NCBI GenBank assembly: GCA_017557665.1
Contig: JAFYYI010000002.1
Span: 62,001 to 126,000, forward strand
DNA: 64,000 nucleotides
From: Muribaculaceae bacterium
GTDB taxonomy: Bacteria; Bacteroidota; Bacteroidia; Bacteroidales; Muribaculaceae
Reading direction: 5' to 3'
A program made the translations under genes and the position numbers. Each line of letters opens with the position of its first letter. Position 1 is the first letter of the stretch. This document shows positions 1-64,000 of this stretch, in pieces. The notes under the pieces were generated by a model. That model was not told the DNA's origin and ran no database searches. It was given only the letters and a program-made list of their open reading frames with translations.

Positions 1-13
1 TAGTCCCTCTCAA

Positions 14-850
14 TTAACCGCAATCCCAGCAATAATAGGCATGAGTGAAGTCTTGGGCCAACAGGTTGTCATGGCTAACGAAGATAAATCCATTGCCCAT
101 GTCGCCCCACATGACCAGTTCCTTGCGGTCGATAGCTGAATGCTGTGAAGCTAATTGGAACAGCAGCACATCATGAAGTTGGATATCTCGACGTGCATCT
201 TCTTGGTCAAACACGGGATAGCCTAGCATTTGGTGACGTGGCCGTTGCATCCCCAAATTCTTTTCAAAATACAGGCAGTCTTCATTGTCCAGGTACTCAT
301 ACCACATCTTACCCTGATGTTCCGCTCCAGTGATTTCATGAACGATGTCAAAGAAAATGCGATTAAACCGGCCATCACTAACACTCATTGTTGTCTGTTC
401 GGTCACAACATCAATAGCCACTTCTCGCTTGACGGGTGTCAGCATCTCATCAACACTGCTGTGGGTCGGAACGTCGACAGGTGAGCTGTCACCGTTCACC
501 GTCTCATGATAAACAACCCTGAATCCGTTGCCCTCGTCATCGAAGTTTCCACGACATCCATACATGAATTCAGGATTGAGGCTGATATACCACTGGAGCA
601 TGCCCTGTTCGGGCAGCGGTGATTGCAGATGAGCCTCAGCGCAATTCACTTGCATAATCATGAGCATCGGCTTGCCCTTGTCATCGACGGGATAAGGCTT
701 ATCGGCAGGCCAATAAGGCGCTCCGCCAATCTTGCTGTCGGTAATGCCAGGGACACGTTCCTCATTAAGCACGATTCTGTAATGATCACAAGATGTGCGC
801 CGTATGATTTCTTCGGCAATGCGCTGGGCGCGTTCACTGATTCCTTCCAT
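14..850 (-). CDS. DUF1963 (YwqG-like) protein
   Basis: A 278-residue protein with no signal peptide, so probably cytoplasmic. The N-terminal half has the pattern of the DUF1963/YwqG family: a 'KIGGAPYWP' segment near residue 40, then 'MLMIMQVNCAE', then a 'GMLQWYIS' strand, which fits the family's beta-sandwich fold. Members have no established biochemical role and often sit alone. The start ATG is 15 nt downstream of the fucosidase stop codon, so the two may share a transcript although their functions look unrelated. The family assignment is from motif recognition; the function is unknown. Confidence 0.8.
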   Translation of the reverse strand: MEGISERAQRIAEEIIRRTSCDHYRIVLNEERVPGITDSKIGGAPYWPADKPYPVDDKGKPMLMIMQVNCAEAHLQSPLPEQGMLQWYISLNPEFMYGCRGNFDDEGNGFRVVYHETVNGDSSPVDVPTHSSVDEMLTPVKREVAIDVVTEQTTMSVSDGRFNRIFFDIVHEITGAEHQGKMWYEYLDNEDCLYFEKNLGMQRPRHQMLGYPVFDQEDARRDIQLHDVLLFQLASQHSAIDRKELVMWGDMGNGFIFVSHDNLLAQDFTHAYYCWDCG

Positions 851-865
851 AACCTTTATTGTCTT

Positions 866-2329
866 TTAATTATTTACATAGTAGCCTTCTATATTGTTGA
901 TGCAGGGACAGGCACGGCTATCAAGAATGCGCACACGCCATTCATCGGCGGTCTTCTCGTGGAAGCGAACGATGCGCTTGTAACCGATGGTAGTGGTCTC
1001 CTCATCAACAATCACAGGCACCCAATAGCCACAGCACGTCTTGTACTCAATAACAAACTCCTTAACTCGTTGTCCCAGGGGGATGTACTCTTGCAGCATA
1101 ATGCGGTTGAGGGTCACGGGTTTCTTGGTCTTGATCTCAATGTCGGCTTCAATAACGCCGTCCTTGGGAGCCCAGTAGGTGTCCCAGTTGCCGTCGCCTA
1201 TCATTGATGGAGCGAATTGCGAAGAACGGGTATCGGTAGCTTTGAATTTGGCGCCTGCAAGCAAATCGGTGCCGAGTTCACGATTAAGGCGTTCGTGCCA
1301 CTGAACGGCAGTTGCAGAGTCAATGGGATGAATCAGGCCTTCGCGATCAACGGGGAAATTCAACAAGAACGTGCCGTTATGCCCCACGCTACGGTAGTAA
1401 AGGTCAACCAACTGGTCAACACTCTTGACCAGCGTGTCTTCCTTCTCATGATAGAACCAACCCGGACGGATTGACGTGTTGCACTCGCTGGCACACCACG
1501 CATCGCCATCGGAATGACCCGATTGCAGTTCCTCATATTGTGGATAGCCGGGATAGACCTCATTGATACGCAGGAAAGCCCAATTAGTAGGGTTGGCAAA
1601 GCCCTTCTCGTTGCCGACCCAGCGGCAACCGGGGCCGCCATCCGAGAAGATGACTGCTCCTGGCTGAAGGCGGTTCACGATACCCCAGGCACGCGTATAA
1701 TTATAATAGGTACTACGGTCAATTTCACGTTTCTCGCAGGCACCTCCGTACCATCCGTCACCTCCATTAGCTCCATCAAACCACACCTCGAAGATGTCGC
1801 CATAATTGGTCATCAATTCCTCCAGTTGGTTGTAATAATAGGTGACATATTCTGCCGTGCCATAGCTGGCCTGGTGCCTGTCCCAGGGCGACAGATAAAC
1901 ACCCAAACGAATGCCATACTTCTTGCAGGCAGCAGCCAACTCGCCCACAACGTCACCCTTACCGCCCCTGAAAGGCGAGGTGGCAACACTATAGTCGGTG
2001 TAACGCGATGGCCACAGGCAGAAACCGTCATGGTGCTTGCAGGTAAGTATCACACCTTTCATTCCTGCCTTGACAATGGTTTGCACCCACTGTTCGCAGT
2101 CGAGTCGGGTAGGATTGAAGGACGAAGCCGGAGCATCGCCATAACCCCATTCCATATCATTAAACGTGTTAGGCCCAAAATGGATAAATGCATAGGTTTC
2201 CAGCTTTTGCCAAGCTACCTGCTGGGGCGAGGGCACCGGCCCTATCGCCTCTGGCGCCTTGTTGTTGTCAGCCACTGCCGACAACACAAGCATCATTGCG
2301 CCCAACATCACTATTGTCCTGTATTTCAT
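866..2329 (-). CDS. Secreted alpha-L-fucosidase, GH29 family
   Basis: Exported glycosidase of 487 aa expected to release L-fucose from host or dietary glycans in the periplasm or at the surface. A signal peptide occupies residues 1 to about 20 (ending 'LSAVA'). The GH29 barrel follows: 'FIHFGPNTFND' near residue 48, 'GVILTCKHHDGFCLWPS' near 92-108 and 'VWFDGANGG' near 182, where Asp185 is the expected catalytic nucleophile. The last ~130 residues form a beta-rich module like the F5/8 type C-like domain often attached to GH29 enzymes. A good Bacteroidales promoter lies upstream (2356-2386). The exact fucose linkage cannot be read from sequence. Confidence 0.93.
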   Translation of the reverse strand: MKYRTIVMLGAMMLVLSAVADNNKAPEAIGPVPSPQQVAWQKLETYAFIHFGPNTFNDMEWGYGDAPASSFNPTRLDCEQWVQTIVKAGMKGVILTCKHHDGFCLWPSRYTDYSVATSPFRGGKGDVVGELAAACKKYGIRLGVYLSPWDRHQASYGTAEYVTYYYNQLEELMTNYGDIFEVWFDGANGGDGWYGGACEKREIDRSTYYNYTRAWGIVNRLQPGAVIFSDGGPGCRWVGNEKGFANPTNWAFLRINEVYPGYPQYEELQSGHSDGDAWCASECNTSIRPGWFYHEKEDTLVKSVDQLVDLYYRSVGHNGTFLLNFPVDREGLIHPIDSATAVQWHERLNRELGTDLLAGAKFKATDTRSSQFAPSMIGDGNWDTYWAPKDGVIEADIEIKTKKPVTLNRIMLQEYIPLGQRVKEFVIEYKTCCGYWVPVIVDEETTTIGYKRIVRFHEKTADEWRVRILDSRACPCINNIEGYYVNN

Positions 2330-2355
2330 TATGCTGTCATTATATCATTGAGCCA

Positions 2356-2386
2356 CAAAGGTAATAAAGATTTCAATCAATATCAA
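2356..2386 (-). promoter_or_regulatory. Bacteroidales-type promoter for the fucosidase gene
   Basis: On the minus strand a TACCTTTG -7 box (2356-2363) is preceded 20 bp upstream by TTG (2384-2386), matching the known Bacteroides consensus TTG-N19-21-TAnnTTTG. It lies 27 bp from the ATG. Confidence 0.75.
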
Positions 2387-2487
2387 ATTTTTGAAATTGA
2401 TAAGCTATTATCTTAATAACAAAATGCCGGTTTAAGGAACAGTCTCTATGCGCAGGAATACCCATTATGACAATAACATCCAAATGG

Positions 2488-2519
2488 TTTGTAATTATCA
2501 AAAATTTAGCTTACCTTTG
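2488..2519 (+). promoter_or_regulatory. Bacteroidales-type promoter for the BACON lipoprotein gene
   Basis: TTTG (2488-2491) and TACCTTTG (2512-2519) are separated by 20 bp, an exact match to the -33/-7 consensus. The start site should fall near 2525, giving a leader of about 60 nt. It diverges from the fucosidase promoter. Confidence 0.78.
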
Positions 2520-2583
2520 TCCAATAAAGGTAGCAACCACATTTCGAATTCTCATTTACACATACTTTATATCTTATTGAGAC

Positions 2584-4464
2584 ATGAACCATAATACTAA
2601 AATGCCGTATTTACCATTCTTTGCAATGATGATTGCATTAGTTCTCGGATTCGTTTCCTGTAATAGTGATGATGACAATCCGAGCGGTCCTGACGAGGTT
2701 GAAATCTCAAGAATTGAGATTAACATTCTGCAGCAGCCAAGCGATATGGGTGTTCCATATCCCCGAATGGTTGCCAGTGTTGATGACTGGAGTATCATCG
2801 AGTACACCAGCGACGGCCTAGAGCATGAAGCCATGACGACCCTGCATTTCATCAATGTGAAAGAGAACACGTCGATGGTCGTTTCAGGTTATAAAAACAC
2901 CGCGTTGTTCTATCGCTATGATCCATTCTCAACCAAAAAGTCGGACACTGTCATGATTGCCGCCAAAAAACAGGGAAAAACCTGTGTGGCCACATGCATC
3001 ATGAATTGGCGCAATTATACTTATAGAACGATTTCTGAAACGATTCTAGACGGCGCTTCAACATCATGGCATGCCCCCAGATTCGGTGATGAAAATGATG
3101 ATATCAGGAAAATGTTCTCGGATATGTTCGACAGCATGAGTGACGATATTTCAAAGCTCTCTAAATATCCGTCAAAATTCTCGGTTGCCGCAGGTCATGT
3201 TGCAGAGATTTGGACTAAGGTAGCTATCCCTTGGGCTAAGTATTCCTTATATGAAGGACGCCCTGAAATCCAAAAGGAGATTAGAGAACAATATGCCGCC
3301 GACCGATTCAAAGAATATTATTATACCATTGTCCCAACCAGCATAGACCAAGTCTATCAAAAGGCAAAAAATGTTTATCAAGCTAGCAAGGCACTTTATC
3401 AGAATTTCCCCAATGCCGACCTCACAGACGAAGATATCACCGGTATGTCATACAGGTTTACCAGAACGGCTAACCCGACCTACCAGATCCAAACGCAATA
3501 TGCCGAGGAGTATTTGAAATACACCGTATCGGCCAGCCTTCGTTCGGTTGACGAAACATCGGCTGTTATCCACGCTTATGCTGACTGCACCGACGGTCAG
3601 CCAAGTTATATCTCAGAGTATGGTATAGATATTAGTGGTTCGGACGGGAATAGCCGAACCATCCATGTTTCAAACTTTGAAAATGACATCACTATTACCG
3701 GACTAAAGTCTGGGGTTCTGTACACCGCACGCCCTTATGTCAATTCATTTGGCAGACGATATGAATGTTCAATCACTTTCATGACAAAGTTCATATTCAG
3801 TTTACATCCCGAAAGCTTGACTTTTGAGGCCAAAGGAGGAACAAAAGGCGTAGCTCTAAATGTTCCTGATGACGGTATTAAGTCGTGGAGCATTAAATCC
3901 AATCCCAAATGGTGCCAAATCGAGAAAGGGGCAACTTCATTCTTTGTAACCGTGGGAGAGAGTAAACAAAAAAGAAGTGGCGAGATTGTCGTCTCGGCGA
4001 TACTTCAAGACGGGAGCTCTGTTGAGGCAATTCTTCCCGTAGAGCAGGTGTCCAATAATTGGAATGGCACAAAATGGGATTTCAGGGGTAGCGTGAGTGT
4101 ATCGGGTAATGCTGATCTGGCAGGTAATATCAACATGGCCCAAGTCACGAATTTTGGCATTGAAATCCGAGATGTCGAGAAGAACGATTTCACCTTGACT
4201 GGCGACTTAGCTGGATTGGAATCAAGCTCTCGCATTCATTGCAATGAAGATAATCAACTTATTTGGAGCCAAACCGAAACTTTCTCAGAGTCAGGCACTT
4301 CAGTTAGAATAAATACTGATATCACTTTCACACGGACAAGTACAACTACCGCCGACGGTAAGTTGAATGGCTCGGCCAGTATCAATGTTCCAGGATATGG
4401 GAACATCAATATGGGCATGAATGGTAATTTCTCGGGAAACCTCGTTAATCCTGACAACAATTAA
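2584..4464 (+). CDS. BACON/FN3-like lipoprotein
   Basis: A 626-residue predicted surface or periplasmic lipoprotein. The lipobox is 'LGFVSC' with the acylated Cys at residue 26, followed by acidic residues (NSDDDN), a pattern that in Bacteroidetes often marks surface export. Residues ~315-400 look like a fibronectin-type beta domain ('ITGLKSGVLYTARPYV'). Residues ~405-485 resemble a BACON domain ('LTFEAKGGTKGVAL', 'WCQIEKG', 'ILPVEQ'). The C-terminal ~130 residues are beta-rich with no family I recognise. The middle part (residues ~130-300) is helical. It has its own promoter and terminator and so is probably monocistronic. A glycan- or protein-binding role is inference. Confidence 0.75.
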   Translation: MNHNTKMPYLPFFAMMIALVLGFVSCNSDDDNPSGPDEVEISRIEINILQQPSDMGVPYPRMVASVDDWSIIEYTSDGLEHEAMTTLHFINVKENTSMVVSGYKNTALFYRYDPFSTKKSDTVMIAAKKQGKTCVATCIMNWRNYTYRTISETILDGASTSWHAPRFGDENDDIRKMFSDMFDSMSDDISKLSKYPSKFSVAAGHVAEIWTKVAIPWAKYSLYEGRPEIQKEIREQYAADRFKEYYYTIVPTSIDQVYQKAKNVYQASKALYQNFPNADLTDEDITGMSYRFTRTANPTYQIQTQYAEEYLKYTVSASLRSVDETSAVIHAYADCTDGQPSYISEYGIDISGSDGNSRTIHVSNFENDITITGLKSGVLYTARPYVNSFGRRYECSITFMTKFIFSLHPESLTFEAKGGTKGVALNVPDDGIKSWSIKSNPKWCQIEKGATSFFVTVGESKQKRSGEIVVSAILQDGSSVEAILPVEQVSNNWNGTKWDFRGSVSVSGNADLAGNINMAQVTNFGIEIRDVEKNDFTLTGDLAGLESSSRIHCNEDNQLIWSQTETFSESGTSVRINTDITFTRTSTTTADGKLNGSASINVPGYGNINMGMNGNFSGNLVNPDNN

Positions 4465-4488
4465 CTAGAACGAGATGTAATAAATCTG

Positions 4489-4529
4489 TCAGGAGGATGC
4501 CTTAGCATATAGCCAGGGCATCCTCCTGA
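4489..4529. terminator. Bidirectional hairpin terminator
   Basis: A perfect 13-bp stem (TCAGGAGGATGCC paired with its complement, 4489-4501 and 4517-4529) lies between the convergent BACON lipoprotein and CvfB-like genes. No long T-run follows, so strength is uncertain. Confidence 0.7.
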
Positions 4530-4551
4530 TGCTTTATGCCCGTATTGCGAC

Positions 4552-5391
4552 TTATACTAGTTTGACAGTGTCGCCCAGAGTGACCTTTTGCTGCTTGTAG
4601 AGGAGGCCAAGGGCTTTCTTGAAGTCCTTCTTGCTGCAATTGAAGGCCTTGTTGATGTCGTCAGGGTCGCTCTTGTCGGTAAAGGTCATCTCACCATCAT
4701 GAGACTTGAGGTAATCCAGAATCCTGTCAGAAAGGTCATCGACGCGCATCTTCTCTATTTTGGCCAGGGTGAGGTCCACCTTTCCGTCAGGACGCACTTG
4801 CTTGACGAATGCGGTCAACCTGTCACCGACGTTCACATCCTGATAAGTCTCGTTCTGGTAGATTTGTCCCCAATGGGCATTATTGATGATAACACGATAG
4901 CCCAAATCGCTACGTTGAACAACAAGGACCTCGACGCGCTGGCGATGATAATAGTCAGGCTCGGTGTGCTGGAGGAATTTGGCAAGTTTGGCACTGGCGA
5001 CAATGCGCTGGCTGGCCTCGTCAAGATAGACGTGCACAATGTAACTGCGCCCCACCTTCATATCCACACGCTGCTCACTGAAGGGCACCAGCAGGTCTTT
5101 GGCAACCAGTCCCCAGTCGAGAAAGGCGCCCACCTTGTTCACAGCCTTGACACGCATGAGAGCGAAATCGCCGACCACAGCATAGGGAACCTCGGTCGTC
5201 GCTACTGGCCGATTCTCACTGTCGTTATAGACAAACACACGGATGTTGTCACCCACTTTCATCTCTGGAGTGAGGTAGCGCTTGGGTAACAGCACCTCAT
5301 GGGTATCATCGTCGATCAGATAAGCTCCAAAATCGACCATACGATTAATGCGCAACTCGTTAAATTCTCCGATTCTCATTTTTACGCTCAA
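4552..5391 (-). CDS. CvfB-like S1 RNA-binding protein
   Basis: A cytoplasmic protein of 279 aa, the usual length of the CvfB/YitL family. The N-terminal part carries repeated S1-type OB folds: 'LLPKRYLTPEMKVGDNIRVFVYND' near residue 33 (abridged here), 'GAFLDWGLVAKDLLVPFSEQ' near 88 and 'NVGDRLTAFVKQVRPDGKVD' near 187. The C-terminal ~60 residues form the winged-helix module typical of the family ('FNCSKKDFKKALGLLYKQQ'). Family members bind RNA and influence post-transcriptional regulation; the target here is unknown. A promoter at 5482-5512 gives a leader of ~85 nt. Confidence 0.87.
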   Translation of the reverse strand: MSVKMRIGEFNELRINRMVDFGAYLIDDDTHEVLLPKRYLTPEMKVGDNIRVFVYNDSENRPVATTEVPYAVVGDFALMRVKAVNKVGAFLDWGLVAKDLLVPFSEQRVDMKVGRSYIVHVYLDEASQRIVASAKLAKFLQHTEPDYYHRQRVEVLVVQRSDLGYRVIINNAHWGQIYQNETYQDVNVGDRLTAFVKQVRPDGKVDLTLAKIEKMRVDDLSDRILDYLKSHDGEMTFTDKSDPDDINKAFNCSKKDFKKALGLLYKQQKVTLGDTVKLV

Positions 5392-5481
5392 TTATCTTGC
5401 AACGGGAACTGCCAAAATCAAACAACTTCAATAGTTGCTTATGTTGTTCATCGTTGCATTAATGATTTGATGATTATTCTG

Positions 5482-5512
5482 CAAAAGTACTGCAAGTCGG
5501 ATTCAAAAACAA
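5482..5512 (-). promoter_or_regulatory. Promoter for the CvfB-like gene
   Basis: The minus-strand -7 box TACTTTTG (5482-5489) and -33 TTTG/TTG (5510-5512) are 20 bp apart, an exact consensus arrangement. Confidence 0.72.
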
Positions 5513-5644
5513 ATTTATTTGATTTTTGTTGAGAAAGTGCCTTATTTATACAGTGTTTGGCAAAAAAAAGCAATTATCGGGTTGGTTTTCGGAAAAATAT
5601 CGTACTTTAGCAGATTAATCTCGACATACTAAGGCATAATAGAT

Positions 5645-6487
5645 ATGAAAACGACGTCATATTCACTACTTATAGTGCTGTCAATCACTATGTTACTCTT
5701 CTCCTGCAACAAATCGGGGAAGGGGCAGGGTGGTGACGGCAAGTTTGCTGTCACTGTCAAATCCCAGCGACTGAATGACAAGTCGTCATTTACCAGATCT
5801 AATGGTGAACGATGCACTATCACCAGCGAGGCTACCATTGATTATCCTGTCAGCATGGGTGATGGCCAAGCTGTTGACAGCCTGCAACGCCTGTTTGCCG
5901 CATATGTGTTAGAATCTGGCGATTCTCTCTCACTGAAAGAAGCGATGCGTCAAGTCGTGAACAACAGCATGCATCAATATGATTTCATGAATGAGTTGCC
6001 TAGCGAGGGAGCAGCCGACGAGGGTGAAGGCGAAGCGACGCTCAATTATTCAACCAGCACTCGCATCACACCCATTTATAATGACAACGGAGTTGTGACC
6101 TTTGAGCGCATCGATGTGGTAAAGAAGAATGACAATGTGACATCGATCACCCATCGTTACTACAGCTTTGACCTCGAAACCCAGACCTATATCGACGTGA
6201 ACCGGTTGTTCCGCGACGACGCCCTGGCCGATGTTTGCCAATTACTAAGGTCACAGCTGCTTTCACAGAACAATGCAACCAGCAACGAGCAATTGAATGA
6301 CTTGGGATATTTCAATGTCGAGAACATCACTGTTTCACCCAATTTCTACTTCGATGACAAAGGCGTGACCTGGAGTTTCCTGCCTAATGAACTGGCTGTT
6401 GAAGCCCTTGGTGAGCCCAAAATCACTATCCCTTATAGTGATCTGGAATCCTATTTGTGTGAAGGCAGCATCATCGAGAGGCTTTAA
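5645..6487 (+). CDS. DUF3298/RsiV-like lipoprotein
   Basis: A 280-residue lipoprotein: the lipobox 'MLLFSC' puts the lipid Cys at residue 21. The central region ('AFTRSNGERC', 'NYSTSTRITPIYNDNGVVTFE') and the end ('FLPNELAVEALGEPKITIPY') match the DUF4163-DUF3298 arrangement found in RsiV-like and PdaC-like extracytoplasmic proteins. The DUF3298 fold binds lysozyme in Bacillus RsiV, but here there is no transmembrane anti-sigma part, so a sigma-control role should not be assumed. It is followed 30 nt later by rsmG on the same strand. Confidence 0.72.
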   Translation: MKTTSYSLLIVLSITMLLFSCNKSGKGQGGDGKFAVTVKSQRLNDKSSFTRSNGERCTITSEATIDYPVSMGDGQAVDSLQRLFAAYVLESGDSLSLKEAMRQVVNNSMHQYDFMNELPSEGAADEGEGEATLNYSTSTRITPIYNDNGVVTFERIDVVKKNDNVTSITHRYYSFDLETQTYIDVNRLFRDDALADVCQLLRSQLLSQNNATSNEQLNDLGYFNVENITVSPNFYFDDKGVTWSFLPNELAVEALGEPKITIPYSDLESYLCEGSIIERL

Positions 6488-6517
6488 TAATTAAGGTCTT
6501 AGTTCTAAAGTCTAAAA

Positions 6518-7138
6518 ATGGAACATATCTTAAACTATTTTCCTGAACTGAACGAAAAGCAGCGCAGCCAAATGGCTGAGCTCTTGACACTATATCCCGA
6601 GTGGAATGCCAAAATCAATGTCATCTCACGCAAAGACATCGACAATCTAGAGGTGAACCACCTGCTGCACTCACTGGGACTGGTCAAGTTCGTCAAATTC
6701 ACCCCGGGAACACGTGTGATGGATTTGGGGACGGGTGGGGGACTGCCGGGAATTCCGTTGGCCATTTATTTCCCTGAAGTATCCTTCCATCTTGTGGACC
6801 GCATCGGCAAAAAACTCAAAGTCGCTCAAGACATTGCCGAACGTGTCGGCTTGACTAATGTCACTTTCCAGCATGGAGATGTCAAGGAGGTAAAAGGCAA
6901 ATTCGATTTCGTGGTGAGTCGCGCTGTGATGGACTTGGGCGATATGGTGCCCCTCGTGAAACGCTTTATTGACAGCGAGGACCGCAACGCCGTTCCCAAT
7001 GGCCTCATCTGCCTCAAGGGTGGCGATTTAACCTCTGAGATCGCCCAATATAAGAACAAAGCACTTGTCGACGAGCTGTCAAGCTATTTCAAGGAAGACT
7101 ACTTCCAAACCAAGAAGATTGTGTACCTACCTCTCTAA
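6518..7138 (+). CDS. rsmG: 16S rRNA (guanine-527-N7)-methyltransferase RsmG
   Basis: A cytoplasmic enzyme that uses S-adenosylmethionine to methylate G527 N7 in 16S rRNA. The length, 206 aa, is normal. The SAM-binding loop is 'VMDLGTGGGLPGIPLA' at residues 67-82, followed by 'FHLVDRIGKKLKVAQ' (acidic ribose-binding residue) and 'FDFVVSRAV' near 130, all standard for the GidB family. It lies in the same direction as the DUF3298 lipoprotein and the MBL hydrolase, with 30- and 27-nt gaps that contain short heptamer repeats. Confidence 0.95.
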   Translation: MEHILNYFPELNEKQRSQMAELLTLYPEWNAKINVISRKDIDNLEVNHLLHSLGLVKFVKFTPGTRVMDLGTGGGLPGIPLAIYFPEVSFHLVDRIGKKLKVAQDIAERVGLTNVTFQHGDVKEVKGKFDFVVSRAVMDLGDMVPLVKRFIDSEDRNAVPNGLICLKGGDLTSEIAQYKNKALVDELSSYFKEDYFQTKKIVYLPL

Positions 7139-7160
7139 CCTTTAACCTTTAACCAGTATA
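7139..7160. repeat. Short heptamer repeat (CTTTAAC type)
   Basis: About three 7-bp units (CTAACCT TTAACCT TTAACCA) fill the gap between rsmG and the MBL hydrolase gene. It is the smallest member of the heptamer family seen at 11.15, 32.5 and 45.5 kb. Confidence 0.6.
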
Positions 7161-7165
7161 AGTGT

Positions 7166-7804
7166 ATGAACGCTACAATGATGTCCGTCAATCCGTTTGG
7201 CGAGAACCTATATATCCTGTGGGACGAAGCTTCGCGTGAGGCTGTGGTCATCGACCCTGGCATGATGCGTGAGAGTGAACGTGATATGGTGACCAAGTTC
7301 ATTGATGAACACAACTTGAGTGTTAAACACATCCTGTTGACCCACCTGCATGTTGACCACATCACTGGGGCTCGTTGGCTCGCCGACAAGACTGGAGCCG
7401 ACGTGTGCGGCAGCGCCCTGGACAACCCATTAGGACAGGAGTTACCCGACCAAGTGGCACACTTCCGCATCAATATTGAGGTGGAGCCCTTGACAGTCGA
7501 TCGCAACTTGGCAGACGGTGACACTTTACAGTTGGGCGACGAGACCATCCAAGTGCTGCACGTGCCGGGACACAGCCCTGGCGGACTGGCTTTCTATCTG
7601 CCCCAAAGCGCATTGCTCATCAGCGGTGATACCATCTTCAACGGCAGTGTGGGGCGTACCGACTTGTGGGGTGGTGACATGGCACAACTGCTCAACAGCA
7701 TCCGCGAGAAAATCTATACGCTCCCCGACGAGACCGTCATCGCCTCGGGCCATGGGCCCACAACCACCGTCGCCGACGAGAAACGCTTCAACCCCTTCGT
7801 ATAA
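7166..7804 (+). CDS. MBL-fold hydrolase (glyoxalase II-like)
   Basis: A 212-residue cytoplasmic metallo-beta-lactamase-fold protein. The dinuclear metal site is visible: HLHVDH at residues 60-65 (HxHxDH), 'VPGHSPGG' near 134 and 'ISGDTIF' near 151, ending with 'ASGHGPTT' near 194. Length and motif order are those of YcbL/glyoxalase II-like hydrolases, which cleave thioesters such as S-lactoylglutathione or related substrates. Bacteroidales generally lack glutathione, so the natural substrate is unknown. It ends just before a bidirectional terminator. Confidence 0.88.
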   Translation: MNATMMSVNPFGENLYILWDEASREAVVIDPGMMRESERDMVTKFIDEHNLSVKHILLTHLHVDHITGARWLADKTGADVCGSALDNPLGQELPDQVAHFRINIEVEPLTVDRNLADGDTLQLGDETIQVLHVPGHSPGGLAFYLPQSALLISGDTIFNGSVGRTDLWGGDMAQLLNSIREKIYTLPDETVIASGHGPTTTVADEKRFNPFV

Positions 7805-7830
7805 CCGAAAGAACTGAAATCATGCAAAAA

Positions 7831-7861
7831 ACGGGGAATCCCAAGAAGAAGGATTCTCCGT
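7831..7861. terminator. Bidirectional terminator hairpin
   Basis: An 11-bp stem (ACGGGGAATCC with GGATTCTCCGT, one G-T pair) has an A-run before it and a T-rich tail after it. It separates the convergent MBL hydrolase gene and the barrel gene. Confidence 0.8.
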
Positions 7862-7908
7862 TTCTCTTTAATATCCGTTTTTTCTGTATTCTCCGTTATC
7901 TCCGTCTA

Positions 7909-8766
7909 TTACAAAGCAATGGCAACGCCCAGCATCCAAGTGTTCTTGATTTTGGGACCAAATCCTTTCTTGAACATGTTACAAGGACTATAGCGGCAGT
8001 AAACTCCATAGCGATTATAGGACAACGCGCCATAGACATCAAAGGTCAGCTTGTTCTGCTTGATTCCACGATAAGATACGTCATAGTGAGTCTTATTGAC
8101 CTTATATTGAGTGTTGCACTTGGCATAAATGTTCCAGTTCATGGTTCCACCCAGTGTGATGTGGAAATTTTTCCCGAAGAACTGCTGGAATTGGAGCGGA
8201 AATTGGATGGCTCTGACCGAGAGTACCGATGAACGGTCAACGGTGCCCTCGGGATAAGAATCAATGCCCACAATATTGGTCGCTTCATCCATGACAAAAC
8301 AGTTGGGGCGCTTGAGCGAGAAACGCTTATTGTCATAGCCCACACCAATCGAGATTTGCTGCCCATGCCGGGTGTTGTAATTAAGGCAAGCGATGTTGAG
8401 GATACCCCAGTTGAAGCTGTTATTGACCAAATCATAGGAAGTGCTGAGTCCTGCTCCTAAGTAGATTCCGGAACAAACAATGCTCCAGTGGTACTCCTTG
8501 TTGCTACTTTTCATGAACGGCAAATTCAGCTCCCAGTCGGTAGACTGCGAAGTGTGAACTGTGTCGTTTCCAGAGTGCTGCATCCTATAGGTGTAACTGT
8601 AATCCTCTTTTTCCTTAGATCCAATCACCTTTACCAGTGAGCCTGTTGGTGTCTCGGTGATGATGACCTGGTTAGGGGACTCAATGACGGTCACTGTATC
8701 GGGGGCAGTGGCCTGAGCTTGTGCCATGGCAAGCATGGCGGTGATAATGAATAAAATCTTCTTCAT
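7909..8766 (-). CDS. Outer-membrane beta-barrel protein, sigma-operon member
   Basis: A 285-residue exported protein with signal peptide 'MKKILFIITAMLAMAQAQA'. The body is rich in alternating aromatic/polar strands ('YHWSIVCSGIYLGAGLST', 'HFTITLGG'-like segments) and ends in 'WMLGVAIAL', typical of a small porin-like barrel. It is clearly paralogous to the barrel at 10338-11108: both share 'NSFNWGILN/NSFEVGLLN', 'KRFSLKRPN/RSYSMKRPV', 'YGVYCRYSP/LGVYCRYSP' and 'KIKNTW/EIKNTW'. It is the last gene of an operon beginning with an ECF sigma factor. Function unknown. Confidence 0.75.
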   Translation of the reverse strand: MKKILFIITAMLAMAQAQATAPDTVTVIESPNQVIITETPTGSLVKVIGSKEKEDYSYTYRMQHSGNDTVHTSQSTDWELNLPFMKSSNKEYHWSIVCSGIYLGAGLSTSYDLVNNSFNWGILNIACLNYNTRHGQQISIGVGYDNKRFSLKRPNCFVMDEATNIVGIDSYPEGTVDRSSVLSVRAIQFPLQFQQFFGKNFHITLGGTMNWNIYAKCNTQYKVNKTHYDVSYRGIKQNKLTFDVYGALSYNRYGVYCRYSPCNMFKKGFGPKIKNTWMLGVAIAL

Positions 8767-8788
8767 ACCTCTAATATGTTTTTGGTTA

Positions 8789-9241
8789 TTATTTTCTGAT
8801 TAACTTCTTGATTTGTTCGGCACTTGCCTCACCTTCCATATAGATGAGTGTGACGACATTTTTGGGCGATTTGCGCGCCAAGTTCTGATTCAGAAAGAAG
8901 ATATAGCGGTTACTGCGCTTGTGACTGGCCATCGTGTAAAAGCCATAATACAGTTGCCCATTGCGATACTCCACTTCCTTGTCAACGGCATGAACCCCAT
9001 CCTTGACAACGAGGTTCTCGATGATTTCGGCCTGCGTTTTGTCGGTCACGCTCACGCTGTGATAGATCGTGAGGCCAATCTCGCGTGCCTGAACTCCGGT
9101 GACGATGATTTCGGTGGCGCCAGTAGCCTTCTTGTACCGTCCGTCAAAAAGGCGGTTGATGTTCAAGCCGTTCTGTGCCATTGCTGCTATTGAGGTCAGT
9201 AAGCAGGTCAGGATGATGATTGTTGTACGTCTCATATTCAT
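8789..9241 (-). CDS. Small secreted protein of unknown function
   Basis: About 150 residues. The start at 9241 (or the ATG at 9235) is chosen because it follows the upstream stop codon at 9249 and directly begins a signal peptide ('MRRTTIIILTCLLTSIAAMAQ'); an earlier ATG at 9277 would overlap the anti-sigma-like gene and put charged residues before the signal. The mature part has alternating strands, including 'EIIVTGVQAREIGLTIYHS' and 'VVTLIYMEGEASAEQIKKLI'. I do not recognise the family. It is the third gene of the ECF sigma operon and is probably periplasmic. Confidence 0.7.
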   Translation of the reverse strand: MNMRRTTIIILTCLLTSIAAMAQNGLNINRLFDGRYKKATGATEIIVTGVQAREIGLTIYHSVSVTDKTQAEIIENLVVKDGVHAVDKEVEYRNGQLYYGFYTMASHKRSNRYIFFLNQNLARKSPKNVVTLIYMEGEASAEQIKKLIRK

Positions 9242-9248
9242 CGTGTTT

Positions 9249-9713
9249 TTATTCGTTATCAAGTTCAATCGCATCACTCAGGCTTGACAACTGTGCTGCC
9301 ATCCCATGTGAAGCTTCGTCAATATCATTCAGTTGGTCTTCAATCAAGGTCATCACTTCACCATCATCATGGATTGCATGTCCGTCAACGTATGCTATAC
9401 ACATATTCTCGTTGGCTTGACGGGCTTGCCAGAAAGCAAATACACCCACTGCAAGAAGGATAGCTATCGAGGCGGCAATACCCAAAAACTGATGACGTTT
9501 GGGCTTGCTCACATGGTGTTGATTCACTTGACAATGAGCCACAAAGTATCCCATCGTGAAACGCGCCTCATCTATGGCCTCGCTTGTCCAGGGACAATCA
9601 GCAAGGCATTGTCTCAGTTCTCGCTCCTCTTGAACGCTGGTTTCACCATCAAAGTAGCGTTGGATTAAGCGTTCCAGGTCTGCCTGATTGGATATGTGAT
9701 GATTGTTATTCAT
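9249..9713 (-). CDS. Anti-sigma-like single-pass membrane protein
   Basis: A 154-residue protein. Residues 1-70 are soluble and acidic ('LIQRYFDGETSVQEERELRQCL' region), a layout seen in zinc-less anti-sigma domains. One transmembrane segment follows at ~82-98 ('FLGIAASIAILLAVGVFAFW'), then a short periplasmic tail. Its ATG overlaps the sigma factor stop by 4 nt (ATGA), implying translational coupling. Position and topology make it the probable anti-sigma partner of the adjacent ECF sigma factor. The family is not recognised with certainty, so the role is inference. Confidence 0.68.
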   Translation of the reverse strand: MNNNHHISNQADLERLIQRYFDGETSVQEERELRQCLADCPWTSEAIDEARFTMGYFVAHCQVNQHHVSKPKRHQFLGIAASIAILLAVGVFAFWQARQANENMCIAYVDGHAIHDDGEVMTLIEDQLNDIDEASHGMAAQLSSLSDAIELDNE

Positions 9714-10225
9714 TGGTTCAACTCCTTTTTTCTATTTTGATAAATCTCACGCACGCGTTTACGTGCTCGGCTCAGTTCAACACGCACGTTGGCAGCAGTC
9801 ATATTCAGTCGTTTGGCAATATCGTCAAATTCCATCCCCTGCATTTCCCTGAGGTCAATAATCAACCGCTGGTTGTAAGACAGGTTACTATCGATAATCT
9901 GGCGCACCTGCATGTAGGCTGTACTACAATCGGTGTCTTCGGCTTCGTCAATAGAGTCAGCAGCTTGCTCGACGGGAACATCGGGTTGGCGACTATTGCG
10001 CCTGGCCATGTCGATGCTGGTGGAACGAACCGTCATCATTCCCGCTCCCTGGGCATGGCTGTCGTTCTCATAGCGTTCTCGATGCTGCCACAACTTGACA
10101 AAGGCGTCCTGTACAGCATCGGCCGCATCGTCACGATTGCCCGTGATACGTACTGCCAGCGAGAGCATCTGCTCCCTCAAGTCAGTAAATGCGTTAGTGA
10201 TGCGGTCGCGTTTCTTCATTTTCAA
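9710..10225 (-). CDS. ECF-type RNA polymerase sigma factor
   Basis: A 171-residue sigma-70 family protein with region 2 ('LREQMLSLAVRITGNRDDAADAVQDAFVKLWQH', abridged) near residues 17-48 and region 4 ('YNQRLIIDLREMQGMEFDDIAKRLNM') near 115-140, the latter carrying a helix-turn-helix. It would direct RNA polymerase to envelope-response promoters. It is the first gene of an operon with an anti-sigma-like protein, a secreted protein and an outer-membrane barrel. I could not pick out an autoregulated promoter by eye. Confidence 0.92.
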   Translation of the reverse strand: MKMKKRDRITNAFTDLREQMLSLAVRITGNRDDAADAVQDAFVKLWQHRERYENDSHAQGAGMMTVRSTSIDMARRNSRQPDVPVEQAADSIDEAEDTDCSTAYMQVRQIIDSNLSYNQRLIIDLREMQGMEFDDIAKRLNMTAANVRVELSRARKRVREIYQNRKKELNQ

Positions 10226-10280
10226 TTGTCGTTCCTATTCAATAAACGAAGAAAGTTGCCATTTGTAACAAAAAACAGAA

Positions 10281-10318
10281 AAAAAGGAGAACCCAATTTT
10301 CATGGGTTCTCCTTTTTT
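10281..10318 (-). terminator. Strong intrinsic terminator
   Basis: A perfect 10-bp stem GGAGAACCCA/TGGGTTCTCC (10286-10295, 10303-10312) is flanked by A5 on one side and T6 on the other. It ends the barrel gene at 10338-11108 and works in either direction. Confidence 0.9.
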
Positions 10319-10337
10319 AATAGTTATCTCAGGTTAA

Positions 10338-11108
10338 TTAAAGCCCAAGTGTGAGGCCAAGAGTCCAGGTGTTTTTGATTTCGGGACCATGTCCGTCCTC
10401 GAAGAACTTACCAGGACTGTAACGGCAGTAGACGCCTAATGCATTCCATGTGAGTGCACCCATCACGTCGAAGCTGATCTTCTTCTGCTTGAGGCCCTTG
10501 AACTTGGTGTCATATTCCACCTTATCAACTTCGTAGTGGTTATCAACACGTGCATAGGTGTTCCAGTTCAGAATACCGCCAACAGTGAAATCCAGTTTCT
10601 TGACAATCTTTTGGGTGAACATCAGCGGGAACTGAACGGTCCACAAGTTCAGGTTGGACGAGCGGTTCTTAATCTTGTCAACGTCATTGCTAGGATAAGT
10701 CGACATGATGACGGCATCCGAGAAATCGTCGCGCACGAGCATAACGGGGCGCTTCATGCTATAGGAACGGTGATGGATACCAACACCCAACGAGAGGTTC
10801 TGGCCATGAAGGCTGTTATAGTTCACAGCAGCAAAATTGAGCAGACCAACCTCGAAACTGTTGTTGATAGCTTCCCAATTGTGCTTCACACCCATACCTA
10901 CGTAGAAGCCACTGGTAATGATAGACCAGTGCTTGGTTTTCTCTTCATCACTCTTAAAGGGGTGGTCATAAGACACGTTATTGGTTTCTTCGTCAGCAGC
11001 AGCGGTGGCTTCGACAGCAGCCTCAGCTACGGTTGGAGCATCGTTGGATGCCGCATTCATCTGCACCATGGCAAACATGGAAACAACAAGTAATGCAATC
11101 TTCTTCAT
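10338..11108 (-). CDS. Outer-membrane beta-barrel protein, paralogue
   Basis: A 256-residue exported barrel with signal peptide 'MKKIALLVVSMFAMVQMNA', a low-complexity Ala/Glu linker (residues ~25-45) and strand-rich body ending 'WTLGLTLGL'. It is paralogous to the barrel at 7909-8766 and placed just upstream of the ECF sigma gene, separated from it by a strong terminator. This layout suggests a duplicated barrel, one copy in the sigma operon and one free, possibly a regulon target. Function unknown. Confidence 0.75.
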   Translation of the reverse strand: MKKIALLVVSMFAMVQMNAASNDAPTVAEAAVEATAAADEETNNVSYDHPFKSDEEKTKHWSIITSGFYVGMGVKHNWEAINNSFEVGLLNFAAVNYNSLHGQNLSLGVGIHHRSYSMKRPVMLVRDDFSDAVIMSTYPSNDVDKIKNRSSNLNLWTVQFPLMFTQKIVKKLDFTVGGILNWNTYARVDNHYEVDKVEYDTKFKGLKQKKISFDVMGALTWNALGVYCRYSPGKFFEDGHGPEIKNTWTLGLTLGL

Positions 11109-11150
11109 TTTAAAACAAAAATTATTTATAAAAACTATATGTTATTAATA

Positions 11151-11234
11151 GACTTTAGATTTTAGACGTTAGACTTTAGACTTTAGACGTTAGACGTTAG
11201 ACGTTAGACGTTAGATTTTAGACGTTAGACTTTA
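11151..11234. repeat. Heptamer tandem array (TTAGACG/TTAGACT)
   Basis: About twelve head-to-tail 7-bp units of the form TTAGAnN fill most of the gap between two minus-strand genes. There are no spacers. The unit resembles the arrays at 32.46-32.63 kb and 45.5 kb. Confidence 0.9.
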
Positions 11235-11285
11235 GCATTGCGCTTGTTTCTTTGAACTTTCAACAGGTACCTGCTAAAGCTAATT

Positions 11286-11966
11286 CTATTTAAGACGATA
11301 AAAATATCCTAGTGTCACCGACACCGTCATTGAATTGGAACTGGAGAATATATCGGTCTTGTGACTGGAAAACACATCGGTCAAACCATAATAGAACCGG
11401 CCTTCCAACAATAGGGAATTCTCCCTGTTCAGGTTTAGTTCCATTCCTGCACCGGCACAAATTCCATAATCCAAGCGATTGTTGATATCCATCGTCATCT
11501 GTTCGATATGACGGACATTTTGCGTGAAATACTCCAAGTCATCAGCATGACGGTATTCAAAATTAGAAGAAACACCGTCGCCGATCATCACGTTCAATTC
11601 AGGACCCAGGTTAAAGAAGCCTTTGACACGTTGATTGCCAAAGAAAATGTGGGTCATCACCGGCAATTCCAGATAAGTGAAACGACGGTTATAGCTGTAG
11701 TCCGACTCTTCAAAAGTCTCTTTCCATCCACGCTGGGTGAGGGAAAGTTCAGCTATCAGACCAAAATGGTTTTCCTCGATGTAACGGAACATCACACCTG
11801 CGGTGACACCTGGCAGCATTGATTGGGGGACTGAAGGGTTGAAATTCACACGTGAGAATGTCGCACCTGCACGTCCGCCCACACTGATAGTGCCCTCGTA
11901 ATGGGTCTGACCCCACATCACGAGCGCCACAGCAAACGCCACCAAGGTTAACACCCCTCGTTTCAT
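11286..11966 (-). CDS. PorT-like outer-membrane beta-barrel protein
   Basis: A 226-residue exported protein with a signal peptide ('MKRGVLTLVAFAVALVMWGQ') and an eight-strand-type barrel: 'VGGRAGATFSRVNF', 'GVTAGVMFRYIEE', 'YLELPVMTHIFFG', 'GFFNLGPELNVMIG', ending 'VSVTLGYFYRLK'. These are hallmarks of the PorT/outer-membrane beta-barrel family. Its ATG overlaps the stop of the LysM protein by 4 nt, so the two are translationally coupled and probably work together at the envelope. Confidence 0.85.
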   Translation of the reverse strand: MKRGVLTLVAFAVALVMWGQTHYEGTISVGGRAGATFSRVNFNPSVPQSMLPGVTAGVMFRYIEENHFGLIAELSLTQRGWKETFEESDYSYNRRFTYLELPVMTHIFFGNQRVKGFFNLGPELNVMIGDGVSSNFEYRHADDLEYFTQNVRHIEQMTMDINNRLDYGICAGAGMELNLNRENSLLLEGRFYYGLTDVFSSHKTDIFSSSNSMTVSVTLGYFYRLK

Positions 11967-14002
11967 TTCACATGAACAGTGATTTTGTGGTCAGGAGAGA
12001 AATGCACGATGTGAGTGGCTTGGTTGGTGTATCCACGCCAAGGCTCGCCACGCTCCCAACGGAAGCTGGTTTGCACACCTTGATAAAGCGGCGTGTTCTC
12101 ATCAATACGGCCCTCGGAACCCAACGACTGGAGCAAGTACAATCCCGTGTCCCATCCGTAGAGCGCCATGTGAGGTTCTCCCTTCAAGGGCTCGCCGGCA
12201 TAGTTGGCCTTATAGGCTGCTTCAAGGTCGCGCGTGCGATAGCCCTTGGCGTTAAAGAAACGCGAGAACATATAGGAATCGATATCTTGCAGATCGGTTT
12301 GGTAATCCTTGAGATAAAGTACATACTCGGGGTAGACGAGCAGCGACATGTCACAGTCAAAGCGCTCATTCTTCACCTGTTTCAATGCCTTGATGTACTT
12401 CTTGACCAGGTTCTTGTCACCTGACGAAGGGATGAAGATGTATTTAGAACCAGGATTCATCTTGTTGGAGACGTCGTTATAAGTCAATTCACCACCGACG
12501 TTGATGGTTTCAACCTGGTACTTCTTACCAGTGATGTGAGTGCGGATCATGTCGAACATGTCCTTGCTTTCCTCGTTAGTGGAGTTGAGGATAATCACAT
12601 TATAGTCGCTAAACTGCTCGTCAAACCAGCGCATCACGTCATTCACAAACTCACCTGTCGGGGTATTGACCTGATAGACAAAAGGATTATCCAGGTAGTC
12701 CTCATTCTTAGTCGTGAAGCAGTTGAGAACTGGAACACCGTTGGCTTTGCCGAAGGCATTGATGCGTGCCAACTGCTGAGGCTCACTGGGGGCAATGATG
12801 AGGTTCATGGCCTTCAACTCGGGCATTGCCAGGATGCTGTCGGTCACATTCAGGTTGTGCTGGGTGTCATAAACCTTCAGGTTCACGTGCTTGGTACAGT
12901 CTTTTCCGGCATGGTCAAGCGCCAACAAGAAACCCTTGTAGAAATCGGTGTAGAGATAGGCCTGCTTGGGAGGAGCGCTCTTGTGAAGCTGGAAGGGGAG
13001 AATCATAGCAATATTAACCTCGTTCTGGAGCTTTTGGCCCACGAGGCTGTCATACAAGTCGGCCATACGCGGCTCATAATAGGCACGCAACTCATCGAGG
13101 GGGATGGTGGACATCTCTCCTGTCACACGCTCGATAAAGGGCTTGGGCACGGTGATTGTCTTACCCTTCTTGAGTTTCTTCATGTCGGGATTGGCGGCCT
13201 TCAGCTCCTGTTCAGTAATGCCATTCTCGGCAGCTACCGAGGCAAAGGTGTCGCCACGCTTAGCCTCATATTTATAATTGCGCTTGCCTGAACGTTCATA
13301 GATGAACGGCAATGCCGAGTTCGGAACGACCTTAACTTTGGCGCCCGTGGTGTACTGCTCGGGTTTAAGACCAGGGTTGCTGGTAAGAATGCCCTCAATG
13401 GTCGCATTGTATTGCTTGGCAAGGGTGTAAATGCTCTCGCCGTCCAGAATGGTGTGGAACACGGGATCAGAACCTGTGGGAATCGTGATCTGGGGCGACG
13501 AAGCAGCATTTCCGCCAAAGGCGGCAGCCACCTGCTGATCAGCTGTAAGCACAGAGGCCGAAGTCGGAATCACCAGCCGCTGACCCGCTTTGAGACCATC
13601 AGCAGTGCTGGGGTTGGCAGCGATAAGTTCATCGATAGTCACCCCGTAACGCTTGGCAAGGCCGTAGAGGGTTTCACCCGACTCGACAATGTGAGTCGTC
13701 TGGGTTGCCGTGGTCTTGACATCGGTAGTGACATTATTCACAGCTTGACCGTCAATGGGGAAATAAAGCGTCATGCCGCTTGAAATTCCATCAGCTGCAC
13801 TGGGGTTGTTCTGAATAATGAAGTCCTTGGTCACGCCCAACTTGGCGGCGATGTCATAGACACTCTCATTGGCACCTGTTATATAGAAATAAAACTCAGT
13901 ACCGCCAACGACGGTTTTCGGCAGGTTCAGTTGTGCCTGTACAGACATTGCCATGAAGGCCATTGCGGCCACAATAATGATATGCTTGATTCTCATAATC
14001 AA
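11963..14002 (-). CDS. LysM-repeat protein with periplasmic-binding-like domain
   Basis: A 679-residue exported protein (signal peptide ending 'VQAQ', residue 24). Four LysM-type modules can be counted at about 36-82, 103-146, 182-226 and 243-286, each with the pattern 'G(E/D)T/S..LA...G....L...NP....L..G....P'. LysM modules bind peptidoglycan. From ~330 to 660 the chain looks like a type I periplasmic-binding/LivJ-like fold ('NIAMILPFQLH', 'NLIIAPSEPQQLARINAFG', 'VYPEYVLYL'). The pairing of wall anchoring with a ligand-binding fold suggests an envelope sensor or structural protein. A TAACTTTG box at 14061 could be its promoter. Confidence 0.85.
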   Translation of the reverse strand: MIMRIKHIIIVAAMAFMAMSVQAQLNLPKTVVGGTEFYFYITGANESVYDIAAKLGVTKDFIIQNNPSAADGISSGMTLYFPIDGQAVNNVTTDVKTTATQTTHIVESGETLYGLAKRYGVTIDELIAANPSTADGLKAGQRLVIPTSASVLTADQQVAAAFGGNAASSPQITIPTGSDPVFHTILDGESIYTLAKQYNATIEGILTSNPGLKPEQYTTGAKVKVVPNSALPFIYERSGKRNYKYEAKRGDTFASVAAENGITEQELKAANPDMKKLKKGKTITVPKPFIERVTGEMSTIPLDELRAYYEPRMADLYDSLVGQKLQNEVNIAMILPFQLHKSAPPKQAYLYTDFYKGFLLALDHAGKDCTKHVNLKVYDTQHNLNVTDSILAMPELKAMNLIIAPSEPQQLARINAFGKANGVPVLNCFTTKNEDYLDNPFVYQVNTPTGEFVNDVMRWFDEQFSDYNVIILNSTNEESKDMFDMIRTHITGKKYQVETINVGGELTYNDVSNKMNPGSKYIFIPSSGDKNLVKKYIKALKQVKNERFDCDMSLLVYPEYVLYLKDYQTDLQDIDSYMFSRFFNAKGYRTRDLEAAYKANYAGEPLKGEPHMALYGWDTGLYLLQSLGSEGRIDENTPLYQGVQTSFRWERGEPWRGYTNQATHIVHFSPDHKITVHVK

Positions 14003-14060
14003 TAGTGTTGTTTATCCGTGCTTATCTATGTCTCACGCAAATCGTGCAGAAAAACGGTGG

Positions 14061-14068
14061 CAAAGTTA
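14061..14068 (-). promoter_or_regulatory. Possible -7 box for the LysM-barrel operon
   Basis: TAACTTTG on the minus strand, 59 bp from the ATG. A convincing -33 TTG is not seen at the right spacing. Confidence 0.4.
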
Positions 14069-14114
14069 GCAATTATTACTCGTTCAGCATCTATAAGTGA
14101 CCGTTTTTTTATTA

Positions 14115-16358
14115 TCAGTTGGGATTCACCACGCGGTCACCGATGATGGCTGCCAGTTGATGGCGCACGTTGTAGAGTTGCTGCAACTGCTCCAGGAGCT
14201 GCGGTTGTTCTTCTGGAGAAGCCTTGGCAATCAACGATTTCATTTCGTTGATTTTCAGCACTACTAAAGCATTTTTCCAGTTGTAAAGACCTTTCGTGAC
14301 CAGACTTAACAATTTGTCCCGTTCCTCTATAATGACTGAATACTGGGTGTGGATTTTGCTCAACTGTGGTAGATTGTCAGCAGCGAGCTCACAAGCCAGT
14401 TGGCGCACCTCGTCGTCATCCAACGAGCAAAGAGCTTTGACAAGATAGCCGCAACTGAATTCCATTCTCTCATGCCTGGCCTTAACCTCGGCCTGAGCCA
14501 ATGCAGCTTTTTCCTTGTTCTCCTGCGCATAGATGAAGTCTGTGCTGCCCATCTGATCGGAGGTCTCCTCGTCCTGCTGTGCCATCTCCTGAGCGACAAA
14601 TTGGCGGATTTGCTCACCAAGTTCCTTGTCAAGAACCTCCAAGTCCTTATAATAAGATGGAAGATAATTCAGTGCCAGTCCAAAGGTTTTGCTATAAATC
14701 GGGACGCTGAAGTTCATTTGGTCCAGTTGAATCTCATTATTAATATGCTCCAGGACCGTTGTCGGATAATCCGATCCGTCATCATAACGTGTATTGGTCA
14801 GATAACACATGCCGTAATTGACTATCAACCTGATGATTTCCCGTTCTTGAACGTCAACTCCGCTGCTTGCTGTGACTGTGCGGCCCGTGGTTGACGGCTT
14901 CTCAGCCGGGACACTCACTGGCGGTAGGTCATCGGGGAGGGGAGCAGGGGGTATATCGTCCTGGGATAGGGCCCGCTCTCCTGTGTCGCCGGCTAAAGAT
15001 TCAACGCGCTGCTGGCGAGCTTGTTGTTGCTGACGCTCCTTGCGCCATTGTTCCTGAAATTTGCCTCGATGATACTTGATTTGTCGCAGAATGGTCTGTT
15101 CATCCATTCCGAACAGGTTACTGCATTCCTTGGCATAAACCATGCGTGCAATCTCGTCAGGAATCAGCGCTATGGACTTGACCACATCGGTGATGGCTGC
15201 CGTACGCTTGATGGGGTCATTCTTAGCATCCTTGAGAACTACACTTGACTTGAAATTGATGAAATCGGCTTCGTTCTGCTGGATATAATCCTCGACCTCG
15301 GCAAAACTGTGTGCGCGGACAAAACTGTCGGGGTCATCCTCTGGCGGCAGAGGTAACACCTTGATGTTCAGACCTTCCTTGAGCAACATGTCCACACCAC
15401 GGATAGCGGCCTTTACACCAGCAGCATCACCGTCAAACATCTCGGTGACATTGTTGGTGAAACGACGGATGGCATAAATGTGTCCCAAGGTCAGGGCGGT
15501 TCCCGACGAGGCAATCACATTTTTGAAACCAGCCTGATGCATAGAGATGACATCGGCATATCCCTCAACAATGAAACACTTGTCGGCCTTGCTGATCTCG
15601 CGCTTGGCCTGGTAAAGGCCATAGATCACATCCCCCTTCTTGTAAATCGATGATTCGGGCGAGTTGACATACTTGGCCACATTCTTGTCTTTCTTGAGCG
15701 TACGGCCTCCGAATCCTATTACCTTTCCGGCGATATTCATGATCGGGAACATCACTCGACCACGAAAACGGTCATGACCACCCCTGTCATCAGGGATGCA
15801 CAGACCGACGTCAAATAACAATTTTGGATTAAAACCTTGGCCAACAGCTGCTTGATAGAAGTCATTGTAACCCTCACTGCTATAACCCAAGCGGAATTCC
15901 TTGATAGTGGCATCGTTGAATCCTCGTTCCTTGAAATATGACAAACCGATTTCACGCCCTGCTTGGGAATCATGCAACTGTTTCTCAAAGTAATCACACG
16001 CCCACTCGTTGAGCATGAGCATTGCCTCACGCTCGGTCTGGGCCTGTTTCTCCTCGTCGGTAAGTTCCTTCTCGTGAATCTCGATATGATACTTGCGGGC
16101 CAGATAGCGCAATGCCTCGGGATAGCTGAGTTGCTCATGCTTCATGATGAAATTGACAGCACTGCCACCCTCGCCACAGGCAAAACACTTGCAGATACCC
16201 TTGGCCCGTGACACGTAGAACGACGGGCGACGGTCGTTGTGGAAGGGACAAAGGCCAATCCAGTTGGCGCCTCGCTTCTTGAGTGCGACAAAGTCACCCA
16301 CCACATCCACGATGTCGGCGGTATCCAGAATCTGTTGTACTGTATTATGGTCTATCAT
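14115..16358 (-). CDS. dnaG: DNA primase DnaG
   Basis: Primase that synthesises RNA primers for replication. The CHC2 zinc-binding domain is at the N-terminus (CPFH at 37-40 and CFAC at 58-61). The catalytic core and Toprim domain follow, with 'FIVEGYADVISMHQAG' near 264-280 and 'EMFDGDAAGVKAA' near 308. The C-terminal ~250 residues form the DnaB-interacting region, preceded by a Gln/Arg- and Pro-rich linker (residues ~440-495). At 747 aa it is longer than the E. coli enzyme, mostly through this linker and C-terminal part. It begins 33 nt after the TPR gene, so it may depend on that gene's promoter. Confidence 0.96.
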   Translation of the reverse strand: MIDHNTVQQILDTADIVDVVGDFVALKKRGANWIGLCPFHNDRRPSFYVSRAKGICKCFACGEGGSAVNFIMKHEQLSYPEALRYLARKYHIEIHEKELTDEEKQAQTEREAMLMLNEWACDYFEKQLHDSQAGREIGLSYFKERGFNDATIKEFRLGYSSEGYNDFYQAAVGQGFNPKLLFDVGLCIPDDRGGHDRFRGRVMFPIMNIAGKVIGFGGRTLKKDKNVAKYVNSPESSIYKKGDVIYGLYQAKREISKADKCFIVEGYADVISMHQAGFKNVIASSGTALTLGHIYAIRRFTNNVTEMFDGDAAGVKAAIRGVDMLLKEGLNIKVLPLPPEDDPDSFVRAHSFAEVEDYIQQNEADFINFKSSVVLKDAKNDPIKRTAAITDVVKSIALIPDEIARMVYAKECSNLFGMDEQTILRQIKYHRGKFQEQWRKERQQQQARQQRVESLAGDTGERALSQDDIPPAPLPDDLPPVSVPAEKPSTTGRTVTASSGVDVQEREIIRLIVNYGMCYLTNTRYDDGSDYPTTVLEHINNEIQLDQMNFSVPIYSKTFGLALNYLPSYYKDLEVLDKELGEQIRQFVAQEMAQQDEETSDQMGSTDFIYAQENKEKAALAQAEVKARHERMEFSCGYLVKALCSLDDDEVRQLACELAADNLPQLSKIHTQYSVIIEERDKLLSLVTKGLYNWKNALVVLKINEMKSLIAKASPEEQPQLLEQLQQLYNVRHQLAAIIGDRVVNPN

Positions 16359-16390
16359 TTCTCAGTATCTGGTTTCAAGTTCTGCGACTG

Positions 16391-18598
16391 CTAGCTGCAG
16401 ACCGCATCGGGAATCAAAGCCTGATCCACAGCCGAAATACCATGCAACCTCAATTCCATAGCGTCACCCTTAAAGGCGGCGCGGAAAGCCTTAGTACCAC
16501 CATTCATGAGCTTGAGCGACTGCCTGTAGGTGTCGATGGCTTCACGGGTCTGACCCTGGCACAAAAGCACATGGCCACGATTCAGCAAATCTTGAGCTGA
16601 TGGTTTATCGTCACGGGCGATGCGGTCATAATAGTCAAGGGCCCTGTCATAGTCGTTCAACAGGAAGGAACACCATGCGATAGGACGCCATGCCCGATGT
16701 CCAACGCCCTCCATTAGGTCGGCCTTGAAATACTGTTGCAGGGCCTCGCTGGCGCGATTCTGTTCCAGCAGCACGTGACCGATAGTCAGCACAAGCGACA
16801 CATTCTCGGGCAAGAGTGCCTCGGCTCGCCTATAGTAATCCAGAGCCTTTTCAGACTTGCCCAGGTTGCGGTAGCAGGCAGCGATATGGCGCAGGTTCCA
16901 AACGTCATTCTCAAATATCAGCTCATAGCGCTTGTAATAGTTCAGAGCCTGCTGATACTTGCCCGCATTCTGATAAGCAAAGCCGATTTTCTGATAGATG
17001 TGGTCATCGGTCGCTTCATCCATGCTCTCCAGTCTCGTATAGCACTTGATGGCATCCTCGTGGAACGCATTCTTGGAATACAAGGCGCCCAGCAACTGCA
17101 GCACATGTGGGTCACGGGTCACCTGTGTCAAGGGCAGGCAATCGGTCATATCCAAACCGGGGTCATCCATCACCGCAATGAATTCACGGCGACGCGAGAA
17201 CAGTTTGAAGAAACGGTACAGGTCCTGTACAAACGCATTGACAATGCTCACACGCTTCTGGCGCTCATCCGGCAATTCAGACTGCCGCGCCTCGTTGAGG
17301 GCCGCATTCTGCTCCTCGAGTTGAGCCGACATCATACCGCGCTGACTCTCGGGCAGGGCTCCCAGGGACAGACAGAACGAATACTTGTCGCTGTTGCACA
17401 AGTATGGAGCGTGTTCAACCAGTTCGGCAAGCTCCAACTGCTTAGCGCCAAGGCTCTCAAGCACCGAGGAATGGGCTGGGAAGAATGGCAGGAACCAGTT
17501 ACTCAACGTCTTGAAGAACGGGAACGTCTTCAAGTGGGCAAATGTAGCGATGAACACGTCGCTGCCCTCAAGTTGCATAGAGTTAAACTCCTCGATGTGA
17601 CGCGTGATGCCACTCTGGTCCAGCCATTGCTGCCAGTCGGGGTTGGCCTCGATATCACTCAGGTCGATGATTTGCGAGTCTTTATCCTTGAGTTTATCAA
17701 TGATGTCAGGTCGCATCTTCATAATATTGGGTATCAGGTCTTCACGCACACGCTGGGTGATCTTCTCGGTGTTGCGAGAACGAGCCAGCTGAACCTGGAT
17801 GCTCCACACATCCTCACAGAACTCGGGCACGTCGAGCAATGCCGAGAGACGTGTCTGAATCAATGGAGATGACAGAGTGCGCTTCCTGTGAGCCAGCAAT
17901 GCCAGCATAGCACAGGTCAGGGCACGCAACTGTACCTGCGAATCCTCGCTCAGGGAATAGACCTCCAGCAAGATGAGCAGTTTTTTCTCGTCATAGAACA
18001 TCATCAGTCCCAGCAGCAACGCAGCCACCAGCAGGCAGCGGGTGTGGACCGGCAGGATGTCCCCAGTGATGCACAGTTTGAGGTCGGCGGCATCATCCGA
18101 TGACATGGGATAGGAAGACCAAACACAATTAAACAGCTTGGTCTCGAGAGATTCCGTCTTTTTCAGTAGTGACAAAATGGCGTGTCGGTCATGTCCCTCG
18201 GCAGATGTCGACTGCGCTACTGACAGCATTTTCAAGGCCTCACGGTACTCTTCGATAACATTCCTCAAGAGCAAGTCGGCCAGTTCGCGGCGCCTGACAT
18301 AGAACACCTCGGAGCTCACAGGCTCCTTCAATGCGATATAGCTTTGGTTGTTCAGCGTGTGCAGCGATTGGCAGATATTAGTCAGGACAGACTCACGCTC
18401 GGGGTCCATAACACCCTGTTGCAAGTACTTGAGCATGAAGCTGTAAGACAAGCGCAGCCGTTCGAGTTCATCGTTCAAGCCGGCACGTCCCGATGCGGAG
18501 ACCAGCGACGACACCTGCTCCAGTGCATCACTCACCTCGGCATAATCAATACTCTGTTTGGCCTGACGGTAAGTTTTCTCTATTTCTTGGATGGTCAT
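16391..18598 (-). CDS. Large TPR protein
   Basis: A 735-residue protein without signal peptide. The C-terminal third carries tandem tetratricopeptide repeats: 'LLGALYSKNAFHEDAIKCYTRLE' (abridged), 'KIGFAYQNAGKYQQALNYYKRYE', 'HIAACYRNLGKSEKALDYYRRAE', 'LNRGHVLLCQGQTREAIDTYRQ'. The N-terminal two thirds is helical with no family I recognise. TPRs mediate protein contacts; the partner is unknown. It sits upstream of dnaG, and its promoter is formed by a dispersed palindromic repeat at 18653. Confidence 0.8.
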   Translation of the reverse strand: MTIQEIEKTYRQAKQSIDYAEVSDALEQVSSLVSASGRAGLNDELERLRLSYSFMLKYLQQGVMDPERESVLTNICQSLHTLNNQSYIALKEPVSSEVFYVRRRELADLLLRNVIEEYREALKMLSVAQSTSAEGHDRHAILSLLKKTESLETKLFNCVWSSYPMSSDDAADLKLCITGDILPVHTRCLLVAALLLGLMMFYDEKKLLILLEVYSLSEDSQVQLRALTCAMLALLAHRKRTLSSPLIQTRLSALLDVPEFCEDVWSIQVQLARSRNTEKITQRVREDLIPNIMKMRPDIIDKLKDKDSQIIDLSDIEANPDWQQWLDQSGITRHIEEFNSMQLEGSDVFIATFAHLKTFPFFKTLSNWFLPFFPAHSSVLESLGAKQLELAELVEHAPYLCNSDKYSFCLSLGALPESQRGMMSAQLEEQNAALNEARQSELPDERQKRVSIVNAFVQDLYRFFKLFSRRREFIAVMDDPGLDMTDCLPLTQVTRDPHVLQLLGALYSKNAFHEDAIKCYTRLESMDEATDDHIYQKIGFAYQNAGKYQQALNYYKRYELIFENDVWNLRHIAACYRNLGKSEKALDYYRRAEALLPENVSLVLTIGHVLLEQNRASEALQQYFKADLMEGVGHRAWRPIAWCSFLLNDYDRALDYYDRIARDDKPSAQDLLNRGHVLLCQGQTREAIDTYRQSLKLMNGGTKAFRAAFKGDAMELRLHGISAVDQALIPDAVCS

Positions 18599-18652
18599 GA
18601 TGATGTCAGATGATTAGCGTTATCAATAACCTAGTAGACTGCAAATCCTGTG

Positions 18653-18720
18653 CAAAGATAGTGCAAGGTGAGCGGAATGCCAAATTTATTTGAGCATTTC
18701 CGAACCGCAGCCTATCTTAC
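18653..18720. repeat. Palindromic dispersed repeat, copy 1, with divergent promoter boxes
   Basis: An imperfect palindrome: the left arm begins AAAGATAG and the right arm ends CTATCTT, with arms of ~25 nt around CAAATTTATTTG. On the minus strand it has TTTG (18681-18684), 20 bp, TATCTTTG (18653-18660): an exact promoter aimed at the TPR-dnaG genes. On the plus strand TTTG (18689-18692), 20 bp, TATCTTAC is a weaker mirror image. A second copy of almost the same sequence lies at 43522-43589. Confidence 0.82.
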
Positions 18721-18739
18721 CCGAAGACAGCGAGGGAAC

Positions 18740-18834
18740 GATAGTGCAAGGTGAGCGGAATGCCAAGTAAAAAACCATTTTTTGCTTGAGTACTCCCGAA
18801 CCGCAGCCGATCTTGCCCGAACATAGCGAGGGAA
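18740..18834. repeat. Degenerate tandem copy of the palindromic repeat
   Basis: It repeats GATAGTGCAAGGTGAGCGG and CCGAACCGCAGCC.ATCTT of copy 1 with a longer centre, and both copies are followed by a related tail ending AGCGAGGGAA. The promoter boxes are eroded (GAACGATA). Together the two copies fill most of the 375-bp gap between the TPR gene and the DUF4293 gene. Confidence 0.75.
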
Positions 18835-18931
18835 TAACACAACAGCCGCACGATTCCACCGAAAAAACGCAATATTTGAGCTTGCTGACGATTTTTCTTG
18901 CGGATTTATGTTCATTATAGAAAAATTTCCG

Positions 18932-18939
18932 TATTTTTG
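18932..18939 (+). promoter_or_regulatory. -7 box for the DUF4293 gene
   Basis: TATTTTTG lies 34 bp before the chosen ATG at 18974. It argues against an in-frame upstream ATG at 18908, which would precede transcription. No good -33 TTG is present. Confidence 0.5.
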
Positions 18940-18973
18940 CGGCTTAAAAATATCACTCAAACTTTTAGAAATT

Positions 18974-19423
18974 ATGGTTATTCAACGCATTCAATCTGTT
19001 TACCTGCTTATTGCAGTGATTCTGATGGTAGTATTTGCCTTTTTCCCTGCCCTGACTTTCCATTTGGGCGACAAGACTGTTTTCTACGGTGCCCTCGAGA
19101 CTGGCAGGGTTGGCAGCCTGCACGTAGACCCGTTGATGCTCACCCTGATTATCCTGATCTCGCTACTGGCATTCATCGACATCTTCTTGTTCAAGAATCT
19201 TCAACGCCAGATGACGGTATGCTTCATCGACATCATCATCGGGCTGGCCATGCTGATTGCCATCGGTATTCAGGCATACGTGGTTTCTGGTCGTAATGGC
19301 TGGACCGTGTCGTGCCAGTGGACGCTTGTGTTGCCTGTATTGTCGATAATCTTCCTCATGCTGGCTCACAAGTCGATGTCGTCCGACAAGAAAAATCTGC
19401 GTGACGCCGACAGGTTAAGGTGA
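18974..19423 (+). CDS. DUF4293 membrane protein
   Basis: A 149-residue inner-membrane protein with four predicted membrane segments: 'VYLLIAVILMVVFAFF', 'LMLTLIILISLLAFIDIFLF', 'VCFIDIIIGLAMLIAIGIQAY' (split across residues ~85-105) and 'LVLPVLSIIFLMLAH'. The N-terminal 'MVIQRIQSVYLL' is the signature start of the Bacteroidetes DUF4293 family, which supports the start at 18974 over the upstream 18908. The tail is charged and cytoplasmic ('KSMSSDKKNLRDADRLR'). Function unknown. Confidence 0.85.
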   Translation: MVIQRIQSVYLLIAVILMVVFAFFPALTFHLGDKTVFYGALETGRVGSLHVDPLMLTLIILISLLAFIDIFLFKNLQRQMTVCFIDIIIGLAMLIAIGIQAYVVSGRNGWTVSCQWTLVLPVLSIIFLMLAHKSMSSDKKNLRDADRLR

Positions 19424-19547
19424 AGTAATCGTCAGCAGTGAGTTCCCTGGTTTATCCAGGTAAAGCTGATGACCCTGAAAATCAATACTTAAAATTGAAA
19501 ACAAACGACCTCGATAATAGTGAGGCCCGACTAAAGAAACTGAAGCT

Positions 19548-20888
19548 ATGGTTACAGCGATGATCATCATCTTTGTGATTGGCTATGTGCTGATTGCGCT
19601 GGAACACCCTCTCCACATGAATAAAGCGACATTCGCGTTGCTCACATGTGGCATCCTTTGGTCAATGTACGCGTTGTTCGGTAATGACCCGCACATGCAT
19701 GAGGCCGTGGTGATGCAACTGGGCGACGCCTGTGAGATTGTCGTTTTCCTAATTGGAGCCATGACCATTGTCGAGATCATCGACCGCTATGGCGGCTTCT
19801 CGTTCATCACCGAACACATTCATGCCAAGAGCAAGCGTCACTTGCTGTGGATCCTCTGTTCGTTGTCGTTTATCATGTCGGCAGTGCTGGATAACATGAC
19901 CACCACAATTATCATGGTGATGATGCTGCGCCGACTGCTCAGCGACCAGAAGGACAGGTGGATGTTTGCTGGCCTTATCGTCATCGCTGCCAATGCCGGC
20001 GGTGCCTTTTCGCCCATCGGTGATGTGACCACCATCATGTTGTGGATGGACGAGAAAGTCTCGTCGGTGGGTCTTATCATCAACCTGCTCATCCCCAGCA
20101 TTGTGGCAATGGTTATCCCCGTATTCATCGCCCAGTACTTCATCAAGGAGGGCAAGATGCAGACCATCACCACCATGGCGGACAAGAACCCTGGCCTCCA
20201 TGACCGTCATCCCCACCTGAGCAAGGCGATGCTGATCATCGGCGTTTCGGGCTTGTTGTTCGTGCCGATTTTCAAGACCTTGACAGGTCTGCCCCCCTTC
20301 ATGGGTATCTTGATTTCACTGGGCGTTATCTGGGGTGTTACCGAGTTCTGGGTTAAGCGTTTCAAGATTGACTCCAAGATGGGTGGCCGTGTCTCATCGG
20401 CTCTGCACACCATAGACATGCCCACCATCCTGTTTTTCCTTGGCATCCTCATGGCAGTGTCGGCCTTGTCCGAGGTTGGTATCCTCAACACGCTGGCCAA
20501 TGACATGAACACCAAAATCCATCAACCGGTGCTCATGACCTCTATCATCGGCGCACTCTCATCGATTGTCGATAACGTGCCCCTTGTCTCGGCCTGCATC
20601 AAGATGTTTGAGGAAATGGCTCCTGCCGGGACTGTTGACCCCTACCTGTTGACCTTTGTCGAGGACGGCCTGTTCTGGCACCTGCTGACCTTCTGTGCCG
20701 GCGTGGGTGGCTCGTTGCTCATCATCGGTTCGGCTGCAGGTGTTGTCGCCATGGGCATCGAGAAGATACCTTTCTTCTGGTATGTCAAGCGTATTTCACT
20801 GCTGGCCCTCGCGGGCTATTTGGCCGGTATCGGCATCATCTGCCTAGAGAGCCTGTTCCCAACCATCTTCCTGCAAACAGCCGGGTAG
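19548..20888 (+). CDS. nhaD: NhaD-family Na+/H+ antiporter
   Basis: A 446-residue inner-membrane transporter of the ArsB/NhaD superfamily with about 11-12 hydrophobic segments. Family features include 'FLIGAMTIVEIIDRYGGF', 'VLDNMTTTIIMVMMLRR', 'NAGGAFSPIGDVTTIMLW' and, in the second half, 'SSIVDNVPLVSAC' and 'GVGGSLLIIGSAAG', the paired half-membrane loops that carry the ion-binding Asp and Thr residues. It exports Na+ (and Li+) in exchange for protons, giving salt and alkaline tolerance. It is 124 nt downstream of the DUF4293 gene and ends at a hairpin terminator. Confidence 0.93.
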   Translation: MVTAMIIIFVIGYVLIALEHPLHMNKATFALLTCGILWSMYALFGNDPHMHEAVVMQLGDACEIVVFLIGAMTIVEIIDRYGGFSFITEHIHAKSKRHLLWILCSLSFIMSAVLDNMTTTIIMVMMLRRLLSDQKDRWMFAGLIVIAANAGGAFSPIGDVTTIMLWMDEKVSSVGLIINLLIPSIVAMVIPVFIAQYFIKEGKMQTITTMADKNPGLHDRHPHLSKAMLIIGVSGLLFVPIFKTLTGLPPFMGILISLGVIWGVTEFWVKRFKIDSKMGGRVSSALHTIDMPTILFFLGILMAVSALSEVGILNTLANDMNTKIHQPVLMTSIIGALSSIVDNVPLVSACIKMFEEMAPAGTVDPYLLTFVEDGLFWHLLTFCAGVGGSLLIIGSAAGVVAMGIEKIPFFWYVKRISLLALAGYLAGIGIICLESLFPTIFLQTAG

Positions 20889-20921
20889 CGACGCTATTGC
20901 GACCCGTCAATAAATTAAAAC

Positions 20922-20953
20922 GTCCCCATCATGGCAGCAGCCACAGTGGGGAC
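20922..20953. terminator. Bidirectional terminator hairpin
   Basis: The stem GTCCCCA(T)/(G)TGGGGAC is followed by a T-rich stretch on the plus strand. It lies between the convergent nhaD and propeller genes. Confidence 0.7.
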
Positions 20954-20982
20954 ATTACTTTTACTTTAGGCAGTACTGACGC

Positions 20983-21894
20983 TTATTCGACAGTAATCAT
21001 GTAGACTTGCCCGTCGGGTGTTGAGAACACAATCTTTCCTGATTCCACTGAGGGTTGTGGATAGGTGGCTATCACGTCATTGCTCGTCAAGACCTGATAG
21101 CGGCCATCGAGCGTGCGGGCGACAATGCTCGAGGCAACAATGGAGTACTCGTTATCCATTTCATCCATGCCCACCACGGTTTGATCATCCCACCATTTGG
21201 GAGCCGTGATATTGCCCATCGGAATCACATGAGTGCCATCAATATCACAGACAAATGCGCCATGACCGCTCACGTAATACAGCACACGTGAAGCATCAGG
21301 AGACAGCGATGCCCAAATATAACGTTCATCCTGTCCATTGGGCGCTAATTGTGTGGTTACGCCATCTCGCGTGATATAGAGTTTCAAATGATGGTGAGAA
21401 AGGATGGGTCGGGTTGCGGTAGTTGCATTAGGGTTAAGCGCATAGAATTTGACCTGATTGTCCTTTACAACAGCCACATTCTTGTTCTCAAGGGCTACAC
21501 CCTGAAGGTGACGGGACGGCTTAACCAATGTACGCTGCTTGCCGTTGGTGATATCTATCGATTTCACCGCTTCATAACGACGTTTGTTCTTATAGCTAAC
21601 ATGGCTGTACACAATCTGCCCACCATCGTCACTGATGCTAACCATACTGCCAGCACCCTGGTCACGAGTGAGGGTGGTGGAGGCGGCAGTACTAAAATCC
21701 CACTTGACCAAACCCTGCTTAGTATCGGTCGATAACAACAGGTAGTCACCCTGTGGACTGATAGCGACCGCTTGGGTGATGTGCTGATCATCATTTGGCG
21801 TTGCCAGCCGTTCAATCGAAGCCACATTCATTATCTGGGCCTGAGTTGCCATAGCCAGCGAAAGTGGCAACAATATTATCATTATTCTTTTCAT
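20983..21894 (-). CDS. Secreted TolB-like beta-propeller protein
   Basis: A 303-residue exported protein (signal peptide 'MIILLPLSLAMATQAQ'). Repeated blades of the TolB/PD40 kind are visible: 'AVAISPQGDYLLLSTDTKQG', 'VSISDDGGQIVYSH', 'ASLSPDASRVLYYVSGHG' and 'PSVESGKIVFSTPDGQ'. Such propellers act as binding scaffolds, often for cell-wall or carbohydrate ligands. It begins 19 nt after the amidase stop, so it is the second gene of an operon with the large amidase and may assist it. The specific ligand is unknown. Confidence 0.8.
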   Translation of the reverse strand: MKRIMIILLPLSLAMATQAQIMNVASIERLATPNDDQHITQAVAISPQGDYLLLSTDTKQGLVKWDFSTAASTTLTRDQGAGSMVSISDDGGQIVYSHVSYKNKRRYEAVKSIDITNGKQRTLVKPSRHLQGVALENKNVAVVKDNQVKFYALNPNATTATRPILSHHHLKLYITRDGVTTQLAPNGQDERYIWASLSPDASRVLYYVSGHGAFVCDIDGTHVIPMGNITAPKWWDDQTVVGMDEMDNEYSIVASSIVARTLDGRYQVLTSNDVIATYPQPSVESGKIVFSTPDGQVYMITVE

Positions 21895-21913
21895 GATTCC
21901 AGTCTGATATAGG

Positions 21914-24900
21914 TTATTTATTCAATGTGTTCAGCAAGATGTTGATCAATTCAATGGCATCCGTGATATTCACTTGGTTGTCGCCATTGACATTGGAACA
22001 GATTGTACAAATGTTGCCCTCATCGTTGAGAACATAGTTAATCAACAAAATGGCATCACTGATGTTGACCTCGTGATCGTGGTTCGCATCTCCCAGTGAG
22101 TAACCATGACCCTTGGTGACAGTCAGCGACAATTTGGCGGGAGTAGTGCTTTGGTTGTCGGCAGTGGGCATTGAGTAAATGCCGATATTACTGCCAGCAC
22201 ACACGAGGTTGCCACCCCAGTCAAAAGCCATCTGATAGATAGCGTTGACATCGGTACGGGCATCAGCGATAAAGGAGGTGCCATTGGAGGTAAGCGTTGG
22301 TGTAGAGCCTTTCCACGAAATGTTGAAGAACTGCAACACGCCGTCACCATCGTTGATAACCATCATGTCATTGCTGTTGTTGATGGCAAAAGCCGCAATC
22401 AATGAGCCGTTAAGTGTTGACAGGTCTCGGCCGGAATTATAAACCACATTGCCGGAATTGTCCACAAACACTAGAGAAGGAACCGAAGATAAGTTCTGGC
22501 CCAAACTGCGGTACTGCATAACCCAGGTGCCTCGACCGCCGGCATCGGCAATGACATTACCGTTACCATTAATCATGAGAGCACCCACATCAAGCAAGTC
22601 GTCAGGTGCCTTGTCCCATGTCGAGAGCAGACTGCCATCGCTCTGACCGATATTATAAATGCCCACGTTGTTACCCTTGCCCGAAGGTGCGATAACGTCC
22701 TCAAGGAAGGCATAGAGCTTGGTGTCGGGACCAGTTCCCTGAATCCAAACGCCGGGAACTGAACTGCCCACGCTCTGGCCATTATTGATAATCAGACCAC
22801 TACTATTGCGCGAACCCACAAAGAATTGGGTGAAATTGCCATCCAGATGGGCAGGATCGGCAACATAGATGCCCGAGGTGGCATCTCCCCATTCGGGTAT
22901 ATATATCTTGCCCTCACCGTCAACAGCCAAACGCATGTCGTTGGCCCAAGTTATGCCGCCATTATAGACCGTGGCATTGCGAGGTTGGCCATTGATGTCG
23001 CAGGCATAGATGCCGTTGCCGGCATTGTTCTTGGCGACACGCTCACCCACATAGATGGTACCAAAGTGGTCACTCTCGGGGCTGCGGTCAATGGCTACCG
23101 TGGCACGGGTATAATTGGCGTAATGACCATTCAGACGAGTGATGCGTGTGATAGCGTCTCCCTTAACGTTCACGGCCCAATTCATCAGCTGTCCGTCATT
23201 GCCAGGTAACTGATCTTGAGTCAGGGTTACAGTATTCTCGCCTTCAACCACGTTTTCCAGGGCTACACGGCCCACTTCGTCACCTGTGGTGTTGTCGGTG
23301 AAGATGAGATAAGCCTCACGGGCATCAGCATTGGCATTGAAGGTGAAAGTGTATCCGTCATCACCGTTCTCGACACGATTGAGACCGTAAGCATAGATGC
23401 CCTTGACAAACGAGGTGTCCACTGGAATTCCCTTCTTCACTACACTGAGGGAAGAGCGGGCGGGTGTGGTACTCTGGTTATCATCGGTCGGGATGGAATA
23501 AATGCCGATGTTCTTGCCGGCACATACGAGGTTGCCGCCCCAGTCAAATGCCATCTGGTGAATGGCATTACTGGTACCGGTACCTGCGTCAGCGGTATAA
23601 GTCGTTCCATTAGGAGTCAGCATCGGCGTATTGCCATTCCACGTGATGTTGTAGAACCGCAACACCCCGTCACCATCGTTGATGACCAGTACATCTCCGC
23701 CATTATTGATGGCAAAACCGGCGATGGCCGAGCCATTGAGCGATGTCAGTTGGGTTCCCGAGTTGAAAAGGACGTTGCCACTAAAGTCAGTGAAGACGAT
23801 TGAAGGTACGCTTGCGGTGTTCTGCCCCTTGCTGCGGTTTTGAACCACCCACACCCCACGGCCTTCAGCATCGGCAATGATGTTACCATTGGTACTGGTT
23901 TCAAGCGCACCGATGTCCAAATAATTGCTGGGAGCCTGGCCCCAAGTTGACAGCAGGCTGCCATCACTCTGGCCGATGTTGTAAACACCGATGCCGTTGC
24001 CTTTTCCAGACGGGCCGACAAGGTCCTCAAGATAAGCATAGAGCCTGGTGTTGGCGCCATTGCCCTGTACCCATACGCTGGGAACAGAACTGCCCACAGC
24101 GACTCCATTATTGGATATCAAGCCATTGCTGGCGCGAGTTCCCTCAAAGAACTGCGTGAAACTCCCGTTCAGGTTATCAGGATCGGCGATATAAATGCCT
24201 GAAGACGCATCAGCCCAATCTGGTATATAAACCTTGCCCTCACCATCAACACAGATGCGGAAGCAGTTGCTTAGCGCTTGACCGCCACGGTAAGGTGAAC
24301 TGTTGGCGGGACGGGCATCAACATCACAGACATACAGGCCATTGGCCGCATTGTCTTTACCCACACGCTCACCAACATAGATTGTGCCGAAATGGGCGCT
24401 CTCGGGACTGCGGTCAATGGCTACCGTTGCACGGGTATAAGTGGCATTGACACTGTTCAAGCGCTGGATATTCGTGATGGGCTCTCCGACAACGTTCACG
24501 GCCCACGAGAGCACTTGTTCATCGTTACCCGGCAAATCCCCGGGTGCCAGAGTGATGGCATTCTCACCTTCCACCACATTATTTAAAGTGATGCGACCCA
24601 CTTCCTCGCCGCTGATGCTGTCGGTGAACACGAGATAAGCATCGGTGGCATCGGCATTACATCTGAATGAAAAGACGTAATTGCCCTCGTTGTCTGCCGT
24701 TCGGTTCAACTGATAGGCAAAGATGCCCTTGACCGAGGTGTTGACTACCGATCCGCTAGTTTGCATGTAGAGCACCATATAGGTTGTCTCGTTAGCGCTC
24801 ACGGTGTAGGAGCCCTGGCCTGTCAAATCCTCAAAGCCGTTGGCCGTCACACTGATTGTGTAGTCATTGCCGGGAGCCAAACCGTTGAAGACAAAGATAC

Positions 24901-25885
24901 CATTATAATTGTTGTCTGTCACGTAGGTACCAACAAGGTTGCCGCCTTTATACAGCTTTACGGTTGCCCCGTTGATGGGGGCGTGGGCATCGATGGAGCC
25001 GCTGGCATAGTTGTACAGGCTGTTTTCCAGACTATTCACCGCATCCTTGACGCTACCCATGATGTAACCCGTGTTTTCGCCGCTGATGCCGAAATAGTCG
25101 GCTGCGCCACGTGCCAGGCGCAGGCCCTCTTGGCGACAATAGTCTTGATTAAGGGCACGGTGCCTGGCAGGTTGATAGGTGTGGAAATACCCTTCCACAA
25201 GGAATCCCGGCACGCCATGTTTGAGCGCGCCCAGATAGCCGTAATAGGATATGCCCGACGCGCTGTTTGTGCTGCTAGATCCACTGCCATAGAAGGTGAC
25301 ATCGCCCCTGATCACGGTGTTGGTCCTGCTCCAGTTGCCACTGGTGGGGTCCACAGCATTCATCCAGTGGCGAGGCCAGCTCACCTGGCACATCGCCTTG
25401 CTGCCGCTCACCGCCTCGTTGTCGTTTGTTCCACGATACAGGTAGAGGGGATAATTGGTCGAGGTGCCTTCGTTAGCGGCGTTGGAGTGAATCGACACGA
25501 ACATATCGTAGTCTCCCTCCTCGGCCTCGGCAGCGATAACGCTCAGATTCTTGCTGTAAGCGCCAAAGGTGTTGCCGTCATAGGGGAACGGGCCGTTGGC
25601 AGTGCGTGACAGGGTGATATTCTCGGCCTTGACGCCCATGCGTTGCAAGGCATCACGCATCTCAAACGCTTTCCACAGGTTGGTGTTGCTCTCATAGAAA
25701 CCGCAGGTGTCGGGCCTGCCGGTAGACGGGAGCATCGGGTAGGGGATTGTTGCCATGGGACGGTCGTTGGGTCCCCATCCGCCATGGCCTGGATTGATGT
25801 AGATGCGCACATCGTCGGCTGTGACAGCCCATGCCGAGCCGACGGCACACATCGCCATCAATAGCAGTAAGATAATTCTTTTCAT
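21914..25885 (-). CDS. Multidomain N-acetylmuramoyl-L-alanine amidase with dockerin-like C-terminus
   Basis: A 1,323-residue exported protein. After the signal peptide (1-20) comes an Amidase_3 zinc amidase domain (~22-265) with the expected ligands His34 (NPGHGG), Glu65 (YESN) and His133 (SIHSNAA) and the catalytic Glu231 (LVEGYFH); it should cut the amide bond between MurNAc and the stem peptide. A carboxypeptidase-regulatory-like beta domain follows (~270-380). Then two ~430-residue modules in tandem (~385-827, ~828-1255) share most landmarks ('TRATVAIDRSPES', 'GTIYVGERV', 'YNIGQSDGSLLSTW', 'FDWGGNLVCAG') and look like beta-propellers. The last ~60 residues hold two EF-hand-like dockerin repeats ('GDANHDHEVNISDA', 'NVNGDNQVNITDA'). 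Confidence 0.88.
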   Translation of the reverse strand: MKRIILLLLMAMCAVGSAWAVTADDVRIYINPGHGGWGPNDRPMATIPYPMLPSTGRPDTCGFYESNTNLWKAFEMRDALQRMGVKAENITLSRTANGPFPYDGNTFGAYSKNLSVIAAEAEEGDYDMFVSIHSNAANEGTSTNYPLYLYRGTNDNEAVSGSKAMCQVSWPRHWMNAVDPTSGNWSRTNTVIRGDVTFYGSGSSSTNSASGISYYGYLGALKHGVPGFLVEGYFHTYQPARHRALNQDYCRQEGLRLARGAADYFGISGENTGYIMGSVKDAVNSLENSLYNYASGSIDAHAPINGATVKLYKGGNLVGTYVTDNNYNGIFVFNGLAPGNDYTISVTANGFEDLTGQGSYTVSANETTYMVLYMQTSGSVVNTSVKGIFAYQLNRTADNEGNYVFSFRCNADATDAYLVFTDSISGEEVGRITLNNVVEGENAITLAPGDLPGNDEQVLSWAVNVVGEPITNIQRLNSVNATYTRATVAIDRSPESAHFGTIYVGERVGKDNAANGLYVCDVDARPANSSPYRGGQALSNCFRICVDGEGKVYIPDWADASSGIYIADPDNLNGSFTQFFEGTRASNGLISNNGVAVGSSVPSVWVQGNGANTRLYAYLEDLVGPSGKGNGIGVYNIGQSDGSLLSTWGQAPSNYLDIGALETSTNGNIIADAEGRGVWVVQNRSKGQNTASVPSIVFTDFSGNVLFNSGTQLTSLNGSAIAGFAINNGGDVLVINDGDGVLRFYNITWNGNTPMLTPNGTTYTADAGTGTSNAIHQMAFDWGGNLVCAGKNIGIYSIPTDDNQSTTPARSSLSVVKKGIPVDTSFVKGIYAYGLNRVENGDDGYTFTFNANADAREAYLIFTDNTTGDEVGRVALENVVEGENTVTLTQDQLPGNDGQLMNWAVNVKGDAITRITRLNGHYANYTRATVAIDRSPESDHFGTIYVGERVAKNNAGNGIYACDINGQPRNATVYNGGITWANDMRLAVDGEGKIYIPEWGDATSGIYVADPAHLDGNFTQFFVGSRNSSGLIINNGQSVGSSVPGVWIQGTGPDTKLYAFLEDVIAPSGKGNNVGIYNIGQSDGSLLSTWDKAPDDLLDVGALMINGNGNVIADAGGRGTWVMQYRSLGQNLSSVPSLVFVDNSGNVVYNSGRDLSTLNGSLIAAFAINNSNDMMVINDGDGVLQFFNISWKGSTPTLTSNGTSFIADARTDVNAIYQMAFDWGGNLVCAGSNIGIYSMPTADNQSTTPAKLSLTVTKGHGYSLGDANHDHEVNISDAILLINYVLNDEGNICTICSNVNGDNQVNITDAIELINILLNTLNK

Positions 25886-26024
25886 TCTTTGACAGGATTT
25901 AAAAGTGAAACAGAATTCTTGGTTATAACAGCGATTGCTGGATGGTTAGATGAGCTAGATTTTCTAGACTAACTAGATTTTCTAGAGGGGAGAGGGGTTG
26001 GGAGAGAGGATTTGGAAGGGCGGG

Positions 26025-27668
26025 CTATTCCTCTTCAAGGCTCTTGGCGCGATAGGTCCAGCCATAGTGCCTGTAGATGTCGAAGAGGTGGGGCAGCCTT
26101 GCCTTGAAATCCTGGTAGTCCTTGAGCTGGGGCTGCAACCACTGCACCTCGGCAAGGGCGGCCATGCGGGGCAGCACCTGATACTGGATTTGCGGCTCGC
26201 AGGTGACATACTCTGTCCACAGGTTAGCCTGGGCACCCAGGATGTGATGACGCTTGTCGGCGGCCAGATTGGGGTCTACAGGCTCAAATTCATAGACCTT
26301 CTCAAGTGTATTGCAGCCACCGAAGGCCGTGGGTTCATTCCAAGTTTTATCAGTCTGGTAATAGTCAAAATATAGGGGTCCCACGGGGGTCATGATCACG
26401 TCGTGTCCCTTCAGGGCGCCTTGGGCACCAGGCTCAGCTCCCCTCCACGACATGATGGTTGCCGTTGTGTCAATATCACAGTCCAACAACTCGTCCCAGC
26501 CGATGATGCGTCGCCCGTGGCTGGACAGATACTGCTGCACCTGGGTCGTGAACCAGCCTTGCAGACGTGCCTCGGCACTCTGCTTGCCCTGGGCGATAAT
26601 GCCCTCATCCTTGATGCGCTGCTGGCACAGGGGGCATTCCTGCCATCTCACGCGAGGCGACTCGTCACCACCGATGTGGATATAGGGACTCGGGAAGAGC
26701 TGCATTACCTCGTCGAGCACGTCCTTGACAAACTGCAGCGTCTCGTCCTTGCCCACACAGAGGATATCCTCGGTCACGCCCCATTTCCCCCACACGGCAT
26801 AGGGTCCTCCGGTACAGCCCAACTCGGGATAGGCCGCCAGAGCACCCAGCATGTGGCCAGGCATATCGATTTCGGGAATAATCATGATATAGCGGTCGGC
26901 AGCGTAGCGCACGATTTCACGAAGTTCGTCCTGGCTGTAAAAGCCGCCGTGGCGCTGACCGTCATAGACCGGTGAATTGTGGCCCAGCACCGTCTCATCA
27001 CGCCAAGCGCCCACCTCGGTCAGGCGCGGGTACTTCTTGATCTCAACCCTCCAGCCCTGGTCATCGGTGAGGTGCCAGTGCAGGCGGTTCATGCCGTGCA
27101 GCGCCATGATGTCGATGTAACGTTTCACCGTTTCCACACCGAAGAAATGGCGCACACAGTCCAGATGCATGCCACGATAGGAGAACCGCGGTGAGGCCGA
27201 CACCTCGGCAGCCGGAAGATTCACGGCCTCGGCAAGGCCAACGGGCAGGGATTGCCGTAGAACCTGGATGCCACGGAAGACGCCGGCTGGGGTTTTACCC
27301 CGCACTTCCACGGCACGTGAGGTCACCACAATGCGGTAGCCCTCGTCATGGGCAACGGCAGGGTCAATCATCAGCGTGACATGGCCGGTATAGTCCTTGG
27401 TGTTAAGCGTGGGGCGGATGCTCATGTGGATTCCGGTCAACTCCTCGACATACTGGCTGAGCATGGCGGCATTACGCTCCATGTCCCTGTTGCCGGTGGG
27501 ATAGTTGACAAGGCATTGCCCGGTAAGCTTGAAGTCAGGACTCTTGATGGCGTTAATCTGGTCGGGCAGGGGCACCACACGATAGTCGGCACGATTGCCT
27601 TGTGCCATTGCCGCAGAGGCAAGCATCAATGCTGTCAGTAGGCAAAAAACGATCTGTTGTATTTTCAT
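26025..27668 (-). CDS. Secreted beta-N-acetylhexosaminidase, GH20
   Basis: A 547-residue exported exo-glycosidase that removes terminal GlcNAc or GalNAc from glycans. The ATG at 27668 is chosen because it opens a signal peptide ('MKIQQIVFCLLTALMLASAAMA') and lies just after a TATATTTG -7 box; a frame extending to 27848 only reads through repeats. The N-terminal GH20b domain (~25-140) precedes the barrel, with 'HWHLTDDQGWR' near 194 and the substrate-assisted catalytic pair in 'HIGGDES' (Asp-Glu) near 332. 'MSWRG' near 405 is also typical. It probably works with the fucosidase and glycosidase-like genes on host-type glycans. Confidence 0.93.
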   Translation of the reverse strand: MKIQQIVFCLLTALMLASAAMAQGNRADYRVVPLPDQINAIKSPDFKLTGQCLVNYPTGNRDMERNAAMLSQYVEELTGIHMSIRPTLNTKDYTGHVTLMIDPAVAHDEGYRIVVTSRAVEVRGKTPAGVFRGIQVLRQSLPVGLAEAVNLPAAEVSASPRFSYRGMHLDCVRHFFGVETVKRYIDIMALHGMNRLHWHLTDDQGWRVEIKKYPRLTEVGAWRDETVLGHNSPVYDGQRHGGFYSQDELREIVRYAADRYIMIIPEIDMPGHMLGALAAYPELGCTGGPYAVWGKWGVTEDILCVGKDETLQFVKDVLDEVMQLFPSPYIHIGGDESPRVRWQECPLCQQRIKDEGIIAQGKQSAEARLQGWFTTQVQQYLSSHGRRIIGWDELLDCDIDTTATIMSWRGAEPGAQGALKGHDVIMTPVGPLYFDYYQTDKTWNEPTAFGGCNTLEKVYEFEPVDPNLAADKRHHILGAQANLWTEYVTCEPQIQYQVLPRMAALAEVQWLQPQLKDYQDFKARLPHLFDIYRHYGWTYRAKSLEEE

Positions 27669-27692
27669 AATGACGAAATGGTTAAGTTTCTG

Positions 27693-27700
27693 CAAATATA
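27693..27700 (-). promoter_or_regulatory. -7 box for the GH20 gene
   Basis: TATATTTG on the minus strand, 25 bp from the ATG at 27668. The -33 region is weak. Confidence 0.5.
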
Positions 27701-27747
27701 CTAATAATGTTCTTGTTTTGCACGATTTCATTTCGTTTTTACCGTTA

Positions 27748-27783
27748 TTTCGTCCGTTTCGTTCATTTCGTTCATTTCGTCCG
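27748..27783. repeat. 9-bp tandem array (TTTCGTTCA type)
   Basis: Four exact 9-mers in the order TTTCGTCCG, TTTCGTTCA, TTTCGTTCA, TTTCGTCCG lie upstream of the GH20 promoter. The same unit recurs at 32411-32445. Confidence 0.88.
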
Positions 27784-27805
27784 CGCGTGCACGCCATGCA
27801 AGACA

Positions 27806-27833
27806 AAGAGGGCTGAGCATAGCCCAACCCTCT
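27806..27833 (-). terminator. Hairpin after the M49 peptidase gene
   Basis: GGGCT/AGCCC stem extended by flanking GAGGG/CCCTC pairs, 34 bp beyond the stop codon. There is no clear T-run, so its strength is uncertain. Confidence 0.45.
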
Positions 27834-27866
27834 CGTTAAATCAATCATTTCCTCCCTCTCGGCCGA

Positions 27867-29864
27867 TCAGTGGGTGAGGGGAGAGTAGTCCTGGCCGTAG
27901 CGCAACATCTGGTCGATGTAGCCCTCGGTGTAGGAAACCTTCACGTCAATCAGTTTGCCGTTCTTGTCATACACGGGCGTGTAGATGGGATTGACAAAGC
28001 CCTTGTAGGGAGCGATGTTCAGGCCCTCGTAACGGGCGAGCACTTCCTTGTGGATTTCGGGGTCAACCTTCACGCCGTAGGTCTCGACGAGCTGGCGTCC
28101 GGCCTCGTAGTCACCCTCGCTCTTGATGCGCTGCACCTCGGCCAGCAGCTCGGCGAACAAGCCACGCAGCTTCTCGTAGTCGTTGACACGGATGTAGGTC
28201 TTGCCGTCGCGCTTCACATACTCGATGACGTTGTCCTTCTTGCCATGCTGGTAGCACCACTCGCTGATGAACTTGCGGTTGCGCATGTGGGCCTCCTCGA
28301 TGTCCTTACCTGGCACGATGCGGGTCAGCTGGGTCATCAGACCGTTCATGATGTACTTGTAGTACTCGGCCTTATAGACATCGTTGTTGGGGAAGATACC
28401 CAGTTCAACGAGCTTGGGATCGGCCAGGTAATACAGGGCGAACAGGTCGGCACGGCCTTCCTCGAGCGATGAGCCATAGGCCTTGAGGGCATCCGGGTCA
28501 ACACCGGGCAGCAGTTGGCCCGAAGCGTGACCGAGGCACTCATGCAGGTCGGTGTGGAGGGCATCGGCGATGTCGAGATACTTCTTCATCAGTTCCACCT
28601 CGACGTTGCTATAAGCAAACTCCTCGTTGAAACCGGTACCGGCGGCCACCTTGTTATAGGCATCGGTGATGTTGTCGATGGAGACGGACTTGGAGCCGTG
28701 GGCGGCACGAATCCAGTTGCTGTTGGGCAGGTTGATACCGATGGGAGTGGAAGGATAGCTGTCGCCAGCCAGGATGGCAGCGGTGATGACCTTGGCGCTC
28801 ACACCCTTCACATTCTTCTTCTTGAAGCGGTCGTCAACGGGCGAGTTGCTCTCAAAGTACTGCGCATTGTCGCTGATGAGCTTGGAGCGGCGCGAAGCGG
28901 CCTTGTCCTTGAAGTTGACCATACCTTCCCACGAGCCGGTCATGCCCAGGGGGTCGCCATAGCTCTCAATGAAGCCGTTGATAAAGTCCACGTCGCTCTG
29001 GGTCTCCTCGGCCCACATGATGCTGTAGTCGTCGAAGGTCTTGAGCGAACCCGTCTGATAGAACTTGATGAGCTCGTTGATATAGGCGCGCTGGCCATCG
29101 TTCTCGGCCACGGTGGCAGCCTTCTGGAGCCAGTAGACAATCTTCTCGATGGCCTTGCTGTAGAGGCCGCCCACCTTGTAAGGCTCCTCAACAATCTTGC
29201 CGTCCTTCTTCACCACCTTGCAGTTCAAGCCCCACGAAATCGGGGTGAGGTCGGTGGTGTCCTTGAGGTTATTGTAGAAATCCTCGACTTCCTGCTGGGT
29301 CACACCCTCATACATGTTGCAGGCCGAGGTCAGAATCAGGTCCTCGCCATCAGCCTGGTTGACACGCTTGGCCATGAAGGTGGGGTCGAAAATCACACGG
29401 TCGAGCACCTTCTTCTCGTCCACGCGCTTCTTGGCACCGGGCAGGGCGGCAAACTGCTTGTCAAAGAATTCCTTGCTGAACTCGGGGATGAACTTGTCCA
29501 TCGAGTAGTGGTGATGGATGCCGTTGCCGAACCACACCTGCTTGAGGTATTTCTCGAAGGCGATGTAATCCTTGCTCTTCTTGTCGCCCTTGTAGTTGCG
29601 GTAGATGTCCTCCAGGGTTTGGCGCACCATCAGGTTGTACTTGCAGTTCTGGTCGAACAGGATGTCACGGCCGTTGAGGGCAGCCTCGGTGAGGTAATAA
29701 ACCAGCTCCTTCTGCTGGAGTGACAGGTCCTCGAAGCCGGGCACCTGGTAGCGCAGCACCTCGATGTCGGCAAAGCGGTCCACCGAGTAGTTAAAGTCAG
29801 TGTTTTGTGCCATAGCGGTAGTTGCTAAGGCCGTCACGATGACGGCAAAAATCGTTTTCTTCAT
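27867..29864 (-). CDS. M49-family dipeptidyl peptidase III-like metallopeptidase
   Basis: A 665-residue exported enzyme (signal 'MKKTIFAVIVTALATTAMAQ') of the dipeptidyl-peptidase III family, which removes dipeptides from the N-terminus of short peptides. The zinc site is clear: HECLGH near residue 440 (the family's HExxxH/HExxGH motif) and 'EEGRADLFALYYL' near 465, supplying the third ligand. The length agrees with bacterial DPP III. It is the third gene of a likely operon after two small lipoproteins (gaps of 4 and ~35 nt). Oligopeptides are a main carbon and nitrogen source in this bacterial group, which fits. Confidence 0.9.
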   Translation of the reverse strand: MKKTIFAVIVTALATTAMAQNTDFNYSVDRFADIEVLRYQVPGFEDLSLQQKELVYYLTEAALNGRDILFDQNCKYNLMVRQTLEDIYRNYKGDKKSKDYIAFEKYLKQVWFGNGIHHHYSMDKFIPEFSKEFFDKQFAALPGAKKRVDEKKVLDRVIFDPTFMAKRVNQADGEDLILTSACNMYEGVTQQEVEDFYNNLKDTTDLTPISWGLNCKVVKKDGKIVEEPYKVGGLYSKAIEKIVYWLQKAATVAENDGQRAYINELIKFYQTGSLKTFDDYSIMWAEETQSDVDFINGFIESYGDPLGMTGSWEGMVNFKDKAASRRSKLISDNAQYFESNSPVDDRFKKKNVKGVSAKVITAAILAGDSYPSTPIGINLPNSNWIRAAHGSKSVSIDNITDAYNKVAAGTGFNEEFAYSNVEVELMKKYLDIADALHTDLHECLGHASGQLLPGVDPDALKAYGSSLEEGRADLFALYYLADPKLVELGIFPNNDVYKAEYYKYIMNGLMTQLTRIVPGKDIEEAHMRNRKFISEWCYQHGKKDNVIEYVKRDGKTYIRVNDYEKLRGLFAELLAEVQRIKSEGDYEAGRQLVETYGVKVDPEIHKEVLARYEGLNIAPYKGFVNPIYTPVYDKNGKLIDVKVSYTEGYIDQMLRYGQDYSPLTH

Positions 29865-29899
29865 AAAATAGAATATGTAATGTTATTAGATGATCATTA

Positions 29900-30673
29900 T
29901 CAGTTGTTCTCTTGGCTCACGACAGGTTCAACCCTCTTGAATTGGTCACCCTGCAAGCGATACTCGGTGTATTTGCCAGGAATGATATTGTCATTATCAT
30001 CGGTCTGATAGGCAAAGAAGGCCTTGTTCTTCTCGTCCCACTTGAAGAGCTTACCCACGGGCGTGAGGGAACCGGCTTTCTCATGAAAAGCATTGTTGCC
30101 AGCAATCTCGATGCCATCAAACAAGAAGGGCATCAACTTCAGTTTGCCGTTGATGAAAGAACCGGAGACATAGGCGCGACGCAGGCCGCCCTCGTCGATA
30201 TAGGATTGCGCGATCAGGTAGGCCGTCTTGTCCTGAATCTTGACATCAAAGATGGTGTCGATGCTGTGGCCCAGGGTTCTCATTTTCTTGATGTCGGCCT
30301 TGCGTCCGGCCAACATCTGATCAATGGGGCCGCAATAACCGATAAAACTGTCTCCCATGTACCACTGCAGGACGTTGGCATAGGAGGTGGCGGCGATTCC
30401 TTCACCTTCGGTGGGCCAACTGTAGCAGCGCAACTGGCCGTCGGCGCTCGTACAGATCTTCATGCCCAGCCGTTCACGCATGAGTTTAAAGTCGTGGGTC
30501 ATGGTGGCCCTGTCGGTCATCAGCCATTGCGAGAATTCAGCCATTGCCTTGACCGATTCCTCGTAGTCCTCGCTTTGCAGACCCTCGGCATACTTCTTCT
30601 CGTTGCTCTCGAGTCTGGAGCAAGAGGCCAGGGTCAACAGCATCAATGCAAAAATAAATACTGACTTCTTCAT
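29900..30673 (-). CDS. Lipoprotein of unknown function
   Basis: A ~257-residue lipoprotein. The start at 30673 opens the signal sequence 'MKKSVFIFALMLLTLASC' with lipid Cys18; ATGs at 30682 and 30679 are alternatives. The mature part is mixed alpha/beta with 'FSQWLMTDRATMTHDFKLM' (helical) and 'SIDTIFDVKIQDKTAYLIAQ' (strands). I do not recognise the family. It lies between a smaller lipoprotein and the M49 peptidase in one orientation, so it may serve peptide capture or envelope sensing, but that is inference. Confidence 0.75.
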   Translation of the reverse strand: MKKSVFIFALMLLTLASCSRLESNEKKYAEGLQSEDYEESVKAMAEFSQWLMTDRATMTHDFKLMRERLGMKICTSADGQLRCYSWPTEGEGIAATSYANVLQWYMGDSFIGYCGPIDQMLAGRKADIKKMRTLGHSIDTIFDVKIQDKTAYLIAQSYIDEGGLRRAYVSGSFINGKLKLMPFLFDGIEIAGNNAFHEKAGSLTPVGKLFKWDEKNKAFFAYQTDDNDNIIPGKYTEYRLQGDQFKRVEPVVSQENN

Positions 30674-30686
30674 TGCCATCAATAGG

Positions 30687-31151
30687 TTATTTCACCGCAT
30701 TGCCCATGTAGACGATGCTCTTGTCTGTCACGATGGAGAGAAGTTCCTTGCCGGGCTCACCCTTGATGAGATAGGTCTTGCCGTCATCACACTTCATCAA
30801 GTATTCCTTGCCGCTGAGTTTGCAGTTCTTGCTCTGAGCGACCTCGTCGGGGGCAGCCGATTTGTCCTTGCCGGCTTTCCACAGCGAGATGCGGTAAGAG
30901 CCGTCGGCCATATTTTCAAGGCGCACCTGATACTCCTTGGTGTTGAACTCCGTGAGCACATGGTCCTTGCCGTCGGCAGTGGGAGTGGGAGACTCCACAT
31001 TGGGCTTGACCTCTACCTTCTGCTTGGTGGTGTCAACTTTCTCGGTAGGAGCGTTTTTGTCTCCTTGAGCTTCATTTTTAGCAGGTTTTTCGTTACAAGC
31101 GGTCATGGCCATCAGTGCCACGGCAGCCAAAAGAATGGTTAACTTTTTCAT
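30687..31151 (-). CDS. Small lipoprotein
   Basis: A 154-residue lipoprotein: 'MKKLTILLAAVALMAMTAC' with Cys19 as the acylation site, then a low-complexity Lys/Glu/Thr/Pro linker (~20-55) and a compact C-terminal beta domain (~60-150; 'VLTEFNTKEYQVRLENMADGS', 'CKLSGKEYLMKCDDGKTYLI', abridged). No family recognised. It is the first gene of the operon leading to the M49 peptidase. Confidence 0.75.
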   Translation of the reverse strand: MKKLTILLAAVALMAMTACNEKPAKNEAQGDKNAPTEKVDTTKQKVEVKPNVESPTPTADGKDHVLTEFNTKEYQVRLENMADGSYRISLWKAGKDKSAAPDEVAQSKNCKLSGKEYLMKCDDGKTYLIKGEPGKELLSIVTDKSIVYMGNAVK

Positions 31152-31185
31152 TGTGATTGATTGATGATTATGTTAGTTTTTTCAG

Positions 31186-31212
31186 TTTTCCACTTTTTCC
31201 ACCTTTTCCACG
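31186..31212. repeat. 9-bp tandem array (TTTTCCACN)
   Basis: Three exact 9-mers, TTTTCCACT, TTTTCCACC, TTTTCCACG, lie between the methyltransferase stop and the small lipoprotein start. The same unit builds the elements at 35562, 36281 and 37596. Confidence 0.85.
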
Positions 31213-31220
31213 CATGCGTG

Positions 31221-32408
31221 TCATTCCACATACAGTACCAGCCCCTTCAGGTACTCTCCCTCGGGGTGATAGATGCTGATGGGATGGTCGGCAGGCTGGG
31301 TGAGCTGGTGCAGGATGCGCACCTTGCGCCTCGTCTGGGCCGCAGCGCTGAACACCGCCAGTCGGAACTGCTCCTTGCTGACTGCCTGGGAGCAGGAGAA
31401 GGTGAACAGGATGCTGCCGGGAGCGATTTTCTCCAGAGCCTTGGCATTGAGGCGGCGGTAACCCACCAGGGCGTTACGCAGGGCGCTCTTGTGCTTGGCA
31501 AAGGCCGGCGGGTCGAGGATGATCAGGTCATAGGCATCCTTTTCCATGTTGTCGAGAAACTTGAAGGCGTCCTCGGCAAAGGAGCGGTGACGGCCATCCT
31601 CGGGAGCGAAGTTAAGCGCCACGTTATCGTCGGTGAGGCGTACGGCCTTGGCCGAGCTGTCCACCGAGTGCACCAGTTCGGCGCCGCCCCTGAGGGCATA
31701 GACCGAAAAGCCTCCCGTGTAGCAGAACATGTTCAACACCCGTCGCCCGCGGCTATATTGCTCCAGCAGTCGGCGGTTCTCGCGCTGGTCGACAAAGAAA
31801 CCCGTCTTCTGTCCCTTGAGCCAGTCGACGTGGAAACGCAAGCCGTTCTCCAGCGCCTCGTCAGTCTCCATGCCACCGATGATGTAATCGTTCATCGGGT
31901 CGAGATGGGCCTTGTAGGGCAGGGTAGTCTCACTCTTGTAGTACACGTTGCGGACGATGCCTCCGGGCAGCTTGGTCAGCGCCCTGGCAATGATGTCACG
32001 GGCAAAGTGCATGCCCGGCGAGTGGGCCTGAATGACAGCGGTGGGACCATAGATGTCGACCACCAGACCCGGCAGGAAGTCACCCTCGCCGTGGACGAGT
32101 CTGAAGGCGTTGTTGTCCTCGCGCCGCAGCCCCAAAGCCTGGCGCATGCGATAGGCGTCGGCCAGACGCTGCTCATAGAAAGCCTCGTCGATAGCCGTGT
32201 CGTCAAAGGTGAGCATCCTCACCGCTATGCTTCCTATCTGGGAGTGGCCGTTACCGATGAGCCTGCCGTCGTGGGCATAGACCGTTACCAGGTCACCCTC
32301 CTCGATCGTGTCGTCGGCAGCCGCAATGGCACCCGAGAACACCCATGGATGCAAGCGCTCCAGCGATTCCTCCTTGCCGCGCTTGAGAGTTACAGTCTTA
32401 TAAATCAT
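31221..32408 (-). CDS. RlmI-like 23S rRNA (cytosine-C5) methyltransferase
   Basis: A 395-residue cytoplasmic SAM-dependent methyltransferase. The start at 32408 ('MIYKTVTLKRGKEESL') is chosen because the family's PUA domain begins there ('RLHPWVFSGAI'); an ATG at 32456 would translate a 9-bp repeat array. Motifs include 'LVTVYAHDGRLIGNGH' (PUA), 'GQKTGFFVDQRENR' near 200, 'NMFCYTGGFSVYAL' (SAM loop), 'SVDSS' and the catalytic 'LIILDPPAF'. It most resembles RlmI/YccW, which modifies 23S rRNA; the exact target nucleotide is not provable here. Confidence 0.88.
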   Translation of the reverse strand: MIYKTVTLKRGKEESLERLHPWVFSGAIAAADDTIEEGDLVTVYAHDGRLIGNGHSQIGSIAVRMLTFDDTAIDEAFYEQRLADAYRMRQALGLRREDNNAFRLVHGEGDFLPGLVVDIYGPTAVIQAHSPGMHFARDIIARALTKLPGGIVRNVYYKSETTLPYKAHLDPMNDYIIGGMETDEALENGLRFHVDWLKGQKTGFFVDQRENRRLLEQYSRGRRVLNMFCYTGGFSVYALRGGAELVHSVDSSAKAVRLTDDNVALNFAPEDGRHRSFAEDAFKFLDNMEKDAYDLIILDPPAFAKHKSALRNALVGYRRLNAKALEKIAPGSILFTFSCSQAVSKEQFRLAVFSAAAQTRRKVRILHQLTQPADHPISIYHPEGEYLKGLVLYVE

Positions 32409-32410
32409 TT

Positions 32411-32445
32411 TCTCGTTCATTTCGTTCATTCGTCCGTTTCGTCCA
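32411..32445. repeat. 9-bp tandem array (TTTCGTTCA type) at a start codon
   Basis: Four units (TCTCGTTCA, TTTCGTTCA, TTCGTCCG, TTTCGTCCA) end 2 bp before the methyltransferase ATG. In the mRNA they read as a purine-rich GAACGAAA leader, which may aid initiation. Confidence 0.82.
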
Positions 32446-32460
32446 CCACACGCCACTAAA

Positions 32461-32546
32461 GTTGTTAGTCCCTAGTTGTTAGTCCCTAGTCCCTAGTTGT
32501 TAGTCCCTAGTTGTTAGTTGTTAGTCCCTAGTCCCTAGTTGTTAGC
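32461..32546. repeat. Heptamer array of two alternating units
   Basis: Twelve contiguous 7-mers, each either GTTGTTA or GTCCCTA, in perfect 7-bp register and irregular order. The array lies between rseP and the methyltransferase gene. Confidence 0.92.
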
Positions 32547-32551
32547 GACAC

Positions 32552-32631
32552 CTAAAGCCTAATGTCTAAAGTCTAATGTCTAATGTCTAACGTCTAATGT
32601 CTAACGTCTAACGTCTAACGTCTAACGCCTA
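32552..32631. repeat. Heptamer array (GTCTAAC/T/A) touching the rseP stop
   Basis: About eleven 7-mers of the form GTCTAAN; the final CTA supplies the TAG stop of rseP. The consensus resembles the 11.15-kb array read on the opposite strand. Confidence 0.9.
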
Positions 32632-34221
32632 CTTAATCACAAATCTGAAAATGTCATTTCCAATGGCCAAAACCATCAGGGTAATGATCAGGATAAAACC
32701 GATATTCATAGCGATTCCCTGAAACTTCTCACTCGGCTGGCGGCCGGTGATCATCTCATAGAGCAGGAACAGTACATGACCGCCGTCAAGCAGGGGTATG
32801 GGCAGCACGTTCATTACAGCAAGGATGATCGAGATGAAGGCAGTGATGTTCCAGAAGCCCACCCAATCCCACGTTGATGGGAAAATGCTGCCAATGGTAC
32901 CGAAACTGCCAACACTCTTGGCGCCCTCGGGTGTGAAGATCATCTTGAGTTGCTTGATGTAGTTTATCGTCTGATCCCAACCCATCTTGATACCACGCGG
33001 GATGGACTGGAAAAAATTGTAATGCAGGGTCGTGGTGTTATACACCTCGGTGAGCGGAGCCAGTTGGATGCCGAGTTTTCCGGCATCGTCAACAGGCACA
33101 TTGACAGCGGTTGTCGACTTGCCGTCACGCAGGAACTCAAGCGTGACGTTCTTGCTCTTGTTCTTCAACAACTCGGCCGTGAATTCGGTGAAACTCGGCG
33201 TGGGCACGCCATTGACAGCCACCATGCGGTCACCCTCTTTCAGGCCCGCCTTCTCGCCGCCCTGGTTGAGCATTGTGGCCTTGACGACGACGGGGGTGCG
33301 CACCGTCATGAAGACGATGTCGTTTTTGGCATCTTCTTCAATCTTGCCAAAGAACTCATCGGGGATGTTGATGGTCACCTCCTTGCCGTTGCGCATCACG
33401 GTCACCTGCTTGGCAAACACCAGTTTGTTGAAGTCGCTGGGGTCTATCATGTTTTCCAGCTTCTTGCCGTCGGCCTTCACGGGAATATCTCCATCAACGA
33501 AGCCCACCTGCTCGGCAGTCTCGCTGAAGTCCATGCCCAACGTGACTTCCTCGTACGGGATGACCTGCTCACCCTGGGTGTACATGATGCCCGAGTAGAT
33601 GATCATCGCCAGCAGCAGGTTGAACAGCACGCCGCCCAACATGATGAGCAGGCGCTGCCACGTTCTCTTGCTTCGGAACTCGTAGGATTCAGGTTTGCTG
33701 GCCAGACTGGTCGCACTCTGAGTCTCGTCTATCATGCCAACTATGCGGCAGTAGCCACCCATTTGAATCCAGCCAATGCCGTATTCCGTGTTATCAGGGT
33801 CACGACGCCAGTCACCTTTGGGAAGGGCGGCGCGTTCTTCATCGGTCATAGGGCGGTAAAGAGGCCTGCTCTTATTGTCATTTTTGTCCTTTATACCAAA
33901 TAATCTGTCTATAAATTGTTTCAATTTGCTTTTTTTTATTTTCTCCATTATCACGTTACCTTGCTCGTCTCGCTGCTCTGTCACTGCGGCGGCAATATTT
34001 CGGGAGAAGAAACGCATGCGCAACTTGCCATCAACACGCTTGATGCGTAAAAGCGAAAACTGGGGATTGAAGAACATATAGAATTTATCCACGCGGGTCT
34101 TGAAAAGCTTTGCAAAAAAGAAGTGTCCAAATTCGTGAGACACAACTAGGATGCTGAGCGCCAGCATTAACTCAATGGTCTTAATCCAGAAGGATTCTGT
34201 AGATAAGAATGATAAGTCCAT
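32629..34221 (-). CDS. rseP: Site-2 protease RseP (M50) with PDZ domains
   Basis: A 530-residue inner-membrane zinc metalloprotease that cleaves transmembrane anti-sigma factors or signal peptides within the membrane. HEFGH at residues 29-33 lies in the first membrane segment and the second zinc motif 'LLDGGHV' near 478. PDZ-like segments occur at about 225-290 and 310-390 ('GGEKAGLKEGDRMVAVNGVP'). It is ~80 aa longer than E. coli RseP, mainly through a charged insert at ~65-135 ('KIKKSKLKQFIDRLFG', 'RPMTDEERAALPKGDWRRD'). It is downstream of dxr, as is common in bacteria, and could serve the ECF anti-sigma pathways in this window. Confidence 0.93.
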   Translation of the reverse strand: MDLSFLSTESFWIKTIELMLALSILVVSHEFGHFFFAKLFKTRVDKFYMFFNPQFSLLRIKRVDGKLRMRFFSRNIAAAVTEQRDEQGNVIMEKIKKSKLKQFIDRLFGIKDKNDNKSRPLYRPMTDEERAALPKGDWRRDPDNTEYGIGWIQMGGYCRIVGMIDETQSATSLASKPESYEFRSKRTWQRLLIMLGGVLFNLLLAMIIYSGIMYTQGEQVIPYEEVTLGMDFSETAEQVGFVDGDIPVKADGKKLENMIDPSDFNKLVFAKQVTVMRNGKEVTINIPDEFFGKIEEDAKNDIVFMTVRTPVVVKATMLNQGGEKAGLKEGDRMVAVNGVPTPSFTEFTAELLKNKSKNVTLEFLRDGKSTTAVNVPVDDAGKLGIQLAPLTEVYNTTTLHYNFFQSIPRGIKMGWDQTINYIKQLKMIFTPEGAKSVGSFGTIGSIFPSTWDWVGFWNITAFISIILAVMNVLPIPLLDGGHVLFLLYEMITGRQPSEKFQGIAMNIGFILIITLMVLAIGNDIFRFVIK

Positions 34222-34268
34222 TTGTTTAGTGTAGTTTTTTACTTGTTTGCGTTTTGTTATTTGGTACT

Positions 34269-35465
34269 TTAAAAAATCTTGTGACTTAATGTTAAATCAA
34301 TAAGACCAGTAGCAATAGCGCGAGCCTCGGCATTGCTGGCCACGTAGTCGTCATAGCCGGGATGCTCCACATGAGGAACCCTCTCCATCGTTTGCTCGAT
34401 AATCCTGTAGATATCGGTGAATTTGATGTTTCCCTGCAAGAATGATGCCACAGCAATTTCGTTGGCGGCATTCATCACACAGGGTGCCGTGCCTCCCTTG
34501 CGTGCAGCGGCATAGGCCGTGCCCAGCAACGGGAATTTGTCGAAGTCGGGACGCTCCAGTGTCAACATCGCCATGTCCTCGATGGTCATCTTGCGGCAGT
34601 CACTCGCCAGGCGGCCGTCCGGCAGACCCAGGGCATAGCGGATGGGCAGGTGCATGTCGGGCAGACCCAGCTGCGCCTTCACCGAGCCGTCCTTGAAGGC
34701 CACCATCGAGTGGATAATCGACTGGGGATGCACCACAATCTCGATGTGCTGCGGCTCGATGCCGAACAGCCAGCGCGCCTCGATCATCTCAAAGCCCTTG
34801 TTCATCATCGTGGCCGAGTCGATGGTGATTTTGGCACCCATCGACCAGTTGGGATGCTTGAGGGCATCGGCAGCGGTGACGGTCTCCAGACGCTCCTTGG
34901 GCAACGTGCGGAAGGGGCCTCCCGAGGCCGTGAGCCACAGTTTTTCCACGTCCTGCATGCGCTCGCCCATCAGGCACTGGTAGAAGGCGCCATGCTCGCT
35001 GTCAACGGGGTAGAGCACGCTCTCGGAGTCCTGCAACAGGCGGTCAATCAGTTCGCCAGCCACCACCAGGGTCTCCTTGTTGGCCAGGGCAATGCGCTTG
35101 CCAGCGCCGATGGCGGCAATCGTCGATTCCAGGCCGCTGTAGCCCACCATGGCAGTCACCACGGTGTCCACCTCAGGCAGCGTGACAGCCTGGGCAATAG
35201 CATCACTGCCGGTGGCCACCTCGATGTCGGTGTCCTCGAGCGCGTCACGCACATACTCATAGTACTGCTCATCGGCAATGATGACCATGTGGGGACGGAA
35301 TTGGCGGGCCTGCTGGATGAGCAGGTCGGCACTGCTGCGCGCCACCAGCAGCCAGGCATTGAACAGCCCGGGATATTCGGCGATGATGTCGAGCGTCTGT
35401 CGCCCGATGGAGCCAGTGCTGCCCAGCACCGCGATATTTGACTTCGTTGAGCTAAATTCTCCCAT
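34269..35465 (-). CDS. dxr: 1-deoxy-D-xylulose-5-phosphate reductoisomerase
   Basis: A 398-residue cytoplasmic enzyme that converts DXP to 2-C-methyl-D-erythritol 4-phosphate with NADPH, the first committed step of the MEP isoprenoid pathway. The NADPH loop 'GSTGSIGRQTLDII' is near residues 16-29, 'ANKETLVVAGE' near 130, the substrate/metal site 'PVDSEHGAFYQCL' near 153 and 'TMMNKGFEMIEARWLFG' near 222. The length is normal. It precedes rseP by 47 nt. Upstream is a near-consensus TATCTTCG box (35487-35494). Confidence 0.97.
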   Translation of the reverse strand: MGEFSSTKSNIAVLGSTGSIGRQTLDIIAEYPGLFNAWLLVARSSADLLIQQARQFRPHMVIIADEQYYEYVRDALEDTDIEVATGSDAIAQAVTLPEVDTVVTAMVGYSGLESTIAAIGAGKRIALANKETLVVAGELIDRLLQDSESVLYPVDSEHGAFYQCLMGERMQDVEKLWLTASGGPFRTLPKERLETVTAADALKHPNWSMGAKITIDSATMMNKGFEMIEARWLFGIEPQHIEIVVHPQSIIHSMVAFKDGSVKAQLGLPDMHLPIRYALGLPDGRLASDCRKMTIEDMAMLTLERPDFDKFPLLGTAYAAARKGGTAPCVMNAANEIAVASFLQGNIKFTDIYRIIEQTMERVPHVEHPGYDDYVASNAEARAIATGLIDLTLSHKIF

Positions 35466-35561
35466 ACCTGTTTTTGTTACAAACTGCGAAGATACTGCAT
35501 TTTTCCTTCACGGCAAGCAATGGAAAACATATTTTTAGAGTTCAACTGCCTTTGTTTTCGT

Positions 35562-35686
35562 TTTTTCACTTTTTCCACTCTTTCCACCCATTCCACTATA
35601 CACACGGCTTTCCACAAAATTTCCATCCCAGTGTGAAAAACCCACGCACATGTGAACGAGGTGGAAAAGGTGGAAACCGCTGGAAA
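35562..35686. repeat. 9-mer palindromic element A (left copy)
   Basis: It starts with four 9-mers (TTTTTCACT, TTTTCCACT, CTTTCCACC, CATTCCACT) and ends with the inverted form (GAGGTGGAAAAGGTGGAAA). The last 38 nt (35649-35686) are identical to 37680-37717, and the rest is recognisably the same order, so A and B are ~125-bp direct repeats on either side of the ATPase gene. Confidence 0.85.
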
Positions 35687-35851
35687 TTGACGTCCCAAAA
35701 GAAAAAATCTTGCTTCTCAAAGGGGCTGGCATGGTGTGTCACCTAACGGGAGGGTGTGTAATAATTTCGACTCGGTAATATAACCTATCGCACGGGAACC
35801 TTTAGCTCGGCGAAGCCAAATTAAACAAATTTTTAAATTAAAATTGATAAT
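35687..35851. other. Non-coding gap between element A and the 376-bp element
   Basis: About 165 bp with no gene. It holds one GAA-loop hairpin (GGC-GAA-GCC near 35809-35817) and an AT-rich stretch (35820-35850). The final GATAAT is the left half of the flanking duplication of the next element. Confidence 0.5.
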
Positions 35852-36227
35852 AACCCGTTGGCGGAATTACTTGAATAAGTAGAGCCTGCGTAAAAATGCA
35901 GCAGTGACTGACACACTGATGACAAAAACGCCCGAAGGGCGGTCATTTGGATAACCGTGGGTAATGCAATCCGCTGAGCGGTAGCGAAGTGGTTTGCATC
36001 ACCCACGGGAGGACAATACGATCCACGTCGCTGGAAGCGACTCCATTTGGGCCAGTCCAATATGGAGGGGTCGCCTTCAGCGACGGGTCACGGTTCATCA
36101 CACCCCCGATGAATCAGCCGCCTTCGCTCTGCTCAGTTGCCTGATTTATCGGGGGTTATCCAAAGGTCACCCTTCGGGTGTGAATTGACTGGCAAGAATT
36201 CAGATTCTTTAATTCCGCCAACGGGTT
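35852..36227. mobile_element. 376-bp palindromic MITE-like or structured-RNA element
   Basis: Perfect 18-bp terminal inverted repeats (AACCCGTTGGCGGAATTA, 35852-35869, and its complement at 36210-36227) are immediately flanked on both sides by GATAAT (35846-35851, 36228-36233), as a target-site duplication would be. Inside, a second inverted repeat of ~28 nt (35928-35955 with 36155-36182, sharing TTTGGATAAC) encloses three hairpins: 35955-35969/35994-36008, 36026-36046/36062-36085 and 36103-36117/36141-36155. No convincing gene is inside. It is either a non-autonomous transposon or a multibranched RNA or DNA structure. There is no transposase in the window. Confidence 0.75.
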
Positions 36228-36280
36228 GATAATATTATCATATTAATTAAAGTCATGTTAAATCTTGCTATAACATGCCA

Positions 36281-36345
36281 TTTTCCACTTTTCCACTATT
36301 TTCACTTAATATATATAATAGTGAAAAAGGTGGAAAAGTGGAAAA
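36281..36345 (-). terminator. Long 9-mer-built hairpin after the ATPase gene
   Basis: Two 26-nt arms (36281-36306 and 36320-36345) match at 24 positions around a 13-nt AT loop. The arms are made of TTTTCCAC units. It begins 18 bp past the ATPase stop and could act as terminator or mRNA 3' protector; there is only a short T-run. Confidence 0.7.
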
Positions 36346-36362
36346 GGCTGAATGAGGGGTAA

Positions 36363-37418
36363 TTATAAAGATTGGAAGGTAAAATTACTGCCATCGCTGC
36401 TCGTCAGCAAGCCTTGTTCCTTCGCGCTGTTGAACAGTTGGTAGGCTCTGGTCTTGGCTATGCCCAACTGTCCTTGTAACAGGCTGAGCACATTACAGGT
36501 CGTGAGAGGCATGGTGAAGCCCTCAAAGCAGGGAGCCAGCTTCTCATGCAGTTTGGCCTTGTCTTCCTGCTTCTTCAGTTCCAATTGCAGCTGGCGGTCG
36601 GCCGCAGCATCCATGGGCACGGCATTCTCATCAAGCTTGAAACAGATGCCGTCGCAGTTGCGGTGGCGGCTGACGGGGTGTTTCACCTCAAACACGCTGT
36701 CGTGCTTCTCGACGGTGAACACGTCGCTGCACTTCTGATAAAGCATGGTACCCAAGTGGCCCTTCATGTTCTTGTCCAGGCTGCTCTTGTTCTGGTGCAT
36801 GACCACGACGATGCAGCAATTGCAGTTGTTGGCAAGCGTCGCCAGTTTGCTCACGATTTCCTGGCTCTCGGTAACGTCATTGTAGTTGTAGATCAAGTCG
36901 GCAACACCGTCGATGATGACCAGGTCAGGGTGCTCGTGCGTGACGGCACGGCAGATGACGTCATAGCGGGAAGCCTCCCTGTCGCTATAAATGTCCGCCG
37001 GCTGCAAGCAGGCCACCCTACAATCGTCGTGACGGCACGGGGGCGTCATCGTATCGATGGTTTTTTGGACACGCTTGGTGTCGTTACCCGACTGCTCCGT
37101 GTCAAAGAACAGCGCACGTCCTGCCTCCTGCAGGCTGCGACAATTGGCAAACACCGTGCTGCCCAAGAAGATGGCAGTCAAGATGTCACAGAAGAAGGTT
37201 TTACCGTTCTTCCACTTGGCGCTCACGGCCACGAGGTTGCCCTTGGGCATCGTGGGCACACCGCCAATCTCAATGAGATACTCGGGGTCGGGATAATCTA
37301 CGCCTCGTTCGATGAAATAAGGCTTCATGAACTCATCGTAGTCTTTATTCAAGATCTCCTCGGGGGAGAGTTCTGCTTGACGACGAATCTCGTCAATCAT
37401 GTCTGAATAGTAATTCAT
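36363..37418 (-). CDS. RepA/RecA-like AAA_25 ATPase
   Basis: A ~351-residue cytoplasmic ATPase with a RecA fold. The start at 37418 ('MNYYSDMIDEIRRQAEL') is preferred; an in-frame ATG at 37478 is possible. A variant Walker A ('SAKWKNGKTFF') is near residue 68, Walker B 'PDLVIIDGVADLIYN' near 163, and a sensor-like 'CCIVVVMHQNKS' near 197. The C-terminus looks like a winged helix ('LGIAKTRAYQLFNSAKEQG'). Such RepA-like ATPases belong to plasmid replication modules and integrative elements of Bacteroidales. None of the usual partners (integrase, primase, relaxase) is nearby, so it is an orphan, perhaps the remnant of an element. Confidence 0.82.
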   Translation of the reverse strand: MNYYSDMIDEIRRQAELSPEEILNKDYDEFMKPYFIERGVDYPDPEYLIEIGGVPTMPKGNLVAVSAKWKNGKTFFCDILTAIFLGSTVFANCRSLQEAGRALFFDTEQSGNDTKRVQKTIDTMTPPCRHDDCRVACLQPADIYSDREASRYDVICRAVTHEHPDLVIIDGVADLIYNYNDVTESQEIVSKLATLANNCNCCIVVVMHQNKSSLDKNMKGHLGTMLYQKCSDVFTVEKHDSVFEVKHPVSRHRNCDGICFKLDENAVPMDAAADRQLQLELKKQEDKAKLHEKLAPCFEGFTMPLTTCNVLSLLQGQLGIAKTRAYQLFNSAKEQGLLTSSDGSNFTFQSL

Positions 37419-37497
37419 GGTCTTAGATATTATAAAAGATTTATAAAAAGTTCTTGGCTGCTCGCCAGTCATCATCATCGACTGGAAATTGCCGCTG

Positions 37498-37530
37498 CAA
37501 AGTTACAACATGGAAACCCCGAAATCCAAA
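37498..37530 (-). promoter_or_regulatory. Promoter for the RepA-like ATPase gene
   Basis: The minus-strand TAACTTTG (37498-37505) and TTTG (37527-37530) are 21 bp apart. The start site should be near 37492, allowing either ATG (37478 or 37418). Confidence 0.65.
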
Positions 37531-37595
37531 TTTTTACCTAAAAAAGTTTGCAAAACACCAATTATTCAACGTTTGTTCATCGTCAATAATTGGGT

Positions 37596-37717
37596 ATTCC
37601 ACCATTTTCCACTTTTCCACACTTTCCACTATATACGTGCCTTTACACAATTTCCACTCTGGAGTGAACAACCCGTACCCATGTGAACGAGGTGGAAAAG
37701 GTGGAAACCGCTGGAAA
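37596..37717. repeat. 9-mer palindromic element B (right copy)
   Basis: The direct-repeat partner of element A: units TATTCCACC, TTTTCCACT, TTTCCACA, CTTTCCACT, then a ~45-nt middle and the 38-nt segment identical to element A (37680-37717). It lies upstream of the ATPase promoter. Confidence 0.85.
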
Positions 37718-37752
37718 ATACCCCACGAGACATCTACTATCGCCAGTAAAGT

Positions 37753-37951
37753 AAGGTCGAAGACCTTGACAAGGCCAGCGGCCTTGACTTGCGGTAAACC
37801 CAGGGCGCACAGGCCGAAGGTCTGTGTGGCCTGGGGAGAGAACACCCAAAAGATAGGGCCTCGAAGAGGGCCACACACACCAGGCTATGCCCCTGACCAT
37901 AACCCCCTTCAGGCGAGTAATTAATTTGTTTGATTTCTCGCGCGAAGCGCG
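37753..37951. other. Cluster of perfect hairpins with GAA loops
   Basis: In 200 bp: AAGGTC-GAA-GACCTT (37753-37767), CAAGGCC-AGC-GGCCTTG (37770-37786), a 37-nt hairpin whose tip is CC-GAA-GG (37799-37835), GGCCTC-GAA-GAGGGCC (37857-37872) and CGCGC-GAA-GCGCG (37939-37951). GTGTGGCC at ~37825 can also pair with GGCCACAC at ~37869. No gene is present. The region looks like a structured RNA or a cruciform-rich insertion site. Confidence 0.6.
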
Positions 37952-37999
37952 ATCATTGATAAAGACATGAGTTTTGCTTCACCCTCTATATGACAGAGG

Positions 38000-38030
38000 C
38001 ATCCGCACACCATCAGTCGGCATGCGGATG
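38000..38030 (-). terminator. Hairpin after the S41 peptidase gene
   Basis: CATCCGCA/TGCGGATG stem (38000-38007, 38023-38030) about 33 bp past the stop; no T-run, so weak. Confidence 0.4.
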
Positions 38031-38062
38031 TCTCTAATCTCTAATCTGCGAGCGCAGTGAGC

Positions 38063-41000
38063 CTAGTTCACTCCCAGGTCTTTGAGGGTGCGAGGTGCAG
38101 GAGTCTTGGGCATGGGCTGGCGATCCTTGAGTTGTTCAAGGATGACCTCGATGGCCTTGTCGAGCTGCTGGTCGATACCATTGAACTCCATCACGGGGTC
38201 GTTGTCGATGAGGATGTCAGGATCCACGCCATGGTTCTCGACAATCCAGTTGCCACGGGTGTCGTAGTTGGTGAAGAAGGGCACGCGGATGTCGGTACCG
38301 TCCATGTAGGGCAGGGAGCCGCTGATGCCCACAATACCACCCCAAGAACGGGTGCCGATGACGGGACCGAGCTTGTTCTCCTTGAAACTCCAGGGGAAGA
38401 GATCGCCGTCGCTGGCGCTGTACTTGTTCACCAGCAGCACCTTGGGGCCGACGAGCGTGCGCTCGGGCGTGGTGCCGTTGTAGTTGCTGCCGCGATACAT
38501 GGTCAAGCGGTAAGGCTGACGCAGCAGGCGCTCGATGACCATCGGCGAGATGTTGCCGCCGCCATTGCCACGGTCGTCAATGATCAGGGCTTCCTTATCG
38601 GTCTGTGCAAAGAAGTAGCGAGAGAACTCGCGCAGGCCCTCGGGACCCATGTCGGGGATATAGACGTAGCCCACACGGCCACCGGTCTTCTCGCTCACAT
38701 AGTCGATGTTGTGCTGTACCCACTCGTAGTGATAGAGCGGATACTCGTCCTGGATGGGCTTCACCACCACCTTGCGCTTGCCATTGATGGTCAGCTCGGT
38801 CATCACACCGGCCTTGTCACGCAAGAGGGTATAGATATTGTTCACGCCCTGGGTGCTCACACCGTCGACAGCGGTGATGACATCGCCCTCGTTGATGTTC
38901 ATGCCAGGCTCGGTAAGTGGTGAGCGCAACGACTCACGATCGGGAGCGCCACGCAGGATCTTGGTGATCTTGTAACCGTCGGCCACCTGCTCCAGTTCGG
39001 CACCCAGCATACCGATTTGGTGCTCATCGGCCATGATGTGGTCGCCGCCGTCAACATAGGCGTGACCCACGGCCAGCTCGCCAATCATGCCACCGATGAC
39101 GTAGGTCAAGTCGAGGCGGTTCTTGACGTAGGGCAGCAGGGCGGCATACTTGTCGTGCATCGCCTGCCAGTCCACACCGTGCATATTCTCGAGATAGAAG
39201 CCGTCGCGATAGGCGCGCCAGGCCTCGTTGAAGATCTGGTTCCACTCTTGCTCATAGTTGACGGTGGCCAGCATATCGTCGAGGTTCACGGCCTCACTCA
39301 GGTCGGCCTTGCGGGGTGTCAGTGGTGCCACATAGATATCGTCACCCTTGACAAAGAGGGCGGTCTTGCCATCGTGCGAGGCAATCATCATGGCTCGGTC
39401 GGCAACGACCTCGTCCTTCTGCTCCTCGAAGTCGAACACGTGCACGCTGCCATGACCGCTATACCACAGGTGGCTGCCGTCACACACGAAGCCACCATAG
39501 CCACCGGTGCCGATGGGCAGCTTCACAATACGGTCGGCAATGCCGTCGATGTCGATGCGGATGGCATTGGGGTCGGCTTGAGCCTTACCCTTGCTTTTGC
39601 TCTTCTTGTCCTTGGGGGCTTCGGCCTGGGCCTCCTTGGAGGCGTCATCGCCACCGCCCACCTGGTCGTCCTTGGGAAGGAAAGGCGAGGGGGTGTCCTT
39701 GGCAAGCATGACGAGGTAGATGCCTTCCATCTCACGGTAGGCAAAGTTCCACTCGATGCTGCTGTAGATGGGATTGAAATCGCGGGCCGAGGCAAAAATC
39801 AGGTACTTGCCGTCGGTGCTGAACTCCGGCGAATTGCTGTCATACCAGCGGTCGGTAACGGGATATTCCTTGCGCTCGGCAATGTTGTACAGGTAAACCA
39901 CGCTGTACTCGTTGGTGCCCTGGCGATAATAGGTCAGCCACTTGCCGTCGGGTGAGAAACTCGGAGTGGGGATTTCGCCCATCTCGTCGGTCAACAGGGT
40001 CTGCTTGGCCTGGGTCTTGACGTTGAGCAGCACCATGCGGTTCTTGCGGTCGGTATAGACAATCTGGCTGCCGTCGGGGCTCCAGGCGAAGTCACGGATA
40101 TAGGTGTCATTGTCCTTGGTCAGCTGAATGGCCTTGTCGCTGTCAACGGGGCGCATCCAGATTTCGGTCTCGCCGGTCTGGTCGCTGATGTAGGCGATGT
40201 TCTTGCCGTCGGGGCTCCACGCCGCGTCACGTTCGTGAACACCGGGCGTGTGGGTGATGTTGCGGGTCACACCGTGCTTGGCAGGAACGTCAAACACCTC
40301 ACCGCGGGCACTGATGGCGATGCGGCTGCCGTCGGGTGCCAGGCTGCCGCCACGCAGGTCGTCCTTCACCTTGCGCTGCTCCTCACGGGCGAAGTTGTTC
40401 TCGCTGTTGAGATAGACGGTAATCTTCTCGCTTTGCTTGGTCTTGGGATCGAGCACGTAGAGGTAGCCGCCGTTCTCAAACACGATTTTGCCACCGCCGC
40501 AGTTGGCAAACTTCACGTCATACTCGCTGAAGTCGGTCACCTTTTGGGTTGTGCGAGTCGACGTGTTATACACGAAGATGTTCATGCGGTTATCGCGGTC
40601 GCTCATGAAGTAAATCTCGTCGCCAATCCACATCGGGTCGATGTCCTGGGCTATGTTGTTGGTGATATTGGTCACCGTCTTGGCCTGGGTGTCATAGATC
40701 CAGATGTCGTCGGCCATACCGCCCTTGTAGTATTTCCACGTGCGGAACTCGCGGAAAACACGGTTATAGGCCATCTTGGTGCCGTCGGGACTGTAGGAGC
40801 AGAAACCGCCCTCGGGCAAGGGCAGCTGCTGGGGCATGCTGCCGTCGATGGGGGCACACCACAACTTGCCGTCGAAGCTGTCGCTGATGCGGTTGCGGTA
40901 GATGACGCCACGGCCGTCGGGGGTCCAGGTCATGGTGATGTTGTTGGGACCCATGCGGTCGCCCCAATCGTCACGTGGATTGGAGGCCGTGAAGGTGATG

Positions 41001-41299
41001 CGCTTGGGCTCGCCACCCTGCGAGGGCATGATGTAAACCTCGGTATTGCCGTCGTACTGACCCGTGAAGGCGATGGTCTGGCCATCGGGGGAGAAACGGG
41101 CAAAGGCCTCATAACCCTTGTGGGAGGTGAGTTTACGTGCCGTGCCACCGGTGATGGGCACCGTGTAGATGTCACCGGCATAGCTGAAAGCCACCTCGCT
41201 GCCGTTGGTGCCGGGGAAACGCAACAGGCGACCCTCATCGGCCTGGGCGTTCAAGGCCATGGCTGCCAGCGCAGCGATCAATAATAAATTTCTTTTCAT
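38063..41299 (-). CDS. Tricorn-like S41 peptidase
   Basis: A 1,078-residue exported serine protease (signal peptide ending 'ALNAQA'). The N-terminal ~550 residues are WD40/PD40-like propeller blades ('FARFSPDGQTIAFTGQYDG', 'AAWSPDGKNIAYISDQTGE', 'FSPDGKWLTYY') that filter or hold peptides. A low-complexity Lys/Ala linker (~555-580) leads to a second propeller part, a PDZ domain (~770-860; 'MNINEGDVITAVDGV') and the S41 catalytic domain with 'IIDDRGNGGGN' near 909 and the probable nucleophile Ser in 'GTRSWGGIVGIS' near 985. This is the domain order of tricorn protease. It likely degrades oligopeptides in the periplasm. Confidence 0.9.
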   Translation of the reverse strand: MKRNLLLIAALAAMALNAQADEGRLLRFPGTNGSEVAFSYAGDIYTVPITGGTARKLTSHKGYEAFARFSPDGQTIAFTGQYDGNTEVYIMPSQGGEPKRITFTASNPRDDWGDRMGPNNITMTWTPDGRGVIYRNRISDSFDGKLWCAPIDGSMPQQLPLPEGGFCSYSPDGTKMAYNRVFREFRTWKYYKGGMADDIWIYDTQAKTVTNITNNIAQDIDPMWIGDEIYFMSDRDNRMNIFVYNTSTRTTQKVTDFSEYDVKFANCGGGKIVFENGGYLYVLDPKTKQSEKITVYLNSENNFAREEQRKVKDDLRGGSLAPDGSRIAISARGEVFDVPAKHGVTRNITHTPGVHERDAAWSPDGKNIAYISDQTGETEIWMRPVDSDKAIQLTKDNDTYIRDFAWSPDGSQIVYTDRKNRMVLLNVKTQAKQTLLTDEMGEIPTPSFSPDGKWLTYYRQGTNEYSVVYLYNIAERKEYPVTDRWYDSNSPEFSTDGKYLIFASARDFNPIYSSIEWNFAYREMEGIYLVMLAKDTPSPFLPKDDQVGGGDDASKEAQAEAPKDKKSKSKGKAQADPNAIRIDIDGIADRIVKLPIGTGGYGGFVCDGSHLWYSGHGSVHVFDFEEQKDEVVADRAMMIASHDGKTALFVKGDDIYVAPLTPRKADLSEAVNLDDMLATVNYEQEWNQIFNEAWRAYRDGFYLENMHGVDWQAMHDKYAALLPYVKNRLDLTYVIGGMIGELAVGHAYVDGGDHIMADEHQIGMLGAELEQVADGYKITKILRGAPDRESLRSPLTEPGMNINEGDVITAVDGVSTQGVNNIYTLLRDKAGVMTELTINGKRKVVVKPIQDEYPLYHYEWVQHNIDYVSEKTGGRVGYVYIPDMGPEGLREFSRYFFAQTDKEALIIDDRGNGGGNISPMVIERLLRQPYRLTMYRGSNYNGTTPERTLVGPKVLLVNKYSASDGDLFPWSFKENKLGPVIGTRSWGGIVGISGSLPYMDGTDIRVPFFTNYDTRGNWIVENHGVDPDILIDNDPVMEFNGIDQQLDKAIEVILEQLKDRQPMPKTPAPRTLKDLGVN

Positions 41300-41353
41300 G
41301 TTTACGGTTAATATTAAGTTGGTTATGGTAAAATATCTTGTTTAAGCCTGCCG

Positions 41354-43513
41354 CTAGAGGCTGATGATTCTCACATGGACAGGCCGGCATGGCGTGAATG
41401 ACTTGGGAAGCCTCAACTGGCTGACGGTGATGACGTTGTCGCCCTTGAGGAGCTTCACCCTGATTTTATTGCTGTAGGCGAGACCATTCTGGTCAAGGGA
41501 GATGCCGTTGGCCATCACCAGCGTTCCCATGGGATGGGTGTTGGCCGACACCTTGCGCACGTCGAGGGTGCCCGTGGGTTCATAGGCGATGTCCATCAGA
41601 TAATCGCCGCCCTTGGCCACGCGCACGGTGATGGAGGCGGTGTCGCCCTCAACCTGGGGGAAGAAAGCGGCTTGTGGCGTCAGGTAGAAACTGGACTGAG
41701 GCTTGGACATGAACCCGTTAACATATTTACCGGCTATCAGTACCGAGAATTCGGTGTAGCCTTCGGTCTCGGGCAAGACGAACACCGAGTCCTTGAGTTC
41801 CCGCAATTCTCCGTTGACCGACAAGCGATAGGGCATATTGGGCTCAAAATCCACGATGCGGCCAGTGTCGTTACTCCACACGACGGTCGGCGTGAGGGGA
41901 AGGACGACTTCGTTCTTGTGAATTGTAACCTTCTGGGAATAGCTCTTGCCCTCCTTGAGCCTGATGACGATTTTGTGATGGCCCTTGATATCGTTGGACA
42001 GGAAGGCGCTCTCGAGGGGGTCGCCATTGTCGCTGATCGAGGCGATGTCATTTCCCGTGCCCTCGAGCGTGAAGTCGAGCACGGCATTGCGGTAGATGAA
42101 GCCCGTGAAGGTCTTTTTGCCTGGCATGCCGGCAGGAACCATAGGGTCAAACTCAATGCCCTCGGGCTTGAAATTCATACCCAGGAAAACGCGGATGATC
42201 ATCGCCACGTTGCTGGCGCCCGTGCCCAGCTCATCAATATTGACGTCTTTCAGATGAATTCCCCGGGACTGATACAGGGCTTGGGCACGATACAAGGCCC
42301 CAAGGCCGCGGCGCAATGCGTTCTCGTTGCCAGTATAGGCCGCGGCAAGATTCCACAGCGCTTGGGTCGTCGCCCAAGAGGAATTGGCAAAATAAGGCTC
42401 CAGGGGGTTGTTGGCAGGGTAGGTGACGTTGACGCCCTTGTCCGAGACCGGCGTGTTGGCTATGAGGTGCTCTGCACGCTCGTCATCGGCAATGCCCCAC
42501 AAGACACACATCGACTGGGACGTGTTGTCTGTGGTGGGAGACTGGTGAGGAAACGCCATCCCGTAGAGGAAAGATGAATAGAAGCCGTTATCCTCGTTCC
42601 ACAGCTGCTGGTTGATGGCGTCCTTGAGGCGCACGGCATCTTTGTCATAGGTGTTCTCCTCGTTCAACTCGTCACACATGTCACCCAAGATGGCATAAGC
42701 GTGGGCTGTCAGGATGTTATTGCCCAGCGACATGCAGGCAAACAAGTCGTTATAACCCATCCAGGTCATTCGCCTCAGACCCAGAGGCCTAGACGTTGTG
42801 TAGCCGGCACCATGAATCAAGCCTGTGTTGTGATTAAGCAACACCTTGTTGTTGATGCCCAAAGTCTTCTCGATAACGTGCTTGCTATAGGTCAGCCATT
42901 CACGGTCACCAGTGGATTTATAGACCTCCCAAGCCGCCGTAGCCCAACCGATGTGATCGCTGACGACAGGCCACTGGCCCTCACGCTGCATGATGATGCT
43001 GTCACGGTCGACCATCGACCGTAGCGTTGCCATCGACTCTTGAGGCTTCAGGCTGGCTAACGAGAGGTAAATGGAGCAATACAGGCGGCTGATATTGTGT
43101 GAGACATCAAATCGGCCAGAGCTGTTGATGCAATCTTCAATCCGATCGACTGACATGTTATACAACGCGTTTATCAAGGGTTGCTCACTCTTGTATTCAG
43201 GCATCTTGGCAGGACGGGGCTTGCGCATTCGCCAGGGAGCACCATGGACAAATATCACCTGGGCCGTGTCAATATAGCCGTACAGGCTGTCCAAACGTCC
43301 CATAGTGATATTGGTCTCGATTCGGTCGGGCGTGACAGCATAGGCGAAAACCGAGTCCTCGATGATGCTGTCACCTGTCAAAATGAACGTCTCGTTCTGG
43401 ACAATCACCTGATTACTCATGCCAGAGTTACTGCCGCAATTACAAAACAAGATACAGCTCACGACAAGCATCGCAAGCAGCATAGCAATAATTTGCGCCC
43501 TGTATTTCAACAT
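41354..43513 (-). CDS. (alpha/alpha)6-barrel glycosidase-like lipoprotein
   Basis: About 719 residues. The ATG at 43513 starts the signal 'MLKYRAQIIAMLLAMLVVSC'; the frame extends upstream only through the palindromic repeat. Residues ~140-500 look like a six-hairpin (MGH1/trehalase-like) glycosidase domain: 'WPVVSDHIGWATAAWEVYKS', 'LWNEDNGFYSSFLYG', 'PYFANSSWATTQALWNLA' and 'HLKDVNIDELGTGASNV'. The C-terminal ~220 residues are beta-rich. Acidic catalytic residues cannot be assigned with confidence, and the substrate is unknown. The start lies 9 bp from palindromic repeat copy 2, whose TATCTTTG box would give an almost leaderless mRNA. Confidence 0.72.
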   Translation of the reverse strand: MLKYRAQIIAMLLAMLVVSCILFCNCGSNSGMSNQVIVQNETFILTGDSIIEDSVFAYAVTPDRIETNITMGRLDSLYGYIDTAQVIFVHGAPWRMRKPRPAKMPEYKSEQPLINALYNMSVDRIEDCINSSGRFDVSHNISRLYCSIYLSLASLKPQESMATLRSMVDRDSIIMQREGQWPVVSDHIGWATAAWEVYKSTGDREWLTYSKHVIEKTLGINNKVLLNHNTGLIHGAGYTTSRPLGLRRMTWMGYNDLFACMSLGNNILTAHAYAILGDMCDELNEENTYDKDAVRLKDAINQQLWNEDNGFYSSFLYGMAFPHQSPTTDNTSQSMCVLWGIADDERAEHLIANTPVSDKGVNVTYPANNPLEPYFANSSWATTQALWNLAAAYTGNENALRRGLGALYRAQALYQSRGIHLKDVNIDELGTGASNVAMIIRVFLGMNFKPEGIEFDPMVPAGMPGKKTFTGFIYRNAVLDFTLEGTGNDIASISDNGDPLESAFLSNDIKGHHKIVIRLKEGKSYSQKVTIHKNEVVLPLTPTVVWSNDTGRIVDFEPNMPYRLSVNGELRELKDSVFVLPETEGYTEFSVLIAGKYVNGFMSKPQSSFYLTPQAAFFPQVEGDTASITVRVAKGGDYLMDIAYEPTGTLDVRKVSANTHPMGTLVMANGISLDQNGLAYSNKIRVKLLKGDNVITVSQLRLPKSFTPCRPVHVRIISL

Positions 43514-43521
43514 TTCATGGG

Positions 43522-43589
43522 CAAAGATAGTGCAAGGTGAGCGAAATGCCAAATTTATTTGAGCATTTCCGAACCGCAGCCTATCTTCG
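43522..43589. repeat. Palindromic dispersed repeat, copy 2, with divergent promoter boxes
   Basis: It is nearly identical to 18653-18720. On the minus strand TTTG (43550-43553), 20 bp, TATCTTTG (43522-43529) faces the glycosidase-like gene. On the plus strand TTTG (43558-43561), 20 bp, TATCTTCG (43582-43589) faces the small open frame at 43752. A half copy follows at 43602-43630. Confidence 0.85.
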
Positions 43590-43601
43590 CCGCCAAGCAA
43601 C

Positions 43602-43630
43602 GATAGTGCAAGTCGAGCGAAATGCCAAAA
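43602..43630. repeat. Half copy of the palindromic repeat
   Basis: GATAGTGCAAGTCGAGCGAA followed by ATGCCAAAA repeats the left arm only, in the same relative place as the degenerate second copy at 18740. Confidence 0.65.
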
Positions 43631-43751
43631 ATGTTGTCAGTTTTTGCGCCCTGCGAAGCGGTTTTTAGCAATAATTTGCACTTGGCACACTTATTGTTTA
43701 TTCCAAGACGAGTGTTTTATTATTAATAAGTTTATAAAGGAAAATAAGATT

Positions 43752-43871
43752 ATGAAGGAATCGCACGACAACACCCCAACCACAAAGGCTCGTCAGTTGC
43801 CTCCCCACGCTTATCACCCCAATCCCTCTTTTAGCATCTGCCGCAAGCCATATATCGCTATGCCCGAGTAA
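43752..43871 (+). CDS. Possible 39-residue small protein
   Basis: An open frame of 39 codons starting 'MKESHDNTPTTKARQL', with PPHAYHPNP and a lone Cys near the end ('SICRKPYIAMPE'). The upstream 30 nt are A-rich (AAAGGAAAATAAG), which favours initiation in Bacteroidetes. It is the only plus-strand frame between two minus-strand genes, lies ~160 bp downstream of the plus-facing half of palindromic repeat copy 2 and ends 10 bp before a strong hairpin. No signal peptide. It may be a real small gene or chance; no family recognised. Confidence 0.35.
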   Translation: MKESHDNTPTTKARQLPPHAYHPNPSFSICRKPYIAMPE

Positions 43872-43911
43872 AAAACAACTGTGGGTGACAATCTGACAGA
43901 CTGTCACCCAC
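43869..43911 (-). terminator. Strong intrinsic terminator of the NfnAB-like operon
   Basis: A perfect 10-bp stem GTGGGTGACA/TGTCACCCAC (43881-43890, 43902-43911) is followed on the minus strand by a run of T (43870-43875). Confidence 0.85.
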
Positions 43912-43921
43912 ATGGTATAAA

Positions 43922-43943
43922 CGGACGGACGGATGGACGGACG
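43922..43943. repeat. Tetranucleotide repeat (GGAC)n
   Basis: Five GGAC/GGAT units between the operon stop and its terminator, probably a simple microsatellite. Confidence 0.7.
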
Positions 43944-43981
43944 ATCAGCGAAAAACGCTAATCATCACACCTCTCGAGGCA

Positions 43982-45442
43982 TCATTTGCCAAGCAAGGCC
44001 TCGGCCATGTTGAGGGCGGCACGACGGCCGTCACCCATGGCGAGAATCACGGTAGCACCGCCACGCACGATGTCACCACCGGCATAGAGGTCGTCCACCG
44101 ACGACTGCATGGTCTCCTCGTTAACAACGATGGTGTTGCGCTTGGTGATATCCAATCCGGGGATTGAACGCGGCACAAGTTGGTTGGGCGAAACGCCAAC
44201 AGCAACAATGACCAGGTCAACAGGGATTTCCTCGATGGCACCTTCGATGGGCACGGGGCTGCGACGACCCGAAGCATCGGGCTCGCCAAGCTCCATCTTC
44301 TGCACACGCATGGCTACCACGCGACCCTTGTCATCACCGATATACTCGATGGGGTTGTGCAGGGTCTTGAACTCAACACCCTCTTCCTTGGCATGGCCAA
44401 CCTCCTCACGACGGGCAGGCATCTCCTCCTCGCTGCGGCGATAGATAAGGATGACACGCTCGGTGCCCATGCGCAGGGCGGTACGGGTCGAGTCCATAGC
44501 AGTGTTACCGCCACCGATAACGGCGATGGTCTTGCCACGCAGCACGGGGGTATCACCGCCACGACCGGCTTCCATCAGGTTGATACGGGTGAGGTACTCG
44601 TTGCTCGACATGATACCGTTGAGGTTCTCACCGGGGATGTTCATGAAGCGGGGAAAACCGGCGCCAGAGCCGACAAACACACCCTTGAAGCCCATCTCGT
44701 GCAGGTCCTCATAACTGATGGTCTTGCCCACCAGGCAGTCCTTCACGAACTCAACGCCCATCTTCTTCAGACCCTCAATCTCATAGTCCACGATGTGGTT
44801 GGGCAGACGGAACTCGGGGATACCATACTTCAGCACGCCACCAATCTCGTGCAATGCCTCGAAGACGGTCACGCTGAAGCCCTTCTTGGCCATGTCTCCG
44901 GCAAACGACAGTCCCGAGGGACCGCTACCGATAACAGCAACCTTGATGCCGTTGGCAGAAGCCATGGCAGGCACTTCCTGGGGCAGGTTGTCACGCTGCC
45001 AGTCGGCGGCAAAGCGCTCCAGATAGCCGATGGCCACGGCAGGGTGACCCATCTTGGTGTGGATACAACGCGACTCGCACTGCTTTTCCTGGGGGCACAC
45101 GCGGCCACAAACGGCGGGCAGAGAGCTGGTCTCCTTAAGCGTAGCAGCGGCCTGGCCGAACTCACCACGCTCGATGTTCTTGATAAACTTGGGGATATTG
45201 ATGTTCACGGGGCAACCGGTCACACACTGAGGGTTAGCACAGTCCAAACAGCGGCTGGCCTCAACCACGGCCTGCTCGGCGCTGATGCCCTGGTTAACCT
45301 CCTCGTTGCAGGTGATGCGGTATTTGGGGTCGAGCTGAGGCATCTCGACACGGGGGATAGCGGTGCGCTCCTTCGGAGTCTTGGAGTTGCGCAAGTCAAT
45401 GCGCCATTGTTCGTTACGCGAATCCATATTATTCTGTTCCAT
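43982..45442 (-). CDS. NfnB/GltD-like FAD oxidoreductase (large subunit)
   Basis: A 486-residue cytoplasmic flavoprotein of the glutamate-synthase small-subunit family. N-terminal Cys clusters (65, 68, 73, 77 and 112, 116, 122, 126) can bind two [4Fe-4S] clusters. Two Rossmann loops follow: 'AVIGSGPSGLSFAGD' near 170 (FAD) and 'AVIGGGNTAMDSTRTALRMG' near 308 (NADPH). Its partner directly upstream is the ferredoxin-reductase-like subunit, and this pair is the NfnAB (or SudAB) layout rather than glutamate synthase, because no large GltB subunit is near. NfnAB couples NADH, NADPH and ferredoxin by flavin-based electron bifurcation. SudAB (sulfide dehydrogenase) is the alternative. Confidence 0.87.
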   Translation of the reverse strand: MEQNNMDSRNEQWRIDLRNSKTPKERTAIPRVEMPQLDPKYRITCNEEVNQGISAEQAVVEASRCLDCANPQCVTGCPVNINIPKFIKNIERGEFGQAAATLKETSSLPAVCGRVCPQEKQCESRCIHTKMGHPAVAIGYLERFAADWQRDNLPQEVPAMASANGIKVAVIGSGPSGLSFAGDMAKKGFSVTVFEALHEIGGVLKYGIPEFRLPNHIVDYEIEGLKKMGVEFVKDCLVGKTISYEDLHEMGFKGVFVGSGAGFPRFMNIPGENLNGIMSSNEYLTRINLMEAGRGGDTPVLRGKTIAVIGGGNTAMDSTRTALRMGTERVILIYRRSEEEMPARREEVGHAKEEGVEFKTLHNPIEYIGDDKGRVVAMRVQKMELGEPDASGRRSPVPIEGAIEEIPVDLVIVAVGVSPNQLVPRSIPGLDITKRNTIVVNEETMQSSVDDLYAGGDIVRGGATVILAMGDGRRAALNMAEALLGK

Positions 45443-45478
45443 TTTTATTCTTTCTTTTTTAAGTTGTTAGTCAATGGA

Positions 45479-45525
45479 AGGCGGATGCCAATTCCTAATT
45501 CCTAACTCCTAATTCCTAACTAATT
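45479..45525. repeat. Short heptamer array (CTAATTC type)
   Basis: Five 7-bp units (CTAATTC, CTAATTC-like, CTAACTC, CTAATTC, CTAACTA) between the two flavoprotein genes; same family as the 11.15- and 32.5-kb arrays. Confidence 0.75.
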
Positions 45526-46306
45526 ATTGAGCCCCCTTGAGGCGCATCATCAACTCGTCAAAATCAATCTCATGGGCATTGAACTCGGGACCCTCGACAC
45601 ACACGAAGCGTGTCTTGCCACCTACAGTCACACGGCAAGCGCCGCACATGCCGGTACCGTCAACCATAATAGCATTGAGCGAAGCCTCGGTAGGCACCTC
45701 ATATTTCTTGGTCAACAGGGCACAGAACTTCATCATGATAGCGGGACCAATCGTCACGCAATAGTCCACGTGCTCGCGCTTGAGCACCTCTTCCATACCG
45801 ACGGTGACAACACCCTGGTTGCCATAACTGCCGTCATCGGTCATGATGATGACCTCGTCACTAGATGCGCGCACCTCATCCTCCAGGATGATAAGGTCTT
45901 TGGTACGACCTGCCAACACGCTGATAACACGGTTGCCAGCCTCTTTCATGGCACGGATAATGGGGAGTAGGGGAGCGGTACCCACACCACCACCAGCACA
46001 CAGCACGGTGCCATACTTCTCGATGTGAGTGGCCTGGCCCAGGGGACCTACCACGTCATGCAGGAATTCACCCGGCTCAAGGGCACAGATCTTGCGCGTG
46101 CTGTCGCCCACACTCTGGATCACCAGCGTGATGGTGCCAGCCTTGGGGTCGCTGTCGGCGATGGTCAAGGGAATGCGTTCTCCTTTTTCGCCAGCGCGGA
46201 CAATCGCAAAGTGACCCGCACGGCGAGCCTTGGCGATGAGGGGAGCCTCAACGACAAGCTTCGTCACGTTAGCAGAAAACTGCTCTTTACTAACGACTTT
46301 GTTCAT
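45524..46306 (-). CDS. NfnA-like ferredoxin-NADP reductase subunit
   Basis: A 260-residue FAD/NAD-binding protein of the sulfide/dihydroorotate dehydrogenase-like group. FAD-binding strands occur at 'AGHFAIVRAGEKGERIPLTI' (~28-50), the NAD site at 'LCAGGGVGTAPLLPIIRAMKE' (split, ~104-125) and a [2Fe-2S] cluster site in the C-terminus ('GMCGACRVTVGG', 'RFVCVEGPEF', ~220-245). It is the small subunit of the NfnAB-like pair, 81 nt upstream of the large subunit. The shared direction with the flavodiiron gene suggests one redox operon. Confidence 0.87.
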   Translation of the reverse strand: MNKVVSKEQFSANVTKLVVEAPLIAKARRAGHFAIVRAGEKGERIPLTIADSDPKAGTITLVIQSVGDSTRKICALEPGEFLHDVVGPLGQATHIEKYGTVLCAGGGVGTAPLLPIIRAMKEAGNRVISVLAGRTKDLIILEDEVRASSDEVIIMTDDGSYGNQGVVTVGMEEVLKREHVDYCVTIGPAIMMKFCALLTKKYEVPTEASLNAIMVDGTGMCGACRVTVGGKTRFVCVEGPEFNAHEIDFDELMMRLKGAQ

Positions 46307-46383
46307 TTGTTGAAATAATATTAGTTATTAGTTGGATATGTTGTTTATTGTTGTTTTTAAAGTCTTTACGGACCTTCGGGCCT

Positions 46384-47571
46384 TTAAAGTTGAGACATGA
46401 ACTCTTTGCCGAACTGGCGGCACTGCTCCAGAGCGTCCTGCTCGGGAACCCAGGGCGTGCGGATGCCATCGTTCACAGGCTCGATGCCGGCAGCCTTGAG
46501 ATGTTCGGTAATCAGCTTGGCGGCCTCACCGCTCCAGCCGTAACTGCCAAAGGCGGCACCTTTTTTCTTCTTCAGTTTCATGCCCTTGAGCATCTCCAGA
46601 ATGCCGGCGATGGCATAACTGTAGCCGTTGTTAATGGTGGGAGAGCCCACGAGCACGGCACGAGAGTGGAACACCTCGGTGAGGATGTCGTTCTTGTCGT
46701 TTTGAGCGGCATTGTAAATCTTGACGGTAGTCGTGGGCGACTGCTCACGGATTCCGTCGGCAATGGCCTGGGCCATCAGGCGGGTGCTCTGCCACATGGT
46801 GTCATAGACGATGGTCACCTGATCCTCCTGATAGGCGTCACTCCATTGCAGGTATTTCTCGATGATCAAGCCGGGATTGTTGCGCCAGATGATGCCGTGA
46901 CTGGGGCAAATCATCTTCAGGGGCAGATTCATCCCCACAACCTCCTTGACCTTGCGGTTGGCCAACGGGCTGAACGGGGCAATAATGTTTGCGTAGTATT
47001 TCTCGGCCTCCTGCAGCACCTCGTCCATGCACACCTGGTCGTCATAGAGAGATTCCGTGGCATAGTGCTGGCCAAAACCGTCGTTGCTGAACAGGATTTC
47101 CTCACCGCTCAGGTAGCAGAACATCGTGTCGGGCCAGTGCAGCATGGTGGCCTCGATAAAGGTCAGTGTGGTGTCGCCCAGTTCCAGTTTGTCACCCGTC
47201 TTGACGTTGACAAAGTTCCAGTCCTGGTGGTAATGGCCGCGGATGATGGCCTCGCCCTTGTCAGTGCAATAGATAGGCGTATCAGGGATTTCGTGCATGA
47301 GGTCAACGAGAGCACCACTGTGGTCAATCTCGTTGTGACACATCACGATATAGTCAATCTCGTTAAGGTCAATCTCCTTCTTGAGGTTGGCCACAAACTC
47401 TCGGCTGTAGGGCAGCCACGAGGTGTCAATCAGCACATTCTTCTTGTCACGGATCAAGTAGGAGTTGTAACTCGAGCCACGGTGAGTCGACAATTCGTCG
47501 CCATGGAACCTCTTCAGTTCCCAATCCACCTTTCCAACCCAAGTCACTCTCTCGGTCAGTTTCTTTCCCAT
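46384..47571 (-). CDS. FprA-type flavodiiron protein
   Basis: A 395-residue cytoplasmic protein with an N-terminal metallo-beta-lactamase diiron domain and a C-terminal flavodoxin domain. The diiron motif HNEIDH (79-84, HxExDH) is intact, 'HWPDTMFCYL' and 'CPSHGIIWRNNPG' supply further ligands, and the FMN loop 'YDTMWQSTRLMAQAIADG' begins near 255. Such proteins reduce O2 to water (or NO) without forming superoxide, protecting anaerobes. Electrons could come from the NfnAB-like pair downstream. The length is that of two-domain class A enzymes. Confidence 0.92.
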   Translation of the reverse strand: MGKKLTERVTWVGKVDWELKRFHGDELSTHRGSSYNSYLIRDKKNVLIDTSWLPYSREFVANLKKEIDLNEIDYIVMCHNEIDHSGALVDLMHEIPDTPIYCTDKGEAIIRGHYHQDWNFVNVKTGDKLELGDTTLTFIEATMLHWPDTMFCYLSGEEILFSNDGFGQHYATESLYDDQVCMDEVLQEAEKYYANIIAPFSPLANRKVKEVVGMNLPLKMICPSHGIIWRNNPGLIIEKYLQWSDAYQEDQVTIVYDTMWQSTRLMAQAIADGIREQSPTTTVKIYNAAQNDKNDILTEVFHSRAVLVGSPTINNGYSYAIAGILEMLKGMKLKKKKGAAFGSYGWSGEAAKLITEHLKAAGIEPVNDGIRTPWVPEQDALEQCRQFGKEFMSQL

Positions 47572-47623
47572 GTCTCTATGTTATATCAATAGTATGGTTA
47601 ATAGTTGTAATTCAAACAATTTG

Positions 47624-47631
47624 CAAAGTTA
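47624..47631 (-). promoter_or_regulatory. -7 box for the flavodiiron gene
   Basis: TAACTTTG on the minus strand 53 bp from the ATG; the nearest TTTG is 23 bp away, slightly too far. Confidence 0.45.
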
Positions 47632-47784
47632 CTGCTTTTTTTATTCTCCATGGCCAAAAAAATCCGATAATTTTCTTTTTTATTGTGTGTTAGTGACTTT
47701 GCTGTAAAAAAGCGATTCGTGGTTTTTCAAGAGAAAATCGCTAATCCGTTGATTTTCAGCAAAACCGTTTGATAATCAAAAATT

Positions 47785-47808
47785 AGTGGAAGGATTATTC
47801 CTCCCACT
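47785..47808 (-). terminator. Terminator after the barrel gene
   Basis: AGTGGAAGGA/TCCTCCCACT stem, with one mismatch, followed on the minus strand by ATTTTTGATT. Confidence 0.75.
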
Positions 47809-47850
47809 GATTAGGCTTAAGCCAAGAAACGTGTAATAAAAAATTATGGT

Positions 47851-48477
47851 TTAGAAACGGTAACCAAAGGACAGTTGGGCGTTGCCGTTCTTGCGGTAGT
47901 TGGGGATAATCACGCAGCCCTTTGAGTCATCAAATACTTTGGTCAGTCCCATGGTGTAGCGCAACTGAATAAAGACATTCTTATCAAGGTTATAGGTACA
48001 CCCAAGGCCCAACCCGAAATCAACGGCTTTGGTCATGTCTTTATAATTTGTGGCTTCGTGTTTGCCCATCGTGTACTTGCTATACACGTTGAAACCCACT
48101 TGCGGGCCGAAGTCGATGCTGAAGTCTTGGGTCGGATAATACTTGAGCATCACGGGCACGTTGATGTAGTTGGTATGATAGTGTTTATCACTCCTGATAA
48201 AACCACCCATTTCACTTCCGTCATCGGCCTTTTCCTGTCCGCCCTGAGCAGCAAACACGACTTCAGGACTAATGCCGAAGTGGGGATGGAACTTGTACTC
48301 CATCAGCAAGCCTGCCTGATAATTAAGCACCATCTGGTGCCCACAGTCTTTGCCCCAGAAGTTGGTAAAGTCAAGACCCACCTTTGCACCGAATTTCACT
48401 TGGGCGCTGGCGCTCATGCATGCCAGCATCGCCAGCAACAGTGTCATCAGTTTCTTTGTCATATTCATGTTGATCAA
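47851..48477 (-). CDS. PorT-like outer-membrane beta-barrel protein
   Basis: A 208-residue exported barrel. The signal region 'MTKKLMTLLLAMLACMSASAQ' belongs to the near-identical signal set shared with the genes at 49406, 50699 and 52046; in-frame ATGs at 48477, 48468 and 48462 are all possible starts. The mature part has alternating strands ('KFGAKVGLDFTNFWG', 'GLLMEYKFHPHFGISPEV', 'INVPVMLKYYPTQDFSIDFG', 'IQLRYTMGLTKVF') and ends 'AQLSFGYRF', a barrel-type aromatic terminus. It is a paralogue of the protein at 53161-53778. Confidence 0.85.
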   Translation of the reverse strand: MINMNMTKKLMTLLLAMLACMSASAQVKFGAKVGLDFTNFWGKDCGHQMVLNYQAGLLMEYKFHPHFGISPEVVFAAQGGQEKADDGSEMGGFIRSDKHYHTNYINVPVMLKYYPTQDFSIDFGPQVGFNVYSKYTMGKHEATNYKDMTKAVDFGLGLGCTYNLDKNVFIQLRYTMGLTKVFDDSKGCVIIPNYRKNGNAQLSFGYRF

Positions 48478-48503
48478 ATATTGAGTTGTCCCTATTTTTC
48501 CTG

Positions 48504-49289
48504 CTAAAACTCGATGCCCAATTTGAAGGATATGCAGTGGTAAGGGTTGTTCTGCCAGTTGCCGCCCTCATGGTGCCAAATGGCCGTGTTGTGCTTCGAA
48601 TAGACAACAAGGTCGGTGCTCTGCGTGCTGTAGCCTAATGAGGCATTGATGGCCAATTTGTCATTCAGTCCCATGCGGCAACCTAATGAGGGATTGAACA
48701 TCACCCCAAAGGCTTTGTTGCCCAAGGTATAACCCACGCGGCAATCAAGATAAGGCGAAAATTTGCTCTTTAACAGGTCAAACCGCACGTCGGCAAACAC
48801 GGGAAACATATAGATATCTTTCAGGTATGGATAGGAAGTATCCTTGTAATGCTTTTTATGGCTGATTTTCACCCCTGCACCAGCACCGACAAACAGCCAC
48901 GGATAAAACTGGTAGCCATGGACGGTGCTAAAGCCGAAGTGGTTCTCGGAGTTCGCGTCGATGTGATTATAATATTCCAGGTCGACGAAGCCGCGGTAGC
49001 CCCTCTGTGGGCCCTCGCCAGGGGTGAAGTCGCTGCCTAGTGTCTGCTGCGGCTGCCAGTCCTCCTTGGTGATCTGCTTGATGTTGTCCCAGTAGATGGT
49101 CTGCAACGTGCCGTCATCTTCCTGGATGACCAGCGAGTCCAGCGGAGCATAGGTCACAATCTTGCCCCTCACGCGGTGGCCGTTTTTCAACTTCACCACC
49201 TCTTGCTTCTCTTTCTTGTTCTGCGTCTGTGCCTGGACGACCATGCCTCCTAGCAGGCACAGAGTCAATATAATTATTGTCTTTTTCAT
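48504..49289 (-). CDS. Outer-membrane barrel-like protein
   Basis: A 261-residue exported protein (signal 'MKKTIIILTLCLLGGMVVQAQ'). The first ~50 mature residues form a small strand domain ('VVKLKNGHRVRGKIVTYAPL', 'LVIQEDDGTLQTIYWDNI') like an RNA-binding-fold or SH3-like module. A barrel follows ('GFVDLEYYNHIDANSENHFG', 'FSPYLDCRVGYTLG', 'FNPSLGCRMGLNDKLAINAS') ending 'ISFKLGIEF'. The gene lies 26 nt upstream of the barrel at 47851 and is probably co-transcribed with it. Function unknown. Confidence 0.78.
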   Translation of the reverse strand: MKKTIIILTLCLLGGMVVQAQTQNKKEKQEVVKLKNGHRVRGKIVTYAPLDSLVIQEDDGTLQTIYWDNIKQITKEDWQPQQTLGSDFTPGEGPQRGYRGFVDLEYYNHIDANSENHFGFSTVHGYQFYPWLFVGAGAGVKISHKKHYKDTSYPYLKDIYMFPVFADVRFDLLKSKFSPYLDCRVGYTLGNKAFGVMFNPSLGCRMGLNDKLAINASLGYSTQSTDLVVYSKHNTAIWHHEGGNWQNNPYHCISFKLGIEF

Positions 49290-49330
49290 CTCCCTAACTG
49301 ATTAATCGGTTTATGTATTGTTCTGATTTG

Positions 49331-49338
49331 CAAAGATA
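49331..49338 (-). promoter_or_regulatory. -7 box for the barrel pair
   Basis: TATCTTTG on the minus strand 41 bp from the ATG at 49289; no clear -33 TTG. Confidence 0.5.
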
Positions 49339-49405
49339 CATAATATTTTCGAAAAACTTTTACCCCCCCCATTTTAACATTTCGTTAACACTTTATGGAC
49401 GAAAA

Positions 49406-50653
49406 TCAGTTGCCACAGTAGGTGCCGATGAAGAAGATGCTACGGGTGCTCTCCTCGAGTATGAAATACAGGAAGGGGCGGTTGGCATGGAACTCGGCTT
49501 TTTCATAATGCTGTGGTCCAGGGGATGTATCACCAGCCATCGAAATGGTCACTGCCGAGGCTTTGGTTCCGTCCTCGTTGACTTCGATCTTGGCCTTCTG
49601 TTTCATCATTGTTACAAACAGGCTCATGTCAGACATGTTTGAGAAGTCGGCACTGGTGGTGAACGCTGATTTGATGCCCATCGGTTCGAGGACATCAATC
49701 AGATCGATGTCGCTCACGATTTCAAACCGAGGCATGAGAATATCCACCTCGTGAGGTGTCATGTCGATGGCGTCCAGATGGTCGGTCAATTCCTGCTGGC
49801 TCATGTCGCGGATGAGGTCGCCTGTGGTCTTCTCCTCGGCAGGCAGCATGACATACATGCTGTAGCCGCCGCTGCCAAAGGGTATGCGCAGCATGGAGCA
49901 CAACTCACTCTCGCAGCCTTGCGCTATGGCCTTGCGGTGCATGAGTTCACGCGTCACGATAGATCCGTCAGGCAAAGTAAAACTCGAGTTACGGGTGTCG
50001 TTCACGTCAAATTTCTCGGTCCAGTCAGCATTGAAATAGATGGCGTTCAACAGACACATGGCAGCATTGGGATTCAACTCGTCAAGGATACTGGGAATCA
50101 TCCCGGCTGTATTCTTTGAGCACCACTTATTGATTTTCTCCAAGGTACTGCTCTTGGTGAAGTCCAGAGCATCGACTTGAGCGCTATAATAGTTCTTCAT
50201 GTCGTTGACATACTGTTTGAGCAGGCTTAATCCCTTGGCAGAATTGACGTTGATGCAGTTGGCGATTTTCACGGTCGCGGCCGGATCGACATTGGGCGCT
50301 CCTTCAATCATTTTCTTGCAGAATTCGTTCACTGCCGTCGGGTCTGAGCCGAATCCCAGCGTTGCGGTGATTTCGTCGCGTGTTGTCCCTACTGCGCCGG
50401 CGTTAAGCATCCCCAGCATATAGGTCACGCTGATGGGTGACACCACAGTGCTGACCTCGCCTTGCTGCTCCTGCATGGTCTGGAACAGCCGCCATGCAAA
50501 CTCATTGTTGTTGTCGCGCATTTGCCTTTGTTCAGCGCTCAACTGGATGGGCTTTTTCTCAGGAAGCATATAAACAACGTGACCGTCATCTTTACAGGCC
50601 GTCAATGCCAGCATCACCAGCAGCAGTGCCATCAGTTTCATTGTCGTGTTCAT
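49406..50653 (-). CDS. Serpin-family lipoprotein
   Basis: A 415-residue serine-protease inhibitor of the serpin fold. The lipoprotein signal 'MNTTMKLMALLLVMLALTAC' gives Cys20. Serpin landmarks are 'NNEFAWRLFQTM' near 50, 'VVSPISVTYMLGMLNAGA' near 72, 'NKWCSKNTAGMIPSIL' near 166, 'CLLNAIYFNADWTEKF', and at the C-terminus the hinge and P-site segment 'NEDGTKASAVTISMAG' followed by 'FHANRPFLYFILEEST'. It would trap host or competitor serine proteases at the cell surface. It belongs to a run of envelope genes starting at 53077. Confidence 0.92.
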   Translation of the reverse strand: MNTTMKLMALLLVMLALTACKDDGHVVYMLPEKKPIQLSAEQRQMRDNNNEFAWRLFQTMQEQQGEVSTVVSPISVTYMLGMLNAGAVGTTRDEITATLGFGSDPTAVNEFCKKMIEGAPNVDPAATVKIANCINVNSAKGLSLLKQYVNDMKNYYSAQVDALDFTKSSTLEKINKWCSKNTAGMIPSILDELNPNAAMCLLNAIYFNADWTEKFDVNDTRNSSFTLPDGSIVTRELMHRKAIAQGCESELCSMLRIPFGSGGYSMYVMLPAEEKTTGDLIRDMSQQELTDHLDAIDMTPHEVDILMPRFEIVSDIDLIDVLEPMGIKSAFTTSADFSNMSDMSLFVTMMKQKAKIEVNEDGTKASAVTISMAGDTSPGPQHYEKAEFHANRPFLYFILEESTRSIFFIGTYCGN

Positions 50654-50698
50654 GATAAATGTGTTTTTAAAACTAAACTATTGTCTATAGTAATAAAA

Positions 50699-51994
50699 TT
50701 AATGGCTGAGTATCGCATCAATGACTTTATTCACGTCAGCGATGTTGACCTCGCCGTCTCCATTGACATCACACTTCATGTAATCTTCATCGACCGGAGG
50801 GTTGTCTCCGCCGGCATCATCGATGATGGTCAGAAACTGTCCCCATCCGGAGTCTGCCATATACGTCCTTTCTGTGTCTGACGGCACATGCAGTGGCGCA
50901 TGATTATAGACATTTGTCATGAACATGGACAAATCACCCCATGCTGGAGGTGTCGTCGCCTGGCAAGTCACCGTTGCGATGGCTGGGGCATTCATGAAGG
51001 CGTCTTTGCCAATGGTCGTGACGGAATTGCCGATGTTCACGCTTGTGAGTCCAGAACAGCCATAAAACGCATTCATGCCTATTTTGGTAACTGAATTGGG
51101 GATATCTATGTTCGTTAGGCCTACACAGCCATAAAACACATTGCCTCCAATGCTGGTGACCGAGTTGCCTATTATCGCGCTAGTTAGTCCTACGCAACCT
51201 CTAAACACATTGTAGTCAATGGTGGTGACCGAATTGGGAATCTCAAGGCTCGCCAATGACGTGCAATTTTCAAATGCCGAAGTACCGATGGTCATGACAG
51301 AGTTGCCAAGGGTGAGATTCACTAGACTGGTGCAGCCTTCAAATGCAACCTGTCCTATTTCGGTTACAGAATTGCCGATGCTCACACTAGTCAGTCCCGT
51401 GCAACCCTCAAATGCGTTATCTCCAATGGTTGTGACAGTGTTGCCAATAGTCACGCTTGTCAGCCCTGTACAGAATAAGAACGCTCCATATCTGATTGTA
51501 GTAACGCCTTCGGGAATAACCAAATCGGTAACTTCAGTGCCATTCAGATAGATATGATGAGCATAATGAAGTGGATTGCTTCTACAAGTCATGTTACACC
51601 ATGCCGCAATATCTGTAATATTGACGCGAGTCAAGCCTGTACAGTACCCAAACGCATCATATCCAATGGCTGTAACCGAACTGGGTATTGTGACGCTTGT
51701 CACCGATCCGCGCTGATAAAACGCATGGTCACCAATTTCAGTTACCTGAAAGGTCTTGCCGTTAAAAGTGACTGTTGACGGAATGACCACGTCGCCAGTG
51801 TAATCACTTACATAATGATCTTCATGAGAAGAGTAATAATAGGTCTTGTAGGTAACACTGACTTCGTTCGAGTTCTCTAAAATCTTGTAATAGATACCGT
51901 CGACATCAAAGTCATAGACTTCCTCGGCAATGGCAGCCGTTGACATCATGAGTGCCAGCAGCAACAGTGCCATTAGTTTCTTTGTCGCATTCAT
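50699..51994 (-). CDS. BspA-like leucine-rich repeat protein with dockerin-like end
   Basis: A 431-residue exported protein with the shared signal 'MNATKKLMALLLLALMM'. About nine LRR_5 (BspA/TpLRR) repeats of ~23 residues run from ~75 to 340, with the recurring 'IGNSVTTIGDNAFEGCTGLTSV' pattern (abridged). The C-terminus is a half dockerin-like repeat 'CDVNGDGEVNIADVNKVIDA'. BspA-type repeats bind host proteins or surfaces. Two proteins here end in dockerin-like modules (also the amidase), but no cohesin is visible. Confidence 0.88.
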   Translation of the reverse strand: MNATKKLMALLLLALMMSTAAIAEEVYDFDVDGIYYKILENSNEVSVTYKTYYYSSHEDHYVSDYTGDVVIPSTVTFNGKTFQVTEIGDHAFYQRGSVTSVTIPSSVTAIGYDAFGYCTGLTRVNITDIAAWCNMTCRSNPLHYAHHIYLNGTEVTDLVIPEGVTTIRYGAFLFCTGLTSVTIGNTVTTIGDNAFEGCTGLTSVSIGNSVTEIGQVAFEGCTSLVNLTLGNSVMTIGTSAFENCTSLASLEIPNSVTTIDYNVFRGCVGLTSAIIGNSVTSIGGNVFYGCVGLTNIDIPNSVTKIGMNAFYGCSGLTSVNIGNSVTTIGKDAFMNAPAIATVTCQATTPPAWGDLSMFMTNVYNHAPLHVPSDTERTYMADSGWGQFLTIIDDAGGDNPPVDEDYMKCDVNGDGEVNIADVNKVIDAILSH

Positions 51995-52045
51995 GTGATA
52001 TCTCTTTAATTATGATTAATTCGTTACAAAAAAAGTGGATAAAAA

Positions 52046-53077
52046 CTATTTAGGGGGTAAGACGATGAAATCTTCGACATAGGTTGCATTCAAGGGAACC
52101 ACGTTTTCCTCACCATAGGCGAGATGCATTAAATTGACATTTGCACTCATGTCGATGGGCTCATCAATCTTGAAGATTTGCGAATATGATTTTGAGGGGC
52201 CGTTGTAGTCACGGACAAGAATGTACACACTGTCTCCATAACGTTTCATCCCGCCAGGTTTATGCTTGCTGATAGGATATTCTACACCATTAACAATCAA
52301 AGACGTTTGGCTTGACGTGTTATCATGGCGTCCATAGATATATGGTATGCCGTTCACAATCATCGATTGGTAGGTGGGAAAGTCGTTCGGAAGTTCGTAT
52401 AATTCCCCGTTAAACAAATACTTATAAGGGCTAAGATTGTCAGAAAAATAATTTCTGTATCTAAAAACCAATAGTTCGTTTTCACCTTCCCGTGCATAGC
52501 CTTCCAGGCAAATCATGTCTCGTGAAGGATAGGTGTGGAACTGACCATCTATCCAATAGATTGCTTTATTATATTCATAAGCAGATTCATAGACACCTGC
52601 CACAAGATGGCCGTCCACCACGTCAAATGAATGAAAGGAACGCTCATAGGCATCGTATTCATACAATAACTCTTCATTCTTGTAGATTAGAAAACATGCC
52701 TCTTCTGGAACTCTTCTTTCTCTGAACTGTAACGTGTAAACATCGCCATTCACAACACACATGCTCACGACTCGGTCTGTAAACGGAAACCTTGTCTTGC
52801 CGTTACGCAGCAAGTCATATTGCACGCTTCCGTCATCAAGACCTGTTGCTCGTACAGCATACCAGGTCTTACCCTCATTGGCCAGCTTGATAATCACCGA
52901 GTTGATAGGACATTCATAGATGGTGTTGCCCTTGTTGTCAAACACATATCCGTGATGTAGATCCCTAATAGCCATATAGATGCGTGGAGCTTTGCTGTAA
53001 TCAGGCTCGTCATTGTTACAGGCAGTCAATGCCAGCATCACCAGCAACAGTGCCATCAGTTTCTTTGTCATGTTCAT
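52046..53077 (-). CDS. Lipoprotein with repeated strand modules
   Basis: A 343-residue lipoprotein: 'MNMTKKLMALLLVMLALTAC' (Cys20), the same signal as its neighbours. The mature part is a run of short strand pairs ('GYVFDNKGNTIYECPINS', 'SVQYDLLRNGKTRFPF', 'KAIYWIDGQFHTYPSRDM', 'SLIVNGVEYPISKHKPGG'), suggesting a beta-propeller, but no named family is recognised. It heads the likely operon that continues to the LRR and serpin genes (gaps ~50 nt) and has an excellent promoter. Confidence 0.72.
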   Translation of the reverse strand: MNMTKKLMALLLVMLALTACNNDEPDYSKAPRIYMAIRDLHHGYVFDNKGNTIYECPINSVIIKLANEGKTWYAVRATGLDDGSVQYDLLRNGKTRFPFTDRVVSMCVVNGDVYTLQFRERRVPEEACFLIYKNEELLYEYDAYERSFHSFDVVDGHLVAGVYESAYEYNKAIYWIDGQFHTYPSRDMICLEGYAREGENELLVFRYRNYFSDNLSPYKYLFNGELYELPNDFPTYQSMIVNGIPYIYGRHDNTSSQTSLIVNGVEYPISKHKPGGMKRYGDSVYILVRDYNGPSKSYSQIFKIDEPIDMSANVNLMHLAYGEENVVPLNATYVEDFIVLPPK

Positions 53078-53100
53078 GATTCTATGCTTTATTTCAAGTG

Positions 53101-53131
53101 CAAAAATACTATTGTTAAGTCACTATGCCAA
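53101..53131 (-). promoter_or_regulatory. Promoter for the lipoprotein/LRR/serpin run
   Basis: The minus-strand TATTTTTG (53101-53108) and TTG (53129-53131) are 20 bp apart, an exact consensus pattern 24 bp from the ATG. Confidence 0.75.
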
Positions 53132-53160
53132 TACCCAAGGGTGTTTATCTCATCTCACAA

Positions 53161-53778
53161 TTAAAAGTGGTAGCCGATGGAGAGTTGGGCATTGCCGTTC
53201 CTGGCGTTACCGTCTTTATATAGCGGCACCAAGCCCAGGGTATAGCGGAGCTGAACAAAGACCTTTTCATTGAAATTGTAGGTTGCGCCAAGTCCGAGGC
53301 CGAAATCAAAGTTTCTATGATACATGTCGTGCTTTGCTTTCATCTTTATGCCATCCACTTCCCACTTATCAGTGTACTTGTCATAGACTTTAAAACCGAA
53401 TTGTGGACCCAGGTCAATGCTCAACGATTTGGTCACATAATACTTGAACATGACTGGAATGTTGATGTAATTAGTGTGATATGTCGTGGTCACATCACGT
53501 GGAGGATACTCGTTCATCCACAAATTCAAGTCACTCTCGGGGCGATTATGAGCAGCGAAAACCACCTCAGGAGCGATAGCAAACTTATTGCTGAAGCGGT
53601 ATTCCATGAACACACCTGCCTGGTAGCTCAATGCGCTTTCGTCGTTGATGTTTTTGCCCCATTGGTGGGTATAGTCCACGCCTATCTTGGGACCAAAAGT
53701 GAAAGTTTTCTGCGCCATGGCCGTTCCGGCGGCCATCAGCATGCACACGAGTGCAATCATTGTCTTCTTCATGATCAT
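53161..53778 (-). CDS. PorT-like outer-membrane beta-barrel protein
   Basis: A 205-residue exported barrel (signal 'MKKTMIALVCMLMAAGTAMAQ'). It shares order and many residues with the protein at 47851: 'FGPKIGVDYTHQWGKN', 'GVFMEYRFSNKFAIAPEVVF', 'INIPVMFKYYVTKSLSIDLG', 'VQLRYTLGLVPLY', and the C-terminal 'AQLSIGYHF'. The two flank the lipoprotein/LRR/serpin run like duplicated ends. It probably is an eight-strand barrel; ligand unknown. Confidence 0.85.
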   Translation of the reverse strand: MIMKKTMIALVCMLMAAGTAMAQKTFTFGPKIGVDYTHQWGKNINDESALSYQAGVFMEYRFSNKFAIAPEVVFAAHNRPESDLNLWMNEYPPRDVTTTYHTNYINIPVMFKYYVTKSLSIDLGPQFGFKVYDKYTDKWEVDGIKMKAKHDMYHRNFDFGLGLGATYNFNEKVFVQLRYTLGLVPLYKDGNARNGNAQLSIGYHF

Positions 53779-53809
53779 AAAAGATTCTATGTAATACAGT
53801 CTCTAATGG

Positions 53810-54622
53810 TTATTCTCCTGAAAGGCGGTTCAGGCTTGCCTCGATGATGGTGGAGATGCGGTCATCAGGTTTATCGACGGGAGGGAATTGACAGGCAAAA
53901 CGTATATATGTCTTGAGGAGATACAGTTGCTCGTCGGGCAGTGTAGTGTCGTAGTGATAGGCAATAAAACCGCCCAGCAGATAAGAGAATGCGAGATTGA
54001 TCCTTTCGGTCCCATCGTTGAATCTTGAAGTTACCACTCGCGCTAAACGGGATACCTGCTCATTGGAAAGCACCTTGTGATCCACAGCAGAGCAGACAAA
54101 GAATGTCCAAGGCTGAAAGCGCGTGAACGAGATGTCCAATACGCGGCCGTCTAATTCGACATACAGGTCCAAGGTTGCCTGCAAGCCACCCTTGCGTTTC
54201 ATCAGTTCGGCATATCCGTTGAAGTCTGCGATGGTTCCCAGAAAGCCTTTGTAAGCATCGTTGTAAGCCCCGAATATTGCATTATACGGGTAATTTGAGC
54301 AGGTTATGGCCAAATTCCGGGTTGACATGGCCTTCAACAAATCCGCGGGGATGTTGCACATGGCCACCATTTCCTCCATACTTTTGGCTTCGGTTTTGTG
54401 CTGATTCCAGTATCCAAAGTCATAACCTGGCCCCTGCAGCCCGCTGTCATCTATCGAAGGCGTCGGCCAGAAGGCAAAATCTTTAGTCCTGTCGTAATCG
54501 AACATGGGCAAATCCTGATTGTTGTCATAATCCATGGGCTGCATCGTTTCCTGCTCATCGGTCGTGCAGGCCGTCAGAGCCATCAAGGCCATCATTGCGA
54601 GTAATATCATTCTTGTTTTCAT
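53810..54622 (-). CDS. Lipoprotein of unknown function
   Basis: A 270-residue lipoprotein with 'MKTRMILLAMMALMALTAC' (Cys19) followed by acidic residues (TTDEQE), consistent with surface export. The mature part begins with a Tyr/Asp-rich disordered stretch (~25-75) and then a helical domain (~85-265) including 'LQATLDLYVELDGRVLDISF' and 'ERINLAFSYLLGGFIAYHY'. I do not recognise the family. It is 31 nt upstream of the barrel at 53161 and probably co-transcribed. Confidence 0.72.
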   Translation of the reverse strand: MKTRMILLAMMALMALTACTTDEQETMQPMDYDNNQDLPMFDYDRTKDFAFWPTPSIDDSGLQGPGYDFGYWNQHKTEAKSMEEMVAMCNIPADLLKAMSTRNLAITCSNYPYNAIFGAYNDAYKGFLGTIADFNGYAELMKRKGGLQATLDLYVELDGRVLDISFTRFQPWTFFVCSAVDHKVLSNEQVSRLARVVTSRFNDGTERINLAFSYLLGGFIAYHYDTTLPDEQLYLLKTYIRFACQFPPVDKPDDRISTIIEASLNRLSGE

Positions 54623-54682
54623 ATCTCTATTGTTTTTATTTGTTGGTTGTCAAAATAACTCATAACTGCTAATTCCTAACTG

Positions 54683-57343
54683 CTAGTTGACAGTTTCTTG
54701 GGTGCGTTGCAGTGTGGCGTCGTTGCCGCTGCGGCGCTTGAACGGGTTGTTGATGGTGTTGAATGTCCATCTGACCATGAGCGAGACGCTACGAGTGTCG
54801 TTATGGATGTCGGTGCTGTTGAACACGTTCACGTATTGGGTCTCGTTGCGGGTGCACATGCTGCGCTTGAACACGTCATTGAAGTTGGCGCCCAGGGTGA
54901 GCCTGTCGCCGAGCAAGCGCGCCATCACGCTCAGGTTCAGTCCCAGCCTCGAATTGCAACGGGTGCTGCTGCCCGAGGTCCAGGGTGTGGAATACAGCAG
55001 GTCGCACCCCAGCATCACATGCTGCGAGAGGTTGTACTGAAGGTTGCCATGCAGCACGGCAAACGGCCTGCTATCAATCTCGTCCCGTCCCAACGAGGGC
55101 ACGGGAATGCGGGGCCATGTGCCCGACGCCAGCAAGAAGACGTTGAAATATCTGTTGCTGTAGGAATAATCCAGGTCGAGGCTCAGGGCATGGATGCGAC
55201 CGATGTTGATGGGGCTCTGGAGCAAGGCTCCTGAGCTTAACAACTGATGTACAGTCTGGATGGCATTGTCCACACGGTTGTAGGACAGCTGGGCCGCAAA
55301 ATGCTTATATTGTGCCGTCAGGGCAAAGCGGTCGGTCGCCGTGGGGCGCAACTCGGGATTGCCCGTGGCGATGTCATCAGCGCCCAGATAGATGATATTG
55401 GGCGACAGGTTATTGTACGGCAAATTCTCTTGCGAGGAATAGCCCGTCATGAACTCAGAGCTTGACAAGAAGGAATAACCCAGGCTGTTGTACGGCAACA
55501 CGTTAAAGTAGAATGTGGTGCGCAACTGGTTGTAGGACGGGCGCACGAGCGTGCGGCGATAGCTGGCCATGAGGTCCAGGTCGTCGTTCACGCGATAGCC
55601 CACCTTAACGCTCGGCAACAGGTCATGATAGGTTTTCTCATAACGGATAACGACGTCCTGACGCGTTCTGGTGAAGTCATACTCGTAGCGCAACCCCAGG
55701 TTCAACCGCCAGCGATTCCATTGCTTGCTCAGCGCATAATAGGCCGAGGTCCAATAGTTGTTGCGTTTGCTTCGCTGGATATCGCCCTCTTTCTCTACTT
55801 CGCTGAAATTATTTGCGTTGCCCCATTCCAGCCCCGTCTTGTGTTCCCAACCTCGGGTGACAAAATCATATTTTGCCGTGGCAGTACTGATCTCATAGTC
55901 GTTGTAATAGTCTATCGTTTGGGGGGCTAGGCCAGGGCTCAGGACGTCCTGTCGATTGGACTGCCAGGATAAAGCACGGTCGTAGATAAGCAGCAGTCGG
56001 GAATCGTCGGTGCGGTGCCACGAGTAGCTGGCCGAAATGCTCTGGTGGTCTGACCTCAAGGCCATGTCACACTGTTTATTTGTCAGGATGTTGACGAAAC
56101 CATGGTTATTCTTGCGTGACGAGTGCAGGTCAATACCTGTCTTGCTGAAATCACCACTGAATTGAACACCCAGGACGCTCTTGGGGGTGAAGGCATAGTT
56201 GATCCCGGCGAACACACGGTAGTTGTCTCCGCTGCCCTGATAGCTCGTGGTGTCGTTTTTCACGCCACGGCCATAGGCATGGGTATATTGCATGTTGTAA
56301 CTGCGGGAATAGTTGCGGCTGTAACCCAGCGAGACGTTGCCCGACAGCTTGTTATACTTGCCGTCAATCGTCAGGGTCGTGGCGTTGGACACCTTGTGCT
56401 TGAAGTCCAGCACCTCGGTAAGGCTGGCGCCCAGGTGGTTCTTGATGGAACTGTGCGTGTATAACTTGATGACTGCATCGGCGGTGGAGGCATATTGCGC
56501 ATCGGGGTCGCGGATGATTTCGACGCGCTTGATGTCTTTGGAACTCAAAGCCCTGAGTTCCGACCTGTTGGTGACGCGGCGGTCATTGACATACACCTCG
56601 GCTGTACTGCGCCCGATAACCGAGATGCCGTCACCCGCATCGACCATGATACCCGGGGCCCATCGCAACAGGTCCAGCGCATTGCCCGCATTACCCATGA
56701 TGGTGCCGTCGATGCTGTAGATGGTATAATTGGTCCCGTCGCGCGCCACCTGCATGATGGGCGCAATGACAACGGTTTCCTGTAGCCTGGTAATCTCGGG
56801 TTCCATCTTGATGGTACCGATTCTCACCGTCTTACAAGGCTTATACACAGTCTTGTAACCCACATGGCTGATGCGGGCAATGACCTTTTCACGCTCAACA
56901 GGAATGACAAAGATGCCGCTGGCATTGCTCACGCCATGGGTGAGCAGGGTGGAATCCCGAGGGTCCATCACGATGACGTTGGCATACTCCAGCGGCTGCC
57001 CTTTCTCATCAACGAGACGACCGATAAGGCGGCGGTCGGTCTTGTGGGTACATTCCACATAAATCTCGTGTTTGTCGTTGACGGTCATCGCGATAGGGTA
57101 GAAGCCGATGAGTTGGCGGATGGCATCAGGGACGCTCTTGCCTCTCACGTCGGCAGTGACACTGAAGTCCTCGAGTTCGTTGAAGATGAACACGATGCGG
57201 TAACGGTCGGTTTGGCCTTGCAGATACTTCAGCGCCTCGCTCATCGAGACCCGATTGAAGCGATGCGTGATCTGTTGTGCATCGACGCCTAAGGCCACGG
57301 CACAACCGATGAGGAATAATATCAATAGCCGCAGTCTCATCAT
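54683..57343 (-). CDS. TonB-type outer-membrane receptor with STN domain
   Basis: An 886-residue exported protein (signal ending 'GVDA'). An STN secretin/TonB short N-terminal domain occupies ~25-80 ('SMSEALKYLQGQTDRYRIVF'), then a carboxypeptidase-regulatory-like domain (~110-180; 'GRLVDEKGQPLEYANVIVMD'), a plug domain (~190-300; 'GNALDLLRWAPGIMV') and a large barrel to the C-terminus. STN plus the adjacent anti-sigma and ECF sigma genes is the classic trans-envelope signalling set, in which substrate binding releases the sigma factor. Its ATG overlaps the anti-sigma stop by 4 nt. No SusD partner is present. Confidence 0.88.
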   Translation of the reverse strand: MMRLRLLILFLIGCAVALGVDAQQITHRFNRVSMSEALKYLQGQTDRYRIVFIFNELEDFSVTADVRGKSVPDAIRQLIGFYPIAMTVNDKHEIYVECTHKTDRRLIGRLVDEKGQPLEYANVIVMDPRDSTLLTHGVSNASGIFVIPVEREKVIARISHVGYKTVYKPCKTVRIGTIKMEPEITRLQETVVIAPIMQVARDGTNYTIYSIDGTIMGNAGNALDLLRWAPGIMVDAGDGISVIGRSTAEVYVNDRRVTNRSELRALSSKDIKRVEIIRDPDAQYASTADAVIKLYTHSSIKNHLGASLTEVLDFKHKVSNATTLTIDGKYNKLSGNVSLGYSRNYSRSYNMQYTHAYGRGVKNDTTSYQGSGDNYRVFAGINYAFTPKSVLGVQFSGDFSKTGIDLHSSRKNNHGFVNILTNKQCDMALRSDHQSISASYSWHRTDDSRLLLIYDRALSWQSNRQDVLSPGLAPQTIDYYNDYEISTATAKYDFVTRGWEHKTGLEWGNANNFSEVEKEGDIQRSKRNNYWTSAYYALSKQWNRWRLNLGLRYEYDFTRTRQDVVIRYEKTYHDLLPSVKVGYRVNDDLDLMASYRRTLVRPSYNQLRTTFYFNVLPYNSLGYSFLSSSEFMTGYSSQENLPYNNLSPNIIYLGADDIATGNPELRPTATDRFALTAQYKHFAAQLSYNRVDNAIQTVHQLLSSGALLQSPINIGRIHALSLDLDYSYSNRYFNVFLLASGTWPRIPVPSLGRDEIDSRPFAVLHGNLQYNLSQHVMLGCDLLYSTPWTSGSSTRCNSRLGLNLSVMARLLGDRLTLGANFNDVFKRSMCTRNETQYVNVFNSTDIHNDTRSVSLMVRWTFNTINNPFKRRSGNDATLQRTQETVN

Positions 57344-58002
57344 TGATTGGCCATCATATTGTTCTGGGTAATCACGAGTTGATCACCATCGAGCTTGACG
57401 CTGAATGCCTCGAAGTTGTTGAGCATCTCAACGACTTCGTCGAGGGTGAAATCGGGTTCCCACTTATAGTATAACCGCAGTGAGCGCACCTCGTCGCCAT
57501 GCCACTGGGGCTGGACGTTGTAGTGTGCTGCAAGGTCATTGATGATCTGCTCCAGCGGCACATCATCATACAGGTGGGCCTGAGGCTTGTCCGCCTCGGT
57601 ATCAATGGCGCTGGCTGTCCTGTCGCTCACTTGCGAATTTAAGTTGGGAGTGGTGCTTTCAACGGTTTCGGATTGATGAGTATGAGCAAAATGGGAATAG
57701 ATGGCCGCGGCAGCTAGCCCGAAGACTGCTAGGACGACAGCAGCGGCAGCAATTTTTCTCCAATCAAAGGGCTTGACAGCGTGAGCATGATGGGCTGCAG
57801 CAAAGCGTTCCCATTCCTGGTCAACCGTTTCGGCCGTGAATTCCTGATTGACCTGCTCTGCGTCAAGGGCACTGCGCGTCTTGCACATCATCTCATAGAG
57901 CGATGCACACTCACTGTCGGCGAGGATTTCCCGCCATTGCTCATCGGTATATTGTCCCGGATCGTCCATCATGCGGAACAGTAAATCGGTCTTTTCCATC
58001 AT
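57340..58002 (-). CDS. FecR-like anti-sigma factor
   Basis: A 220-residue single-pass membrane protein. The cytoplasmic part (~1-85) has the charged helices expected to bind sigma. One membrane segment lies at ~90-106 ('AAAVVLAVFGLAAAAIYSHF' region). The periplasmic tail ends with a DUF4974-type beta domain ('QIINDLAAHYNVQPQWH', 'LDEVVEMLNNFEAFSVKLDG') that would meet the receptor's STN domain. The classical FecR core domain is short or absent, so it is a minimal version. It is translationally coupled to the receptor gene. Confidence 0.82.
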   Translation of the reverse strand: MMEKTDLLFRMMDDPGQYTDEQWREILADSECASLYEMMCKTRSALDAEQVNQEFTAETVDQEWERFAAAHHAHAVKPFDWRKIAAAAVVLAVFGLAAAAIYSHFAHTHQSETVESTTPNLNSQVSDRTASAIDTEADKPQAHLYDDVPLEQIINDLAAHYNVQPQWHGDEVRSLRLYYKWEPDFTLDEVVEMLNNFEAFSVKLDGDQLVITQNNMMANQ

Positions 58003-58165
58003 CCCAAAGATTTTGTGAGACTCCTATATATTAGCTAGAGTTGGATTTTGAATGATTTTTGAGCAGATTTTGTCTTAGCTTCGCAGGAGCATAGCAAACT
58101 ATGGTCCAAGAAGATGAGGCAAAATCTGCCAAAAAGCAGCAAAATACAGCCAACACTAATCATAA

Positions 58166-58672
58166 TCATTTCGATAATTTATAGGTGTCCCGTAAAGTTA
58201 AACGTAATTGATTGAGGGCATTGCGCAGATGCTTGTAGATTGTCGTCTCGCTGACTTGCAGCCGTGTGGCAATCTCCTTGAACGTCAATCCATACCTGTA
58301 GTGGAGCAAGATGATTTCACGGCATACGGGCGGTGTGAGCTGGCTGATGCCATTCTGCAACGCTTTGATCTCGTTTTCAAACGCCTCGCTGTCACTGGTG
58401 TTCACGTCATCTATCGGATAGTCTCGCATGGCGCGCTCCCGTGTGTCATGACTGCGCATCACATTCAGGCAACCATTGCGAACGCACGATAACAAGAATG
58501 CACCCGCCTTGCCGCTATCGAAACGGATGTCACCGTCCAGTAACCGGGCAAAGACATCATGCACGACATCCCTGCTCTCCTCCTCGTCATGCAACATCAT
58601 GAATGCCAGGCGATACATCGCTTGGTAATGCTCCTTGAACAACGATTCGATATGTCGTGTCTTATCCTCCAT
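58166..58672 (-). CDS. ECF-type RNA polymerase sigma factor
   Basis: A 168-residue sigma factor. Region 2 is seen at ~10-75 ('HYQAMYRLAFMMLHDEEESRDVVHDVFARLL', abridged) and region 4 at ~110-160 ('CREIILLHYRYGLTFKEIATRLQVSETTIYKHL', abridged) with its helix-turn-helix. It is 164 nt upstream of the anti-sigma gene in the same direction. Target promoters probably include the receptor operon, which is inference. Confidence 0.93.
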   Translation of the reverse strand: MEDKTRHIESLFKEHYQAMYRLAFMMLHDEEESRDVVHDVFARLLDGDIRFDSGKAGAFLLSCVRNGCLNVMRSHDTRERAMRDYPIDDVNTSDSEAFENEIKALQNGISQLTPPVCREIILLHYRYGLTFKEIATRLQVSETTIYKHLRNALNQLRLTLRDTYKLSK

Positions 58673-58727
58673 TCACTATATAGAAACGCGAAAACCGATT
58701 TACTAAACCCCAAACAGCATTTTTTTC

Positions 58728-58763
58728 TAAAAACTGCGACCGCCCACACTAAGCGAGCGGTCG
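58728..58763 (-). terminator. Terminator of the ABC exporter operon
   Basis: CGACCGC/GCGGTCG stem (58737-58743, 58757-58763) followed on the minus strand by a TTTTT run. Confidence 0.8.
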
Positions 58764-58790
58764 ATAGCTATTTCCACACAAAGGACCGGA

Positions 58791-60707
58791 TCAACTGATT
58801 TCGCCACCGGTATAGAGCTGGTAGTACTTGCCCCTGGCGGCAAGAAGTTCGTCGTGGGTACCGCGCTCGATAATGCGGCCCTTCTCGAGGACGATGATGC
58901 AGTCGCTGTTACGGACGGTGGACAGGCGATGGGCGATGACAAAGGTCGTGCGACCTTGCATCAACGAGTCCATGCCACGCTGCACGAGGGTCTCGGTACG
59001 GGTATCGATGCTGCTGGTCGCCTCGTCGAGGATGAGGACAGGTGGGTCGGCAACTGCAGCACGGGCAATGGCAAGCAACTGGCGCTCACCTTGGCTCAGG
59101 TTGCCGCCGTCGGCATCAAGAATCGTCTGGTAGCCATTGCTCAAGCGGCGGATGAAACCGTCGGCATTGACGAGTTTGGCAGCCTCAATGCAATCCTGGT
59201 CCGAGGCATCCAGCCTGCCATAGCGGATGTTGTCGAGGACTGTCCCTGTAAAGAGACGTGTCTCCTGCAGCACCATGCCCAAACTGTGCCTGAGGTCTTG
59301 CTTGCTTATGTCATTAATGCTGATACCGTCATACAGTATCTTGCCATCCTGGATGTCGTAGAAGCGGTTGATGAGGTTGGTAATTGTCGTTTTGCCGGCT
59401 CCTGTACCACCCACAAAGGCAATCTTCTGGTCGGGCATGGCATCGATGTCGATGTCAAAGAGCACCTGCTTCTCCTCGTTGTAACCGAAGTCCACATCAT
59501 TAAACTTAACGCCGCCATTCACCTGCTGATACTTGAAGGTGCCGTCAGGCTGCGGTATTTTCCAAGCCCACACGCCAGTGCGCTTCTTGCAGGGAATAAG
59601 CATGCCTCGTCCGTCGTGGCCGGCATTGACCATGGTCACCTGGCCATGATCGGCCTCGACGGGCTCGTCACAGATCTTGAAGATGCGGTCGGCGCCAACC
59701 GATGCGTTGAGCACACTGTTGATTTCCTGGCTGATGCTGGCAATGGGGCGTGCGAAGCTCTTATTAAGCGTGAGGAAGGCCACCAACGTGCCCAGCGTCA
59801 TTCCGCTGTGACCGCTAATGATAAGGGCTGCACCCAAGACACCCATCAGTACATAGCTCAAGTGACCCAGGTTACCGTTAACGGGCATGACAATGTTACC
59901 GATGCGGTTAGCGTCATAGGTGTTGCTGCGCAACTCCTCGTTAATCGTCTCAAACTGCTCAATGGCCTTGTCCTCATGGCAGAAGACCTTGACCACCTTC
60001 TGGCCTGTCATCATCTCCTCAATGAAGCCGTTGACCTCGGCAAGTTTCTGCTGCTGCACGCGGAAGTGTTTGCGGGACCTCTTGCCCAGGTATGCCGTCG
60101 ACCAAGCCATGATGAGCGCCATCACAATCGAGAGAATGGTCATGGGCACACTCATCACAATCATGCTGGCAAAGGTGATTCCCAAGGTAATCAGCGAGTT
60201 AAATGCCTGGGGAAGGCTATGGCTGATCATTTGACGCAGGGTATCCACATCATTAGTATAGGTGGACATCACACCGCCATGGGCATGCGTGTCAAAATAC
60301 TTGATTGGCAGAGACTCCATGTGGTCAAATGTGCTGGTGCGCAGCTTGAGCATCGTGCCTTGGCTGACGTTGATCATCAGGCGGCTGTGAAGATAGGAAC
60401 ACAGGGCACCGAATACGAGCACGATACCCAGTTTGAGCAGCGTCTGAGCCAATGGCCCGTAATCGGGATGAGCCTGACCCATCAGCGGTGAGATATAGTC
60501 ATCGATAAGGGTGCGCGTGAATAGGGTAGAGGCTAGGGTAGTGCAAGCAGTTACCACAATACATGCCGCCACAGCCACGAAAGAGAACTTGTAGTTCTTC
60601 ATCACAAAGGCAAATAGCCTTAACAAGGTACTGCGCTTGTTCACTCCTGTTGTGTCCACCACAACATTGCGTCCGGGTCCTCGTCCGGGTCCTCCTGGCA
60701 TTCTCAT
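58791..60707 (-). CDS. ABC exporter half-transporter, subunit B
   Basis: A 638-residue protein with six membrane helices (~30-330) and an ATPase domain. Walker A is 'GGTGAGKTTITNL' near 430, signature 'LSQGERQLLAIARA' near 530, Walker B 'VLILDEATSSID' near 552 with the catalytic Glu, and the H-loop His in 'IAHRLSTVRN'. Consensus site residues are intact. A ~40-residue insert (~345-390) with Gly/Lys and aromatic residues precedes the ATPase. Its ATG overlaps the partner gene's stop by 4 nt, so the two form a heterodimer. Confidence 0.93.
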   Translation of the reverse strand: MRMPGGPGRGPGRNVVVDTTGVNKRSTLLRLFAFVMKNYKFSFVAVAACIVVTACTTLASTLFTRTLIDDYISPLMGQAHPDYGPLAQTLLKLGIVLVFGALCSYLHSRLMINVSQGTMLKLRTSTFDHMESLPIKYFDTHAHGGVMSTYTNDVDTLRQMISHSLPQAFNSLITLGITFASMIVMSVPMTILSIVMALIMAWSTAYLGKRSRKHFRVQQQKLAEVNGFIEEMMTGQKVVKVFCHEDKAIEQFETINEELRSNTYDANRIGNIVMPVNGNLGHLSYVLMGVLGAALIISGHSGMTLGTLVAFLTLNKSFARPIASISQEINSVLNASVGADRIFKICDEPVEADHGQVTMVNAGHDGRGMLIPCKKRTGVWAWKIPQPDGTFKYQQVNGGVKFNDVDFGYNEEKQVLFDIDIDAMPDQKIAFVGGTGAGKTTITNLINRFYDIQDGKILYDGISINDISKQDLRHSLGMVLQETRLFTGTVLDNIRYGRLDASDQDCIEAAKLVNADGFIRRLSNGYQTILDADGGNLSQGERQLLAIARAAVADPPVLILDEATSSIDTRTETLVQRGMDSLMQGRTTFVIAHRLSTVRNSDCIIVLEKGRIIERGTHDELLAARGKYYQLYTGGEIS

Positions 60708-62470
60708 GATCGGGCCTCCTTTCTGTTGTCTTGGGGTTTGTCAAAGTCTCCTCCGGCTTCCTCTTGGATAGCGCAGATTTCCTGATATATCCTGCACGAC
60801 TTGAGCAGGTTGTCGTGGGTATCAAAGCCTGCAATCTTACCATTATCAAGTACCAGGATGCGGTCACAGTCCTTGATACTGCTTATACGTTGGGCGATGA
60901 TGAGTTTTGTCATGTCGGGCAAATGCTCACGCAGGGCAGCACGGATGCTGGCATCAGTGGCATTGTCACAGGCACTTGTGCTGTCGTCCAGCACCATGAC
61001 CTTGGGGTTCTTCAGCAAGGCACGGGCGATGCAAAGGCGTTGTTTCTGGCCGCCAGACACATTTGAACCGCCTTGTTCTATGCGGGTCTCGTAACCATCG
61101 GGCATCTCCATGATGAAATCATCGGCACAGGCCACACGGCAAGCCTGACGACATTGTTCGAGCGTGGCGTTCTCGTCTCCCCAACGCAGGTTGTCAAGGA
61201 TGGTACCCGAGAAGAGGACATTCTTTTGCAACACAACGGCTACGCTGTTGCGCAATGCTGTCAGGTCATAAGTTGTCACGTCCTTGCCGCCAATCATCAC
61301 GCTGCCCCTGGAGGCATCATACAAGCGGCTCACAAGATTGATGAGCGACGACTTGCCGCTACCGGTGCCGCCTATCAAGCCGATGGACTCTCCGCTCTTA
61401 ATATGGATATCTATATTATTGAGCGCATACTCACCACTGCCGCCCTTATAAGCGAAATAGACCTTATTAAAGGCAATGCTGCCGTCGGGAATAACGGTGT
61501 CGGCATTCTCGGGATTCACAATATCCGGAATTTCGTCAATCACCTGAGCCACACGCTCTCCGCTAGCAATACTTTGAGTAATGGTCACAAAAATCATGCT
61601 GAGCATCATCAGTGACATCAGGATTGTCATCACATAGGTGAACAACGATGTCAGCTGACCGGTAGTCAGGCTGCCTCCAACAACAAACTGAGCACCAAAC
61701 CACGAGATGGCAATGATGCAACCATAGACCACCAAATTCATCACAGGCCCGTTGAGGGCCATTAGGCTTTCGGCCTTCACATTGAGGTCATAGAGACGTC
61801 TGGCTGCTTTCCAGAATTTGCTCTTCTCGTAATCCTCACGAACGAATGCTTTCACGACTCGAATGCCGGAGACGTTCTCCTGAACAACGCCATTCAGCAC
61901 ATCATACTGCTTGAATACCAGAGCAAACATCTTGGAGACCTTGGTGATGATGACAGCCAAAATCAAGCCCAACAGCACACTGGCGATAATGAAGATGAGG
62001 CTGAGCTGCGGACTGATGACGAAACACATCACAATGCTGGATAACAGATTGAACGGTGCTCGCACCGACGTGCGGATAATCTGCTGATAGGCATTCTGCA
62101 GGTTGGTCACGTCGGTCGTCATGCGGGTCACCAGGCCAGATGTACTGTACTTGTCGATGTCACTGAAAGCAAAACGCTGGATATTCTTGTACATCGCATC
62201 GCGCAGGTTGCAGGCAAATCCCGAAGAAGCAAATGAAGCATATCTGCCTGCCATGATTGCCGCCATCATACTCATAAAAGCCATGACAACCATGATCAAG
62301 CCATACTTATAAACGCTGGGCATGTGTCCCGCACTGATGCCGTTATCAATAAGCTTGGCTGTCACATAGGGGATGAGCACGTCAAGCACAACCTCAAGCA
62401 TAATAAAGACAGGTGTCAGCAATGACGCCGTTTTATACTGCTTGACTTGTTTAAGTAGAGTTTTTATCAT
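60704..62470 (-). CDS. ABC exporter half-transporter, subunit A with degenerate site
   Basis: A 588-residue partner with the same layout. Walker A 'GGTGSGKSSLINL' and signature 'VSGGQKQRLCIARA' are intact, but the Walker B Glu is Asp ('VMVLDDSTSACD') and the H-loop His is Gln ('IIAQRISSIKD'). This matches heterodimeric exporters with one catalytic and one degenerate ATP site (of the TM287/288, TmrAB or BmrCD kind). Substrate may be a drug, lipid or peptide. A -7 box (62512) is the best promoter candidate. Confidence 0.93.
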   Translation of the reverse strand: MIKTLLKQVKQYKTASLLTPVFIMLEVVLDVLIPYVTAKLIDNGISAGHMPSVYKYGLIMVVMAFMSMMAAIMAGRYASFASSGFACNLRDAMYKNIQRFAFSDIDKYSTSGLVTRMTTDVTNLQNAYQQIIRTSVRAPFNLLSSIVMCFVISPQLSLIFIIASVLLGLILAVIITKVSKMFALVFKQYDVLNGVVQENVSGIRVVKAFVREDYEKSKFWKAARRLYDLNVKAESLMALNGPVMNLVVYGCIIAISWFGAQFVVGGSLTTGQLTSLFTYVMTILMSLMMLSMIFVTITQSIASGERVAQVIDEIPDIVNPENADTVIPDGSIAFNKVYFAYKGGSGEYALNNIDIHIKSGESIGLIGGTGSGKSSLINLVSRLYDASRGSVMIGGKDVTTYDLTALRNSVAVVLQKNVLFSGTILDNLRWGDENATLEQCRQACRVACADDFIMEMPDGYETRIEQGGSNVSGGQKQRLCIARALLKNPKVMVLDDSTSACDNATDASIRAALREHLPDMTKLIIAQRISSIKDCDRILVLDNGKIAGFDTHDNLLKSCRIYQEICAIQEEAGGDFDKPQDNRKEARS

Positions 62471-62511
62471 CTTAAATATACTTGAAAGAGAGTGAGACCA
62501 ACAAAATTACA

Positions 62512-62519
62512 AACTTTTA
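62512..62519 (-). promoter_or_regulatory. -7 box for the ABC exporter operon
   Basis: TAATTTTG on the minus strand, 42 bp from the ATG; no -33 TTG at the proper spacing. Confidence 0.45.
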
Positions 62520-62995
62520 TCGGTATTTCAATCAAGAGTAATATAAATTAGACAAAAAACGGGAAAAACACGTGAAAATAGGGTAGAATTAGTATACTTA
62601 ATCTTTACATTAAGCTGTTATAGTTATTTAACTAATACACAAGTATTTAACTATTAAAAATTTGGCAAAAATACTATCAAAATAGACCCTTAGAACCTGA
62701 TTTAAACATTTTGTGCTTACAATTTATAAAAACAAATAAGAATTATATTAAATTGTTAGTTTAAAAATTATATATTATTCTATTAATAATGTGCTACTTA
62801 ATTAATAAATTAAATTATTACATGACTTGATTTCTCACTATTTGACGATTCTTCATTCAATGAGAGGAAAAACGTGATACATTTCAACAATTAAATTTTG
62901 TTTCTTTACTTCAATCTTATTCAGACAATAATCTGATGTTTAGAGGATTAGTCATTAGTACGGAAAATTCTTCTTGATAATGATCATGCTTCTAT

Positions 62996-63094
62996 AAGAA
63001 ACATGCGACCGAGATAGCTGTTTGTTTTTTTGCTGGCTGTGATGAAGATGATAAAGACTACCCGGAGCCTTTGTCAACTTCGCACTCATGTTGA
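62996..63094 (+). pseudogene. Possible remnant of a lipoprotein gene
   Basis: One frame reads KKHATEIAVCFFAGC, then DEDDKDYPEP, then stops. A hydrophobic run ending in a lipobox (FFAGC) followed by acidic residues is the hallmark of Bacteroidetes lipoproteins. No in-frame ATG precedes it, because a stop lies at 62981-62983 and an ATG at 62986 is in another frame, so a frameshift plus early stop is needed to explain it. It could also be chance. Confidence 0.25.
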
Positions 63095-63365
63095 AGTAGC
63101 GTGTTTTTTCTGACCGCTTAACTCGATGAGATTTGAAAATTTAAATCCGGATTTAGCAGGGCATGGAAATATCGCACCTTTTTGATGCTGTAATTTTGAA
63201 CAGATATTGAGCTGTATTTACAAGGTAGCCTCGATATACTCATCAATATCCCCATAAAAATAAATATTGATATTATGTAAAATAAACTATCACTATTTCT
63301 ATGTGGCTTATCCCCCACATGAAAACGAATAAGAACAGGGATGTACAAAAACAGCAATGAAGCTT

Positions 63366-64000
63366 CTATTTTCTTTTTTTCTTGGACGTAGACTTGTAGA
63401 GGGCTTTGCGCAGCCGTTCTGCAATTTCATGTTCTTCATCGGCAAGATCGTCAAGTCCCACTTTCTCGTAAATGGCTTTCAAGCAGTCATGCGGCTCGGG
63501 GCGCTTCTTGTCGGCTTTTACTGCCTTCTTGTATGCTTTGATGGCCTCGGGGACATCGTGTTGCTCTTCTCTCAACTCAGCCAATGTCATCAATGCCATG
63601 TAATTGTTCTTGTCCAAAGCCAGCGCGTTGTTCAACTCGGCTTCGGCACTCTCTAACTGATCCAACGTAATCAGCAATCTGGCCTTACCAATCATAGCCT
63701 CTATACATTCTGGTACGATGCGCAGCGCCTTGTTGTAATTAGCTAATGCAGAGCGTATTGCAATATCATCTAAACGTCTGCCGTAATGGGCTCTCCCCTC
63801 GCCTACTACCCCACCCTCATCGGCTTCGATCGCTTGATTGCCCATCGAGACGTATTCCAGTGCCAGGCCATGAAGCGTCTTCTTTTGACTGTCAATTATC
63901 TGCTGCATTTTCTCGATGGTACGAAGCTGCTTCTTGAAGACATTCAGCTTTCTGGAAATCAGTCGTTTCACGGCCTGATTCTGAAGTTGATCTTTAATCT
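63366..64000 (-). CDS. TPR protein, truncated by the window edge
   Basis: At least 211 residues; the frame stays open to the right end of the window, so the start is not visible (a GTG at 63971 could be read as a start but is not required). A coiled-coil-like N-terminal part ('KRLISRKLNVFKKQLRTIEK') is followed by TPRs: 'LANYNKALRIVPECIEAMIG', 'AEAELNNALALDKNNYMALM', 'AIKAYKKAVKADKKRPEPHD'. The C-terminus is very basic ('STSKKKRK'). No family beyond TPR is recognised. Confidence 0.8.
   Translation of the reverse strand, partial: IKDQLQNQAVKRLISRKLNVFKKQLRTIEKMQQIIDSQKKTLHGLALEYVSMGNQAIEADEGGVVGEGRAHYGRRLDDIAIRSALANYNKALRIVPECIEAMIGKARLLITLDQLESAEAELNNALALDKNNYMALMTLAELREEQHDVPEAIKAYKKAVKADKKRPEPHDCLKAIYEKVGLDDLADEEHEIAERLRKALYKSTSKKKRK

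Follow-up and report, generated by a model that had tools for sequence, protein, structure and literature searches.

What kind of element combines perfect terminal repeats with an interior that is paired almost throughout? The question is raised by positions 35852-36227 of the window, as we call the whole 64,000-nucleotide stretch of Muribaculaceae DNA analysed here. A sequence-only reading had offered three answers: a non-autonomous transposon whose structure is what its enzyme recognises, an integrated single-stranded DNA element, or a new structured RNA. We put at about 0.85 the probability that the locus holds a mobile element in two layers, a Y1-type, REPIN-like core riding inside an IS982-type MITE. 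The element is a gene-less DNA parasite with a second, hairpin-rich parasite inside, the hairpins of which match terminal sequences belonging to a transposase family that acts on single-stranded DNA.

Outer ends and the MITE shell

The 376-bp element is bounded by 18-bp inverted repeats, AACCCGTTGGCGGAATTA, at 35852-35869 (plus strand) and 36210-36227 (minus strand), which match perfectly and abut an identical GATAAT on both sides (35846-35851 and 36228-36233), confirming the initial description of its ends. Inside them lie the two arms of the carrier, both on the plus strand, at 35870-35924 and 36184-36209; the left arm is common to the composites of genomes G001, G008, G018, G026 and G037 and to the core-less carrier L237, and the right arm is common to composite copies. 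The pairing of the interior is well above chance, as claimed: the 388-nt stretch folds at -100.8 kcal/mol as DNA against a shuffle mean of -53.8 (z -10.4) and at -190.3 kcal/mol as RNA against -119.9 (z -12.4), none of 100 dinucleotide shuffles folding as well in either form. No transposase was found in the 64-kb window, again in agreement with the earlier reading, the best tblastn match to one IS982 and two Y1 queries having an E value of 0.20. A blastn search of the element against phages and plasmids returned no match. An Rfam search of 35300-37800 gave no family at the gathering score, and the matches below threshold (36257-36369, 35563-35686 and 37549-37669) all lie outside the element, mostly on a TTTTCCAC palindrome. 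The lone viral-contig match to a degenerate hairpin pattern was rejected, its locus having no similarity to the inner part of the element.

The exact 18-bp end is present in at least 120 genome stretches, with many matches close to contig ends; Bacteroidota is named for 115 of the 120 genome stretches among the matches listed (our own count), and six viral contigs carry the end as well. Within the fetched loci the ends form 34 pairs of 100-1037 bp, two of which share one end. Three of the elements with these ends measure about 1.02-1.03 kb and carry an ORF of 325 aa (L023), an ORF of 278 aa (L040) or a broken ORF (L083). The protein of the 1024-bp L023 element is assigned to IS982 by NCBIfam NF033520 (250 bits, cut-off 130) and shares 68% identity with the protein of a B. 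fragilis plasmid copy (L361), which is annotated as IS1187, measures 1030 bp and carries these ends, with 0 mismatches in one and 1 in the other. The duplications expected at other copies were recovered in part: exact duplications, 4 bp or longer, directly adjoin 21 of 51 non-redundant IS982-type end pairs, and among 12 core-bearing entries of 230-420 bp they were seen at four (L129, L136, L142 and the window), the other eight being without them. From the ends shared with IS982 and IS1187 and from the duplications, the outer shell is, judged on sequence, an IS982-type (IS1187-like) non-autonomous MITE. It resembles the IS982 family and its IS1187-like MITEs in the 18-bp ends, the parent of about 1.03 kb and the short duplications, and differs from the family in being without a transposase and in having as its interior a structured element of another kind. 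The composite is multi-copy: G001, the genome of L029 and L042 and a MAG of the uncultured Bacteroidales RUG12435, has 21 stretches that match it, spread over about 17 places; some of these stretches are pieces cut by contig ends.

The inner core and the Y1 transposase loci

The core (35925-36183, plus strand, 259 bp) matches the profile of a REPIN-like, Y1-type module with 265 bits, the window belonging to that profile, and other genomes have copies of it that lack IS982-type ends. The description of an inner repeat and three long hairpins from the letters was confirmed, and the consensus of 24 cores, window included, runs P0, H1, H2, H3 and P0'. On the left, the mini-hairpin P0 (CGCCCGAAGGGCG, 35929-35941, plus strand; helix 1 of alignment A1) precedes the left foot, which carries GGTTATCCAAA on the minus strand (35946-35956) as an inverted copy of the right foot. 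The latter has GGTTATCCAAA on the plus strand (36154-36164) and is followed by the mini-hairpin P0' (CACCCTTCGGGTG, 36168-36180, plus strand; helix 6). The inner repeat is made of these two short mini-hairpins and the 11-nt foot, and its two copies can also pair together. H1 (35955-36008), with a CTGAGC..AGCGAAG loop, has 20 pairs, 11 of them changed on both sides among the 24 cores; H3 (36103-36155), its inverted partner, has 21, with 14 so changed; between them stands H2 (36027-36084; helices 3 and 4), formed by the two inner arms that flank tnpA in Y1-encoding copies, all three hairpins being given on the plus strand.

In L241, L242 and L246 a 149-aa ORF stands between two half-cores inverted to each other. 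This ORF is a Y1_Tnp protein by PF01797 (82-90 bits) and belongs to IS200/IS605 by NCBIfam (64-72 bits, cut-off 55); among its relatives of known structure is the ISHp608 transposase (E 1.4e-5), and the RAYT model NF047646 gave the Y1 ORFs 26.6-28.4 bits, below its cut-off of 80. The inner arm GTCGCTGGAGGCGACCCC stands before tnpA in L241 and L242, and its partner, GGGGTCGCCTTCAGCGAC, after it, so that the two, joined without the gene, would make H2. The GGTTA foot recurs next to many Y1-flanking hairpins. A core profile built from 28 cores, none adjoining a Y1 gene, was run on the Y1 loci. Where identity is at least 61%, it matches on both sides of the gene in all 10 loci with two flanks and on the sole remaining side in 2 loci cut by contig ends; at 18 more distant Y1 loci it finds no match (0/18). 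These distant loci have paired structures of their own. At 23 of 26 Y1 loci (4 of the 30, with a flank shorter than 150 nt, were left out) the two gene flanks share a perfect inverted repeat, 12 nt or longer, compared with 1 of 208 mononucleotide shuffles, the three loci without one being L258, L259 and L269. Tandem arrays of end units were seen by eye in L256, L261, L262 and L266, and the match is free of stops in 29 of the 30 fetched Y1 genes. On sequence evidence, the core is most plausibly a Y1-element derivative, REPIN-like and without a transposase. The guess of a single-stranded DNA element holds for this inner layer, the halves of the core being the ends of a Y1 gene. A distant Y1 gene (36% identical) on a Bernardetia plasmid (L363, 289-588) is preceded by several GTTGCAGAGCAAC-type palindromes.

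Enzymes of both kinds were sought in 101 genomes, G001 and 100 relatives. Matches to the element (E <= 1e-3, at most six candidates scored per genome), some of them by an end alone, were found in 21 genomes, an IS982 transposase at E <= 1e-20 in 10, and a Y1 protein at the same threshold in 64, including G007, G019 and G049. At that threshold no IS982 transposase was found in the composite-bearing genomes G001, G018, G026, G037 and G058, and G008, also composite-bearing, has a partial or stop-broken form only. Likewise, no Y1 protein was found at E <= 1e-20 in G001, G037, G053 and G058, and G008, G018, G026 and G041 have Y1 homologs of 39-45% identity only. Core and Y1 co-occur loosely across the 101 genomes. 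A partner gene whose presence tracks with the copies had been anticipated; both enzymes exist among the searched relatives, and neither follows the core or the IS982-type ends closely. Because many of the genomes are in many contigs, which break at repeats, the absence of an enzyme is weak evidence, and copies in hosts without a close enzyme may be relics. End units of the G012 type match 3 of 61 genomes (five in G012, four in G002 and one weak match in G008), a result that fits Y1-specific repeat types except in G002, which has only a Y1 homolog of about 40%.

Carriers of the core and the order of nesting

In G007, G019, G049 and G053, matches were limited to about positions 77-342 of the query, and the core often lies between other inverted ends (type B, approximately CAGGGCAACCGCACCAAAAT), with direct repeats of 9-10 bp read by eye at 5 of 10 type-B end pairs. 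We took a census of carriers on the window and 48 of the 64 loci L177-L240, the remaining 16 being core-less, contig-end pieces, half-cores or weak matches. IS982-type (type-A) ends stand on both sides of 14 of the 49 full or partial cores and on one side of 11, a count biased upward because the searches started from the whole composite; type-B ends stand on both sides of 10 and on one side of 3, and 11 have neither type within 150-200 bp, L180 and L227 keeping decayed pieces of a type-A carrier. In L352 a P0-like remnant is all that lies between the two ends of a 168-bp type-B pair, and no DDE-transposase-like ORF was seen in the type-B loci L352-L356, the ORF list being judged by eye. In L241, L242 and L270, complete Y1 genes, with both families represented, stand between ends of a third type (C, approximately GGTCACCTGCAAAACCGTGTG). 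Direct repeats of 7-8 bp accompany these ends: CGTCTTCA abuts exactly in L242, and the others were read by eye. In the fetched DNA, 1535 kb with some overlap, a search for such ends gave 5 pairs, located at 4 places; 320 kb of shuffled window gave 0. The interiors of the IS982-type MITEs L006 and L065 (243 bp) match the flanks of the second Y1 family (loci L270-L277 and L279), with E values down to 8e-19. Since IS982, B and C ends all occur around Y1-type modules, modules and unrelated ends have been combined repeatedly. Types B and C would, from their ends and direct repeats, be MITEs of double-strand transposons.

These carriers separate the two halves of the first guess. A non-autonomous transposon is present, in the form of the outer IS982-type MITE; an outer enzyme that reads the fold is unsupported, because a core-less 101-bp carrier exists and the core or its halves also lie between other ends. 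That carrier, L237, is of the IS982 type, has TAACT duplications and comes from the same genome (G026) as the filled copy L217; as a short direct repeat spans its joint, it may be either the ancestor state or the product of a deletion between TGGCAAAAAC and TGGCATAAAC. Two further IS982-type MITEs of 100-101 bp, L076 and L080, have other interiors and come from other species. The layers could also have come together in the reverse order, with IS982-type and other ends added around a pre-existing Y1 element, which we regard as unlikely, at perhaps one chance in several: whole Y1 genes do lie between type-C ends with direct repeats of about 7-8 bp (L241, L242, L270), and L237 may be a deletion product, but core-less short IS982-type MITEs exist, L237 with the same arms and L076 and L080 besides.

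On the preferred reading, a Y1-type core within an IS982-type MITE, the core would have moved, or would still move, as folded single-stranded DNA, a Y1 transposase presumably cutting at the GGTTA-containing feet, on the minus strand at H1 and on the plus strand at H3. A short IS982-type MITE would have taken in the core, and the composite would then have been multiplied through its outer 18-bp ends by an IS982 transposase supplied in trans, with duplications of about 5-8 bp.

Other arrangements were observed in passing. In L208 (G053:C4, 300-780) a core is flanked by direct repeats, approximately TTTTTTCCACGCGTGTGCGTGT, which are not MITE ends, and L356 (G053:C28, 936-1499) has two tandem cores beside type-B ends, a possible BIME-like array. 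L039 (6217-6412) and L047 (7114-7355) are other IS982-type MITEs with a mini-hairpin and CTTCGCTTCGCTC-type loops inside, and their interiors are possibly further Y1-type modules.

Covariation of the core and relation to known systems

That the stems change with compensation was borne out in the 24-core alignment, where 28 of 65 pairs are changed on both sides against 11.8 in shuffles. Paired cells amount to 96.3% against 88.8% in shuffles, none of 500 shuffles reached any of five structure measures, and slid controls paired at most 44.1%. The covariation score is 0.253 against 0.110 in shuffles, with kinship among the sequences inflating such scores and a structure taken from the same alignment favouring itself. 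The set comprises 24 of 28 aligned cores, L178, L219, L220 and L223 having been dropped by hand for resembling kept copies. The loops (CTGAGC..AGCGAAG) and feet are kept while the stems vary. We propose that the Y1 enzyme would read shape, loop and foot rather than stem sequence, which may be why the structure is kept.

Selection could in principle act on an RNA fold instead, the core being a structured non-coding RNA or a bidirectional terminator carried on MITEs, an account to which we give a small share of the probability. The RNA fold (z -12.4) and the strong covariation suit it, as does H2, where G-T cells outnumber A-C cells by 21 to 3 on the plus strand, but two columns of related sequences account for most of this bias. 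For H1 and H3, no clear preference for either strand is seen outside one fixed position (G-T against A-C, 13 to 8 and 8 to 9). At the fixed position the wobble is on opposite strands, G-T on the plus strand in H3 (23/24) and A-C on the plus strand in H1 (17/24), as expected because H1 and H3 are an inverted pair. Compared with the other aligned copies, H1 is inverted in L228 and the apex of H3 in L226, as if flipped within the palindrome, which also speaks against an RNA, as does the lack of an Rfam match in 35300-37800. With the core halves being the ends of a Y1 transposase gene and the fixed wobble on opposite strands, a new structured RNA is not needed. Least probable is an ordinary IS982 MITE with a functionless remnant as its interior, made to covary by palindrome-perfecting template switching: such switching is known in bacterial palindromes, the inversions in L228 and L226 are present and many copies are truncated, yet one plan persists across carriers and genomes with loops and feet kept while stems vary, and halves or other paired structures stand at Y1 genes, 29 of 30 of which have no stop inside the match.

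The Y1 proteins are closest to TnpA-Y1 subclass 1.2, given in the available portion of Quentin et al. 2018 (PMC6006769) as short proteins with a Y---Q--HH signature, mostly from Cyanobacteria and Bacteroidetes, with REP entered as 'no', typical terminal IS200 structures generally absent and IS properties absent. Similarly to that portrait, the proteins here have 149 aa against a median of 148, come from Bacteroidetes and carry Y---Q--HH in all 30 Y1 loci. D-H-[IV]-H is present in 18 of the 30, including all 12 close homologs, the second Y1 family having N-H-[IV]-H. In contrast to the same portion of that account, these loci have paired multi-hairpin ends and dispersed core copies; they also differ in the W motif, WQ in only 2 of 30 loci, with WG in 22, WA in 4 and none matched by the pattern in 2. 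Because of the rarity of WQ and the prevalence of WG, we call the proteins, judged by motifs, subclass-1.2-like rather than members. No paper tying repeats to subclass 1.2 was found in the open-access library searched.

It is a tentative suggestion, which we hold at rather below even odds, that a Y1 group described without a repeat partner owns elaborate multi-hairpin repeats, spread chiefly inside the MITEs of unrelated transposons. If true, such elements would live as nesting dolls served by two enzymes, one recognising folded single strands and one the outer ends, with at least three end types (one IS982 and two presumed double-strand) mixed with two Y1 families. The core hairpins are candidate substrates, orderable as oligonucleotides, for an orphan-like group of HUH enzymes, which makes the role of the subclass-1.2-like Y1 proteins directly testable. 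The two-layer reading explains a class of Bacteroidales intergenic DNA that is highly folded and rich in repeats, and the element, 376 bp long, is a natural case of a single unit on which two mechanisms of transposition may act.

As far as the accessible parts of the sources go, the core resembles the REP, BIME and REPIN repeats associated with RAYTs in its inverted hairpin pair, REPtron-like flanks, tandem arrays and dispersed copies (PMC2817692, PMC3116915, PMC8266576). It differs from REPs, which are 20-40 bp long in the part of PMC3733652 available, in its hairpins of about 54 nt, its mini-hairpin on each side and its middle hairpin, and in having a 3' GGTTA foot where the REP foot, by those accounts, is of the 5' GTAG type (GT[AG]G). 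A classical REP with its RAYT was rejected on this 3' foot and on the score below the NF047646 cut-off. TnpA-REP enzymes, according to the accessible part of PMC8266576, bind folded hairpins strand-specifically through loops and irregular stems, and serve as the model for the mechanism proposed for the core. The PATEs of Haloquadratum, as far as the text of PMC3119063 at hand describes them, are likewise transposase-less relatives of IS200/IS605-type elements with near-terminal palindromes and nested mobile elements. They are without terminal inverted repeats or duplications, and MITEs and SMRs insert into them, whereas here the Y1-type core sits within the MITE. Because nesting and transposase-less IS200/IS605 relatives are thus known in Haloquadratum, at least from that part of the source, we regard the kind as known and the variant as new. 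The portion of PMC5771137 available has nothing on such nesting in P. gingivalis MITEs.

The search for an empty site at the window locus turned up a counterpart in gene order only. The test covered 10 dxr loci, with 1.5-kb flanks, from 65 matching genomes; none of the 10 has a core, and L317 alone has the same neighbours on both sides, in the order rseP-dxr-AAA_25, without the element. The intergenic DNA of L317 is too diverged to show an exact empty site, and none turned up for the window locus or for a lone core. The AAA_25 ATPase gene of the window (36363-37478, minus strand) has inverted repeats of the TTTTCCAC / GTGGAAAA kind on both sides (35571-35668, 36281-36345 and 37605-37699). Similar sequence precedes dxr both in a relative that has an AAA_25 gene (L317) and in one that has none (L312), and the repeats may mark another mobile cassette.
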